Assembly (NCBI GenBank): GCA_023053545.1 | Contig: JAKZAN010000006.1 | Coordinates: forward strand, 11,787,412-11,851,411 | Direction: 5' to 3' | DNA from: Lepidurus packardi | Lineage: Eukaryota > Arthropoda > Branchiopoda > Notostraca > Triopsidae | Length of the DNA: 64,000 bases | Part shown: piece by piece, positions 1-64,000 of the stretch | Position numbering within the stretch: position 1 is the stretch's first letter | Layout of the letters: every line of letters starts with the position of its first letter | Made by a program: the position numbers and the translations under genes | Notes under the pieces: generated by a model | Told to the model about the DNA's origin: nothing | Databases searched by the model: none | What the model saw: only the letters and a program-made list of their open reading frames with translations

Positions 1-1
1 A

Positions 2-1555
2 CGTACCTATAATAATGCCCGCGGTGAAGGCAAGCTGTTCTCGGTGGATTTGGCCGATGAAACTGGAGAAATTCGTGCCACGGCTTTCAACAAGGAGGTT
101 GACAGATTTTATGACATGCTTGATGTAAATTTCCTTTAGCTTTGTATGCAAACCAATCTTTCTGAGACCTTATTTCCTTCTTAATAGATCAACAAAATAT
201 TCTACATAACAAAGTGTAATTTGAAGCCGGCTAATAAGCAGTTTAGCAGCCTTAAGAACGATTACGAAATGACGTTTGGCAGCGAGACGCAAATTACGCC
301 GTGTAATGATGACACCGGCTCCATTCCTAGCGTCTGTTTCAACTTCGTTCCTATCAACAACCTTCAGCAAGTGAACAAAGATGCAATTATAGGTAGACTT
401 ATTTTGATTTTTATTAAAAACAAAGTAAAAAAAATTGCGAATTTCCCCCATTTAGACGTTTTGGGAGTGGTGAAAAGTGGTGGAGATGTGGTTGCCTTCA
501 CTTCCAAGAATCAGAATCGTGAATTAAAGAAGCGTGAACTCGTTGTTGTCGATGAATCCAACACAGAAGTTAATCTGACCTTGTGGGGAAAGCAAGCTGA
601 GGACTTTGATCCATCCACGCAGCCCATAATAGCTGCCAAAGGGGTTAAAGTGTCCGATTTTGGCGGTAGATCCTTATCAATTCTGATGTCATCCACTCTC
701 CAGGTCTTACTTGTTTTTATTTAAAAAAATAACGCGAAAGCGAAGATATGCAGATTTAATTTGGGGTCCTGAATCATTATTTAACAGGTTAATCCAGATA
801 TTCCTGAGGCGCATCGATTACGGGGCTGGTTTGACAATGTGGGCAACTCTTTGCAAGCAACCAACCTATCGATGGGGCGAGGAACGAATTCGGGGATCAT
901 GGGAGGGACTTTTAAGACTTTTGCGGAAGTTAAAGTTGAACAACTGGGTACGGGTGACAAACCAGACTACTTTTTGGCCAAAGCCACCCTCGTGGCTGTC
1001 AAAAAGGATAATGCATTGTATAAGGCATGCCCTTCAGCCGACTGCAACAAGAAAGTGAATGATTTTGGTAACACGGGCACGTACCGCTGCGAGAAATGCC
1101 AGCAAGACTACCAAGAGTTCAAATGGAGACTCATGCTTCAAGTAATTACTCGTTTTAGACTCAGTTAGATTGCCCTAAAGAAACACTTTTTTTTTTTTTA
1201 AAGGCGAGTGTCATGGATTTCACGGATCATCAATGGGTGACTATCTTCCAGGAAAATGCGGAGACGATTTTGGGAATATCATCCCAAGATTTGGGTACTT
1301 TGCAAACTGTGGATCCTGACGCGTGCGGAAGGGTTTTTGCTGACGCAACTTTCACTTCCTACCTTCTCAAGTTGAGGGTCAAAATGGAGACATACCAAGT
1401 AAGCAATCAGACGTTTTTTAAGTATTCCATTCTTTTCATGTCCGTCTTAGGATGAAAACCGTTTGAAATGTACCGTGGTGGAAGCTAAGCCGATCGTGTA
1501 CAGTGATTATAATAAACTCTTGCTGGCTGAAATCAGAAAGATTGTAGGACATTAG
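2..1555 (+). CDS. RPA1: Replication protein A 70 kDa subunit (3' part; gene runs off the left edge)
   Basis: Single-stranded DNA-binding subunit of the RPA heterotrimer, acting in nuclear replication, repair and recombination. Exons seen: 2-124, 188-392, 456-703, 788-1141, 1204-1398, 1451-1555, all in frame. The first exon opens inside DNA-binding domain A ([19 protein letters not shown]). The DBD-B stretch [10 protein letters not shown] follows. The C-terminal DBD-C carries a four-cysteine zinc ribbon (ACPSADC about 1027-1047, then YRCEKC about 1084-1101) and the GDKPDYF segment seen in eukaryotic RPA1. The N-terminal DBD-F and most of DBD-A lie outside the window. A poly(A) signal AATAAA is at 1675-1680. 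The donor after exon 3 (GTCTTA) is weak. Family assignment is firm. Confidence 0.95.
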
Positions 1556-1924
1556 TGAGTTACTACTTTCTCAGATTACTTGTTGGAATTCCGTATGGAT
1601 GATGTTTTTTTGCGTAATACAAGCAAATGTACTCAGAATTAATTTTTTAAATCGTGTTTTTTATTGCGGATCAAAATAAAACTTGCAAAGATCGTATGAA
1701 TGTGGACTTTGAGACGATTGAAAATAAGTAACAACTCGCGCGATAGCACACCTACAATATTCTTGCTCTTAAGTTCAGCAAGACAAAAAAAAATGTTCTA
1801 AACTGATTTATTATGCCTTTTTTAAAAATTTGTATCCTTTTCTTCGCGGGCTTTCTGGGAGAAGTGCTTGAAAGTGCACTTGAAGATATGAAAACATAAG
1901 CCAAATGACACACAGGAACAAGAT

Positions 1925-2819
1925 CTAATCACTAGGCCTCTTTTCGCTATTCTTTTTTGTAAACTCCTCTGCATTTTTCATGAACTTTTTGCGGTCCTTG
2001 GTGTACTCTTCGGCTAAATCACCCCGCAACGGATGTTCAGGTTCAGGGTCGTTCACCAAAGCTACCAAAGCTTGAATAACTAGTTGCGATTGAAATAGCA
2101 GTTTTTTTTAACTTGTTTTATGGGAAAAGATGAAAACAAAAGTAGGAAATACCTTGGTCTGTCTTGGTAGCAGGTTTCCAATGCTCTGCCTGGATAATAG
2201 GCAGACATACTTGCCCCTTTTCATCGATATTCGGGTGGTAAATTTTGGTCTTGAAGTTAATCTTGGGCGGTTTGAATGGGTACTCAGCAGGAAAATTGAT
2301 TTCTATCCGGAAAGCTCCTTTGTTATAGGGGGCATTATCCTGTAGAAAATAACAGCTCATTGTTGACTTGTATTTCTAGTTATTGGAAATCGAAGCTTTT
2401 TAAGACTTACTGGGATAATAAGGCCTTGCCAGGTTAAAATGTTCTGCTCGTCCACTTGAATATCACGAAACGACCTAACGCCCGACTTCCTGATGTCGTC
2501 CAATTCCTAGAAGGCAAAAGAGACATGCAATAGTTAATTATTCATATAGGACATCTAGAATATTACAACGACGTAGGCTAAGCAAGTTCTACAAATCTGA
2601 TATAGTTCAGCAATTTGCATTGATCACACACGTTCGGCATGTTCACTATTGGCAATGAACTGTCTTCTTTTCTAAAGCTCGTAGATGATTCCTGAAATAC
2701 TGCCCATGACATTCTTGCCGTCAACCTTCGGCCTCGTACTAAGATAGTAAACCAAGTACCCGGAACTAGAAATTTCAACACTCAATACGTACTTTCATAA
2801 GCCTTCGCGTAGCAGCCAT
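1925..2819 (-). CDS. UBE2L3: Ubiquitin-conjugating enzyme E2, UBE2L3/UbcH7 type
   Basis: E2 enzyme that accepts ubiquitin from E1 and passes it to HECT or RBR E3 ligases. Coding exons on the minus strand: 2793-2819, 2411-2506, 2153-2339, 1925-2079. Spliced length is 154 residues, equal to the vertebrate protein. It starts MAATRRLMK and shows the E2 core ([14 protein letters not shown]), the HPN motif (YHPNIDEKG) and the catalytic cysteine in QVCLP. The C-terminal helices read [23 protein letters not shown]1 on the plus strand converges on it with 369 bp between stop codons. The longer open frame at 2578-2781 is in the first intron and is not coding. Confidence 0.96.
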
Positions 2820-3131
2820 TACAGTGATAAAATTATTTTCTGTCAGATGAGTATACAAGCTTTTCAACACTTTGCCAATTATTATGTAAAGACACGTTAC
2901 AAACTCTAGCCAGCTCCAACAGCGAATCCTTCAGTGACAATCATTTCTCATGTCGCAAAGTAATTGACATATCGGATTTTATCAGTATCGATCTCAAACC
3001 AAAAGCGCGCAATACTTTAATTCGAACGAGAAAAACTTTACAGTGAGAATGCAGCAAAATTAAATTTTATTCTTCACCCGTATTTTTGTCCAACATATTT
3101 ATAATTTCATTTAGAATAAAGGATCCATTAT

Positions 3132-4062
3132 TTATGTCTGCATCAAGCAATCAGCCCAATGGCTGTCACCTATATCGTCTTGATAACAGCCTCGTTTTTT
3201 CCGTATTATATCTCCCCATCTCATGCACCGCTGGCAACTAGGGCATTTCCCTTCCAGGGGAAGTAATAAATGTGGCATATCTGCAAGGAAGTGCTTAGCT
3301 AAGCAAGCCATGTGGCTCACTACTTCACATTCTTTGTTCAAACAGCGCAAGACAACGTCGGAATCCGTTTTCCTGCATAATTGGCAAAGCATTCCGTCCT
3401 TCTCCTCATCCAAGCTGACAAATTCGGGATTGACTCGTTTGCTCTTCACTGGACCGTACTGAATAGGCATATGCGCTGGTGGTAGTTGATTGGCCTACAA
3501 ACAGAAAAAGGAGATTGCAATCATTGTTATAACTAACAATGAATAATGGAGAAACTTACAAGAAACTCCTGAGCGTGTTCCGGTTTGAGCCATTGAATTG
3601 TCAATGGCAACCGATTCCAAGGTCCCACTCTAAGCATTTCCGAAACAATGCGAAACGAAAACTCGAATCGACTTTCTTTCGCTTTCTTTTTCCTTGCAGT
3701 TAAGTGCTGTAGCCTTCTGGATCGGTCAGGGTGCTGCCAAGCCCATTCAAACCTCAAAGCAGAGATTTCATTCGGGAAGCCATGAACTATAAGCACCATT
3801 TCCCTTCAAAGGAAAAGAATAGATTTTTTTAAACTCATGAAGTCTGAAGTGTAAAATTAAAATAAAAACTTTACCAGGGTCCCTTGTTGCTTGTTCGCCA
3901 TGCTCCTCCAGCTGCTTTACCCTTGTTATGCTGATTAATACGTCGGTTGGGATCTACAGTAAATCCAATATACGTTCTGCCTTTATACTGTGGATTCAAA
4001 CACAACAATAAATACACGCCGTAAAAATCTTCGACGATTTCATGCCCTTCTTTTTCCGACAT
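3132..4062 (-). CDS. SLX1: Structure-specific endonuclease subunit SLX1 (GIY-YIG plus PHD/RING-like finger)
   Basis: Catalytic subunit of SLX1-SLX4, a nuclear nuclease that cuts branched DNA including Holliday junctions. Exons: 3875-4062, 3560-3803, 3132-3494, giving 264 residues (human is 275). The N-terminus has the GIY-YIG motif as [20 protein letters not shown], followed by [12 protein letters not shown] and the [19 protein letters not shown] stretch typical of SLX1. The C-terminal zinc-binding module reads [35 protein letters not shown] took the ATG at 4060-4062. The upstream in-frame TTG codons are preceded by a stop and are not a likely start. Confidence 0.94.
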
Positions 4063-4080
4063 TTCATCCAATCTTTTCAA

Positions 4081-5149
4081 AATAAATGAGCGACCCTAAC
4101 GTCAATCGTAAGAATCTTAATTTCCCGCCAATTATTATAGAAACGAATAACGGATATGTGTAACGAGCAGCGTTTCTACTGACAAACACTTCAAATGGAC
4201 AAAAAAGATAATTCCTAGAATAATAGAGCGCTTACATAAGCTACAATAAAGCTTAAGCAGAAGTAACTTCTTATTTGACCTCATACCATACCAACAAGGC
4301 TCTGACCTGTAAGCTCTCGATCATTGCTGGCATAACAGTAATACCCCGAAAGTACGCGATAGGTGGGAACGACGGAAAATCACGTATGTCGAATTCTCGT
4401 AAGTCGGGGTACAATATGGTAGTAGAAGCTAGCGGGCGGTAGGGTTGCCGCCTGCTAGCTTCAGTCAAGATCAAGAACCGCGTAACTCCGAGTTCGCGTA
4501 AGACGGCGTTTCACTGTGTATAAACCTATACGCAGGACTCTGGCTCAAAGCACTAGAATAGGATGAAACGATAAGATTCGGCCGCCCGAGAGGCTTATTC
4601 AATTGATCGACGCTTGTTTTCTTGTTGACTTAAGCAGTTTGTCACCAGGTCACCAGCACTTCCCTTCGTTTTGGTTCACTCGATCCCCTGAACGCGCTTC
4701 CACACAATACACTTCCCTGATATTGCATTCAGCCAAAAAGAAAAAAACATAAAATATACTTTCATACAAAACTGTGTAAATTAGTAAATGAAACTTGTAT
4801 TACTTTTAGTCGTATGTGAAATTCCGCTTAACAAACCAAAACAACACAAAAATCAGGTCCGGGTTTTTCTAAATAACTACAACTGTTACTTTCATCAGCT
4901 TCAAGGGGCTTACAAACACCACACCCGGACAAATTTTGGCCAAGCCGCAAGAATCGACTGACTCAATAAACGATTTTTTTTGTCCTAGAATTATACTATT
5001 ATAGTCGGGAGAAAAAACAATGAAGCAACTAGACAAAAAATGAGGGTGTACAGTCAAAAAAACAAAAAAAAAAATGAAAACGGCTTCCCATAACTGGTGG
5101 GAAAAAACTTCGAGTCGTTCAGGTGAAAAATTTCTTTTTTCCATTGGTT
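4081..5149. other. Intergenic stretch between SLX1 and Sxl
   Basis: AT-rich sequence with no convincing coding exon. It holds the small MITE at 4335-4518. The part next to 5150 is probably the 3' UTR of the Sxl gene; AATAAA-like strings are present but I could not choose a cleavage site. Confidence 0.5.
4335..4518. mobile_element. Small foldback MITE flanked by TA dinucleotides
   Basis: A 184-bp segment with imperfect terminal inverted repeats (ACAGTAATACCCCGAAAGTA on the left, ACAGTGAAACGCCGTCTTAC read from the right). It is flanked by TA on both sides (4333-4334 and 4519-4520). In its middle is a near-perfect hairpin: 4425-4439 pairs with 4448-4462 around an 8-nt loop with one mismatch. 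TA duplication and CAGT-type ends suggest a Tc1/mariner (pogo/Tigger-like) non-autonomous element; that is inference. Confidence 0.4.
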
Positions 5150-6527
5150 TTAGTTCCAGTTGTACATGTTATATCCGCCTCCCATTCCGATGGGGTTATA
5201 ACGAGCGTTGCTCTTGTCTTGGCGCATATTATAATTCTGCACATAGCCTGTAGGGGGGCGTGGCATGCTAATCGAGGGTGGATATGGGGGGCGACCCATC
5301 AAGGCTTGGCCTGGGTGGCCACGCCCACCTTGTTCTGGTCCAACTGCCATGAAATAAAACCGAATCAATGAACATTTTTGTGGAATCTGAAGCTTCCAAA
5401 AGGAAGAAAAAACTATCATTATGGAAACGCGTTTCACAGTTAAATAAGAGACGTTTTGTTTTTCTTAGCTCACAAGACGCGGAGCTAGTAATGGTAGGCG
5501 CTAAAGGAATGAGGATAATAAATATAAAAAATGCGGGGTCTTTTGGCAGCCCTAACCCAAAAGCGATAACGTCACATTGCCAAAAGAGTTAAAAGCAGGG
5601 GATTTACTTCGAGCTTGTTGCCGGCCGGCTTCCCAACCTGCAAAATAAGCCGCTTTCTGCTTCCCGTGCTCCTCAGCCACCTTCACCGAGATGGGATTGG
5701 TCCGGCCTTGCGGAATATAACCGTTCAGACTTTGGATAGCAGCCATAGCCTCTTCTCGGCGGTCATAACTAAGTGTAACGACTCCAAATTAGCATGAGAG
5801 AATCTTGGTACTACATGGCATCCTGGGTTTCTCTAGAAATGAAAAAGCAAAAAAACATTCGCTCGAAATTACCGGATGAATGCGACCCCTCTAGGCATGC
5901 CAGTAATTTTATCTTTCAACAAATTCATCTGCACAATATTGCCGTAAACGGCAAACAAGCTTGTCAGTTCTTCCTCTGCCATATCCCTACAATTTTGTAA
6001 GAAATAAAAATACTGTCGATAATGCTTGGGATTTTTGAAAATTATAATAAGAGAACCTTGGAAGATTTGTAACATAAAGATTCGTTTCCTTGCGGTCTTC
6101 GCCAGGAGGACGGGCATAAGATACTTTGATGCGCTTATTCTGAATTTGCAAGCCATTCAACGTTTGTATAGCTCGAATTGCTTCTTCGGGCCGCGAGTAA
6201 TTTATAAAACCGAAGCCATAGCTGTATCCGGTCTACAAAACAAAAAATGAGTTTATTTAAGGTTATCGGTGGTGGAATTCAACTAATTTGGATTTTTACT
6301 CGGAAATCTCTCATAATTTTGCAATTGGTAACTGTTCCCACGGTGGCAAACATTTTGAAGAGCTCATTCTCAGTCAGGTTTTGTGGCAGGTAATTGATAA
6401 TCAGGTTACTCTTGCTGTCGTCCACCGGACTGGAGCACTGAGCTTGAGACATGGTTGGAATTTGCATGGCCGGTGAGTGGCCTTGGTCATCCGGCTTCAT
6501 GTTCATGGGTCCTGGTGGACTGGACAT
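5150..6527 (-). CDS. Sxl: Sex-lethal-type RNA-binding protein (two RRMs)
   Basis: Predicted nuclear RNA-binding protein of the Sxl branch next to ELAV/Hu. Five exons: 6300-6527, 6057-6232, 5873-5986, 5608-5768, 5150-5343; 290 residues. RRM1 has RNP2 LIINYLP and RNP1-like YGFGFINY; RRM2 has RNP2 LYVTNLP and RNP1 RGVAFIRY. RRM2 ends with NPISVKVAEEHGKQKAAYF. That is the Sxl signature; ELAV/Hu instead has a linker and a third RRM. The tail is rich in G, P, Y and N and ends GGGYNMYNWN. In Drosophila Sxl controls sex-specific splicing; outside that lineage no such role should be assumed. No premature-stop exon like the fly male exon is visible in the small introns. The donor after the second exon (GTTCTC) is weak. 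Confidence 0.88.
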
Positions 6528-8213
6528 TGTTGACTCGTCAAAACAGGCAGGACGAATCGTCCACCGCTAAGCAGGCATAAAAAAATATAACAAAAATGAA
6601 AAAAAGGCCTGCTTGGGGTGGGTTTTGTTTTTAGTTTGGGCTTCCATGCCACCACGCGTGTTTTCTTGAGAGGAGTAAATGCTCAGGCTTTCTAAAAAAG
6701 CTTTGTGTCGGCACGAAAAAAAAATGGGGGAAAACGGGGAGGAACACACGAGAAAGAAACCACATCGATTAGTAAAAGTGGTAAAAGGATGAAACAGAGT
6801 TTTGGTGACTGTTAGAGAAAAAAGGCATTAATAAACGTTGTATACAAATTGGTAATAATGGAAGGAAGTTAGAAAAATAAAATAAACAAATTCTCCAGTG
6901 GCGTTCTAAAGCGCGCAAAAAATATCCGGCATGGCCGCCCAAGAAGCGTCTCTCACTTTTAGATCCCTCAAACTATACTTTCTAGTGGAGCTAGTAAACA
7001 AGATTTATATGCTATAGAAGCACTTTTGTCTCAAGTAATTAATGAGTATAGAATCATGGCTCGAAATTACCTCAAAGGTCGAAAAAAAGGACAAAAAAAG
7101 ACGAGCGGCTAGGAAGCTGCCTTGATCACGCCCACACACTGTATCAACTTTGCAAGTATCGATACAGATAGTTCGTACCAGCCCATCGTCCAGATAACAA
7201 CCGAAGTGCGACCCGCGAGGGGTAGGACCCCTCAGAAGAAAAGGGCGTGTCAACGAGGATGCGAGAATTTTCCTCTGATTTCTTTCTGATAACAGTGCCG
7301 GCAGAACGGGCAGCTGCCCAAGGCGCTAAGCTGATACGGGCGTTGATTTCTGCGCAATTTTGGTAAACGGGCTTCATTCCGAAAATGTATGCTGAGGATG
7401 CCAATCGGATTGCAATAGGCACTGTTTTAGAGCAAAACCTATTTACTTTTAATCGAAAATATGAAAACAGATTAGGTTATCTAGATTAGATATTATGTGA
7501 GTTTAAGAAGCTTAGAACTGATTTATTCTATATTTATGCGAATCACCCAGCTTAGTACTTGCGGCTTACCGTTTTTGGATTTCCCGGTATTAGTCGACAT
7601 AAGCATATTAGCCGTTTCGCATTTCTCATTCTGTGCGTTTGAATGTTCGTGGGTGTCGAACAAACGCAAAACACAAATGTTAAACTCGAACGTTTCGTGA
7701 AATCGCGTCAAAGATGGTAAAATGTGAAATTATAACTTGAGATAAATTAAACGCTAAGTTTTCACACACAAAATACAAAAAATTAAATACATTTTTAACA
7801 AAAATCCAGTCTTTGCCTAACGTAACCTAACCTGTCCTAACCTACCTTAGCCAAATCTACTTAATGATAAATATAATTTAAATTTAGCTTAAAACATGAA
7901 AACACTGTCTTCATATCTGAAATCTCATACTGAGTTAAAAATTACTCCCATTTTTGCAGTCATTAGAAACGCCCAAATGACCAACGCCCTTTGAGTCGTT
8001 TTGCGTTTTATCATTTCTCATTTTGCACTTCGCGGTTTTATAAATAGCCAGTCTGCTTTTCGTGGTTCTGTAACCGAATTTGGTAAAGTCACGTGATCTG
8101 TGTTTTCACCACGTGCATTAATTCTTTTGGTTTTCAGGTATATTTTTAACAGTTAGCACTTGTAATTGAAGAAGAAATTAATACGTTTTCTATACTCTGT
8201 AGGACACAGGAGG
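6528..8213. other. Intergenic / 5' regions of Sxl (-) and CCDC86-like (+)
   Basis: No recognisable protein. A minus-strand open stretch at 7144-7422 follows an acceptor-like TAAAACAG and could be untranslated or an unidentified exon. At 7815-7852 there is a short run of degenerate CCTAAC-type units. The CCDC86 5' region contains an acceptor-like TCTGTAG just before its ATG, so an upstream untranslated exon is possible. Confidence 0.4.
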
Positions 8214-9602
8214 ATGGTTTCTACACGTAAGCGCGATTACGAGAGCGATAATTCCAACACAAGCAGCACAGTTTCCAGGCGCCAGTCAACGGGTGCTGCC
8301 AGGAAACGGAACGATTCAGGAGAGAGCCGAGACAGTAATGGGCCTGACAAAATCGGCGAAGTTGCTACTTCTCAAGCTGTAGCTAAAAAGACGCGAAGAT
8401 TATCGAAAAAATCTGTACAGAATTATGTGTCTTCTCCGGAACCATCGGAAACCTCGTTTGAAAGCCTTAGCCAAGAGGTTGGAGTCTCGCAAGCTATGGA
8501 GCGCCCCAAACCAGAAACACCTTCAACTGCTCGTCGTTCTCGTCGCCTATCCAATTCGTCAGATTCCGGTGTAACAACACCAATCCAAAGCTCCAAACGC
8601 GTCCGTTCTTCGGATTCCGCATCCAGCTCCCCTTCGAAAGACCTCATTGACGTTAAACAGTTCACCCGCAAAAGCATTCGCGATGGCAGCAAGGAAGTCG
8701 CAGAACTACTACTCTCCCCTATCAAAGAATCGCCTGGCGAAAACCAACTTTTTGAGGAAATCAGTTCCGTTTCTACACCGCCCAAATTGGACGGAGGACG
8801 CAGATCCTCAGATTCAAATAAAAAAGGTACCAAGCCTTCACCCGCCCAAGCATCGATCGATAAGATGTCTAAACTGTCTCGCGACGTCACCCCAAACAAT
8901 TCCGAGCCCCAAATTACTGAAATCTCCCAAGCTGACAAAGAGAACGATCATTCAATTACCGTCGAATCTGAACACTTGTCCGGCATAACAGAAGTTAAAG
9001 AAGAACCTAAAGAGTCCGAAATTCAGATGATTAATCCCCCACCAGTGATCGTGACTTTGTTGGAACCTAAATCGGAAAATGAAGACCCCACCCAGAATGC
9101 TTCGGTTTTGCCCAGTGGAGCTGACGTCATGCGCAGTATCCCTCGAGGCAAACCAAAATCTGGGCGTCCGTGGAAAGAAATAAAAACTAAGTAAAAAAGT
9201 CAAACTAGCGCAAGTTCAAATTTTTAATAAAATCCTTCTTTGGTTCTTTTAGCGCTAGGAATATGTATCAGGATAAAGGCGCCAAAGTGGGCCTGGAAAA
9301 AGCTATGAAACTGAAACGTGAACTTCAACTTGTGAAGGGTATGGAAAGAAGAATTAAGGAAGAGCGAGTGAAGAAGTTTGAAGACTTGAAGAAGCGGCAG
9401 GAGGACAATAAACAGCGACGAGAAGCGAACGAGCGACGTGGCGAAGTCACCCAAGTGGTAAGTTGAGGACAAACAACTTTTTTCTCCTACGTAGAACTAA
9501 CATTTTTTATTATCCATTTAGGTTAGCGCAGCCAAGGTCAAACGCATGAAGAAGAAGCAGCTCAAGCTGATTCACAAGCGCGATACAACCAAGGTTGTGT
9601 AA
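8214..9602 (+). CDS. CCDC86: CCDC86/Cgr1-like nucleolar protein
   Basis: Three exons: 8214-9190, 9253-9457, 9522-9602; 420 residues. The first exon is a long Ser/Lys-rich disordered region (MVSTRKRDYES...). The conserved part starts at IPRGKPKSGRPWK, the hallmark of CCDC86/Cgr1. It continues as a charged coiled coil (KRQEDNKQRREANERR) and ends VKRMKKKQLKLIHKRDTTKV, matching the family C-terminus. Yeast Cgr1 acts in nucleolar integrity and 60S ribosome assembly; the same role is assumed here. An in-frame TTG further upstream lacks support, so I use the ATG at 8214. Confidence 0.88.
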
Positions 9603-9742
9603 TAGCATTACAAAACAGCCAATACATTGCTATTATTTGCGTAAGAAAATAGTTCTTGACTCACTTGCACCTTGCAATTACAAATACTTGTTTTTTAATA
9701 CATGTATACAAACCCTAAAATTGAGTAAAACGTAGTTAAATC

Positions 9743-11082
9743 CTAAACAGGAGGTTTGGCTTGGTTGAAGCGCTTCATAAAATTCTCACTCATCTTGGCA
9801 GTCACGCGTCCACCAATCTCGCCCTTTTCTAGAAAGTTTACACGTAGAAAAATAATTCTTCCTTTACATGTAACGAATACCTGTGGACGCGCAAGCAGTA
9901 ACGGACTCTTGCTCCCCACTCACCGGCAGGCTTTCTCCCCACTCACCAAGGAGCAAATCTTTGTACTTTTCCTTGACTTCAACGCTGAGATTTACTAGAC
10001 TACTGCTCGTAATATTCCCGCGATTTCGAGATGCCAACAAATCTACTTTGTATACGTCTGCGAATGAAAAATCGTATTACAAAAAACGAAAATAAAGAAG
10101 ATTAAGACTTAAAGAAGACTTACTAATAAGGCTTAAAAAATCTTAAGACCTAAGATTAAGACTTACATTCCATATAGAACACGATACTCATAGCCACGCA
10201 AGCTAACAAGGCTACCACGACGAGAACTATGGTGATCTTACTACACTTGGGATCTTTCGTCTTGGCATTTAGTTTAATCCGTTTGCGACTCTTCTTGGTG
10301 TAAATCTCGATTGGGGTCTCATCCGGGATGCCAATAACGACGGCGCTTTTCTTCTCCAAGCCAAACGAAGTGGACGAAGTCATGGTAGCGAGCAAAGTGG
10401 CGGTTAGTTTCGTTAAGCCGGTCTTCAGGTTAAAGCAATTAGGGGTCATTTCTTCTGTCATAATTTGACTTATTTGGGTGCTGCCATTGAGCCAAGATGT
10501 TTCCCCGCGGATACTGGCAATGTCCACTGATGTAAAACTGTTTTCCCCAGACTTGGATTCTGCATTTGTGCAACTCTTAACTTGAGTCGTGGCTATACTG
10601 TCTAAATCAACCACTCTGGCTTTGTAGTTCGTAAGCGATAAAGGAGAAACGTAGGCATCCACGACTGTGAACGTAATGATCATTGCTGATAAATACTTCT
10701 TTTAAACAATATGAAATGACTTTTTTAAAAAAAAATTTTCCGTTTAAAATACGAAGGTGCTTGTACATGCAGGAGGAAGAACTTGGATGCAATCAACGGA
10801 TAAAGTCGGATAAACTTGGGCCCCTTTCCGACGTATTGGGTCCACATCTTGCACTACGATTGTTGGAGTGCCAGTCCATTGTGATTTCTAAATTTGGATA
10901 ATGCGTTACTAACTCAGATATGGTAATAGCGAGACACTGAAGTTGTTTATTTACCTTTGAAGACATAACCACTTGGAAATCCAAAAACGGGGAACGTTGT
11001 TCAAAAGCTAAAATTGATTCCACGTGGACCCCTATCGTCGTAACATCCCAAGACTCACTGAAAGCCTTTTTGGAAAGGTCTT
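9743..11082 (-). CDS. Unidentified single-pass membrane protein (5' end not found)
   Basis: I do not recognise this protein. Proposed exons, in frame: 10955-11082, 10783-10887, 10167-10695, 9947-10057, 9743-9828. A further upstream exon around 11140-11200 is possible. The large exon ends in a basic stretch (KKSRKRIKLNAKTKD) and a clear membrane segment (ITIVLVVVALLACVAMSIVF). The C-terminal exons carry two N-glycosylation sequons (NITS, NLSV) and end FMKRFNQAKPPV. The charge pattern suggests N-terminus inside and C-terminus outside. The second-last exon has two adjacent copies of a GTGAGTGGGGAG donor string, so two donor choices exist. The joins upstream of 10695 are the weakest. Confidence 0.45.
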
Positions 11083-11367
11083 CTGTTAGCGAAAAAAGAA
11101 TTCAAGTTGTATTGCAGTTGTCAAGAGGGCAAGCACAGCGGAATACACGTATATTTAGCTCTTTCGCTTCCACGGAGCCAAAAGAGGAACTTTTGAAATG
11201 GAAAAAGTATAGATATAAGAAATGTGAAGCAAATCGATTATTTTTTTTTGGGGGGGAGGGTCACCACGACAAAAAAAAATGGAATAAAATAACTTTTTTA
11301 AAAGTTTTCCCTATTCTCCAAACTGACTTGGGAGTCATTTTTTGGCACTTGTTTCTCATCGCTTCAA

Positions 11368-13269
11368 TTACGGATTTTGATGCTGCATCTGAGCTTGCAT
11401 CTGGGACAGCATTTGTTGCATGCGACGTAACTCGGCTTCTTTTTCCAATAACATGCGATCTTTTTCCGAACCAGGCGTTTCTGCATTAGAATTAGCTCCA
11501 CTCACCCTACAGAAAGTAGTGTCATAGCAACCAAAAGATTTGAGAGCTGAAATTACGTTTTTCTATTGCTGACGCCTTTAGCGAGTCTTTCCGAGCGATA
11601 ATTCTCGTAATGAACGTCCTGGGTGACTTCTTGCAAATCTTGCATGTGCGTACTGGAATAATAGTGTTTTTTAAAGAAAATAAAACTTATATCAGGACTG
11701 AGACCAATATTACATGAGCATCGTCCTGAGTTTGATAAAATCGCAATGTTCGGGGTTTTCCACTTCCACGACACCCCAAGGGTACTGACGCCCACGAACT
11801 TTCTTTCCACGCACTTCTAGGAGCGTATTTGCCCCACACACTGCAAACGGAACGGCTTCTTTTAGCTGTCTAACCTATGATGGATTAAAAACGCGTTTAA
11901 ACAGAAAACAGATGAGCTAACGGACGCACTTGCTCTTTGTAATCTTCATCTTCGTCGCTGTCACAATCCGCAATGGAGTAAATACGGATTCCGTTCGCAT
12001 GAACTTCTTCCAGGATCTTTAAAACAAAATTACAAAATTAAACTAGAAACTCAACAAATGAGAAAATTGACAATACACGTTGTTTGAGCCGGGTCACTTC
12101 TTTCTTGGTAAGCATATCAGCCTTGGCAATGACCGGTACAATGTTGACTTTATGATGGAGCATTTTCATGAACTGAATATCCAAGGGCTTCAGCCTACGA
12201 CAATCAGATAATCAAAACCGTTAGAGGTAAGCAAGGCGGAAGAAAACAGTAAATTCAAATAAAATACCCGTGACCGTAAGGTGCGATAAAATAGAAACAG
12301 CAGTGAACGCGATTGTCAATAATGTTTCGGCGGTTTAGTCCGCTTTCATCTCTTAAGTAGCGCTCAAACTGGTCGTCAATGTACTGGATTATGGACTTGA
12401 AGCTAGGACCAAAGAAAAAAAAACAAGTAACATAATTAGCAGCTAGAGTAAACTTGACTAGATGTACCAGTCCGTGTTGTCAATTGCGTCGCCGTAACCC
12501 GGCGTGTCGACAACCGTAAGGCGTAATTTTACGCCACGCTCTTCAATTTCCACAGTGGATGCGTCCAATTTGACGGTCTGCTTAATACGGTCTAGACAAT
12601 ACATTCGGAAAGTAATTAAAACATGAATAAGTGAGTTTACAGTATATAGTTTTACCTGATACGCTGGGAATGACTCGCTCAGGATACAGATCGGTCAGGA
12701 AAAGGCTGTTGACCAGGGTAGATTTGCCCAAACCGGTTTCACCTGTTCAGAAATTAACAAATGTTTATAATGTAAAAAAAAAGAAAGAAAATCCAGTACG
12801 ACTTATAATGGCATAGAAATAACAGACAAAGAGAACGATGGTTACAAGGTAATATAAACGGAGAAAAAAGAAGCGCCCAACGTGGGGCTCGAACCCACGA
12901 CCCTGAGATTAAGAGTCTCATGCTCTACCGACTGAGCTAGCCAGGCTTACGTTTCCTTTTGGTTAATGGCTAAAATGAGGAACGGGGCTTACCTACAACC
13001 ATCAGAGTAAATTCAAAGCCCTTTTTTACGGACTTTCGGTGCACTTGGTTCGGCAAATTTGCAAATCCAACATAACCGGGCATTTCAGGGTTTGTGAACT
13101 ACAAAATTCATATCGCGTTAGTTTCAATTTCAAAAAAGGAAATCGATCATCGATGGGCATGGGCTTCAGAACTCAGAAGTTGTGCCAACGCCTTAAAATT
13201 ATTTCTGGTATTCTAAGAAAAATGTCCGAATCTTACGTTATTTCCGCTTTTGACTGATTCTTGAGACAT
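11368..13269 (-). CDS. SEPTIN2: Septin, SEPTIN2 group
   Basis: GTP-binding protein that assembles into septin filaments at the cell cortex and cleavage furrow. Ten exons: 13237-13269, 12993-13098, 12656-12742, 12468-12591, 12268-12402, 12077-12194, 11930-12016, 11714-11874, 11557-11652, 11368-11506; 361 residues. Seen: P-loop GETGLGKST, switch motif DTPGYGDAI, base-recognition AKAD, septin unique element [19 protein letters not shown], and a C-terminal coiled coil [20 protein letters not shown]. It starts MSQESVKSG then [18 protein letters not shown], the start of the SEPTIN1/2/4/5 group (fly Sep1). A tRNA-Lys gene sits in the second intron. It is divergent from ALKBH4, 238 bp apart. Confidence 0.95.
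12874..12946 (-). tRNA. tRNA-Lys (CTT anticodon)
   Basis: A 73-nt cloverleaf read on the minus strand. Acceptor GCCTGGC pairs with GTTGGGC; D arm GCTCAGTCGGTAGAGC; anticodon loop with CTT in ACTCTTAAT; T arm GGGTTCGAGCCCC. It lies in the septin intron between 12742 and 12993, in the same direction as the host gene. Confidence 0.95.
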
Positions 13270-13507
13270 ACTTTACGGATTAGATTGTTTTCGTGGAAGA
13301 ATAATTAAGACTTGGTGAAAAGAACACTTTACAAACAAAGCCCACCCGTTTTTCCCATTACTATCGATTGCGAACGGTTTGCTACTGATCGCCGCTATCG
13401 ATTCTCAAATCGACCAGTGTTGTATGAATGTCATACAGACTTTAAAAATTAAAACAAGTAGAACTTGCGTATTTTCCGTGAAAGTATTATCTTGCAGCTT
13501 AGCAAAT
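13270..13507. promoter_or_regulatory. Shared divergent promoter region, septin (-) / ALKBH4 (+)
   Basis: Only 238 bp separate the two start codons, so 5' UTRs and core promoters of both genes must lie here or overlap. No TATA box placed convincingly for either gene. Confidence 0.5.
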
Positions 13508-15776
13508 ATGGCAGGAACAGACAGGCCATGTGGATGTAAATCATTTCGCTCCTGTCTGTGGTGTGAGAAGAAATATGAAATACAACCAACTGGTCCTTAT
13601 AAAGAAACATACAAGGTGCGAAATATTTCGCCTAAATTAAACTTGACTATTCTAATTGTACTGTTGCAGTTCACTTACTGACTCCGTTTAATTCAACTCT
13701 TTCCTTAGGATTTCCCCGCTTTCGTTTATTGTATTAAATGTGCGAAAGCTTACCATGGTTGGAATGAAGCTGACAATTCACATCCAAATCACACAGGAGA
13801 ACCCATTCTTTATCCTGGAATTCTCATACTTGTACTTATACATAATTAGTTTAGAATAGAAAATAATGTTCTATGTTTTCAAGGAAAATTTTTTAAGCAG
13901 AGAAGAAGCGGCTTCTTACACGGAACAGTTTGATAAACTAGAGTGGGAATCGTCACAGAGCGGTCGAAGGAAACAGGTTCTGACGTCATACTTATTTAAA
14001 ATAAGCATCGATGGTTCAGTGGTAGAATGCTCGCCTGCCACGCGGGCGGCCCGGGTTCGATTCCCGGTCGATGCACTTTTTTCTATAGCGTAAAATTTTT
14101 TTACATTTTTTAATTGCAAACTTTACAAACGTCAAAACTAGTTTGTGTTAATTTCAAAAGGATTTGCGCGGCATTAGACTTTTGAGCATCGATGGTTCAG
14201 TGGTAGAATGCTCGCCTGCCACGCGGGCGGCCCGGGTTCGATTCCCGGTCGATGCAATTTTTTGAAATTTCTTAGCGTTACATTTTCCTTCAATTCTATA
14301 ATTGCAAACGTCACAAATGGCAAACTGTATGTGTTAATTTCAAAACCACTTGCGTGGGATTAGACATTCAAGCATCGATGGTTCAGTGGTAGAATGCTCG
14401 CCTGCCACGCGGGCGGCCCGGGTTCGATTCCCGGTCGATGCACATTTTTCTATAGTGGGAAATTTTTTAATTGCGAACTTTACAAACGTCAAAACTAGTT
14501 TGTTAATTTCAAAAGCACTTGCGTGGGATTAGACATTCAAGCATCGATGGTTCAGTGGTAGAATGCTCGCCTGCCACGCGGGCGGCCCGGGTTCGATTCC
14601 CGGTCGATGCACATTTTTTCTATAGTGTGAAATTTTTTTAAATTTTTTAATTGCAAACTTTACAAACGTCAAAACTAGTTTGTGCTAATTTCAAAAGCAC
14701 TTGCGTGGGATTAGACATTCAAGCATCGATGGTTCAGTGGTAGAATGCTCGCCTGCCACGCGGGCGGCCCGGGTTCGATTCCCGGTCGATGCAATTTTTT
14801 CAAATTTCTTAGCGTTACATTTTTCTTTCAATTCTGTAATTGCAAACGTCACAAATGGCAAGCTGTATGTGTTAATTTCAAAACCACTTGCGTGCCATTA
14901 GACATTCAAGCATCGATGGTTCAGTGGTAGAATGCTCGCCTGCCACGCGGGCGGCCCGGGTTCGATTCCCGGTCGATGCATTTTTTTCAAATTTCTTGGC
15001 GTTAAATTTTTCTTCAAGTTTGTAATTGCAAACGTCACAATGGCAAGCTGTATGTGTTAATTTCAAAAGCACTTGCGTGCCATTAGACATTCAAGCATCG
15101 ATGGTTCAGTGGTAGAATGCTCGCCTGCCACGCGGGCGGCCCGGGTTCGATTCCCGGTCGATGCAATTTTTTTCCATTTCATGTTCTTTCTGTCCGTTAT
15201 TGTCATGGTTTCCTTTTTATTTAGAATTTTGGACCAAAAGCGAATTTTAAAAAGAAAAAGCTGCGCGTTGGCAATTTCAGTGGTTTTCCCCAATTCACTC
15301 AGCCTTTGTACGAGAAACTGGCTAAAGTCGACCTGTTGGAAGATTATGTCACTGTCGAGCAATGTAGTCTTGAGTACGACCCAGCACGCGGGGCTTCTAT
15401 TGAACCTCACATTGATGATTGCTGGATTTGGGGCGAGAGAGTAGTCACCGTTAATCTCAAAGGCTATTCTGTCCTAACCATGACCAATTACTCCGGAACT
15501 GCTGCCAAGTACAACCTCGAAGACGCCAAACAAATCGGTTTCGACGTTCACCCAAACCTAGAAAACGTCGTCGTGCGTTTGCCCATGCCAGCCGGTTCTT
15601 TAATGATCATACACGGAGAAGCTCGCTACAATTGGGAGCATTCAGTCCTAAGAGAAGACGTCCAAGAACGCCGGGTTTGCATAGCGTTACGAGAATTAAC
15701 ACCGCCCTATTTGGAAGGGGGCAAATTGTATACAGAAGGCCAAGAGGTTCTAAATACAGCTAAACAGTTCTTCTAA
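13508..15776 (+). CDS. ALKBH4: ALKBH4, 2-oxoglutarate/Fe(II)-dependent dioxygenase
   Basis: AlkB-family demethylase; in mammals ALKBH4 demethylates actin and other substrates. Exons: 13508-13615, 13709-13831, 13884-13976, 15225-15776; 291 residues. The N-terminus has the ALKBH4-specific cysteine-rich start PCGCKSFRSCLWCEKK. NFLSREEA and SQSGRRKQ follow, then FGPKANFKKKKL. The iron-binding HxD lies in IEPHIDDCWIWGE, the distal histidine in YNWEHSVL, and the 2-oxoglutarate arginine region in RRVCIALREL. The 1,248-bp third intron carries seven tRNA-Gly genes. The donor of exon 3 (CAG then GTTCTG) is non-standard at +3, but the protein join RRKQ/NFGPK fits the family. Confidence 0.93.
14005..14075 (+). 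tRNA. tRNA-Gly (GCC), copy 1 of 7
   Basis: 71 nt. Acceptor GCATCGA pairs with TCGATGC; anticodon GCC in CTGCCAC; T arm CGGGTTCGATTCCCG; a T-run terminator follows. Inside ALKBH4 intron 3, sense to the host. All seven copies read identically over 71 nt. Confidence 0.96.
14186..14256 (+). tRNA. tRNA-Gly (GCC), copy 2 of 7
   Basis: Identical 71-nt gene; start is 181 bp after copy 1. Followed by a type B spacer (ATTTTTTGAAATTTC...). Confidence 0.96.
14372..14442 (+). tRNA. tRNA-Gly (GCC), copy 3 of 7
   Basis: Identical 71-nt gene; start is 186 bp after copy 2. Preceded by the shared upstream string ACTTGCGTGGGATTAGACAT. Confidence 0.96.
14541..14611 (+). tRNA. tRNA-Gly (GCC), copy 4 of 7
   Basis: Identical 71-nt gene; start is 169 bp after copy 3. 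Followed by a type A spacer (CATTTTTTCTATAGTG...). Confidence 0.96.
14723..14793 (+). tRNA. tRNA-Gly (GCC), copy 5 of 7
   Basis: Identical 71-nt gene; start is 182 bp after copy 4. Followed by a type B spacer. Confidence 0.96.
14910..14980 (+). tRNA. tRNA-Gly (GCC), copy 6 of 7
   Basis: Identical 71-nt gene; start is 187 bp after copy 5. Followed by a type B spacer. Confidence 0.96.
15095..15165 (+). tRNA. tRNA-Gly (GCC), copy 7 of 7
   Basis: Identical 71-nt gene; start is 185 bp after copy 6. The last unit; unique intron sequence follows before the ALKBH4 acceptor at 15223-15224. Confidence 0.96.
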
Positions 15777-15814
15777 ACAATCTTTCATAAGGAATGTAAA
15801 GGTTTCCCACAAAG

Positions 15815-16869
<1,055 letters not shown>

Positions 16870-18853
16870 TTTGCGAAGTTTAAACTCAACACTACTGTAG
16901 ACGCACGCTAGACGTCGAGTGTCTTTCGCTATCTTTTCTTTGTTTACTTCTCAGTGCTGCCGCGAACCACAGAAGCTGAAGTCCACTGGACGAGATTCGT
17001 CGCACCTGATGATGACACCAATTTCATGATAAGAGAATTACTTTTACGTAATGACGGTTTAAAAACACAATACGAACCAGGATCTTCTCTTCCCGGTGGT
17101 CTATAAAGTATTTCGACGTATCTTTTCGCCGTATTTGAATTTGATTGAGGCATGAAAAGGGATTAAAGGTAGATGTATTTGGGGCCTATAAGGCTGATAA
17201 GCAGGGCTGAATAACGAAACGGTTTACGTTATGTTATTTAAACGTTATTTTTCTTTTTTTTTTCGCTACGCTTATACGTTCTTTGAGCTTTCGAAAAATT
17301 TCGTTATGTTATGTTATTATGTCGGTAATGTAACGAAGTTTTGGTAAGCGTTACGTTATACAATATTTCGTTTGTTTCTTTTAGGTTATTTACGTATATA
17401 TTACTTTTCATTTGCTCTGAACGCAGAAGCCAGACTTAAATTCTTAATAAACATACATAGTCAACTGTTAAATGTTTTATAAATCTTCAACATTGTCTAA
17501 CTCCCGCTACTCTAAAAATGATCAATTTTGTTTCCTCCTCGACTGCCCAAGATCGGGGCATATGTAAGGTAAGGCATTCGACAACCGGTCAGTCTTCGAT
17601 AGTCCTCCAGGCTTACGTAACAATCAAATGCGCTAGTAGTTTATTCGAGAGTTCGCTTTTTCGTGATTTCCGTAATTCGTTCATATATTTCATTCCCGTG
17701 TAACGGAAAGGCTTCGATCCGCTATAGTAGCGGTGAATTCACATTAATTATATCATACAGCTGACGCTTTTTCGACTATTACGGTTTTAGCCTTTTATTT
17801 TAAGGGTGCCCGAAAGTGCATCTGTTATAAACACAGGTCAAGACACAGGTATACTAACATTTCTGGTATTTATGCTACAGTATACTGTCCAAAAGAAATG
17901 CTTTTAAGTGCAATAATATGACAAAGCCGAACTTACACTGCGTGTCAGGAGCAGCATTTGTTCGGTTACCGTTAATGGTTCATTATTGGTCTTCGGTAAT
18001 GCAGGTTCACGTAATGTTTTACTGTGGTTCTGCGGTTGGCTTTATGAAAAGCGTCGGTAGCTTTTCAAATTGGAAGAGTAGTACACAAACGGGGTACAAA
18101 AAATCTCTGTTAACGACTTTGAACGACGTTCTGTTACGAACAACTTTTAAGTAACAACGAAACCAAAGCGAAGAACAACGAACGAAGATTTAATAGAGAA
18201 AAATAAGCTATTGTTTAGAATTTTCCATTTTGCATAGTATCAGCCCCGATAACAACTCAGTAAAACGCGAAATGGCGCGAAACGTTAAATACGGTAATAG
18301 TGCTTGTATACTCTTGTTAACCTGTTGATATAGCGCTTCATGAAAAACACGTTTTTCGTTGAGACGGGCACAACAATTTAAACTTTCCCGTCAAGTTATA
18401 ACTTATTCTGGAAGTTTTGTAGCATGCTAAATTCTTAATTATAGAAATGTTGACTTTGGCGAAATCGTGACTTCAGAAATTCGTGCTGAGCTTAAGCATA
18501 CGAGCTGCGATTTATTGGCTAATATCGCCCATGACGGTGATCCCGGAAAGGAACGTATCGGGTTCATGTCTTAATTTACTGAATGCGTATTCTGTCTTCC
18601 TTTTCAGAAAATATAGAATTACATTTACCTTTTTATTTTAGGGTACTTTCAAGTGGTTTGAAATGCAAGATTTGCATATGATGAATGACATTCGCGTTTC
18701 GTCTTTTACCTACACCCTGATACCCAGACAGCTACTCAAAAACATGTAAACATTCCTATCCTAAGCAAAGTGGAATGCGATAAAAAAGGTATTTAACTTT
18801 TTTCTTCATTTCTTTAATGTAATAGAACATTACTTTGTATACATTAGGTAATT
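16870..18853. other. Intergenic stretch between SDR (-) and MON1 (+)
   Basis: No recognised gene. A 69-codon minus-strand frame (16944-17153, starting MPQSNSNTAKRY) has no known family. From 17205 to 17400 the sequence is rich in TAACG/CGTTA strings, and AACGAA-type strings return at 18120-18190, as in the ends of decayed DNA transposons. An acceptor-like CATTAG just before the MON1 ATG suggests a 5' untranslated exon in this region. Confidence 0.4.
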
Positions 18854-20845
18854 ATGTCCGTCATCCAAGCAGTTTCGTGCGATCTAGCGAGAGCGGAGCT
18901 TCCATGCCAAGAACCAGGCGCCAGTAGAGAACCGATGTTGGACACCCGAGATCCTTTTCTCCACGAATCTTCGCATCGTCCTAGTAGTGTGAATGGCTCA
19001 GATGATGAATCTACGCCCGAAGATTCTCCCTTGACCCGCAGAAAGAGACTTTCGGAGCAAGACGAGGAAGACAACGACATCTGTGAAGGCCTTAAAATCC
19101 CACAAACACAACAGGAAGAAGTCATAGAGCAGTCTTTAGAACTAGCCGTGGAGGCTACAAAAGAAACCTTCACGACTGCTTCATTACAGTGCCCTGAACC
19201 GACTTTGTCCCCCAATGGCCCCGATAATTCAGCAAGTCCTGCGTCTATTCCACTTAATCCAGTATTGGTAGTAAGACAGCTCAGTGCTGGTTTGGAAGAA
19301 CTTGAATTGAACCCGGACGAAGAAATGTTCAGTCCAGCATGGCTGGCACATGATAGACACGTATTTGTTCTTAGCGAAGCCGGGAAACCTATATATACAA
19401 GGTACTTTTTCCTTTTCTAATGACCTCGCTCTTTTATTTTATTTTAGTAATGCTAAATTAACATAATATAACGTTCTCTTCTATCTTAGACATGGAATTG
19501 AAGATCGTCTAGTCACTTTATTTGGCGTTATGCAAGCATTAGTTTCGGTCGTCCAGGACGGCGAAGATTCCTTACGTTCCATCCAAAGTGGAGACACGCA
19601 TTTCGCCTTCTTAGTAAAAGGTCCCCTCATTCTTGTGGCTGTGTCTAAGATCCACGACAGTGTACCGCAACTGGGTCTCTTATTAACGTAAGAAATCTCA
19701 CTGAAATCTTACTGAAAACACTTCTTATTTGAATGTAATATTTTTTCTCTAATAGGTACGTGTTTAACCAAATCGTAAGTGTCCTAACGGCGTCTCAACT
19801 GTACCGCATTTTTGAACAGCGACACAATTACGATTTAAGACGTTTGTTGGCCGGCTCCGAACGGTTAATGGATTCTCTCATTGATCAATTCGACCAAGAC
19901 CCTGCATTAGTGCTCGGTGCTGTCCAGTGTTTGCCCATGGGGGCTTCTGACCGGGATGCGCTCACTCAAACCATAGTCAAATACTGCTCCAAAATCAAAG
20001 TAAATTTTTTTTTCTCTCGTTGAAAGGTTTTCACCCTGTTTGGATGGAATTTCTGTTTTAGAATCTAGTTTTTGGCATCGTATTAGGTCAGGATCGTTTA
20101 ATCGCGCTGGTACGGATGAAGAAGTATCATTTGCATCCAGCTGATGTTCACTTAATCGCCAATTTGGTACGCTCTACCGAAGCGTTTAAGTCAGCTGAGG
20201 GCTGGACGCCGATTTGTCTCCCTAAATTCGATAGCAGCGGTTTTCTCCATGCACACGTATCCTACCTGGCCGATGACTGCCCTGCATGTCTGCTACTGCT
20301 TTCTACAGACCGAGATGACTTTTTCCTCCTATCAGAAGCGAAGCAAAAAATTGTCGAGGTAGAAATACATAAAAAATAAGTATTGACAGGTCGAAAGTGA
20401 AGTTGTGTGCAATTCGTAGAGATTGAGAAGACACGGATTGCTGGATAGCATCAACACGTCGTTAAGATGCCCAGAGTACTCGGTGGATCGATTAGGACTA
20501 CCTGAATTACGCCATTTCTTGTACAAATGCAAATCAAGTGCCCAGTGTACGTGGCCACGCCTTTCGCCGCCTTATGCAGCCACGCCTGAAGCCATTCAAG
20601 CACTTCACAGACTGTATCGTTGGGCACACCATAAGATCCATCATTCAGCCCGCCCCTTACGTTTACTCTACAAAGCCACACCCACGGGGATCCTTTTAGG
20701 TTGGGCCACCGCCGGCTTTGAGCTATTCGCTGTTTTTGAGCCGTTTTGTAGCAAATTGAGTCTCATGAATGCAGCTAATTTGCTCTTAAAATGGATCAAA
20801 CGAGAAGAAGACTGGATATTTATTCTGAACCCGGCCACATTGTGA
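18854..20845 (+). CDS. MON1: Vacuolar fusion protein MON1 homolog
   Basis: Subunit of the MON1-CCZ1 complex, the exchange factor that loads Rab7 during early-to-late endosome maturation. Exons: 18854-19401, 19490-19687, 19756-19999, 20062-20358, 20420-20845; 570 residues. After a disordered acidic N-terminus the first longin-type domain begins AWLAHDRHVFVLSEAGKPIY. Then follow GDTHFAFLVKGPLILVAVS, NYDLRRLLAGSERLMDSLID, RMKKYHLHPADVHLIANLV and the C-terminal FLYKCKSSAQ and EEDWIFILNPATL, all typical of MON1. AATAAA strings follow the stop at once. Confidence 0.93.
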
Positions 20846-23163
20846 ATAAAAGCGAAAAATGTTGATAAGCTGATGTAATGCGTTCCAAAATAAATGAGAT
20901 TGTGTAAGGGATCTCTTCCCTCCCCTTTTCTGTTATGAATACAATTATTTCCTCGTTACCTTGTTCGCCCTGTTGTGACGGTGTATTGTTGGTTATAAGA
21001 GCCACTAAATCACGGTCCTGACCACCCTTACTTCATTCCTGGCCGTCAGGCGATGAACACACAACAATAGATCCAACTTCGGCAACCCCTTCTTTCTTTT
21101 CAGCAACACTAGAGTTTTGTATTCGTTGCAACAGACACTTGGTGTGAGTTAATGGTAACAGGCTGGTAATGGACTCTTGATCCGGGTATTATAACTCCCC
21201 AATGTACCCCTCCTAAAGTCCTTCCATGATCTCTGTCTTCCGACTCCGTCAAAACCAACAATAAGCAAAGCCAAAGGGTGAGAACCCATGCATGACCAGT
21301 AACGGGGCGCTGTCAGCAGGTCCACCCGAGTTCCCTCCTCGATAGCCCCTCTTGAAACTTCGCTCGACGTACAATCGAGCTTTTGTTGTCATTCAAAAAC
21401 CCCTAAGTCGTCCAGATTCTGCAAGTTAAAATGCTTCTGGGCCCGATAATCCTACGAAAGTACGTAAAAACATTCAAAAACTTGGAAGAATGCTCCTGGA
21501 TTTTGAATGTGTTACATAATATAAACCCAAACCCTAAACAAAATCGTGCTATTTGGAACCTTGTGATGGGAAAGTTAAAACGTAATAATAAAAAGCAGAT
21601 TTTTTAAGTAAATCGCTTAAAAAATCTGGTACTATCGAAACTCGTAAAATTCTAGGTAAATTTGGTAAAGGGCATTCAATGAAAAAAGATTACGAAAACT
21701 GAATATTATTTTAGGTATAATAACTGACATTTTAAAATTTACCGAATATGCTTAGATGAACGTAAAGTTACATATTTATTAAACAGATAATGAGAGTTTT
21801 GGGGGTTGTTTTTTTTTCACCACTGTTACCATTATCACTTTAAAGTGACGAAACACGGAATAACAAAACGTGGGAAAGCTTGCCGTGGTTTTTGTTATTC
21901 AGTGCAACTGAACGTGTTTAATTACACCGAAAATGTTAAAAAAATGAGTTCGGAAACTTACCGTTTTTAATGTTAATTTATATAATTAACTCACATCCAT
22001 CCTTAATTCGTACTATTTGTTATAATGTGGTACTTTTTCATTTGTTTAGCGGCTGAGGGGAATAAAGAAAGATTATATGTTAATAAAGCAATAATAGTAG
22101 ATTTTATTACAAGCAGGGAATTCTTTTTAAACTTCTTTTCCGCTAGGAGATTCTTTTGAATTCAAGTTCTTCATTAAAAAGTGATTTTTTACTTGGCTTT
22201 TCGGTTTTGTTGCCAGTGCGTTTTAACGTAGTTGTGGATGGTGTGGCAGGGCTGATAAATGTCAGTCCGGGGAATGGTCGGTCTGCTGTATTCCGTGGGG
22301 ATTGCAAAGCTGCTATTGTGTTGGTTCCCAAGTTTTCAACGAACGTTGAAGCTGGCATACATGTTTGTGTGTGTTAGTGTGTGGTGCTGGAGGTTTCTCG
22401 ATAGCATATGAACGACGCTGCCTTTTGACACATTCACACATGGCAACATCGTTATAGAAAGAGAAGAGTTCGGTTTACTCACTGAAGGGTCTCCAGGGAG
22501 ATTTGGTCAACTCCGATAGCTTATAACGCAAGCTTGAGCTTGCATGGGCTGTTGTTTGGTCCTTGTCCCTTTCATTCCAAGGGGTTTTCTTACCCACACG
22601 AGCCAGGCAAAGACCGGGATAGCCACATGCAATTAATTCGCGGGATTTGGGACTAGATCGGCAGGTAAAGCCTGATGGATGGCTCTGGAGTTCGGATGGA
22701 CAGACAAGCGCTAAAAGCACGCAAATCGTGGCCGGAATTGGCGGTGGCTAATCATTTCGGTCCCATCTCTGGGCTCGGGAGGGAAATAGCCGAGAAACTT
22801 CCGGTTTGGATTCCCGTATTGTGATTAAAAAAAAGACAGAATTGGCTTTAGTTGTTAGGACTAGACTTAACTGATCGACTGCCTTGGCTTAAGGGCTGCA
22901 GGTGTGTCCTCTCTTATAGCGAAGAACATAGGACAATGCAAAGCGCAGGTGCTTGCACAGTAATCTTAGCTCTGGTCTTCTCCATGGTCCCATGTCGTGC
23001 GATCGGGAATTTGATGAGCCAAGGGAAGTTGGAAGCTGGCTTGGTTTGGTTGGAGTTTCATGCAAGCCACGCCTCTTAGAGTGAATCTGGTTATGTGTGA
23101 GGCTCTTTCCCCCAAGTGCAGCGTTTTAATGGCGTGACGGCGCCGGAACGCTTCTACGCAGCC
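20846..23163. other. Intergenic stretch between MON1 and the Pax gene
   Basis: About 2.3 kb. Two minus-strand open frames look protein-like but match nothing I know: 22143-22358 (71 codons, MPASTFVENLGTN...) and 22475-22744 (see that entry). The rest (20900-22050) is AT-rich and featureless to me. The part just before 23164 is probably the Pax 5' UTR. Confidence 0.4.
22475..22744 (-). CDS. Candidate exon of a small secreted, cysteine-containing protein
   Basis: Unidentified. The minus frame reads hydrophobic IPATICVLLALVC, like the core of a signal peptide, then SGFTCRSSPKSRELIACGYP, then LCLARVGKKTPWNERD and a stop after SPWRPFSE. GKK after ARV would be an amidation-plus-dibasic cleavage site if this is a peptide precursor. 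There is no in-frame ATG; an in-frame TAG lies just before the open stretch, so a Met exon would have to be spliced on through the AG at about 22745. A GTAAGA donor also overlaps the GKK codons, so the reading frame may end there. Could be chance. Confidence 0.25.
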   Translation of the reverse strand, partial: PPIPATICVLLALVCPSELQSHPSGFTCRSSPKSRELIACGYPGLCLARVGKKTPWNERDKDQTTAHASSSLRYKLSELTKSPWRPFSE

Positions 23164-24062
23164 ATGAATTCATGGGGCGGAGAAGGTATTCGACATGCTC
23201 TTCTTCGGCAAACCCGCGTCCTCTATGCTCATACGAGTTCCGGAACTGGGACTAGACGCGCAGACATTTTCTCTTCGTATCCAATGCCTCACACAGGTAA
23301 AAAAAAGAAACACATTACTAGAATCCAAAATTTAACCATCGTTGCAAAACTTAACGTGTTTCCTTGTATGTACCAGGTCAAGCCGGTGTGAATCAATTAG
23401 GTGGTGTGTTCGTCAACGGACGGCCCTTACCGGACTACGTTCGCCGGCGAATTGTGGAATTGGCATTGTTGGGAGTACGTCCATGTGATATTTCGCGCCA
23501 ATTGCTTGTTTCGCATGGCTGTGTCTCCAAGATTCTTACCCGTTTCTATGAAACTGGCTCTATCCGACCAGGCTCTTTGCACCATCACCATAACCATGCA
23601 CCTTTTGCAATAAAAGGGGCTAAAGGAGGGGGGTCGCAGTGTAGCCCAAATGGAAATACGGAAGGTAGAGGAGCTACTCCTTCGGTAGTGCGAAAAGTAT
23701 TGAGACTCAAAGCGGAACGGCCGGCAATGTCCGGTACCGAACTACGTGACACGCTCATCAGTCAGCGACTTTGCGAAGCAGCCTCGGCACCTTCGATTAC
23801 CACCATCCAACGTATTTTACGCAGTGCCGACGTGTTACAACAAACCCCTAAAGTTCCAACACCGTTTTTACACTTTCCATCCTTTTTCTTCCCATCTTTT
23901 CCGCCTTTCCCTCCTTCTCCACTGGAAGCCCCACCTACTGTAGAGCAGGCATCAGCATCATCAACCTTGCCCACCACGCCTACTTCCAGGCAGTGGATAC
24001 CTTCAACGCCCAAAAAGCGCAATTCATACTCTATCGAGGAGCTACTGAAATCGGATCCTTAA
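23164..24062 (+). CDS. Paired-domain (Pax) transcription factor, Pox-neuro-like, no homeodomain
   Basis: DNA-binding developmental regulator. Exons 23164-23296 and 23377-24062; 272 residues from the ATG at 23164. The PAI subdomain is well kept: [47 protein letters not shown]. Next comes a His/Gly-rich insertion of about 23 residues where the PAI-RED linker normally is. The RED half ([15 protein letters not shown]...[11 protein letters not shown]) is divergent. A Pro/Phe-rich region follows, and the protein ends [11 protein letters not shown], which resembles the Pax octapeptide. No homeodomain. The PAI half is closest to Pox neuro / Pax2-5-8 as I remember them. An in-frame GTG at 23116 is not used. 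Confidence 0.85.
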
Positions 24063-24293
24063 AAGTATTATAAAAGGCACCTAGTTGTGGCCAAGTTAAT
24101 GTTTTTTTATGTTAATATTATGAACCAAAACGTCTAGTCTTCAATTTATGTGACTTTATGGCTGTATAACTATACCCCAGTCGAATACAAAACATTCTCA
24201 ATCATACAAGTATAATACAGGTTGCCTTCCCGTCACGATTTTCGAGATTGTTTTTTTTTTTAGAATACAAAATAATGGCGTAGGAGTTATATT

Positions 24294-25353
24294 TTACAAG
24301 TGAAAATGATGCGATGCGGAGGCGTACTCAGCGTGGTAAGCAGCGGAGCTGTTTGGCAAAGGCAGGCGGGGCTGGGGCATCATAACCACGCCCCCTGGTA
24401 CCGATACCGTTGAAGAACGTCTCGACGGGGCCAAGCTTACACTCGGTAAGGAAGCGGTGCTTACATAACCCTTGTTCGTCTCTCCTATTAGGATTTACGT
24501 TGAGTTTAGATCAAGAAAAATATTTGATAAAATGCAAAACTTTTTCATTGGCCAAACAAAATCGAAAAGTAAAACAAAATCCACCTTTGTAAGGTAAGTA
24601 GGAGTTCAGTAGCCGTTTATAGATACGGTAATGCCTGGTCGCTAAGGTAAAAGCCAACGCTGATAGAACTCCAGCGTCGGCCACGCCTATAACTGCCAAA
24701 ATTGCTGCCCACCGTAAACCGCATTGACCGGGCCAGAAATCCCGAGCTCCGGGACCGCAAACTTCCTTTACAATCGGGTCATCCCATCCAGCCGGAAAAG
24801 CCAATACTCCCACGAGCAAAAATATACCTGTACAATAGTTCCGAATTTAGTAATTCTATATATAAAAAGTTTTAAGCGAGGCACATTTACCACAAAGAAG
24901 TTGGAGCCAAGCGCTGAGGTGAAAAACCGTATGGGCGTGGCAAAGGAAAAAGAGTAGGAACGCGAGAATCACGGCTGCGGAAGCCAATACGGACAACCCC
25001 ACGAAAACGGTGGCAGCTCGAAAGGGTGGGTTGAGAATAGCCGCGAGATCCGTAAGTGCTCCTTTGCATAAAATTTCTCGAGCGTCCGCCACCAGAGTAC
25101 AGTACTGCCACAGTCCAAAGTAGCCCGTACTGCGTGATTCCACAGTATCTCCCAACCATTGCGGCTGAAACAACACCACGACGGTGAGAATTAGCAGGCA
25201 AGCAGAGAACACGCCCCATAGAACCCCCACCGCTTGAGCATGTCGCAGATACTGCGTGCTGTACATATCTACTACGGGCTCCGGTTGCACGAAGGTCGCG
25301 GGTGGACCCATCATTAGCGATTCGGCAGTCTTCATTGATTTGGCATGTGTCAT
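24294..25353 (-). CDS. LHFPL: LHFPL-family tetraspan membrane protein
   Basis: Four-pass membrane protein of the lipoma HMGIC fusion partner-like family; vertebrate LHFPL3/4/5 are partners of receptors and of the hair-cell mechanotransduction complex. Exons: 24891-25353, 24585-24827, 24294-24484; 298 residues. Membrane segments: AVGVLWGVFSACLLILTVVV, ATVFVGLSVLASAAVILAFL, IFLLVGVLAFPAGWDD and WAAILAVIGVADAGVLSALA. The family motifs QPQWLGDT, GYFGLWQYC and FPAGWDD are present. The C-terminal tail is Ser/Pro/His-rich. Start chosen at the first in-frame ATG; the open frame runs further up through non-ATG codons to a possible acceptor near 25459. Confidence 0.9.
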
Positions 25354-26443
25354 GATTCGCAGTTCACAGTTGCGTGACAAATGAACGATTAAATCACTTT
25401 TCCACACGGAATAAATACCCCCCAAAAATGACCACTTCGAAGCCTTCCTGATGACCTAATAAAATAGATTCCTTAAATAAACTAGGTCACCAGTAGTAAT
25501 TATACACAGTTTTGTGTATGTAGGGATGAGCACACAAATAGAAAATTCAGCGACACTTTCATTCTTAGCTAAACCAGCCAAACCCTATTCTATTGTTTAA
25601 ATTGCGCTGAACGTTTTGCGTTATATATTAATACAACTAGGTTCCCTCTCTCACTCTGTGAGAACCGAGAACTAGCACTGGATGTTTTCCACTAGGGAAA
25701 CCGGCTTTAGTGCTGCATAGGATCGTGTCTAACCTGTTAGCCTACGGCTACATGAAACCTTATTATCTTGGCGCTGGCCCCTTGCCCAAGCAAATTCACC
25801 TTCGGGTAATGAAAACTCGGCCGCAGAGACAAAGCAACAACTCTTTTTAAACGGAAAACGCAGGCGTTGGTTCAAATCCATGCATTACATGCACCCACAC
25901 CGTACTGATATATGAACTTTAATGAGACATGTGTACGGTACAAAGAAGACGAATAAATTTCGACATGCGGTTATATATGTTAAATGCCAGCAACCCTTAA
26001 TGCAAGGGAGAGCAGTCTACTTTGCGGGAATTATGAAAGAGAAACGTCTGACGAGTCAGTGAAAAGCATGATGGGGGGTTTGGGTGGGGCGCGTTTTTTC
26101 GCACTCAATAATTCGTGATCCGTCGAAAAACCGACAGAAAAGCTGACATGGTCTTGCTTTCGGCATGACAAAACGTCAAAACGTGCGCTGTCTAAAAGAT
26201 ACGTTTCCCTTTCTCCCTTATACTTAAGCGCTTGGGTTCCTACAGCAGCTTTTATATTTTCAATCGAGTCAAGGGAAAATCTAGTGAAGCAAATCACGAA
26301 GCTTTCCTTTCGTTCGTGATTGTAAGACAGAAGAAAGTTTTGAATTCATTGAGAGAAAATACTTGACAGAATGGGCTCATGTATTTCCGAAAGCCTTTAG
26401 ATGCAAAATCAATGACAATTTTTTTTTTAATAAAAAATTGCTT
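25354..26443. other. Intergenic stretch, LHFPL 5' side to PSMA5 3' side
   Basis: No recognisable gene. The minus open frame 26031-26297 has no family features and no exon signals I trust. Confidence 0.45.
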
Positions 26444-27665
<1,222 letters not shown>

Positions 27666-27922
27666 CTAGCTTAGTTTATAGAATAACAGTTTTTATTCCA
27701 AGGAAATGAGATATTAAGCTCAAAACTCGCTTGGTCACTTTGTTGTCAACAAATAGGAACAACGAACCCGAAAGAGCTGCGAATCCTAGGTTGTTGTTTT
27801 ATGTACGCAATTTGATAGATGTGCCATCTATGAGCAACAATGTAAATAAAAACGAGCTAATTGCGATTTACGTAAAATCTACTCGTTTGCTGGAAATATA
27901 TCAAAGACCTCGATCCATTAAA

Positions 27923-28096
27923 TAAATGTTAAGCCATTCCTGGCCTTCGTTTATTGACAAACGCATCAGTAGAGCATCCATCTCATAGTTTAGCCAAATC
28001 GACAATGATAGACGAGCTGTACAACGGATAAAAATTGCAAGGGAAACGACGAGGCTTAGAGCGGCAGTCACAACACGAGACGTCAAGTTCTTCTTA
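27923..28096 (-). CDS. Short membrane-segment open frame downstream of the Ig-FN3 gene
   Basis: Unidentified minus-strand frame after an acceptor-like TTTTGTAAG. It reads KNLTSRVVTAALSLVVSLAI, a hydrophobic stretch, then a soluble end INEGQEWLNIYLMDRGL. No ATG opens it. It could be an alternative last exon of the Ig-FN3 gene, a separate small gene, or chance. Confidence 0.2.
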
Positions 28097-28167
28097 TCTT
28101 TTTCTTACAAAAGCGAAAAGGGATAGAGACTAGCTAGCGAGGCTAATAACCCCTTTTTCCTGTCATA

Positions 28168-29564
28168 TCAGCGTGGTCGTTGTACCACGCTATTATTGTT
28201 TTCCAATAGTAGTTGCCGATCATTCAGATTCTCATCCAATCCTCCCACTGCTTGATCATGCAGTCCGAACTCCAGCTCGAACGCTGGATTCGTAATAATA
28301 TGGGGCACCATTTCCATTGCTTCCAAACGGATATGCCCTGTAAAAACCTCAAATAAACCCAAGTTGTTTTAGGGAAAATAAATCTCGTACTAGTTGATCT
28401 GACGAATCGATCCTTGATAAGAAAAATTGCCAATGCGGACAACCCAACTCCGAAGACGATCAATACGCACAATACAGCTGTGAGCCACACCCGAGGATCA
28501 AACTTACGAGCTGCTTCAGCCAATTTACTTTCAGCTGCAATATAAACATAATATTTCAGCCCAATAGTTTCGACTAAGTAAATTACTTTACTTAATTCGT
28601 CCGAAGCTGTATTTGTCCTAGTGACGATCACTACAGCTGTTCCAGGTCCTAACGCGTTGACTGCCCAGACGCGAAATGAGTAACTCGTATTGGGTTGCAG
28701 GTTATAAATTTCCATGAGATTCTAAGTAACGCAACAAAATAATAGATGAATTTGTAAGTTAAATAGTGCTTTACCGTGCCAGGACCTACATGGTCAGGTA
28801 TCGTTCTTAACCACACCTCTCCAGGAACCTCCGTCTTTTTGTATTGCACATGGATAGACGTCAAGGGATAACCTCCGTCCTGGAGAACATGCCACATGAC
28901 TAACGCCAGTACCGTAGAAGGACGAACGCTCACGTTTAGGGCTGGAGGTGGAGCTAAAAAATCAGAAAAAAATCACACTATACTAAAAAGCTGCGTTTTA
29001 AGCGCAATTAATAAAAGGGATATTGAAGTACTCTACTTCTAACTGTCAAATTAATCCGTTGTAAGATGTACTGGCAGGGCTGGGTTTCATTTTTAAGGGT
29101 ATCAGCTTGGCACTCATACAATCCAGCATCACTGGTTCGAACTCGCAGCAAATGCAAATTGCCTTGGGCATCCACTATGCTATCTCGAGACGGATTCATC
29201 CACTGTCCCTCACGCACCCATAGCAACGCACCAGGGGCTTGACAAGGAAACAATACATTGCTGCCTACATCTACAGCCACAGATTCTACACTACATTCTA
29301 TAACAATAAAAACAAGCATGTTGGATTAGTTTTGTAGGGATATTAAGAAAATATATTTAGAGGTTTACCTTCACATAGAATACATTGCAAGGCAAATAGG
29401 AAAATTAATAAAAAACCACAAAGACGCCATCCGCAAGGGTTGTTCGAGGTCCTGCTCAAAACAGGTACAGCCAAGGTACTTGAAGTGAGATTCTGAACCA
29501 TGAACGTTGTAGAGGAACATTTGCCATTTCTCCATTCACTTTTTTGCCACGACTGAAGACTCAT
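28168..29564 (-). CDS. Ig plus fibronectin III single-pass membrane protein
   Basis: Probable cell-surface receptor or adhesion protein; no ortholog recognised. Exons: 29369-29564, 29037-29297, 28775-28953, 28592-28721, 28391-28534, 28168-28337; 359 residues. An N-terminal signal segment (CGFLLIFLFALQCILC) leads into an Ig domain with Cys in VLFPCQAPGALLWV, then DAGLYECQAD. A fibronectin III domain follows (PPPALNVSV...LQPNTSYSFRVWAVNALGPG). The membrane segment is WLTAVLCVLIVFGVGLSALA with LIKDRF after it, and a cytoplasmic tail of about 60 residues ends SVVQRPR. I chose the ATG at 29564 because earlier in-frame codons lack ATG; the signal segment then starts about 48 residues in, so an upstream start or different first exon is possible. 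Confidence 0.8.
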
Positions 29565-30560
29565 GCTGAGAGGAAATAGCTGATCAGCGCTAAAAAGGAA
29601 GATACAAAGCTGATTCGGACATTGCGCGACTTGCTCAACGGCCCGCAAATGACCCTGCCCAGTCTGAAGTTATTTTGCTTTGTTTTTTAATAATCCTTTT
29701 GCGACGACAAAAAACAGTTCAGTCAACTAAAGACTGCAAATGAGTTAATATGTTTAAAGAAGATATTAATCTTTAGAACTACCTTGAAAAGAAAGCTTCA
29801 GAAGTCATGACTTTTGCTAAATCATTCCGAGACAGCTAGAAATTAGTGCTCTTTTGTCGTCAAACATCACCCATCACTAAAGTAGGAGGGGCGAGGTAGA
29901 CAGTTTTCAAAACACGCCTACACTACCCGACTTCTTTTACATAGAGCTATCGGTAGCTGTCTGCTGGCTTCTCAATCCCCTACGCCTCAAACCTAGCGGT
30001 ACCCATTAGAACTTAGAAGTTCACAAATGGGTTCCTAATCTAATTTAACCTAGCCCTTCCTAATCTAACTTTTGCTAACTTAACCCTGCATACATTTTTC
30101 TAACCTAGCATAGTCCTTCATTACATATTTACTGAGTTCTTGAGTTCCAATGTAGCGGGTTTGCTCCAATATCACTTTCTCATGATCTTTCCTAGTCGCT
30201 GGTAGATGGATGAAATCTAGCCATGACGCGATGTAAAGCCAGAAGGTATCCTTAGAAATACTGTGCGATTTTCGGCAGAGGTTTAGGTTAACCGTAAACA
30301 AAGCAAGGGTCACAAAATAGCCATCCACAGCAATACTAACAACATTTTCATAATATTTCTGCCATTCCAGTCGGACCGTTTGAACGGGAAGGAAGGTTGA
30401 GCGTATATTGTGTGGAAGATCTCCTAGCATAAACCCAAGCTTTCCGAAAGCACGAATCCCAAATCATTGTTTCCTTGCACTTGCAACAGGTAAACTAATA
30501 TACGGTGGTGGGGTTATATCGTGGTTGATCACTTTTTCGATCGGGGGAACAACGGAATCC
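29565..30560. other. Intergenic stretch before the retrotransposon
   Basis: No gene recognised. A 116-codon minus-strand frame (30080-30430) has no known domain and lies in what may be the retrotransposon 5' untranslated region. At 30030-30110 degenerate CTAAC/CCTA units occur. Confidence 0.4.
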
Positions 30561-31103
30561 ATGACTTCGTCAGTAGAGGCCATGGATTCAGATTGGTCGG
30601 AGGAAGACTTACTTGAAGGCTTTTCCCAGGAAGGATCAGGTATGGAAAATCCGGAGCAAGGAAACGCGTCAAGGAAAAGTACAGTGATTAAGGATAGAGA
30701 CGGGTTTGAGACAGTCATATCCAAAAGGGATAAGTTAGCTATGAAGAAAACTGGAAAGGGAACAAAACCTATAGGGAAGGAAGCCAAGGCTAGCTCAAGT
30801 GCGAGTGCGAATACAAGCACGTTCGTGGCAAAGAAAAGGCAACGAGTAGGTTCTATTCTGTCGGCCGGATCAGATCCGGAAAATAACCAGACAGAGAGTA
30901 ATAGCGAAAGACGGTTAATGTTAGAATAAAAGAAGCGGAAGAAATTAACCCAGTCAAGTTAGGTAAAGCACTAGAAGCCTTCCCAAGTAGCACACTTTGG
31001 TAGAATGAAGGTCGAATTAACGTAATCGACGTCGAAATTCAACGTCGCATTGCGACGTAACCAAATTTTGACAATTGGATGTAACGTCTACGTTATATAG
31101 TTG

Positions 31104-31345
31104 TCGAATTTCGTCGCTAAAAGTAACGTCGATTTCAAGGCGATGATACGTTGCTTCGGGTTAACTTTTGCCACGGCTGATTCTTCGTTGCATAAACGTC
31201 GAATTTCGTCACAAAATGTAACGTCGCTTTCAAGACGATGTTACGTTGCTTCGGGTTAACTTTTGCCACGGCAGATTCTTCGTTGCATAAACGTCGAATT
31301 TAGTAGATCTATGGAACTCCACTTTTAAAGCGATGTAACGTAACT
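31104..31345. repeat. Subterminal tandem repeat, about 95-bp units
   Basis: Units start GTCGAATTTCGTC and include ACGTTGCTTCGGGTTAACTT and TTCTTCGTTGCATAAACGTC. Two good copies (shared parts start 31148 and 31243) plus a degraded third. Part of the left arm of the CCCAAGTAGC element. Confidence 0.7.
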
Positions 31346-31471
31346 TGGGTCGACTTACCAAGGAGGATATAACCATTGATAGAAGAATATAACATATTGA
31401 GTTATTTTATAATGGGGAAGTCGGAACGAACCTCAAATGTCCAAAAAATTGCATACGACCCATCCCCCTCC

Positions 31472-31502
<31 letters not shown>

Positions 31503-31641
31503 CAAACAAAAAAAAACGAGTAGACACGGCCCTGGAAGCAAGGTTGTCGTGCAAGCAAGCACCGCAAGCGTTGTAGTCTTGTAGATTTTTGTGTATGGAA
31601 GACCGGGTAACATCCAACAGTTTTTCCTCAATACCCGGAAG

Positions 31642-31933
31642 CAGGCCCGTACCCAAGGGGGGTTCGAGGGGCTTAAACCCCCATCGAAAGTTTCCGCAAA
31701 TGAAAAATATACGTTTTTCTAGCATATGGTACTTGAGAAGTTTATTTCAAATTGAGCTTTGGTTTTGTTTGACCGTTTTGAAGCTCGAACAACGCGATAA
31801 CTTTTCTCGTTTTTCGTATCCCCCTTTCCTTACCGGAAATATGGTATACGACAAAAATAGGATTTCAAGTTCTCGGGTTAAACCCCTCCCCCCCCCCCCC
31901 CCCCCCCGAAAAAAAATCCTGGGTACGGGACTG
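31642..31933. mobile_element. hAT-type MITE with 8-bp target duplication
   Basis: 292 bp with termini CAGGCCCGTACCCA (left) and, read inward from the right, CAGTCCCGTACCCA. It is flanked by a perfect 8-bp direct repeat CCCGGAAG (31634-31641 and 31934-31941). 8-bp duplication and CAG...CTG ends are hAT features. A run of about 20 C lies near the right end. Nested inside the CCCAAGTAGC element. Confidence 0.85.
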
Positions 31934-32729
31934 CCCGGAAGCTTAATTATAAAGAATGCTCCCTTAGGTATTTGATAGATTCGTAATTCTTATTTAAATA
32001 TTTTTCTTTCCGGTTACATGGCTACGGGGGATATTTTTAATTTCTCATGAAACTGTTAAAATGTCCAGCTGCCCTAACGCAGGGTAGGCTAGACATTTCA
32101 CACAGTTATGGATTCCAGTACTACACAAAAATCTTCTAACCACAGTATAGAGGTTTCACAGTATGCTAACAGGGCTATCTTCCAATGTTAAGGTTTTCTG
32201 ACGACCTTCTCGGTCCCCCGAGTAATATTCAGGTAAAAAGGCCAGAAAATGAAAGGGTACATTCGCAAACCTCCCAGTGCAGTTCAAAAAAGGTCACGAC
32301 GGTTTACAAAGCGCGTAATTTAAATCTATTGCTTTAAACTATGTGAGCTTAAAATAAAAGATGAATTAACTAGGTCAAAGCACAACACGTATACACATTA
32401 TAGACTATTTCGCGTTACCCAGGTTGCACCACGAGGAGGCAGTCTATTTTGCAACCCATACATAGGTGTTTTATAGTATACAGGTTTAACCCCATATACT
32501 ATAAAATACCCATGTATATTAATGTCTATATGTGTTGTTATGACTATTTATGTCTATATACGAGTTATCCATTACATTGGTACTTTACAACTATTACTAA
32601 ATGTTACTAACTTTTGCAAGTTTAGTATTTTTCTTAACACGTTTAACTACGGCTCTTTCTGCTACAGCTACATTTTCTTCTTTAAGTGTATAGTAAATCC
32701 TAACTCGAACGAACAAATTAAAAAAATAA

Positions 32730-33506
32730 TCAACTAAATAAAGGAGCATAGATCTTCTGTTCTAATTCTACATTTTTCTCCACCTCGTTTGCTAACTTGG
32801 TTTTAAAGGCTTTGACTTTCCTTTGCGCGTATTTTAAATTGTGTTTAACTAATGTTGAAGCAGAACGGGTTTTCTTTAACTGTACTCTTAACATTGATAC
32901 TAATTTTTCGGCATGCGCAAGTTTTTTTGAAACAGCAGCACAATCGGCACGCAAACAAGATGCCTGGGGTAAGGTTGGGATTTTGGAAGTAGAAAAGTTA
33001 CCGTATTCAAATTCACTATACAATTCCAAACCATCTAAAGAGGCATGAAAAACGTCAAGATCGATAGTCTCGGGGTGAATGTCCCGAATACTACTAATTT
33101 CTGGTGAAGCTGGGGAAACAAGCGTTTCTTTAGCGGGGTGAATGTCCGGAATACTATGAATTTCTGGGGAAACTGGAGAAAGAGACGTTTCTATAGAACT
33201 CTGTTTTTGCGCGTAGTTATGCTCAGCAGAAATGGATGTCGAAGCTAACTGGACTGTAAAATGACCTTCGGGTGGTTCGCAAACAGGAATAAATGGATGT
33301 CGATAGCAAGAAGATTGCTTACAACTTCGACAATGCTCTGAGCATATGCGTAAACCATTTTTTGGTAAAACTAATCTCTCTTTACTAATAACCTTTAACC
33401 ATAATTCTGAACAATTGTCATTCGGAATACGAAAAAACTTTGTTCCTGCTGGTTTTCTATAGGATGCGTTCTTACAAAAAGGAACACAACAAAGTACGCT
33501 AGGCAT
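32730..33506 (-). CDS. THAP-domain, coiled-coil protein of the CCCAAGTAGC transposon
   Basis: 258 residues, single exon, ATG at 33504-33506. The N-terminus is a THAP zinc finger: CVPFCKNASYRKPAGTKFF with the first cysteines, LWLKVI, then ICSEHC with the final Cys-His pair. After it is a region with a roughly 20-residue duplication (SPVSPEIHSIPDIHPAKE and SPASPEISSIRDIHPETI). The C-terminal third is a Lys/Leu-rich coiled coil (KLAHAEKLVSMLRVQLKK ... LANEVEKNVELEQKIY). THAP plus coiled coil is how P-type transposases begin, but no catalytic part follows. It may be a truncated transposase or an accessory protein. Confidence 0.7.
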   Translation of the reverse strand: MPSVLCCVPFCKNASYRKPAGTKFFRIPNDNCSELWLKVISKERLVLPKNGLRICSEHCRSCKQSSCYRHPFIPVCEPPEGHFTVQLASTSISAEHNYAQKQSSIETSLSPVSPEIHSIPDIHPAKETLVSPASPEISSIRDIHPETIDLDVFHASLDGLELYSEFEYGNFSTSKIPTLPQASCLRADCAAVSKKLAHAEKLVSMLRVQLKKTRSASTLVKHNLKYAQRKVKAFKTKLANEVEKNVELEQKIYAPLFS

Positions 33507-36500
33507 GTTTAATTAACTAGCTTAACTATTATTTTACACTAATATTACACTTAGCTAAAACTCACTTATAAACACACTCACTTATATTACACTTAGCTAA
33601 AATTTATATTACCGAAATGAAAACTTAATGAAAATGTTTAATTTAATTAAACCATAATTCGTCTTGAAAAAAAGAGAAATTACAGAGTCGTGTTAAGAAA
33701 ACGGTAAACATCTGCTTTGAAAGAAATTGCGAGTGAGCTCTGTGAAATTTGCAACAAACGGCACGGAAGCGCAATAGCAATTGCTGACGAGTTGATGAGA
33801 CGACGCTATTTATATGAAATTAAAAACAGTAGAACGTAGCAAGTGCTTGTCTTTCTTTGCGGATTAGCAAGCAATGCGAAGTGAAAGACTTTTACCGTAA
33901 GACTTTAATACCAAGATCCAGCATAATCATTTCCGGGAGAAAAACTTTCAAAATCGCGCAATGCTAGTCGAATCTTACGTCAGCCCAAACTCCCTCGAGA
34001 GAAAGGTCACCAGTCCCCCGTTTTGTGAATGTTTTGTTCTCTTTTCGAACCCTTCTTGTAGTAGATTTGGAATGCCTACTTCTGGGGTAGGATGGGCAAG
34101 TCTGTGAATCCATCCCTCCTATGTTCCTTGTTACCCCCACATCCTCTTGAGACCGAGAAAATCGTGTTAATCCCTTTACATTGGAAGATACCCCCAGTTA
34201 CCATACTGTGAAACCTTTATACTGTGCTTCTAACTGTTGTTAAATTCTTGCAAACTGCATAAGCGCGCCTACCAAATGCCGCTCCTCCCTTTACTGAAGT
34301 GCGCACCTCCCGTGGGATCCGCGCCGCACAGTTTGACAACTTTGTTTGTTTCTGAAGAATACCGCTTTTTTTCTGTATTGAAAACTTTGTAAAAAAACAC
34401 GGACGGTAGAATTTTAATAATTGGTAAAAGCTTTTCTTGCTATGACAATTTCTTTGAATACCCTATACCCTCGCGGAGTATTGATACCGCGTTGGTAAGT
34501 AACTTGTCAGTGCAATTGGAATGTTACTCTATTGAATGCGTGAAATGGAAAGGAGTCAAACTGCCTTCTTTCGCAGCAGAGGAATCATGGATCGTGTCTC
34601 CACTTTCTTATGAACTAGGTTTTTCTTCGAGTGAAAATTCACGGGAGCCGATTCCAGAGATTAAGTGAAAAAGGAAAACCAGACGAGTACATGTATAGGG
34701 AAAGGGACTTGCAACGTATATGTGTCAAAAATCTCGATTTGACAACCTAGTTCGGCAACATGGCGTGGGTTAGCGTTTTGAACCCCTTCCCCACGCTTCC
34801 AAGACCCTAACCGAAGGGCCCTTTTGCCAATACCTACATGTATTCGTTTGCGGTTTGTCAACTTTTTAGCTCAACCAGAGCGCTCAGTCGATAACCGGAG
34901 CGTTACCAGTGAAGTTCTTCAAATAACTCCTTTTGTTTTAAGTGATAGTTGTAAGTTAATTCATAGTAAGTTTTCCTAGCTTAAAATTTTAAACTACTAG
35001 GTTAATTGACATACAAATAATAATTATTCCAATATTTCTTTTTTTACAGGAGGACTGAAACAGGGAAGATTTCCGGCGCTTGACAAGCAAGCATTTAAAA
35101 AGGAGACGTGTAACTTTTTAAAACACGCCCCCAAAAGGTCCAGTGGGAAAATCGCCAGCCAGGATACCGGTTCCGAAGATGATCAATTTTTTTAAAAGCT
35201 TATATGTCGTCCGCTTTTCTGTATTTATTTATTTTATTTTTTTACAAGTGGTTAATCGGAATTTTTCTTGCAAATTTGTGTTTTGTTAAAAATAAAACTC
35301 GGAACCCTGTGTTTATTAAAATAAAAGCCTACAGTTCATTTTTCGGATTTCATAAAAAGGAGAAAAGGGCTATTCAACAGCGTTACTGTGACGATCATAA
35401 TGTGTCAAATAGTAACGTTACAGCTTCGTAACAATAACGTTGCGGCGATGTTTAAACAAAGGTTGTAACAACATTGTAATGAAACGTTGCATCTCTGTCC
35501 GACAGCGTTGTCGAAATAACGACTCAAATTCACGTTGCTCTTACACTGCAAATCGACGTCACCAGAGCGTCCTGAACTGAGGTCGGTTGTACGTCTCGCG
35601 CGACGCTACTCGACCGCACTAGGTCGACGTCGCTCTAGTGTTACATGGAGACGTAGAACGTAGATGTATGGTGTACTGTCTACGTCGCCGGAACGCTCCT
35701 TATCGACGTTATCAAATGTTGACAATTGGATGTTATTCTAACGTCACATAAGCGTAACTTTGCAACGTCGAATCGTCACAAATGGATGAACATTCGACGT
35801 ACCTGTGCTACTTGGGTTTAAAGTAAAAAACCTAAAAATCAAGATAACCAGAGGGGGTTACCTCCTAGCCTATCCAAAAGATGAGTTGGCAATCGATAAA
35901 ATGTTGAAGGTGGGGAGAATAGGAGAATGGAAGGTAGGAGCCAGACTGTTTAAACCTTTAAACATGATACATGGTATTGTGCGTTTATCAGGAGTGACTA
36001 AAGAAGAAGTTGAAGAATAAAAATTTGAGGGGGTATGTGCGGTAGGGCAACTCTTCAAATTCATCGTAAACCAAGCAGGAGAACGGACGAAGTCCCCTAC
36101 GGGATCATTCCATTTAATGTTTGATAAAACTGAACTTCCCGACCACATTAAGGCTTAGTCTATTATAATACCGGTAACCGCTTTTGAACCACGTCCTATC
36201 AGATGTTATAAATGTCAACGCTTTGGACATATCAGCTTGTCTTGTACGGCCAAGGAACGATGTGGATTTTGTGAAGAGGAACATCGGACTAGCGGATGTA
36301 CAAAAAAGATTCAGGAGAAAGCACCAAACAGTGCAAATTGCAAGCAAAATCATGAGGCATCAGACTACAGAGTATTTCGAAGCCGCAAAGCAGAAACAAC
36401 AGCGAAATAAAACACAGCAAGAAAGCCAAGCCGTCTCTGTAGACCAAAACGGGAAGAAAGTCACAGGGTTAAGACAGGATAGAACCAATGGAAGCACAGG

Positions 36501-36822
36501 CCAGAAAACTCCTCTTACCTATGGGTAACGGAACCAAGCGCACATAGTGAGAAGTCCTAAAGTATCGCAGCAGCATCAAATGAAAGGGAATAGAAGTGAG
36601 AGAGTAAGTGAATTTCAACTCTCGCACAACGCAATAGCACCTTTAATTACAAGCTTAATCGTAGAATGCTTGTCAATATTGCTTAAAACGGGGAGCTGGG
36701 AAGAAAAATGGAGAGAAATAGGAAGCGCATGTAAAACAATATTAATGGACCCGTCAACTAGAAAGCTCTTATTTCATGTCTGACCAACTTCTGAAAATCG
36801 TAGCTTGGAATGCAAGGAGTAT

Positions 36823-38182
36823 TGTAGCGATCTAGCGAATGACCCTTTTCAAATCGTTGGTCTTGTTTAATTTGCATGTTTGGGAGTAAGTGGCGGATTC
36901 TTGGCGAAGGGCAAGGTCGGGTCAATGAAGGACCAATGTTGAAAGAAGCATATTCGCTAAGAACGGACGCCAAGTGGTATAAAAAGACGAGCAAATTTAA
37001 AGGAAGGGGAGTCCAGTTTTTGATAGTAAAGGAAATACAGCATTCGGAAAAGGCGAACAGCGACATTTTCCCCTTGGGTCACGACAGGTCGCATTGTTGG
37101 AGGTTCTGTCCCGGTCTTCCAGTTTCTTTATCCAATCTAGGATTCTTTCTAGCGTAGCCCCAACTGGATCATGTATGGCGGTCTCATATCTTGTAGCATC
37201 ATGATTTGGATAGAGAGCTGTAGGCATGCTTAGAGCCTGACCCGGAGGATGCGTCACCGACAGAGCCGGAGCCATAATGCCGGTCTCATATGGGTTGGGG
37301 AGGATTTTTTCAATGCGGTATACCAGCCCCAAGAAAGTCTCCATTGTTGTAGGCTTGTGTGAAATAATGGACGCTGCTACATCGGGCCTGCAGAGAACCT
37401 TGATAATCCGATTAATCTGTTCGCCCTCGGTTAACTGAACGGGACATCTTTTACATAGTTTTAATTTTGCATTTGCATACACGTAATTGTTTGCTGGTTC
37501 TTGTGAAAGCTGACGATTCTCTATGAGATGACTCCACTCTTCCAAGGTGAGCGCCCTCCCAAATGCCTTCACAATACCTTTCTTCCAAGCGTCCCACGTT
37601 TTATGGCCATATCCCTGCGTCTCTTGCCAATACCATACCGGTCCAGCAATCTTTCCTAAGGCCGCACGCAAGTGACAATCTTCCGTCCACTTGCCCGACG
37701 CGGTGTACAGTCTCCAACCACTGCTCCACATTTTCGTGCCTCTCGCCGGAAAAAGTGGGGATGACCGCAAGCCTGCTGGAACTAATTTTCGGACCAGGCT
37801 CCTGACGCACGAGTATTTTTTGTTGCAAGAGTTTTTAGAAACTCTAGCTGACTCTCGAAAATTCTTTCCATCGGCATTGTGCTAGTCGGTGAAAGAAGCT
37901 CGGTTTGGTGTTCCTCTGGACTGACAGTTTTCCCCGCACCTTGGGACCGAGTGTGCGTAACGGTTCTTGCATGACTCGGTTATTCACCTCGAATAACTTC
38001 ACTCAAATCACAACTAATATCACTAAACGGGGTGTTTTCTGAGTTCATCCCGCTTCTGACACCAAAGATGTCCCGGTTCGCTTTTTCTTAATGCTTTACC
38101 GCCCTTCTCCAAGAATCCGGCACTTACTCCCAAACATGCAAATTAACCAAGACCAGCGTTTTGAAAAGGGTCATTCGCTACA
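36823..38182 (-). mobile_element. Short LTR-type retroelement with gag, ends in inverted orientation
   Basis: 1,360 bp inserted in the endonuclease of the non-LTR element and flanked by GTAT (36819-36822 and 38183-38186). Read on the minus strand, 38182 to 38069 looks like a 114-bp LTR (TG...CA). It is followed after 4 nt by a primer-binding site TGGTGTCAGAAGCGGGA (38048-38064), which fits the 3' end of tRNA-Leu. A gag-like frame follows (37828 to about 37000) with one frameshift near 37690: FSGERHENVEQW, then HLRAALGKIAGPVWYWQETQ. The other end (36823-36909) repeats the first about 80 bp of the LTR but in opposite orientation. No pol seen. Confidence 0.7.
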
Positions 38183-38369
38183 GTATAAAGCCTCACCTAG
38201 CAGGCTTACGCACCTATATTAGCGAAATGCTTAAAAAAACAGATGTAATATTTGTGTGTGAAACATGGTTAAATACTGAACATCATGTTAATATTAAAGG
38301 GTGTAATACATATAGGAAGGATAGGAATAGCGGAACCAGGGGAGGTGGAATTTTATGTTGGGTTCGTAA

Positions 38370-38705
38370 CAGGGGCGTCGCGAGGGGGAGGGGTTGGGGG
38401 GGGGGGTTGGGGGGGGGGGGGGGTTGGGGGGGGGTGCACCCCCCCCCCCCAATAATTGGCCAAAAACCGATTCAGTAAAATTTGGGTCGCCGTCGGTAAA
38501 ATTCGGAAAATGAAAATAAAACGAGGATTATTCAATAAATCTCGTAAAATTAAAGGAAATAACTACGATAATAACTGTTTAAATCTTTAATAGTCGATAG
38601 AAAATATAAGATAGAAACTATAATACAGTCGGTAAAATCGTCAACTACAGTCGGTAAAACTAAGGTCTCCACCCCCCCAATGGAAACCCCCTCGCGACGC
38701 CCCTG
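38370..38705. mobile_element. hAT-type MITE with G/C homopolymers and 8-bp target duplication
   Basis: 336 bp with termini CAGGGGCGTCGCGAGGGG and the reverse complement CCCCTCGCGACGCCCCTG. It is flanked by GTTCGTAA (38362-38369 and 38706-38713). Long G and C runs lie at 38390-38450. Removal restores the endonuclease frame of the host retrotransposon (WVRN/TIEVDW). Confidence 0.87.
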
Positions 38706-39595
38706 GTTCGTAATACAATAGAAGTAGATTGGATTCAACTTACAAAATTCGGACACGGTGTATTAGGAATAGGTGGCATAAAAATCAAGTGGGAGGGTGA
38801 TAGTATTCACTTGTTAGGAGCCTATTTACAAGTAATGGCAGGGGAGTTGTACGCCATCAAAGAAGCATTAACAATTATAGAGAACTCGAGCGCAAACAAC
38901 TATCTTATTCTGTCGGACTCAAAAGCGGCCCTCGGCGCTATTGCTTCTTACGGAAGGAGGGCATACTTCGAGATAGTCTAAGAAATCAGGAGTAGAATAA
39001 TGACCTTACAAGCAAACAATTTTGACATCATGTTGCAATGGGTTCCAGCTCATGTAGGAATAGCAGGAAGTGAAGCAGCAGATAGGGCAGCAAAGATTGG
39101 CAAAGACTCCAACCAAATAATATTAAGAGACCTCACAAGACACGAGTTTTCGGCCGTATTTAAACAGAAACTAGAGGGAAAAGTACTACAGCGATTAAAA
39201 AAGAGCTCTTTTCAAAATTTTGTAGGATTCGCTCAAAACATCAGGACAGCCCCCTGATTGTTACATAAAAACAGGAAAGTATTAGTTGCTCTTTTGCGAT
39301 TGAGATGTGGACACGGAAGAACAGGATTATGGATCGACAGATTTAATCTAAAAAGAAATAGCACGTGTGATAGGTGTGGAGAGAGCGAAGATACGGTCGA
39401 ACGCAAGATTGTGGAATTTGTACCACTCATTTGAACGGGAAATACTAAAGAATTAAATGATAAAAGAGGGAATCGAATTTAAGCTCGAGAACGTATTGGG
39501 TTTTGGCAATCTTACAGAATACAAGCAATTCTTAGCCCAGTCATTTTTAGTTGATTACATAAGAGTTACAGGACTAGTCGATATTATTTAAGTGT

Positions 39596-40195
39596 TCGGT
39601 GAGGGTCGAAATTCTACCACCTTTCTTTAACATGCACTTCCCTAAGCACGCCCATCCCAATATAATAGTGTAAATTCGTGTTCGCACCAAAGTCAACCGG
39701 AGTTGAATAGACAGCGACACCTATTGTGAATGCAGCAGACGACGATGTAATGCCACTTCGCCTGTCGTCTTTAACAACACAAAGAAGAAGAAGAAGAAAC
39801 AACATTTTCATAATATTACTGTGGTGTGGGCATTAAAGCCGAAATTTATTGAATGAAACCTTGAAAGCATATTGGATATAAGTTATATATGATGAAAGTT
39901 TTTCTATCAACGTGAAAAAATCACTTCATTGATCCAGCATGGGAGAAGGTACTGGTATTGAAATATTTTAGTTTGATTCTCCGTGCCATCCTACTTCTTA
40001 GTTTAATCACTGCTCCACCCTTTATTTCTTTATTGTAATTTCTATAAATGTATTGTAAGTCTGTCGTGATCGTGGCAATTAATCATGACCAATAATCCCT
40101 GCACATTCCAAACAGTACGAACAAGGAAGTTTAAGCAGATTTATTGTTCGTTGTATAAGATACTTATTTCTTCTATACTTTGTGTGTGATTAAAG
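39596..40195. other. Region upstream of the sorting nexin coding exons
   Basis: Mostly AT-rich. A 65-codon minus frame at 39614-39811 begins with a Leu-rich stretch read from a GAA/TTC microsatellite and is probably not a gene. A possible first SNX exon is at 39939-39948. Confidence 0.4.
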
Positions 40196-43100
40196 TTCGT
40201 TCGTCGACTTCATGGGCCGAACCTGGTACTGCGGTTGGTTTTACCAGTGGAGGTGGAGTACGCCCTCCAAGTCCTGGCAGCAGTACAGGCAGTTTAGATT
40301 CCGAAGCAGGACCTTGCAGTCCCCTTCCGACGGATGTTTTACGGCCTCCGTTTCAAGTGACTCTCGACCATTTCGCTCCCGATGACCTCGAGTGCACCTT
40401 CCAAGTTTGGCGGGTAAAATACCTATTAATATATTTTATTAATAATTTTTATTAATTTTGTATTGCCTTTTTTTATGGTCCAAAGGTGGACAATCCAGTG
40501 GAGGGTAGTAAGGCGTGGCTAGTAAATCGCAACTTTGATGATGTAGCTTCAATGTGTGTCGCTTTGAATAGCTCAATAGACATGCGTGGCCTAATTATGC
40601 CTCCTTTACCTGTTTCCAAGAATTTCTTAACGCTGCATCCTATTCTCCAATCACAAGCATTGCTCAGGTAACTTAACCACTTTCATTTGTCTTCAATTAT
40701 ATAAAGTTTTAATGCTAATACGCCTATAGGTACCTGCAGTTGGTCTGTGAACACCCAGTTTTGGGTCGAAGCAAAATCTTAGAGCGATTTTGGGATGAAG
40801 GAGAAGCCAGACGACGTGTAAAAACAAATATTGCTTCTATAGTTGAGCCACGTCGTTTGGAACATAAAGATATTGACGAGTTCTTCAGCAAATCCAAAGA
40901 ATGGGTCATAGGTCAGAGTCACCAACTGAAAACCTTGGAAGAAAGCGCAACTGAGTACGTCATTGCTAATCAAAGTAAGTGGTTTTTCTGTATTTTTGTG
41001 CAATTTTGCATCGACAAATTCCACGGGTGATTACATCAGTTATTCATATAGGTGTCAAATGTCAATTGATGAAAATTTCTAGGGAAATTTCCGTCGGCTT
41101 TCCGTAATTTTGGGTTTATATTTGTTAAGGCAACGATATATTTCAAGTAGTTGATATTTTTTATCAACAGGTGTCATTGGTGTCATACCCTTAAATCATG
41201 AGAATTATGCAACTTGAAAGAGAAATGATAAAGAAATTTAACGGTATAAAATGAAAATGATTCTTAAAAAATATTGTAAAACGCTGCGTCAAAGATTTAG
41301 ATATATGATTTATTTAAACTTATTCCAGTTATGATAATTTAAATAAATCATGTATCCAAATCTTTTGACGCAGCATTTTAAGATATTTTCATTAAGATAT
41401 TTTTAAAATAAGAATTTATCAATAATATCGTTAAATTTCTTTTTAAATTTCAGTTTCAAGTTTTGTTTCAGCAGTTGAATATGCAAAATTTTGGAATCAC
41501 GATAATTTTTTTTTTTGGCTCTCTAAATTTTGGTGTGCTCACGTAGCGAGCAAAATTGGCAAAATGGTTCATTAATTTTCATTCCGTGTGGTTTTGGCGA
41601 GGTTTGCAATGCAAAACTTCGTTTTCAGTTATGCGGAAGGGGTTTGGGAAGATGAGGGGTGTCTCTTTGACTTTTATTGTCTTGAGTGTTTGGCTTTTAT
41701 TGTTTTTTATTGAATTTAATAAAATAACTTTTGTGGATTAATTTCCACATCGTTTTCTTCTTTTCCGTTTTCCAGTTCGTAAGTTCATTAACTTGGTATG
41801 ATTGAGCTCTGTTTTCCAAAATAATTCCATCTCTTCATATTGTAAAACAATACTTTCAATAAATACAAACTTTCAATCAATGAAGACAATATTGTCTTTT
41901 ATTGATTGAAAGTATGTTTCGTTTTAATGTTTACGTGTGGTGAAGGTTATTGGCCGGACTTCCTCGTGGAATGAATTAAAAATCGGGATTTTTTTGTTCG
42001 TTGGTTAGAATTCTCAGCCCAGTGTGGTCATTTGTCCACGGCCTTGCTCGCAGCAGGAAATGCCTCTCCAGATCGCAAGTTGACAGCTCTTCACCTCCAC
42101 CTTCGTCAAGCAGTCCTTCAGTTTAAAGTAAAGCAAAAAAGAGAGAACGAAACCTGCATGGATGTATTAATAGAACTTTAATTAACCCTGATTATCTCAT
42201 CTAACCTGCCACATTAGGAGACACAAGAAGGGCTTATTTCTGAGCAGCGCCGATGGTTACATGGTTCCGTGATGGAAAATTGGCTGCACATCCAAAATGC
42301 CCATCACATGCTAAACAATCGACTTCTTCTCCTTATTGAGTACGAAAATGCGAACAAAGCCTTAGCACGAGCCAAACCGCATCGCCGGGATGCGGTAAGT
42401 CTTCCATTTTCCATTCAAGTTTTACATTTTACAACATGTAGTATGCAAAGTGCCACAATCTGATGGCCTCCTTTTGTCAAAAGTGGCTTCGAAACGGTTT
42501 ATAAATGTGAAGCAACAGGGGCGATGACCCATTCGCTGGTCGTAGTCGACCATTGACTTGAAAACTGAGAAGGTACGAGTGTTATATGACTATCCTTAGG
42601 CTAAAACGCACCTGTCGTCCCGCTGGATCCAAAAAGAGTCTGTTTTTACTTGCCAATCTCCATTAACGGTACACACAGTTCACCACTGAGTCAGGATTTC
42701 GTATACGGAACGTTTTTTGTTCCTAGGGGGATAGTAAGGGTCAAGCTTAACCCCGTCTTGGCATTTGCTTATTTATTCTGAGGTCTCTATGAGGCCAAGT
42801 GGTGTCCCTTTACTACCCGGTTTTCTTTTTTTGCTGTATTAGATAAAACGAGCTTCCTTTTTCGGCAAATAGTCAAAGCATTGGTAACAATGCAGAAGGT
42901 AAAAGTCATGGAATAGAAGGAAAAGGTTCGCTGACAGGCTCGACGTAGCGGGACTAAGTACTCCGAAAGAGTGAATAGCATGAACTAGCTTTTTTGTGGC
43001 CCGTAAAACCTAAATATGCTCCTTTTAATTTGCCTTTGTAATAAAGGACATGCAAAGGTCGTTATGAGATTAACCAGGAATATCTTATGGGCGATTGCGC

Positions 43101-46100
43101 GTATAATGTTGCTGATTGTCAAATAACTTTGCTAAACATAATTTTACCCATTTTAGTTAAAACATGTAATTATCCATTCTTTAGATAGCCATTCTTTAGT
43201 TACATTTACAACATGGAAAGTAAATGTGTATACTGAAAATTAAGAATTAGAAACTTTTCCGTGTTAGACTTCCGTCTTTTAAGATTAGTGATTATGCGAC
43301 TATGTGTAGCGTATAGCCACAAACTTGGGTGAGACTAATGAACAGATATTAGCATTGGACATTGCTTTATAATCGTTTGATTTTGTTTTCAAATCTAAGC
43401 AACACAATGTTGAAATGCGCTCATGAAGAATCAAACAAAAAGTGTGAGAATAAGTCTGCACGCCCTAAACATGGACCACTCGGAGAATCTACGGCAGGTT
43501 TCTAAGTTTACGAAAATGTCAAGGCTTAAGATTCGGAAGTTCCAAGTTCTGACATAGCTTGGAAGTTTAGAATTTGGAAACTTTTTCAGTTTTTTTTTTC
43601 TTTTGGAAATTAAAAAGGAAAAAACTTCGTATTCCAGTTTTTTTATCACTGTAATTGGAAGTTGAGAAAAACTAAAAAAAATAGTCTTGTTTCTTGGAAT
43701 TAATTTACTACAGGTATTTGCTTCATTGTTTAGTAAATAGCTTTACAAAATAACTTCTCCAAAATTGCTTATTGTTTCTATCTGAACTTACGTGCTTCTT
43801 GACAAGTGCATAGGCACGATTGTTAAGTTTTTCGAGGGGTGAACAACGAACCACCCAAGATTTGGCGGAATGTTGTGTTGCAGTAGGAACGACCAAAGGC
43901 CCCGAAAGAAAAAGAAAATGCCAAATAAAGCATCATATCGGAGTTACGGGAATACTTAAAAGCTGTTATTATATTCCCTTTCGCCACCCACCCCACTTGT
44001 AAAGCGTGGTGCATAGCCTTAAACAGGAATCAAGGATGACCATCTGTCGATTTCAGTATGCTTCCTTTGTGTGAGTACCGTTGCATCTTGGCCTTTTACC
44101 TTATTGTGCACCACATTTCCGTCTTGGATCTCCCATATGGGCTTTGATATATTACAGTGCTCCAGGGTGGAAGCAAGGTCTGTGGTATCCCAAATCTCGG
44201 CTCTTCCAGGTCCAAGAAAATGTGAGAATCTTGTCCAAAGACGCAAGCAAAGGAGGAACAACCCTGCTCGACAGTGGTTGAACGTAGAAAGAGCGTCAGT
44301 CTTCCAGTTACTCTGCAAAGGAAAGGAGCGTGAATAAATCTTTAAGTTAAGATTCGTGCATATTTCTGCCAATGGCCGTGATTATTAGTCAAAGCTGATT
44401 AGGCGTTTGACTTTATTGAGCAATTAAAAGCTTGTGCATTCTGGTAAATCACGTTTGCGGCCGTTCGTTTCGAGATTCCATCATGGATACTCTGAGGATT
44501 TGCTTCGTTTTAGCGATTACAAGTTCTATGGTCCACGGAGAAGCCATTTCGGACCCTGAACCCAGTGCTGGGGTAGAAAGAGGCATTGTGGGAGTAAAAG
44601 TGGACCGGAACGGCGCTTCCTACATAATTAATCCCGAAATGGCGAAATATTTAATTGTGTCGCCGTCAAACCCTAGCGGCACGAAGCCCAACGCCATTTC
44701 TTTAGCCTCTTCCTATTACGTGAACGTGACTGCGACGCAGGGGGACTCCGGAATCTCCGGAAATTCCACCGTCTCCCTCCCGGTGCTGCATAGTATGGGC
44801 TATTTCAACGGTATTCCTGCCCATACGCGGGTTTCTACCTCGAATTTCGGTACAGCACTCCTTCCAGAGCGAGGTGAAAACAACGAAGAGCCTACCACAC
44901 CTCCCATTACTGAAGATTACTACGAATACGACGAAGAAGAAGAGGGCCAAAACATGGCTACGGAAAAACTCAACGTGGCAGTTTTGACGACCACGGAACT
45001 TATATCTTCACATCAGCCAGAAACCATACCCACTACTTCCAAAACAACCAGCGGTATTGAAATCATGTCCACCACAGAGAAGAAAAGACCAAACGAGCCT
45101 GGAAACCTGGATTTAGCGGCTATTTTAGCTCACGTAGGCCAAGAGTTAACCAGTAGTTTGCTCCTACCGTCGAATCAAGCCAAAGATCCTTCGAATTCAC
45201 CCTTGTCTTTCTTGAGTCAATGGTTTGGTGGTGGTAGCCCACAGAAGGCTGCTCCAAAACTTCCCCAGCGTCATGATTCTGACCATGCGACTCATTTGGA
45301 GCCACAACAAAACATTTTTAGCCTTTTTACACCCAAACAGCGGCTCAGACCCGGAGAAGATCTAGGAGACGACCAAACTTTCGATGGACCTCCGCCCATT
45401 CGTCCTAAACCCCTGTGGAGTACCTTAGACAGTGTGGTCATGCCCCCTAAAAGAGGAACCACTCCTACAAGAGCAACCACGCCCCCGATACCGTCTTATT
45501 CCTCCCACCCTCCACCCCCTGGTTTGAGTGTTAATAAACAGGATCTGGAGATTATCACAGCCCCGAATTTATGGCAAGTCTTCGTGTCATCCAGTCTTAA
45601 AGATGAAACACAAGCCCCTCCTCCGTCAAGAAAAGGAGCGGGACGGTTCGGATACGTGGTTGATGCGGACGAAATTGCAGCGGCAGATCTCGTTACGATG
45701 GACCAGCCCAGTGGGGTGGAATGGGGACTGCCTCCTGCACCCTCCCGGTTAGGTATGTACCCCCCAGAGGATCAGCGAAACCACGCGTCTAATTCACCCA
45801 CTGGTTCTTCGGAATCTCCTTCGAGGGTCGTGGCTCCCGCTGTTGTTGAAACAATGAATTTGGAGCGGATGGACAAAGGCAGCACTCGTAATGACGATTA
45901 TTTGGGTCAGAAACCTTCTGGTGAAGTTCCAAGAGTAACTCACCGAGGACACGTAGCTAACCCATTACCAGACCTTCGCAGACGTAATAATTTGGACCTG
46001 GTGGTGTCTGGAAACCGCTTAAGAAATGCTCCTAACGTCCCATCATCCCCAAGCCAAGATTATTCCCTTTTAAATCCGTTGAGCGAAAATGTGGGACCTA

Positions 46101-49100
46101 AGAGACAGGAACATGTCTCTAACTCCGGGTTAAGCGCTCGCAGCAATAACTCTGTTCCGGCCTTGTTAGGTGTGGGGGTAAAGCAAGTTCTCAAGCCCCG
46201 TGGAGCACCCAAAGAAGATACATCTGATGAAGAGCTGAACCCAGGAAACCAAAACCACACCCCTTCTCATGTAGCTTATGTCACTAATAGTTCTGTTTGG
46301 GAGACAGCCGCTGGTGCAAACGCGGATTTAAATCAAAGGGTTTTCGAACCTCATCAAGATGAAAGTGATGAAAATGAGCAGGATGAAAGTGGAAGTGAAG
46401 AGGAGAAGGAGGAAGAAGAAGAAGGGAAATTGAAAAAATCTCAGTTACATTACGGTGAAGATTTCTATAGGGATTTATGGAGCACTAGGGACTACGCCCA
46501 ATCACGCCAGAGTTATTCAGCAGATCACGTCTGGGAAAAAGACGATTTAAAAAACCATCGAGATGAAAATGAAGAACAATTTGAAGAAACCGATACGAAA
46601 TTTGAGGAAGATGGAAATGAAGAACAATGGGAAGAAACTCATACGAAATTGGAGGGAGATGGAAATGAAGAACAAGATGAGAAATCCCAAGAAGAAGAAA
46701 GTGCAGAAGAAAAAAAATCCGAGGAAGAAGTTAGGGAAAAAATTGAAATATTCAAAGAAGTAGAAACTGAACAGGGCGATCTTTCAGCAGAACCAATGGC
46801 GGATGCCAGTTTGGACCTCCTCTCTACCTTTCTCGCAAAAGCCCCAGGTCCAGCGCTGACAACAGCCACGCCCCCAAGTATTCTAGCTAGAGCCGGTCTC
46901 CCTTCGTTTTTCGGCCTGGGCGCTTTACATCATCTCAACGTCGAAGACATGGAAGATCACTCGGCTTCAGCTGAAATCACCACAATGGCTTCTACGTCAA
47001 GTACAGCCCCATCCACTTTCAGTCCCACCACTACTCTGCACACTACTACGGTGGAAAGTAGCACAGTTACCAGTACTCCAGTATTGTCTAATCGCAAAGA
47101 CGAGTTTGAAGAAGAGTTAGCATACTTCGAGGAAGAAGAAATTGCCATGTCTGACGCAGAAAGAAGTCAAAACGAGGATGATGCCCCGAATAACGACCTT
47201 AAAACCGTTTTCCCCCCCGCAGTAACTACCTTCCCCTTTCCTCTCGCAGTACCACCCAACCGTACCAGCCACCCTGAAGTACCTTCAACTCCTCTGGTTG
47301 TGGTCCTCGAGAAAAATGACGTCATGACCGCCAGCTGGTCTTTGGAATCCCTTGCCTATGTAACCGTGGGAATCCTAACGGGACTGGGACTGCTCATATT
47401 CTGCTTGGGGGGATTGTATTTGCGTTGCAAGCACCAACCTAGTCGTCTCATTTCACGTATTTTCCAGAGCCGGGATGAAGATACGTTTTCCAAGATTTCG
47501 TCCGCGCCACCTACTCCTCCTCCGACACATTATCCCCGAAATCGTTCCTTGTCGTCTTCATTTGTGATACCGGAAGGGGCGGATATCGGGGGCGGAGTCT
47601 TACAAGACCCTAGGTTCCTTGAAGCTGCCTTTGGCAAGCAGAAATTGGGGTCGTGGTTCACGGGACGCCACACGTTACCATCAAATCTTACGGGAGTCGT
47701 GGACAATCCCAAAGAGGGCAGTTGCGTAGCCACGCCTCGTCCGCTCCGCTCAGAACACGCGTTACCCATGAAAGCATACTTCACAGATGGACAGTGTGGT
47801 TCGACGAGGGATTTGGTCTCATTAGGGGCCAACAGCCGACGCGCATCGACATCGTGGCTACATCATTCTTTCCGAGAGGCTTCATCGCACGAGTTTGCCC
47901 TGCAGCAGTCTGAGGAGATTTACGGCGAGAAGTCGGCGGAAGAAGAGACGGAAGTAGTGATGGTGGTTGAAGATGAGCGCGAACGCCCTCGGTCATCCAC
48001 GACTACGCTAAGATCGCCCCAGTACGTGTACAAGAGTAGCGACGCCGAAGAAAAGGGAGATTGTGGCGAAGAAGAGAGAAAGTATCATCGTATCATCGTC
48101 AGTGGACAAAGGGAGGGCAGAGGAGGGTCTGTTACTGGCTCGCATGTCAGTCTCCTTTCCACGGGCTCGGTTTCCCATCTCGACGCACCAGATGGAGACA
48201 GACTTATTTAATTTATTTCTACAAAAAAGAAACTTATTAACCTACTTTGTGATGTGATATTTTTGGAGTGATGCAGAAGGAAATTAATTTGCTGCTGTAC
48301 AAAGTTGTGTAAACCCTCCTTTATAGGCTTAAGTGAGGGTTTCGATTGGGGGTAATGGGTTTCCTCACTAAAAGTATGAATTCTTGTTCCTGGTTTTTCA
48401 GTTTCCGTGTCCTGGGAAATGGTTTGGATACTTACGAAGTGACGTTGGTAAATTGAATTAGCCGCCTTTCACAAATAGATTTGCTTGATTCATTTGCTTG
48501 GAGTTCGTTTTTCACTCCCTTTAGTTTTAGTTTTACTTTATTCAGATTCCAATATTCGTGTAAAGAGGCCAGTGGTAAATTTACATAGTATTAATTATTG
48601 AAATGCAGTTAGTAATTAAGATATTAGCGTTTAATTATTCAAATAAAACTATATTAAAGTGTAGTTATCTTATTAGTTATTCTTAGTGAGCTTAAGGCTC
48701 TCGTATAGCTTATTGATGGGAACGAGTCACAGATGGCACTGGTGTTTGTTATTGTTTTGTGAAAGCCTTGCACGAGAAGGTGAGAATAAATAAATAAATA
48801 GGTAATCATAAATAGAAGGTACTGCTACTAAGTTATTGTGCTTATTTGAACTTCGGAGATGTGTGAAAAACTGTCATTTTACGGGAATAAGTTCGTGTTT
48901 GGTACTAGTAAGCATAATACAAGCTGTGCCAGAAAGCTGAGGTGCTAGAGCTTAGACAAACGAGACGTAGTAATTTAGCTTAACGGGTTTTCAAGTGTTC
49001 GGTTTTTATTGTTCACAAAATCATATTAAAAAATGGGAACCCCCGTTTTCTATTCGCAGGCGGAACGGACACGCAGTTTGGCTGAACGTTCGCTAGAAGA

Positions 49101-49333
49101 CGCCACTGACGCGGCGCGACAAGAAGTAAACCTTCATTAGCATCGACATAACATTTTTAATTGTGAAATTTTGACAGTTAAAACGGTTTAAAGCCGTCTT
49201 AAGACGAACATGGACTGAGTCCCTCATTAAATGGGCCGAAGCAGAGCTCCAAGCCGCAAAAAAGCGGAAGGAAGAATTGAGCCACGCCCTTGCTTCATTA
49301 CGGCAAGCTCCTATATTAAGATCTCGATCCTGA
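39939..49333 (+). CDS. SNX5: SNX5/SNX6-type sorting nexin (PX plus BAR)
   Basis: Endosomal PX-BAR protein; SNX5/6/32 pair with SNX1/2 in endosome-to-Golgi or plasma-membrane retrieval. Exons: 39939-39948 (tentative ATGGGAGAAG), 40196-40413, 40486-40667, 40730-40974, 42009-42127, 42218-42394, 49060-49125, 49178-49333; about 390 residues (human 404). The PX domain reads NRNFDDVASMCVAL, GLIMPPLP and YLQLVCEHPVLGRSKILERF. The BAR domain has LEHKDIDEFFSKSKEWVIGQ, LIEYENANKALARAKP (compare DYENANKALDKARAK in SNX5) and LIKWAEAELQAAKKRKEEL. Frame is kept at all joins. Intron 4 has a foldback MITE. Intron 6 (42395-49059, counting introns from exon 40196 as 2) holds a complete nested gene. Confidence 0.85.
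41210..41462. repeat. Foldback (MITE-like) element in an SNX intron
   Basis: Long inverted repeat. The inner arms 41283-41319 and 41337-41374 (CTGCGTCAAAGATTTAGATA against TTTGACGCAGC) form a hairpin of about 37 bp with a 17-nt loop. The outer arms share AAAGAAATTTAACG (from 41229) and its complement (about 41429-41443). No coding capacity. Confidence 0.7.
41869..41913. repeat. 45-bp palindrome
   Basis: ACTTTCAATCAA pairs with TTGATTGAAAGT, with an inner GACAATATTGTC palindrome. In the same SNX intron as the foldback element. Confidence 0.7.
42395..44482. other. 5' part of the large SNX intron
   Basis: Non-coding as far as I can tell. A minus frame at 44019-44372 and overlapping plus frames at 44071-44337 match nothing known. 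The final few hundred bases presumably contain the promoter and 5' UTR of the nested gene. Confidence 0.4.
44483..48211 (+). CDS. Large intronless type I membrane protein nested in the SNX intron
   Basis: Unidentified, 1,242 residues, a single open exon. ATG at 44483 gives a signal peptide (MDTLRICFVLAITSSMVHGE); the frame extends a little upstream without ATG. The extracellular part is long and low-complexity, rich in Thr, Ser, Pro and Glu. It includes an acidic block (DYYEYDEEEE about residue 150) and a Glu-rich region (about 620-780) with imperfect 17-residue repeats (NEEQFEETDTKFEEDG / NEEQWEETHTKLEGDG). One membrane segment at about residues 957-980 (AYVTVGILTGLGLLIFCLGG), then a cytoplasmic tail of about 260 residues with PPTPPPTHYPRN and many Ser. 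No globular domain recognised. Mucin-like or proteoglycan-like surface protein is a guess. Confidence 0.8.
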   Translation: MDTLRICFVLAITSSMVHGEAISDPEPSAGVERGIVGVKVDRNGASYIINPEMAKYLIVSPSNPSGTKPNAISLASSYYVNVTATQGDSGISGNSTVSLPVLHSMGYFNGIPAHTRVSTSNFGTALLPERGENNEEPTTPPITEDYYEYDEEEEGQNMATEKLNVAVLTTTELISSHQPETIPTTSKTTSGIEIMSTTEKKRPNEPGNLDLAAILAHVGQELTSSLLLPSNQAKDPSNSPLSFLSQWFGGGSPQKAAPKLPQRHDSDHATHLEPQQNIFSLFTPKQRLRPGEDLGDDQTFDGPPPIRPKPLWSTLDSVVMPPKRGTTPTRATTPPIPSYSSHPPPPGLSVNKQDLEIITAPNLWQVFVSSSLKDETQAPPPSRKGAGRFGYVVDADEIAAADLVTMDQPSGVEWGLPPAPSRLGMYPPEDQRNHASNSPTGSSESPSRVVAPAVVETMNLERMDKGSTRNDDYLGQKPSGEVPRVTHRGHVANPLPDLRRRNNLDLVVSGNRLRNAPNVPSSPSQDYSLLNPLSENVGPKRQEHVSNSGLSARSNNSVPALLGVGVKQVLKPRGAPKEDTSDEELNPGNQNHTPSHVAYVTNSSVWETAAGANADLNQRVFEPHQDESDENEQDESGSEEEKEEEEEGKLKKSQLHYGEDFYRDLWSTRDYAQSRQSYSADHVWEKDDLKNHRDENEEQFEETDTKFEEDGNEEQWEETHTKLEGDGNEEQDEKSQEEESAEEKKSEEEVREKIEIFKEVETEQGDLSAEPMADASLDLLSTFLAKAPGPALTTATPPSILARAGLPSFFGLGALHHLNVEDMEDHSASAEITTMASTSSTAPSTFSPTTTLHTTTVESSTVTSTPVLSNRKDEFEEELAYFEEEEIAMSDAERSQNEDDAPNNDLKTVFPPAVTTFPFPLAVPPNRTSHPEVPSTPLVVVLEKNDVMTASWSLESLAYVTVGILTGLGLLIFCLGGLYLRCKHQPSRLISRIFQSRDEDTFSKISSAPPTPPPTHYPRNRSLSSSFVIPEGADIGGGVLQDPRFLEAAFGKQKLGSWFTGRHTLPSNLTGVVDNPKEGSCVATPRPLRSEHALPMKAYFTDGQCGSTRDLVSLGANSRRASTSWLHHSFREASSHEFALQQSEEIYGEKSAEEETEVVMVVEDERERPRSSTTTLRSPQYVYKSSDAEEKGDCGEEERKYHRIIVSGQREGRGGSVTGSHVSLLSTGSVSHLDAPDGDRLI
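48212..49059. other. 3' UTR of the nested gene and remainder of the SNX intron
   Basis: AATAAA-type signals near 48641 and 48787 could end the nested gene transcript. The intron closes with a clean acceptor TATTCGCAG at 49051-49059. Confidence 0.45.
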
Positions 49334-50003
49334 TCTCGCTAAGTGTTCTTTTTCCACCCGCCTGCTGTTCTAGTCTTGTATATATATATATTCTTTTTAC
49401 AGTTTTTCATTTTAATATTGCATTAATGTATAAGCTTGGCCGGCATCTGTTTAGACAAATCTTGATATGGTAACACTCTGCAGTGTCGTCCTTTACAACG
49501 AAAACCGAATGAAAGAGCTATAGTGCTTATTCTGACACGCAAAATGATGTACCTTAGGATCGTACTTACACACGTTGAAAGTGCTCAGTCTTTAACATCA
49601 CATGCGTTAAAAGTGTTGTACCCAAGCTTTTGATAACCGTCGTTCTGACGTGGGCGTTTTGGTCTGACGTGCTGATTTGCAGAGGAATCGAGTTATTTTC
49701 CGTAATATGTTGTCTTTGATTTAACTTATAAGCGTTCAATGTTTTGTTAAAAATGAAAAGAATAGTAGACGTAAAACATGTATTTCTTTACATAGGCATT
49801 GACATATTCCCTTATAATGGCCTGTATTAACGCATTTCTTTTGTTTGATTCCATGCACGGGGTAAAGTTGAAGCAGTGACTTTGATTTTGATATTTGGAG
49901 GCGTTGGTAGAGAAAGAGAAAACGGAAACGCTCTTTTTTCAAGGACGAAATTTTTTTTTTTTTGGAATGTGACTTGCTGCAACAACGCGGTGTAGCAAGT
50001 TGT

Positions 50004-53000
50004 TCAATTGTGTCCATGATGGCGTGGAGTAGAGGAAGAAGAGGACGACGATGAAGACGCTCTGCCTTGCGAGTACTGGACAGTACTATACGTACTACTA
50101 CTAGTTTGACTGGCGACCAACGTGCGACTGGAAGTGGAGCGCATCACTTGTTGTTGCTGGTACTGTTGAGAGTAAGGCTCGAAAGGACTGGGTTGGTGCT
50201 CTTCTCGTTCATTTTGACTCGCAGCAGGTACCTTGGGAGAAATTAGGAGATTTAGGATTTCGTTTTTCGAAATTAGAATGAGCATTGGTACTTGGATGGT
50301 AACGCGGTTTTCGTCGACTGGCAACCGATTCTTACTGCTCGTACGAGTGACTGGTTGGTGGTAAAATGAGTCTTCTTCGCATACTTCGAGTTTTTGGGAC
50401 GATTTTAGGGAGGAAAGCGACGTGGCGGAGTTTGACGAAGGAAGTTCTTTTGTCTTCTTTGAACTCCAGGGATCAGGTTCAACAGGATAATCCAAGGAGC
50501 GAGTTAAGTGCGTAGCTAACTCGGAAGAGACATGCTCATCTAGTGGACGGAAGGGACGCAGACTCAAGTTACTATCTTCGCGTAGCAATGCTGGCCCGAA
50601 CTGGAAAAAAATTGACATAGCAGCTAAAAAGGTGCTGTGCAGCTGGTGCAGTTTAATTTTTCGTGTCAAACTTAGTACTAGTATCAAACTCAATAGATAC
50701 TTTAGTGTGAGCAGCTGGAACTTGTAGAAGTAGAATATATTTTGGAATTTTAAAATAAATTACCTTTACTTTAACAAAATAATGTCTAATGTACTTACAG
50801 TACTTAAACTATTGATCGTCTTATAGACTTTGCAAATTGACCAATGACAGTGCTTATCCGTCGTTTCAACCAATCCTGTCATTTCCAGACCACTACTACG
50901 CATACGCAAGGTTCTCAATAAAATAACTCTTCTAAACTCCCCAGTCAATTAAAGGAACAGGTCATTCAATTAAATGCCATTTAGTACCAAAGCTGCCTCT
51001 TCACTGGCAAACAAGACAAAACAAGAATGTGGAATTAATTATATACAAAATTCGTATTAATCAGCCACGGAATATAACAATGTTAATAATTTTCTCCTAC
51101 CACAGGACAAAACCAAATTTAAAATATGCACAACATAGTAAAATAATGTACTAAACATGTTATGATGCATGGAATGATAATAATGTATACTCCAAAGACG
51201 GTACGGATATTGACTATCGATGTTTCATATAATCAGATCAATAATTAACCGGTATTAGAGTGACAAAAATAAACACTAATTCAAGACCGTTCTTTAGAAT
51301 GATAAAAGCTCCAATTTCTTTTTCTATGAAATAAAAGAAACTTATTCAAAACTCTAAGGAATTTCTTTAAAAAATTGGTGAACTGCACTGCATTTACATC
51401 GATAAATTTACCACAAAATGCGTATTACTAAGCTTTTTAAGCCACGAATCGTTCGATTTTTTAAAACAAATCTTTAGCATAAAGTTATCGAGTACTTACG
51501 CCTTCTAGTCCGTGGTAGTCTTTTAATGAACCGCGGAAGATTTTCGGGGGGGTGGTTGGCGCTGAAGGCAGACAAGAGCGCGACCTGACCTTACCACTGG
51601 AATCGTCTGGTAGCAAGAAATCAGGCAAATCCTCATCGGATGTCAAACTCAGCAATCCTTTCAAGGGTTAAAATTGTTTTAAAATAACAAATAGACTTGA
51701 CATTGCTAAATTACCGGAAGATGGCGTGCTGGAATCTTCATCCGAAGCCAAGGATTTGATCACCCCAGGTAAAATGACTTCCTCAGTTCTCCTCTCGTGT
51801 TGGGTCATTACGGTTGAAGTAGCGGTCACTCCCTGCTGATGAGACTGGCCAGCACTTGTAATGGCAGCCGCCTTTTTGCTTTCTAAGAAGGATAACGATC
51901 GTACCACAGGCATCCGGGACAGAAAAGATGAGGAAGAAACCATGGCGGACGCTAAATTAGTATTGGCGCTTGCTTTGCTCTCGTTAGCAGGATCATCCAG
52001 GACTTGATGCGCATTATTAATGAGTAGCTCAATAACTCGCGTTTGGTGCACTGTATCCACTAAAGAGCTGAGGGAGGCTGAGCCTTCGGTAGTACGGAGT
52101 AACGTGGGTCCAAAAACGATCCCAAGGTTAGACGCAGGCATATTGTTTGCGTCAGCGCCGTCCGCTACACGCCGTAAATGGAGTAAAAGTTGCGACAGCG
52201 TCGCGTAGTGGGGCCGAGGTAATTTTCTACAAAGATCCCGCAACTCTGCCACTGCGGCGCTAGTGTCGGCTTCACTGTTGGACGAGTATTCTTTGGCTAT
52301 TCTAACATAGTTAAACCAAGCAAAATGATTTAAATTCAATGAGGATGATTATTTTATAAAATGGGAGACCTTTTTTACCTTATAAACTCCGGGTAGAGTC
52401 GGTAAGTGAGTAGCGGCTCCGGTAATTGGCGAAGATAGAGTTTGAGGACGTTGGCAATGACGTTGGGATGCACGTCTGTCAGCTCGACTAATTCTGCGCC
52501 GTTCTCAAAGGCTTGGCACAGCTTTTCTACCTTGGATTTCACGCCTGACACACGGTACAAACCCTGTGGTTAAGGAAGCCTTTAGTCAAGGTGTATTTCA
52601 AGGTTTGCTTCAAGGTAGACTTAACCCCTCTTTCTTGTTTAAGCAAAAGAAATGTTAAATTTAGAGTATTTCTATTTCAAGACAAAGTAACTGTTGGCCA
52701 GGACTTTTTCAGAAGTTGAGCTGTCACCAAGTTTGGAATGCTAGCAAACTAGGAAAAATAATCTACTCCTTAATTTACATGGGCCAATCTTAAGCGTTTC
52801 GGGAATCTGAACATGAACTTAACGAATATTCTCGAAAATAAGAGCGAAAAAAGTATTTGGAAATTTACGTTTAGTGTCTCATAATGGAAAAGAAATCATG
52901 AAGGTATTGGTTCCGCCTTTATCATAATAAAAAAAATAGCTTACCTTGACAGGAATACCTCGTGTGTCAATTTCCGCCACGCACTTCAGCAGTAATCGCG

Positions 53001-56000
53001 GTACGGTGGCGCCAGTTTCGGCCAAGTGCTGATGTAAATCCACTCCGAACGTGTTCATCTTGCGTGGTAGGCGCTTATGACCGCATTGTAACGCCAGTGT
53101 TTCTAAACACTTTTTGTGACAGCTTAATCCGCACTGTAAGCAAAACCCTAATTAAACTTCACTAATTTTCTTTGCGTGCAGAAAAGTTACCTCTGTGCAC
53201 TCAGCGCCTTGGAAATAGACGTAACTGTCACATTCCCGGCACCGAGAAGGTGTCTTTAATTTCCGAAACGTATGGGTGGAAGCCGCTTTCGAAAAACAGG
53301 CTCTGCGACCAGCCCCGGACATAACCCCGCCTCCTAGATGACCCGCGTCGTGTTCGTCATCGGCATTTCTATCATCAGTGAGACCGTCTAGCGGGTCTTG
53401 GGATTGACTTGGCAGCAAACGACGAGCAGGCATCATAGGAGAAGTCGTAGGAGAGTTGTCTTGGCTTTTGCCACTCCGACTGGAACCCAAACTATCCGTG
53501 TCTGAGGCGACCAAGAAACCACCGCTGTTAGGGACACTCACTGCGCTTGGAGAGGGCGAAGGGGAGGATACGGGACCCATCCACGCCTGTAAGGGACCTT
53601 CACCAACTATATGATTTTAAAAATATGTCATTTAAGGATCGAAATAGCAATTGATCATTCACTTACACTTATGGATGGCGGTGCTAGTAGGCGGGGATTC
53701 TTCACTACTTTCTAAAGATAGGGATCCGTTGGACTTTCTTTCGCGTTCTAAGCCAGCAGCAGAGGAAGGCGTAATTGTCATGTCTGAAAACGGTTCAAAG
53801 ACAAAAGGGCCGGAATTACTGGTAGGGGGCGTGGTTTTCTGGGATACTGGTAGTCGGCGTATAAAGTCCGCATACTGGGACCCAGGTTCGTATAAACGAC
53901 TGCTTTCACAGAGGGTTTGGTACTACATGCACGTTTTAAAAATTTGGTTCTCAATGAGCTCCTCAGATTCATAAGCAGATTGAAGTATACTTGAACGGGT
54001 GAAGGTGCTGCCACTGTGTGCTGAAGTTGGAAGTAAGCTACCGTAACGGCTTTCATGGTTTGATCGCATTGGAGCATGAGTTCGCGTACTTGCTGAAGAA
54101 CTTGGGCCTTGACTTGTAGTAAATGAGCATGTCTTTCATTGGCGTCAGCCACGCAGGCTTTGTAATTTGCTTCTGCCTCCAGGGCCTGCAAACACATTGT
54201 GTTTAGTCAAAAGTCAGGGACACAAAGTTCGAATTTTTTATAATCTCCGAAATAGGCTCCCGTTACCTTATGCGAAAAGCTAGTACAAACAGAAGTGATC
54301 AAACTAGCCAGTGCATGTACACGTGGGGTGTAACCAAACAGTTAGAGCTCATAAAAGAAAATCGAAGATCTAGTCATTCGAATCTTCCATCAAATTACTT
54401 TTCAAATTTCAAATATTCAAACGCGTATTTCCGATTCGCTAGCCTGTTATAGTGTTGAAACCCCAGTTGAAATTCTGGGCTAAAACTTAATAATCTCAAA
54501 CCCACGACAAACTTTAAGGCTCCCGTATACCTTAGCTCGGTTTCGTGAAAAGTATCACATTTCGTAAAAAATTCTTTGATTGTAAGCTTGAGCATACTGA
54601 CATTTAGTGTAAAGCTTAGGGACTTGCCGACAATTAGCAATATATTTCTTTTTACTTTCTTACTCAAGGTTTCCGCAAAAACAATAACAAACATTAACGC
54701 CATCTATGACTATTTTGCATCAATAAGCTAAGGTTTACGGGAGCCTTAATAATACTAATTTTTAACTTCTACCGCTTAGATTCGTTTCCCAGAATTTGTC
54801 TCAGATTCTCTTCACTCTTGTTAATTTACAACTAATTTTCTAGCTTAAAAATCATGCCAAATTCCTAGATTTTTCCATTCCTAGATTTTTTTGCCACTTC
54901 CTGACCTAGTTTTACTGCCCTGCTTTTATCCCCGTTGTGAATCTCCAAAATAGAGTAAAGATAAGCCAAAATTAGTTTTATTATCTTTCCTTATATCTGA
55001 GAAAGATCAGAATAGGGTGCCTTCTGGAGCCAAATTACTTCGTTGAGATTCCTTTATGAAGACATGTAAAAATGCGGAGAATTTGTCGGGTTTAAGGGAA
55101 TGAAAGGTATTTAGAAAAACATAAAAAATACCTTTTGCCAAGCCTCCTCGACGGTTTTTTGCTTCTTGTCATGTCTTTCCATGCCTTGCTCTTGAGCCTT
55201 TTCCCATTCTTGCTGTCGTTGGACGTAAGCGGCCCTGGCTTTCCGTAAATTGGTCACAGCCTCGTGCATTCGCTTTAGTTCCCGGTGCCAAGTGGCTTTG
55301 ATGACCTTCCGATGACGCTCGTGTTCCTGGCGCCGCGCTGTCAAAGGCTAAATTAGCAGAAAGACAGTAAAAAAAAATAAAAAAAATAATGGCCTCTCTC
55401 CCATCCACAGCTACTAATTACTACATTTACCTCCAGGAATTTGTGTCCCGTGATGAGGGAGCACGTGGTTTGCAAAGTAGCACCATTTTCGATCTCTTGG
55501 TCCAAAGCCGTAATGTAAATGGACTGGAACGGCAGAAATCCCTACAGTAATTCATTTTCATTTTATTTTATCATAGAAATACGGTCGCAATGAGTGATTC
55601 TTTTTACTTCTTCTTTTAAAGCGGCGCGCGTAGTATGGGCAATTTTAGCCAAGTTTTTCGCGGTATCGGCTTCAAGTTGAGCGCGTTTTTCTACATAATT
55701 CAGCACGTCGCGAGCGTACTTTGCCCATAACTTCGCTCGGTTCAAGGCCACCTCTACACCTTGCTCCAAGGATAATAATATCGTGTCTAATTGCGCAGGC
55801 GAACCCTGGAGGGCCGTTTTAGCATCTCGTCCTTCAATTTCTGCATCCGACGCCACGTTTTCGCATGACTGAAAAGAATTTTAGCTCTGGACATTGATTC
55901 TCTCTTGAGTTAAATTTTTCGTCTTGATTACCTTGGTTTTACTCGATATTGAGCTTGCTAAGGATACATTGCTGTCCAGATCGCCCATCAAATATTCGGA

Positions 56001-57545
56001 TACTCTGTTAAATCAAGCTCTTAGATCCCCCATTTAAGGAGCTAGTTTGAGTACTACCTGCTACTGAAAGTAAGCGCCAAATGGTCAATGGCGTTGCAAA
56101 ATTCTTTCGCATCGCTTGTCTTGGGATCTTCGTAATTGTGATCTACAAGTAGGCGGAATACCACGGAGCACACATTATTTACCTCTTTAATATTCGCGGA
56201 AACTAGTAGCAATAATTTAAGAATTTAAACCTTAGTACTTATTTTCTACTTAATAACTTTAAAGGACACCAGTTCTAAGAGTAATTTAGATTTGTAGACA
56301 CAACTAATAACTAATCTCATGATCGGTGTGACTGTCCTACAACGGAAACTTCTTATCATCCGTCCTGTTCTGTTTCAACTACAAGACGTTGCCCAGAGTG
56401 ACGTCAGAACACCACTTGACTGAATAAAAAAATGCGAATACGGCATATAAAGCAAATAAAGGGGTCGGGAATTAGATTTTCTGTTATAATACTATAAATT
56501 ATTGGGTTGTAATGGTTTTGATGTTAGTTGAACCTATAACTTATCAAAATATGATGTGAAAGCTGAAAAAGCACTCAACCTTAGCTGCGAAAGCTTCTGA
56601 GGCACATTTTAAAAAACAGCTTAAATGAATGTTTCATAATTATCTTTGTGATTTTCGTATGCAAAAAAATGCGGTCACCAAGTGGTTAGAAACCACTTTG
56701 CCCTTTCCTCTTATCTTGCATTGAACTTAGGTGCCACGAAAACCCTTCTAAACAGCAAGAAAATCATTTGTCAAAATTAACTGTCAAACATTTGTTTCCT
56801 TAAATTCGCTTTTAAAAACTGCATTTTAAATATATCAAACGCAACAAAAAATAACATTCTGGAGTGACAGTGAAATTCTGTTATGATCTTAAACAAGACG
56901 GATGTTTGGTGGGGACCCATAATTATTGTGAAATGTAAGATCAGAGTAGCATTAGCCACAAAGTATTTTACATAATAATTCTCTAAGTCAGAAACTATTT
57001 CATCAAACATGACGTAACCAATATAAAACTTTACGAGTCGAAAACTTTACGGGGAAAAAAGTAGTTTCCGAGATTCTGACCTTTAACTTGCTGGATAAGT
57101 GTGCCAGCTGTGACCAGCAGATCCGTGGATTGCAAGGTCGGGTATCGTTCCAAGATTCCGCGTAGAATGCGCAAAACTTCGCCTAGACGTTCGTGGGCCG
57201 CCACTCTAAGTGCCTCATTTTTGTCTATTCTCAACAGAAATGTGAAGTAAGGATGATTAGGACCCCCATTTTTTGGTTGTATTTTTTCTACTGCTTTTAT
57301 TTCCTTTGATTTCGCGGTAGTAATAGTAATGAAATGTAAATTGTACCTCGGTCTGGATGAAGGATCCGTCTGAGTTTGCCCAAGGCCTCTTTAAAAGCTC
57401 GTACTTCCTGTGTGAGGGCCACAATATCTTCCTGTTCCACTAAATGGCTATCGGTGCTTCCTTCGGAACTCATAGACGCCAAAGAAATGGATCGGGAGGC
57501 CGGTATCGGCGCGGGTATTGAAACACTTTGGGGTGCGGCAGCCAT
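50004..57545 (-). CDS. F-BAR / C1 / RhoGAP protein (ARHGAP29/ARHGAP45/GMIP family)
   Basis: Rho GTPase-activating protein with a membrane-bending F-BAR domain. Fifteen exons: 57347-57545, 57081-57224, 56058-56142, 55932-56004, 55608-55868, 55431-55541, 55132-55347, 53991-54185, 53667-53922, 53191-53606, 52945-53133, 52379-52563, 51715-52301, 51500-51657, 50004-50600; 1,223 residues, in frame throughout. The F-BAR part includes LAKIAHTTRAAL, FLPFQSIYITALDQE, YFQLQHTVAAPSPV and LCESSRLYEPGSQYADFIRR. The C1 finger runs HTFRKLKTPSRCRECD to CHKKC...LQCGH. RhoGAP has the arginine finger in GLYRVSG and LPEPLLTYRLYPEFI, NLGIVFGPTLLR. The tail is Ser/Gln-rich. A 60-nt in-frame stretch (50232-50291) has intron-like ends and may be spliced out. 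The ATG at 57543-57545 is the first available; the exon may extend upstream. Confidence 0.92.
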
Positions 57546-58392
57546 CGCCACTACACAATCGGCTCCCACCGCAGTCAGACAAGGACTCTGTCAGAAAAAT
57601 ACACAATAAAAGAGTCCAAAAATTAAGTTCTGCAAGGGTTTGCATTCAACGTTCAATTTTCGTTTCAAAAAACTCCTTTTCGCGTAAAGGCACAAGAGAG
57701 CCAAAGAAAGATATATCTACCAGACGGGTTTTTCCTTGAATTCTTTTCTACTGGGGCAGCGTCTCCGGAGCAAGCTAAAGTTAGCTTGGGACGCGAACTA
57801 GGCGGATCGAGCAAGCAAATTCGACTGTATAGTCGTGGTGGGCAGTGAGCCAAAGACGGCAAACAGAGACCCAAGACACATATACACGTACGGACACGGT
57901 ATTTGGGTACCACACACAAAATGTAGAAGAAAAACAAAAGGGAAAAAAAGTTGCACTGTTTTAACCCAAAAGATTGGTAAATAACTTTTGTCAGCCTTTT
58001 AGGTAAAAAATTGTTGGCAGCCGTTCAGGTTTATAAGGGACGGGGGAATTATCCGCAAAGTAGTCACAGATAAGTCTCGCATGATTACAAGAGAGATTGG
58101 GGAGGGTCCAGAGTAGCTCTTACCACACTCGCACACACTTGACTCGCGATTACTGGCTAAGACTGTCAGGTGAGGAAAGCGAGAGAACAGAGAAGGGAAA
58201 GAGAAGAGGAGGAGCGAAGAAAGAGAAAGAGAGGGAAAAAAATAGAATCCGATAGTGAATTTTGAATGGCCCAAAGAGAAGCGTCGGACGCCGAGGAGAA
58301 ACTGATGGGACGAGCTTGGAGAAGGTTAAAAATACTTGGTGGGCCCCGCAGCGGCGTCGGCGGCATATATATATACATATATATATACGGCA

Positions 58393-58639
<247 letters not shown>

Positions 58640-59826
58640 CTGAAATAAAAAATTAAATTAAATTAAAAAAATATAACATTAAGACTGATAACATAAAGAC
58701 TGAAATTCCTAAGAGGGTGGAGGGAAGGTTAAGCCGACGGTCGGCGAGTTTGTCAAGGTAAAAAATGTGTGTCGCTTGGGTACTGATAAACGATGATTTC
58801 AAGCCTTAGTTTGAAGGCCGGCAGTTGAGATAGTGTTTTTGAATTTGGTGCATCCAAAAAGGTGAATAAAAACTCATTAGGCGGCGCAAGCGTCAAGAAA
58901 AAAAAGTCGAAAAACTGCGTGTAAAATTTGAAAAATAACCACGTTTGACAAGTTCTTCGTTCTTGTTAAGTTTCCAATTCCAAGTGAAGTTTATTTTGTC
59001 AGTTTAATTAGGTAAATATATCGTGCATCTTCTATGTTAGTTCAACTGGTACCGTGTGGGTATGTAGCTCGGTTCACTTGTGCAACGAAACCGCAATTTG
59101 CCTTGAGAAAGTTGTTTATGTGTGTGGTATCACCACAAATCGGTTGCCAAGCAGAATAATACAATGTTACAGAAGGCAGGAAAAAGTAAGGAATGCCTCT
59201 ACGAGGATATGGAAATAGTTTATATTGTAAAAAGCCTTCATACTTTTTTTATTATTTCTGGAATTTTTAACTACATCGCTCACAACGAATTCTTAAAAGC
59301 TTTTCGACATTATAGAACGTGATTGAAAATGAATAGGCATAGTTTGAAGTCTTTGTAGCCCCTAGTTTGCCTTATTTTCCTGAAGCTTCTCTGAATTTCG
59401 AGCGTGGACGATGTAATTTTGATTCATTTTAATTGTAAAATAAGCAACTTATTTCGATTAAACTTCTCTTGCGCTAAAATATTGCATTGCTTAATTTTGC
59501 GAAGTTAATTCTGCTTTCACGTTTAACGCCGCTGTGTTACCTACATGCGTAAATAGTTTATTATTAGTGCTCAAGTTTAAAAAGAAAAATCCTTACAAAT
59601 CCTTAAAAAATAATAAACTAATTAAAATTAATAAAGTAAGAAAATACTTAATACCTGAAAGAAAAATTGCTTGGAAACATACTGTTATTTGTGTGCTCCT
59701 TAGATTGTTACATGTTGGCCATTAAATAATCTTAAAAATTTGTTAAGTGTTTTCTATAAAGCCTACATGCAATTATACATTATTGCGAACAGCTTTGTTT
59801 GTAAGTGGCTAAGGTTTGCGTAAAAG

Positions 59827-59905
59827 AGAGTGTAATGCTGAGTTCCGTTTGAGAGTGTAATGCTGTAACGTTTGAGAGTGTAATGCTGAGTTCCGTGTTG
59901 AGTAA
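59827..59905. repeat. Short tandem repeat, about 24-34 bp units
   Basis: Three copies of GAGAGTGTAATGCTG, each followed by a variable part (AGTTCCGTTT, TAACGTTT, AGTTCCGTGTT). Confidence 0.75.
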
Positions 59906-60559
59906 CGGATGTTAACCGTGTTAATGGGGACCAAGATTAATGTAAGTATACCTCTGCTGTTGTTTATGACCCTACGGTACATTTTAACGCTTAGTGTGAC
60001 TTGATTTGCCACAATTTCCCGTTCGGTGTACTGAGAAGCGTGTCAAGGGCTCTCGGTGCTTTTTTAGCCAAGCCTCTAGCAGGAATGCTTCCATTATGCC
60101 AGGAATGACACGAGTATTGCCTGGGAAACTCAAACCTGGGACACGCCGTTACTCCCTTGTAGCATGTGCTCTGCTCTGCTCTGCGTCCTTACTCTCCGAC
60201 CTCAAAGGACACGGTATAACATACTTGAAATGTGGTTTTCAATTTCCCCAACTCCAGTTGGCCTTCCTTTGCACCCAAATTGTTCGATTGTTTGGCTTAA
60301 AAGGTAGCAGCTAAAGCATGGTCCCCGAACGTCGCCCATTTACCAATGTTTGTCTTGCCTCCCAAAACAAGAAGCAAACCAACATGTCCCCTTTTCACGG
60401 ACCCTCTCACTTCAGAAATTTAATGAAGCTAGACTGTGCAACCCGTTCTCGCTTTCATTCCCTTCCTTATTAATATGCATCGAAGGGCGTCGCAGTGAAT
60501 CTTTGGATCGTGTCAAACCCACGCATGTATCCAAAAAGCTGGTCCCAATCAAATGCGTT

Positions 60560-61160
60560 CTACGTCTTATTATTCTCAAGGTTAGACTGCTTGCTATAGT
60601 AACGCATATTTCCGACACAATTCGAGCAATTCGCCCACGCGATAAACCGCGAAACGACCTTCTCTCGACCCTTGGTCGCCAACTTGGATATCCCGCCAAT
60701 TAAACTATTCATTAAAACCAAAATAACGCTCTTCTTACGCAAAAGTCGGTTTACAGGATAACTTGGCCCGGCCGGAGGCGAGAACTCGACGCTCTTTAGA
60801 CCCTTTAGAACTGCAATCGGATTCCCGTTATTTTCCCTGGAGAAATTAACCGCCTCCAGGTAGGTGGTCCGCAATCGACCAAGGCATTTCTTACTGATCT
60901 TTGACTCTTACTTAAAGAGAAGCTTAAGTGACGTCTTACCGGTGACGGGGCGTGGTGATGAAGGCCTAAACTAGCCGCCCAGAGTTTCCATGTGGCCTGC
61001 CAATTAGGAAGGGGTGGGGCTTCTTGTGCGGTATGGGGAAATCCTGCTGGATTCCAAGAATGTACCATTTCACCCGCCAAAGATATCACTATTTGCCAAT
61101 AGAATCCTTTCGTGAGGACATTTGCCCCAGTACACTTCCGAGTTTGACTTCAATCTGGAA
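60560..61160 (-). CDS. Unidentified protein, two probable exons
   Basis: Not recognised. Exon one ends at 60940 with HHHAPSP before a good GTAAGA donor. It contains YWQIVISLAGEMVHSWNPAG and PPLPNWQATWKLWAASLGL. Exon two begins after TCAAAG at about 60903 with ISKKCLGRLRTTYLEAVNFS. It continues PIAVLKGLKSVEFSPPAGPS and KKSVILVLMNSLIGGI, ending at 60560. The join is in frame. No start codon was found, so upstream exons are missing or the model is wrong. Tryptophan-rich content and a clean donor argue for coding. Confidence 0.35.
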
Positions 61161-61173
61161 ATAATTTTCTTTT

Positions 61174-61422
61174 AGATGTTTACTGTAACTTTGAACAGAA
61201 ATGCGTTGCACAGGTGGCAGTTTTCAAAGGTAGGTGCACCATTCCGGTGGCTAAAACGGTGGTTGGAATTGCAATTGTTGTATTTTACGTCCAAGTTTGA
61301 ACCAGGTGGTCTGTATATGCGTTTTACTACTCGGAAGCTGATGAAGGGAACACAACACCAGTGGACTGCTCCGAGCGAAGGAGCTGACTGGACTTGCGAT
61401 TGGAAGTCCCAGGTAAAAATGC
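61174..61422 (+). CDS. Unidentified short exons with good splice sites
   Basis: Plus strand. TTTTCTTTTTAG precedes an exon MFTVTLNRNALHRWQFSK that ends at a GTAGGT donor (about 61230). A second open exon FEPGGLYMRFTTRKLMKG to DWTCDWKSQ follows an AAG acceptor (about 61298) and ends at a GTAAAA donor (about 61412). The minus strand is also open across part of this (61251-61472), so strand is uncertain. Possible later parts at 61680-61940 are open in three frames. No family recognised. Confidence 0.3.
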
Positions 61423-61575
61423 TTTCCTAAGACCATGTTGCTCGGGAAGAGTGAAAAGCTGGAGGGATACACAAGTGTTACGTACTGAAGGCACGAGCCA
61501 GGAGGAATCTTTTTTCCTGTGGAGCTTAAAAGTTTGGGGTGGTGTACTCATGCTGCGCACAGATGGTAGCTTTTT

Positions 61576-61578
<3 letters not shown>

Positions 61579-61621
<43 letters not shown>
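61579..61621 (+). repeat. Poly(A) run of 43 bases
   Basis: Uninterrupted A from 61579 to 61621. It may be the tail of a retroposed sequence ending on its left; no target duplication was identified. Confidence 0.9.
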
Positions 61622-61623
<2 letters not shown>

Positions 61624-61949
61624 ACGACAGAGCAATCTTAAGCGAGCTGGCAAGGTGTTTTTTTTTTTTTACCTATTAGCTGTAAGATGACTAATAAAGC
61701 TGAGATGGATCCTGACCTTGAAACCGAAAACCAGCCTTGGTTTGTCCATGTAAGGGGACAATACACGTTGGTTTGGCTCGTTCGGTCCAGCTCGGCTTAA
61801 GATCCCATAAAGAAGTCTCGAAGTGCGTAGCTGTGTGGTGGGAAGAAGTGGGAACCGATAAGGTAATGGGCGTGGTACGCACTTATGGCAGGGAAATTCT
61901 GGCGGCTTTACCGGTTTTTGTCAGCGGGCTAGGAGAGGCCTGATTATCT

Positions 61950-62892
61950 GTAGAACTAGAGCTGTGAGGTGTTCGGAAATATTTTAAGCCTAATAGGAAG
62001 ATACTTATCGACATGAGAAAGAGAAAACGAAAACAAGTTGGGAATTTTGATAGGGATAACTGATTCTAAGTAGCTCTTTGATATTTGTTAAATGTAATCT
62101 CCACGTGGAGTGTTTGCATTCGAATAATAGGAGATGCTGAATCATATTCTGGCAAAGGAAAACCGATTTTTAAACTGTTGATTCTTTATCTTAATGAAAA
62201 GCCTGAAATATTTCACGACAGGTGACGTAATTTTTTATTTTTTTATGTAGCGGTAGTCACAAAATTCTTGGGAAGAAACTTACATAAAAAAACTTGTGAG
62301 TTTAAAAGATATATGGCACTGCGGAAGTTTCGTGCTACTATATCTGGTGATTTTTGTTGCAAAAAACAAATGTCAAGATTTCTATCAAATTACAATACAT
62401 TACAATCTATAGTTAAAAACAGATTTTGGAGACATATTATGCCAAAATTTTTAAAATCAAACGTGCAGTATTTTAACTGCATTGGAATTGAAAAATATAG
62501 CGGAAAAGATAAGTATATTTAAACATATTTAGCTTTGCAGTTTAAACTTCTTTCGGTCTCAACAATGAAATTTGGGACTTGTTTACCACCGAACGCTGTA
62601 CCTCCAAGCCTGAAAATTTGATCCTTTCCGGAGTAGCCAGCAACAGTGAATATTTTCGTTTTGACGTCAGTAACATTTCATACTTGCGACTTCAGGGAAA
62701 AGTGCGTTTTCCATGCCATTTCACAGTTGTGACTTCAAATTAAGCTGTGGTTTGCTTGTCATTTAGTAGTTCAGCCCACAGAATATAACATTTGTGTTAC
62801 GTGCTTAAATAAACATTTTCTCCCCAAATCCCCAACCAGAGTACCTCAAAAACGCTTCCAGCCACGACCACCAAACCTGAACGCTACCTGCA
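61950..62892. other. Intergenic stretch before the repeat protein
   Basis: AT-rich; an 84-codon plus frame at 62268-62522 has no recognised family. From 62820 the DNA already resembles the 102-bp units of the following gene but out of frame. Confidence 0.4.
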
Positions 62893-63894
62893 ATGTTTAA
62901 AAAACGCAGCATTCCGGTATCAAATCGCAAACCGGCAAGTACCAGAAAACTCGTTCCAGGCACCCGCTCCAAATCCAAACCACCACTACCCACAATGCTT
63001 AAAAAACCCGCCATTCCGACCAAACCTAAATCACCGCTACCTGCAATGCTTAAAAAAAACACCATTTCTACCCCAAATCCCAAACCAGCAAGTGCCCATA
63101 AAACCCTTCCAGCCACCCTCACGAAATCTGAACCGCCGCAACCTGCAATGCTTAAGAAACCCACCATTTCTACCGCAAATCCCAGACCAGCAAGTGCCCC
63201 CAAAACCCTTCGAGCCACCCCCATCAAACCTGAACCGCCGCAACCTGCAATGCTCAGAAAACCCACCATTTCTACCCCAAATCCCCAACAAGCAAGTACC
63301 CCGAAAACCCTTCCAGCCAGCTCCAACAAACTCGTACCCCCTGTACTGGCACCTGCAAAAAAATCTACTGTTTCTGCTCTGAATCCCAAAGCTGTCAATA
63401 ACCCAGGAAAGCTACCAGTCAGGCCTACCGAACCTGCTACCAAACTACCTGCTTCCAGAGCTTCTAAGCCTGATATGAAAGCGGTCACGCCCTCTGGTGC
63501 AACCATTGGAAAGCCAACCCCGAAGTCGAGCATACCCAGCACCACAGCAAATGGTAAAATTGATCTTCTAAAAAGTTATCACAAAATTAATTTTGGTTTC
63601 TTAATAAGGCAATTATGCGCACCCGCAGGCCGTAATATCCCAACTGAACCTATTACAGACAATCCCCTGAATTCATCTGTAAGAAGATCTACGAAAGTTA
63701 CAGCGCAAGCTCGGCCTCGGTCAGTAAAGTCAGTGACACGTTCCAAGCATCTAATCCCAGCTGAAAATGATTTCCAATACGATTTGCAACAGGAACCACG
63801 TAAAGACGAAGTGCGTTCTTTCCTGTTGCCTCATATTCTGGCTGACACTGAAGCAAATTCAACAGCTAATGGTGAAATCGAAAATGTGTTTTGA
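62893..63894 (+). CDS. Protein with 34-residue Lys/Pro-rich tandem repeats
   Basis: Unidentified, up to 333 residues. Units begin at ATG codons 62893, 62995, 63046, 63148 and 63250. That is a 102-bp (34-residue) period with one half unit of 51 bp. Each unit reads roughly AMLKKPTISTPNPKPASAPK then TLPATPTKPEPPQP. A related unit in another frame lies just upstream (62820-62892), so a frameshift or a different start is possible. The non-repeat C-terminal part includes RPRSVKSVTRSKHLIPAEND. A GTAAAA...CCCGCAG segment (63554-63628) could be a 75-nt in-frame intron. Basic, disordered; chromatin or cytoskeletal binding is only a guess. Confidence 0.5.
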   Translation: MFKKRSIPVSNRKPASTRKLVPGTRSKSKPPLPTMLKKPAIPTKPKSPLPAMLKKNTISTPNPKPASAHKTLPATLTKSEPPQPAMLKKPTISTANPRPASAPKTLRATPIKPEPPQPAMLRKPTISTPNPQQASTPKTLPASSNKLVPPVLAPAKKSTVSALNPKAVNNPGKLPVRPTEPATKLPASRASKPDMKAVTPSGATIGKPTPKSSIPSTTANGKIDLLKSYHKINFGFLIRQLCAPAGRNIPTEPITDNPLNSSVRRSTKVTAQARPRSVKSVTRSKHLIPAENDFQYDLQQEPRKDEVRSFLLPHILADTEANSTANGEIENVF

Positions 63895-63942
63895 AAAATG
63901 CCAGTTTTCAGCATAGAATATTTTTTTGCGTGTCGTTTTCAG

Positions 63943-64000
63943 ACTCCTACCTTTGGAACATGTTTCCACCTCCCCCGCCTGAATTCATGGATGAAAGCCA
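63943..64000 (+). CDS. Start of a further exon, cut by the window end
   Basis: After TCGTTTTCAG an open frame reads SYLWNMFPPPPPEFMDES. It is probably the next exon of the repeat-protein gene: a GTGAAA donor inside the previous ORF, after STAN, would join in phase. Too short to assign. Confidence 0.45.

Follow-up and report, generated by a model that had tools for sequence, protein, structure and literature searches.

The closest described counterparts of the locus presented here come from animals and a plant. For instance, 44% of the 609 tRNA genes of Caenorhabditis elegans are intronic, 56% of these are oriented like their host, and an intronic tRNA gene can be restricted by the promoter of the host, as stated in the passages cited from this study (Sagi et al. 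2016, PMC4999229). Moreover, tRNA genes of the same isoacceptor that are not more than 1,000 nt apart have been defined as homogeneous tDNA clusters; the cited sections report that drosophilids mostly have homogeneous pairs and that some animals possess clusters of fifty or more genes (Bermudez-Santana et al. 2010, PMC2888827). In Arabidopsis, nine tRNA-Pro genes are located antisense to AtNUDT22 (Lukoszek et al. 2013, cited in PMC5358760). The passages cited on the mammalian Polr3e gene describe a MIR element in intron 1, which is transcribed by Pol III and interferes in antisense orientation (Yeganeh et al. 2017, PMC5358760). Here, we describe an array of tRNA-Gly(GCC) genes in an intron of an ALKBH4-like gene of Lepidurus packardi, located in a stretch of 64,000 nucleotides that was analysed as a whole and is referred to as the window. 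A literature search, whose coverage mostly left out subscription journals, retrieved neither a title nor an abstract on a tRNA array in an ALKBH4 intron.

The coding part of the host gene extends from position 13508 to 15776 of the plus strand and consists of four exons (13508-13615, 13709-13831, 13884-13976 and 15225-15776, the stop codon included), which are separated by GT-AG introns and yield a product of 291 amino acids. This product aligns with the PDB chain 8hb2, a solved structure annotated as 'DNA N6-methyl adenine demethylase', at an E value of 1.1e-44. A Pfam search with the same product returned only the 2OG-Fe(II) oxygenase family, below the cut-off (21.4 versus 31.2 bits). The name ALKBH4 is taken from the 8hb2 alignment and from the known human protein, and judged by its predicted product the host is presumably an ALKBH4 orthologue. 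The residues on both sides of the junction between exons 3 and 4 (SQSGRRKQ/NFGPKANFK) align without a gap to SKSGRRKQDYGPKVNFK of 8hb2, which supports the GT-AG intron 3 at 13977..15224, in agreement to the nucleotide with the coordinates and the length of 1,248 nt given in the preliminary description of this DNA. Judged by the in-frame junction and the solved homologue, every tRNA gene of the array is predicted to lie entirely within this intron of a single protein-coding gene. The first 28 nt of the intron precede the array of 1,161 nt, and another 59 nt lead up to the AG. Thus, the array accounts for 93% of the intron, in agreement with the earlier statement that nearly all of it is tRNA array, while the tRNA genes proper make up 40%. 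The remaining 87 nt are comparable with the other introns of the host (93 and 52 nt). The usual consensus of a 5' splice site is GTRAGT. The 5' splice site of intron 3 (CAG/GTTCTG) matches it poorly, and efficient removal of the intron is therefore an assumption.

ARAGORN detected seven tRNA-Gly(GCC) genes between positions 14005 and 15165, all on the plus strand and thus sense to the host, and the Rfam model RF00005 (gathering score 29) recovered the same genes, each one scoring 66.6 bits. According to the Rfam coordinates, which ARAGORN extends by one base at three genes, they are located at 14005..14075 (28 nt past the 5' splice site), 14186..14256, 14372..14442, 14541..14611, 14723..14793, 14910..14980 and 15095..15165. 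The genes, 71 nt in length, are identical letter for letter, as the preliminary description had claimed together with their sense orientation. Each of them folds above the gathering score of Rfam with a GCC anticodon, contains the A box TGGTTCAGTGG and the B box GGTTCGATTCC and is followed by a terminator of five to seven T residues starting at position 1-3 past the gene end. Tandem Repeats Finder describes the array as 6.4 copies with a period of 187 and a score of 1604.

The six spacers have lengths of 98-116 nt, and no two of them are alike (5 to 33 substitutions plus gaps between any two). Pairwise comparison separates them into two families: family A comprises spacers 1 (14076..14185), 3 (14443..14540) and 4 (14612..14722) with identities of 88-95%, family B comprises spacers 2 (14257..14371), 5 (14794..14909) and 6 (14981..15094) with 89-95%, and the identity between the families is 69-76%. 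The order A-B-A-A-B-B noticed previously is thus reproduced. That all spacers differ argues against a simple duplication during assembly, and is still compatible with a collapse of further identical units. A tree of the six spacers together with the first spacer of a second array, located in a MYPT-like gene (see below), separates family A from family B; in 200 bootstraps, B was recovered in 98%, B plus the MYPT-like spacer in 76%, spacers 2 and 5 in 74% and spacers 3 and 4 in 54%. The four-gamete test failed for 24 of the 210 pairs formed by 21 informative columns, and 17 of these failures hinge on one single column. The failures may reflect exchange between units or repeated mutation and are modest evidence. 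It had been proposed that the amplification involved a block of two units and later single-unit events, or that gene conversion keeps the genes equal. The tree and the four-gamete test support a tandem amplification of gene-plus-spacer units that underwent some exchange. A two-unit block may have been involved: spacers 2 and 5 pair as it predicts (74%), but spacers 1 and 4 remain unpaired, with spacer 4 joining spacer 3 instead (54%). The role assigned to gene conversion has to be weakened. Since 15 of the 18 copies found in the genome are identical, including copies at unlinked loci, conversion within the array is not needed for explaining the identity, and the idea of conversion as a necessary cause was dropped.

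The genomic context was explored by searching the 71-mer against the genome from which the window is derived (108.6 Mb in 344 contigs; all match counts are lower bounds). The search yielded at least 34 matches, among which at least 18 are full-length tRNA-Gly(GCC) genes with an identity of 94-100%, 15 of them at 100%. Of the other 16 matches, 12 belong to the tRNA-Asp type, and part of these were run through ARAGORN; the remaining ones are two tRNA-Gly(TCC) genes, one tRNA-Gly(CCC) gene and a 49-nt fragment for which ARAGORN made no call. Besides the seven genes in the ALKBH4 intron, three tRNA-Gly(GCC) genes are located on the minus strand of the same contig (C5, 12.01 Mb), about 208 kb away from the array, in sense orientation in the intron of a MYPT-like gene. 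Six genes form a tandem array at 12.248 Mb of contig C1, one gene lies in sense orientation in an intron of an AKAP7-like gene (C3, 2.349 Mb) and a single gene is located at 5.896 Mb of C1. Thus, 11 of the 18 genes are intronic and sense, and six are apparently intergenic. The array on C1 is flanked by coding regions on the minus and on the plus strand and appears to be intergenic, although it may lie in introns of untranslated regions. Decayed copies (94-97%) occur once at the MYPT-like locus and twice on C1. The exact 71-mer was absent from a genome-contig and from a viral-contig collection (0 and 0 matches), which is uninformative for a eukaryotic gene.

The MYPT-like locus (C5:12008849-12011919) harbours three tRNA-Gly(GCC) genes, one of which has diverged (94%). 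They reside in a GT-AG intron of 972 nt that connects in-frame exons, and Pfam identified ankyrin repeats in exons upstream; the host was assigned as MYPT/PPP1R12-like by eye. The 112-nt spacer between genes 1 and 2 of this locus matches all six spacers of the ALKBH4 array in register, with identities of 65-73% over 79-118 columns and E values of 9e-6 to 1e-9; over the whole alignment, the identity to each ALKBH4 spacer is 60-65%. Among the 13 flanks compared, which were derived from the MYPT-like locus, the C1 array and the single C1 gene but not from the AKAP7-like locus, no other flank matched an ALKBH4 spacer at an E value of 0.01. Eight of the 13 were subjected to dinucleotide shuffling. 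The best local score of the MYPT-like spacer (31) was equalled by none of 500 shuffles, whereas 34-473 of 500 shuffles were as good for the seven other flanks. At the 13 columns separating family A from family B, the MYPT-like spacer is A-like three times, B-like four times and neither of the two six times. Furthermore, the 32 nt upstream of the second MYPT-like gene agree with the ALKBH4 upstream ends at 25 of 32 positions, which was reached in none of 2000 mononucleotide shuffles. Weak matches, equalled by 4-17 of 2000 mononucleotide shuffles, were also observed upstream of the first MYPT-like gene and of genes 2-4 of the C1 array (16-17 of 32 positions). These weak matches indicate that the similarity close to the gene starts may partly be due to general composition, a functional bias or a shared motif. 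The AKAP7-like flanks gave a weak upstream match, too (14 of 32 positions, reached by 108 of 2000 shuffles). A search of the whole genome with one B spacer recovered the six ALKBH4 spacers only; the MYPT-like spacer was missed, and such a search is therefore insensitive at 65% identity. Because the homology of the spacers is in register, we read the two intronic arrays as probable descendants of a common ancestral gene-plus-spacer unit. The spacer homology between the two introns, as suggested by these alignments, is a new observation.

Other introns of the genome also contain tRNA genes. The AKAP7-like intron (locus C3:2347917-2350987) has a length of only 135 nt and accommodates a lone 71-nt tRNA-Gly(GCC) gene 25 nt past the 5' splice site. 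The joined exons of this host match PF10469 with an E value of 5.3e-36 and the downstream exon alone with 1.2e-6, while the upstream exon alone gave no match. In the window itself, a tRNA-Lys(CTT) gene (12874-12946, minus strand) lies roughly 1 kb away from the array in ALKBH4. It is sense to a septin gene and occupies an intron of 250 nt (12743-12992), where it follows the 5' splice site at a distance of 46 nt. The exon following this tRNA gene matches PF00735 just under the cut-off (E value of 1.6e-5) and a further exon with 4.6e-16; the short exon preceding the tRNA gene matches nothing alone and was assigned by in-frame joining. Moreover, two tandemly duplicated PRC1-like genes (C5:5.574-5.581 Mb) carry three tRNA-Asp(GTC) genes each, in sense orientation and in one intron, which is apparently the same in both copies. 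In the copy at 5.574 Mb, one exon matches PF03999 (E value of 9.4e-11), and the exons adjoining the tRNA intron were assigned by eye. This intronic array seems to have been copied together with its host. Host assignments at 31 tRNA loci were made by eye from segments scored by hexamers; by the same approach, tRNA loci in a laminin gene and in a Golgi cysteine-rich gene look antisense, with Pfam support for the host on one side only.

A few side observations were made in the window and in the assembly. The window contains a run of about 136 copies of the dinucleotide AT (58365-58637). Stop-free reading frames of the COX1 family, 450-742 amino acids in length, are present on contigs C43, C52 and C214, suggesting that the assembly includes bacterial contigs. 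Several top tRNA matches are also located on small contigs, and the list of tRNA matches is maybe mixed. COX1-like stretches occur on C1, C2, C4, C5, C6, C21 and C38, most of them with in-frame TGA codons, and nuclear copies of mitochondrial DNA appear to be frequent in this genome. One nuclear copy of the mitochondrial COX1 gene is readable with the invertebrate mitochondrial code, with stops being present, and resembles the COX1 of crustaceans.

The array is best explained by an expansion of ordinary Pol III tRNA-Gly(GCC) genes to a homogeneous tandem array of seven in a normal short intron of ALKBH4, and we hold this explanation with considerable confidence. A gene-plus-spacer unit would have been copied between the ALKBH4 and the MYPT-like introns, or both introns would have received it from a third place. 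Unequal exchange could then have generated the seven copies and the mixture of A and B spacers. Selection on the tRNA together with ectopic conversion may keep the genes identical; concerted evolution with ectopic conversion is given as a source of tRNA identity in the cited part of an earlier report (PMC4981973). Each gene would be transcribed separately by Pol III and contribute to the general supply of tRNA-Gly, while Pol II would traverse intron 3 and splicing would excise the array, with a small net effect on ALKBH4. Most likely, the host tolerates the tRNA genes. Intact genes and spacers that differ throughout led us to reject a SINE, a pseudogene and an assembly artefact as candidates. 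It is extremely improbable that the copies arose by assembly duplication or are functionless tRNA-derived repeats. The copy number does rest on the assembly, and one MYPT-like and two C1 copies have decayed, but the identity of seven intact genes separated by spacers as divergent as those described above, and the occurrence of identical genes with different flanks at unlinked loci, speak against both.

An effect of the array on splicing or elongation of ALKBH4, as the preliminary description had suggested, is possible. That the array regulates its host, with the Pol III machinery on the seven genes slowing down Pol II or disturbing the splicing of intron 3 and thereby linking tRNA demand to the output of ALKBH4, nevertheless seems unlikely to us. 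Seven Pol III units are crowded into one intron, the first one lying 28 nt past a poor 5' splice site, and antisense Pol III units can hinder Pol II elongation according to the cited passages on Polr3e; however, these passages also report that the effect was not measurable for the sense orientation in a reporter (PMC5358760), and the genes in the ALKBH4 intron are sense throughout. In C. elegans, the expression of hosts and intronic tRNA genes is linked, but in the reverse direction, from the host promoter to the tRNA, and same-strand intronic tRNA genes show less Pol III occupancy than opposite-strand ones, as far as the cited sections go (PMC4999229). The presence of comparable sense tRNA genes in introns of unrelated hosts in this genome rather points to tolerance. 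If a coupling between host and array were shown, seven of the 18 detected tRNA-Gly(GCC) genes would come under a single host gene. In engineered tRNA-gRNA arrays, tRNA-Gly units are used. Similar to tRNA-gRNA arrays on one transcript, as described in the cited part of another study (PMC10218229), the ALKBH4 pre-mRNA could fold into cloverleaves that RNase P and RNase Z excise, so that tRNA-Gly would be made by Pol II and the intron would be destroyed or diverted. The sense orientation and the intactness of all seven genes agree with this reading. However, Pol II is dispensable since each unit possesses promoter motifs and a terminator for Pol III, and some other tRNA loci of the genome look antisense to a host by eye; we regard such processing as very unlikely. 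It is likewise very unlikely that the ALKBH4 intron is a natural polycistronic tRNA-Gly precursor in which the release of the array by RNase P and RNase Z competes with splicing, so that the tRNA-Gly output and the ALKBH4 mRNA are coupled, and that such sense units spread between the ALKBH4 and the MYPT-like introns owing to the permissiveness of introns.

Seen as an ordinary Pol III array in a tolerant host, the locus resembles the known systems and differs from them in several respects. Like the intronic tRNA genes of C. elegans, the genes are intact, identical in sequence and located in an intron of a protein-coding gene; however, multi-copy arrays that fill an intron are not described in the cited passages on the nematode (PMC4999229), and the array presented here is known from its sequence. 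With spacers of 98-116 nt and a single isoacceptor, it falls within the definition of homogeneous tDNA clusters, of which the cited sections do not treat an intronic location (PMC2888827). The array shares with the tRNA-Pro genes at AtNUDT22 that multiple copies overlap one Pol II gene, but the latter are antisense, belong to a plant and have been measured for expression, while the seven genes in ALKBH4 are sense. It also shares with the Polr3e MIR the intronic location of Pol III units within a Pol II gene, but a single antisense SINE is found there according to the cited passages (PMC5358760). Thus, the genomic context and the known animal cases make the array ordinary in kind. The locus provides a compact natural case for measuring whether Pol III genes disturb the surrounding Pol II gene, and the unit common to two introns would illustrate how tRNA genes move from an intron of one gene into that of another. 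Homogeneous tRNA clusters and intronic tRNA genes are each known, and the ALKBH4 array combines both.
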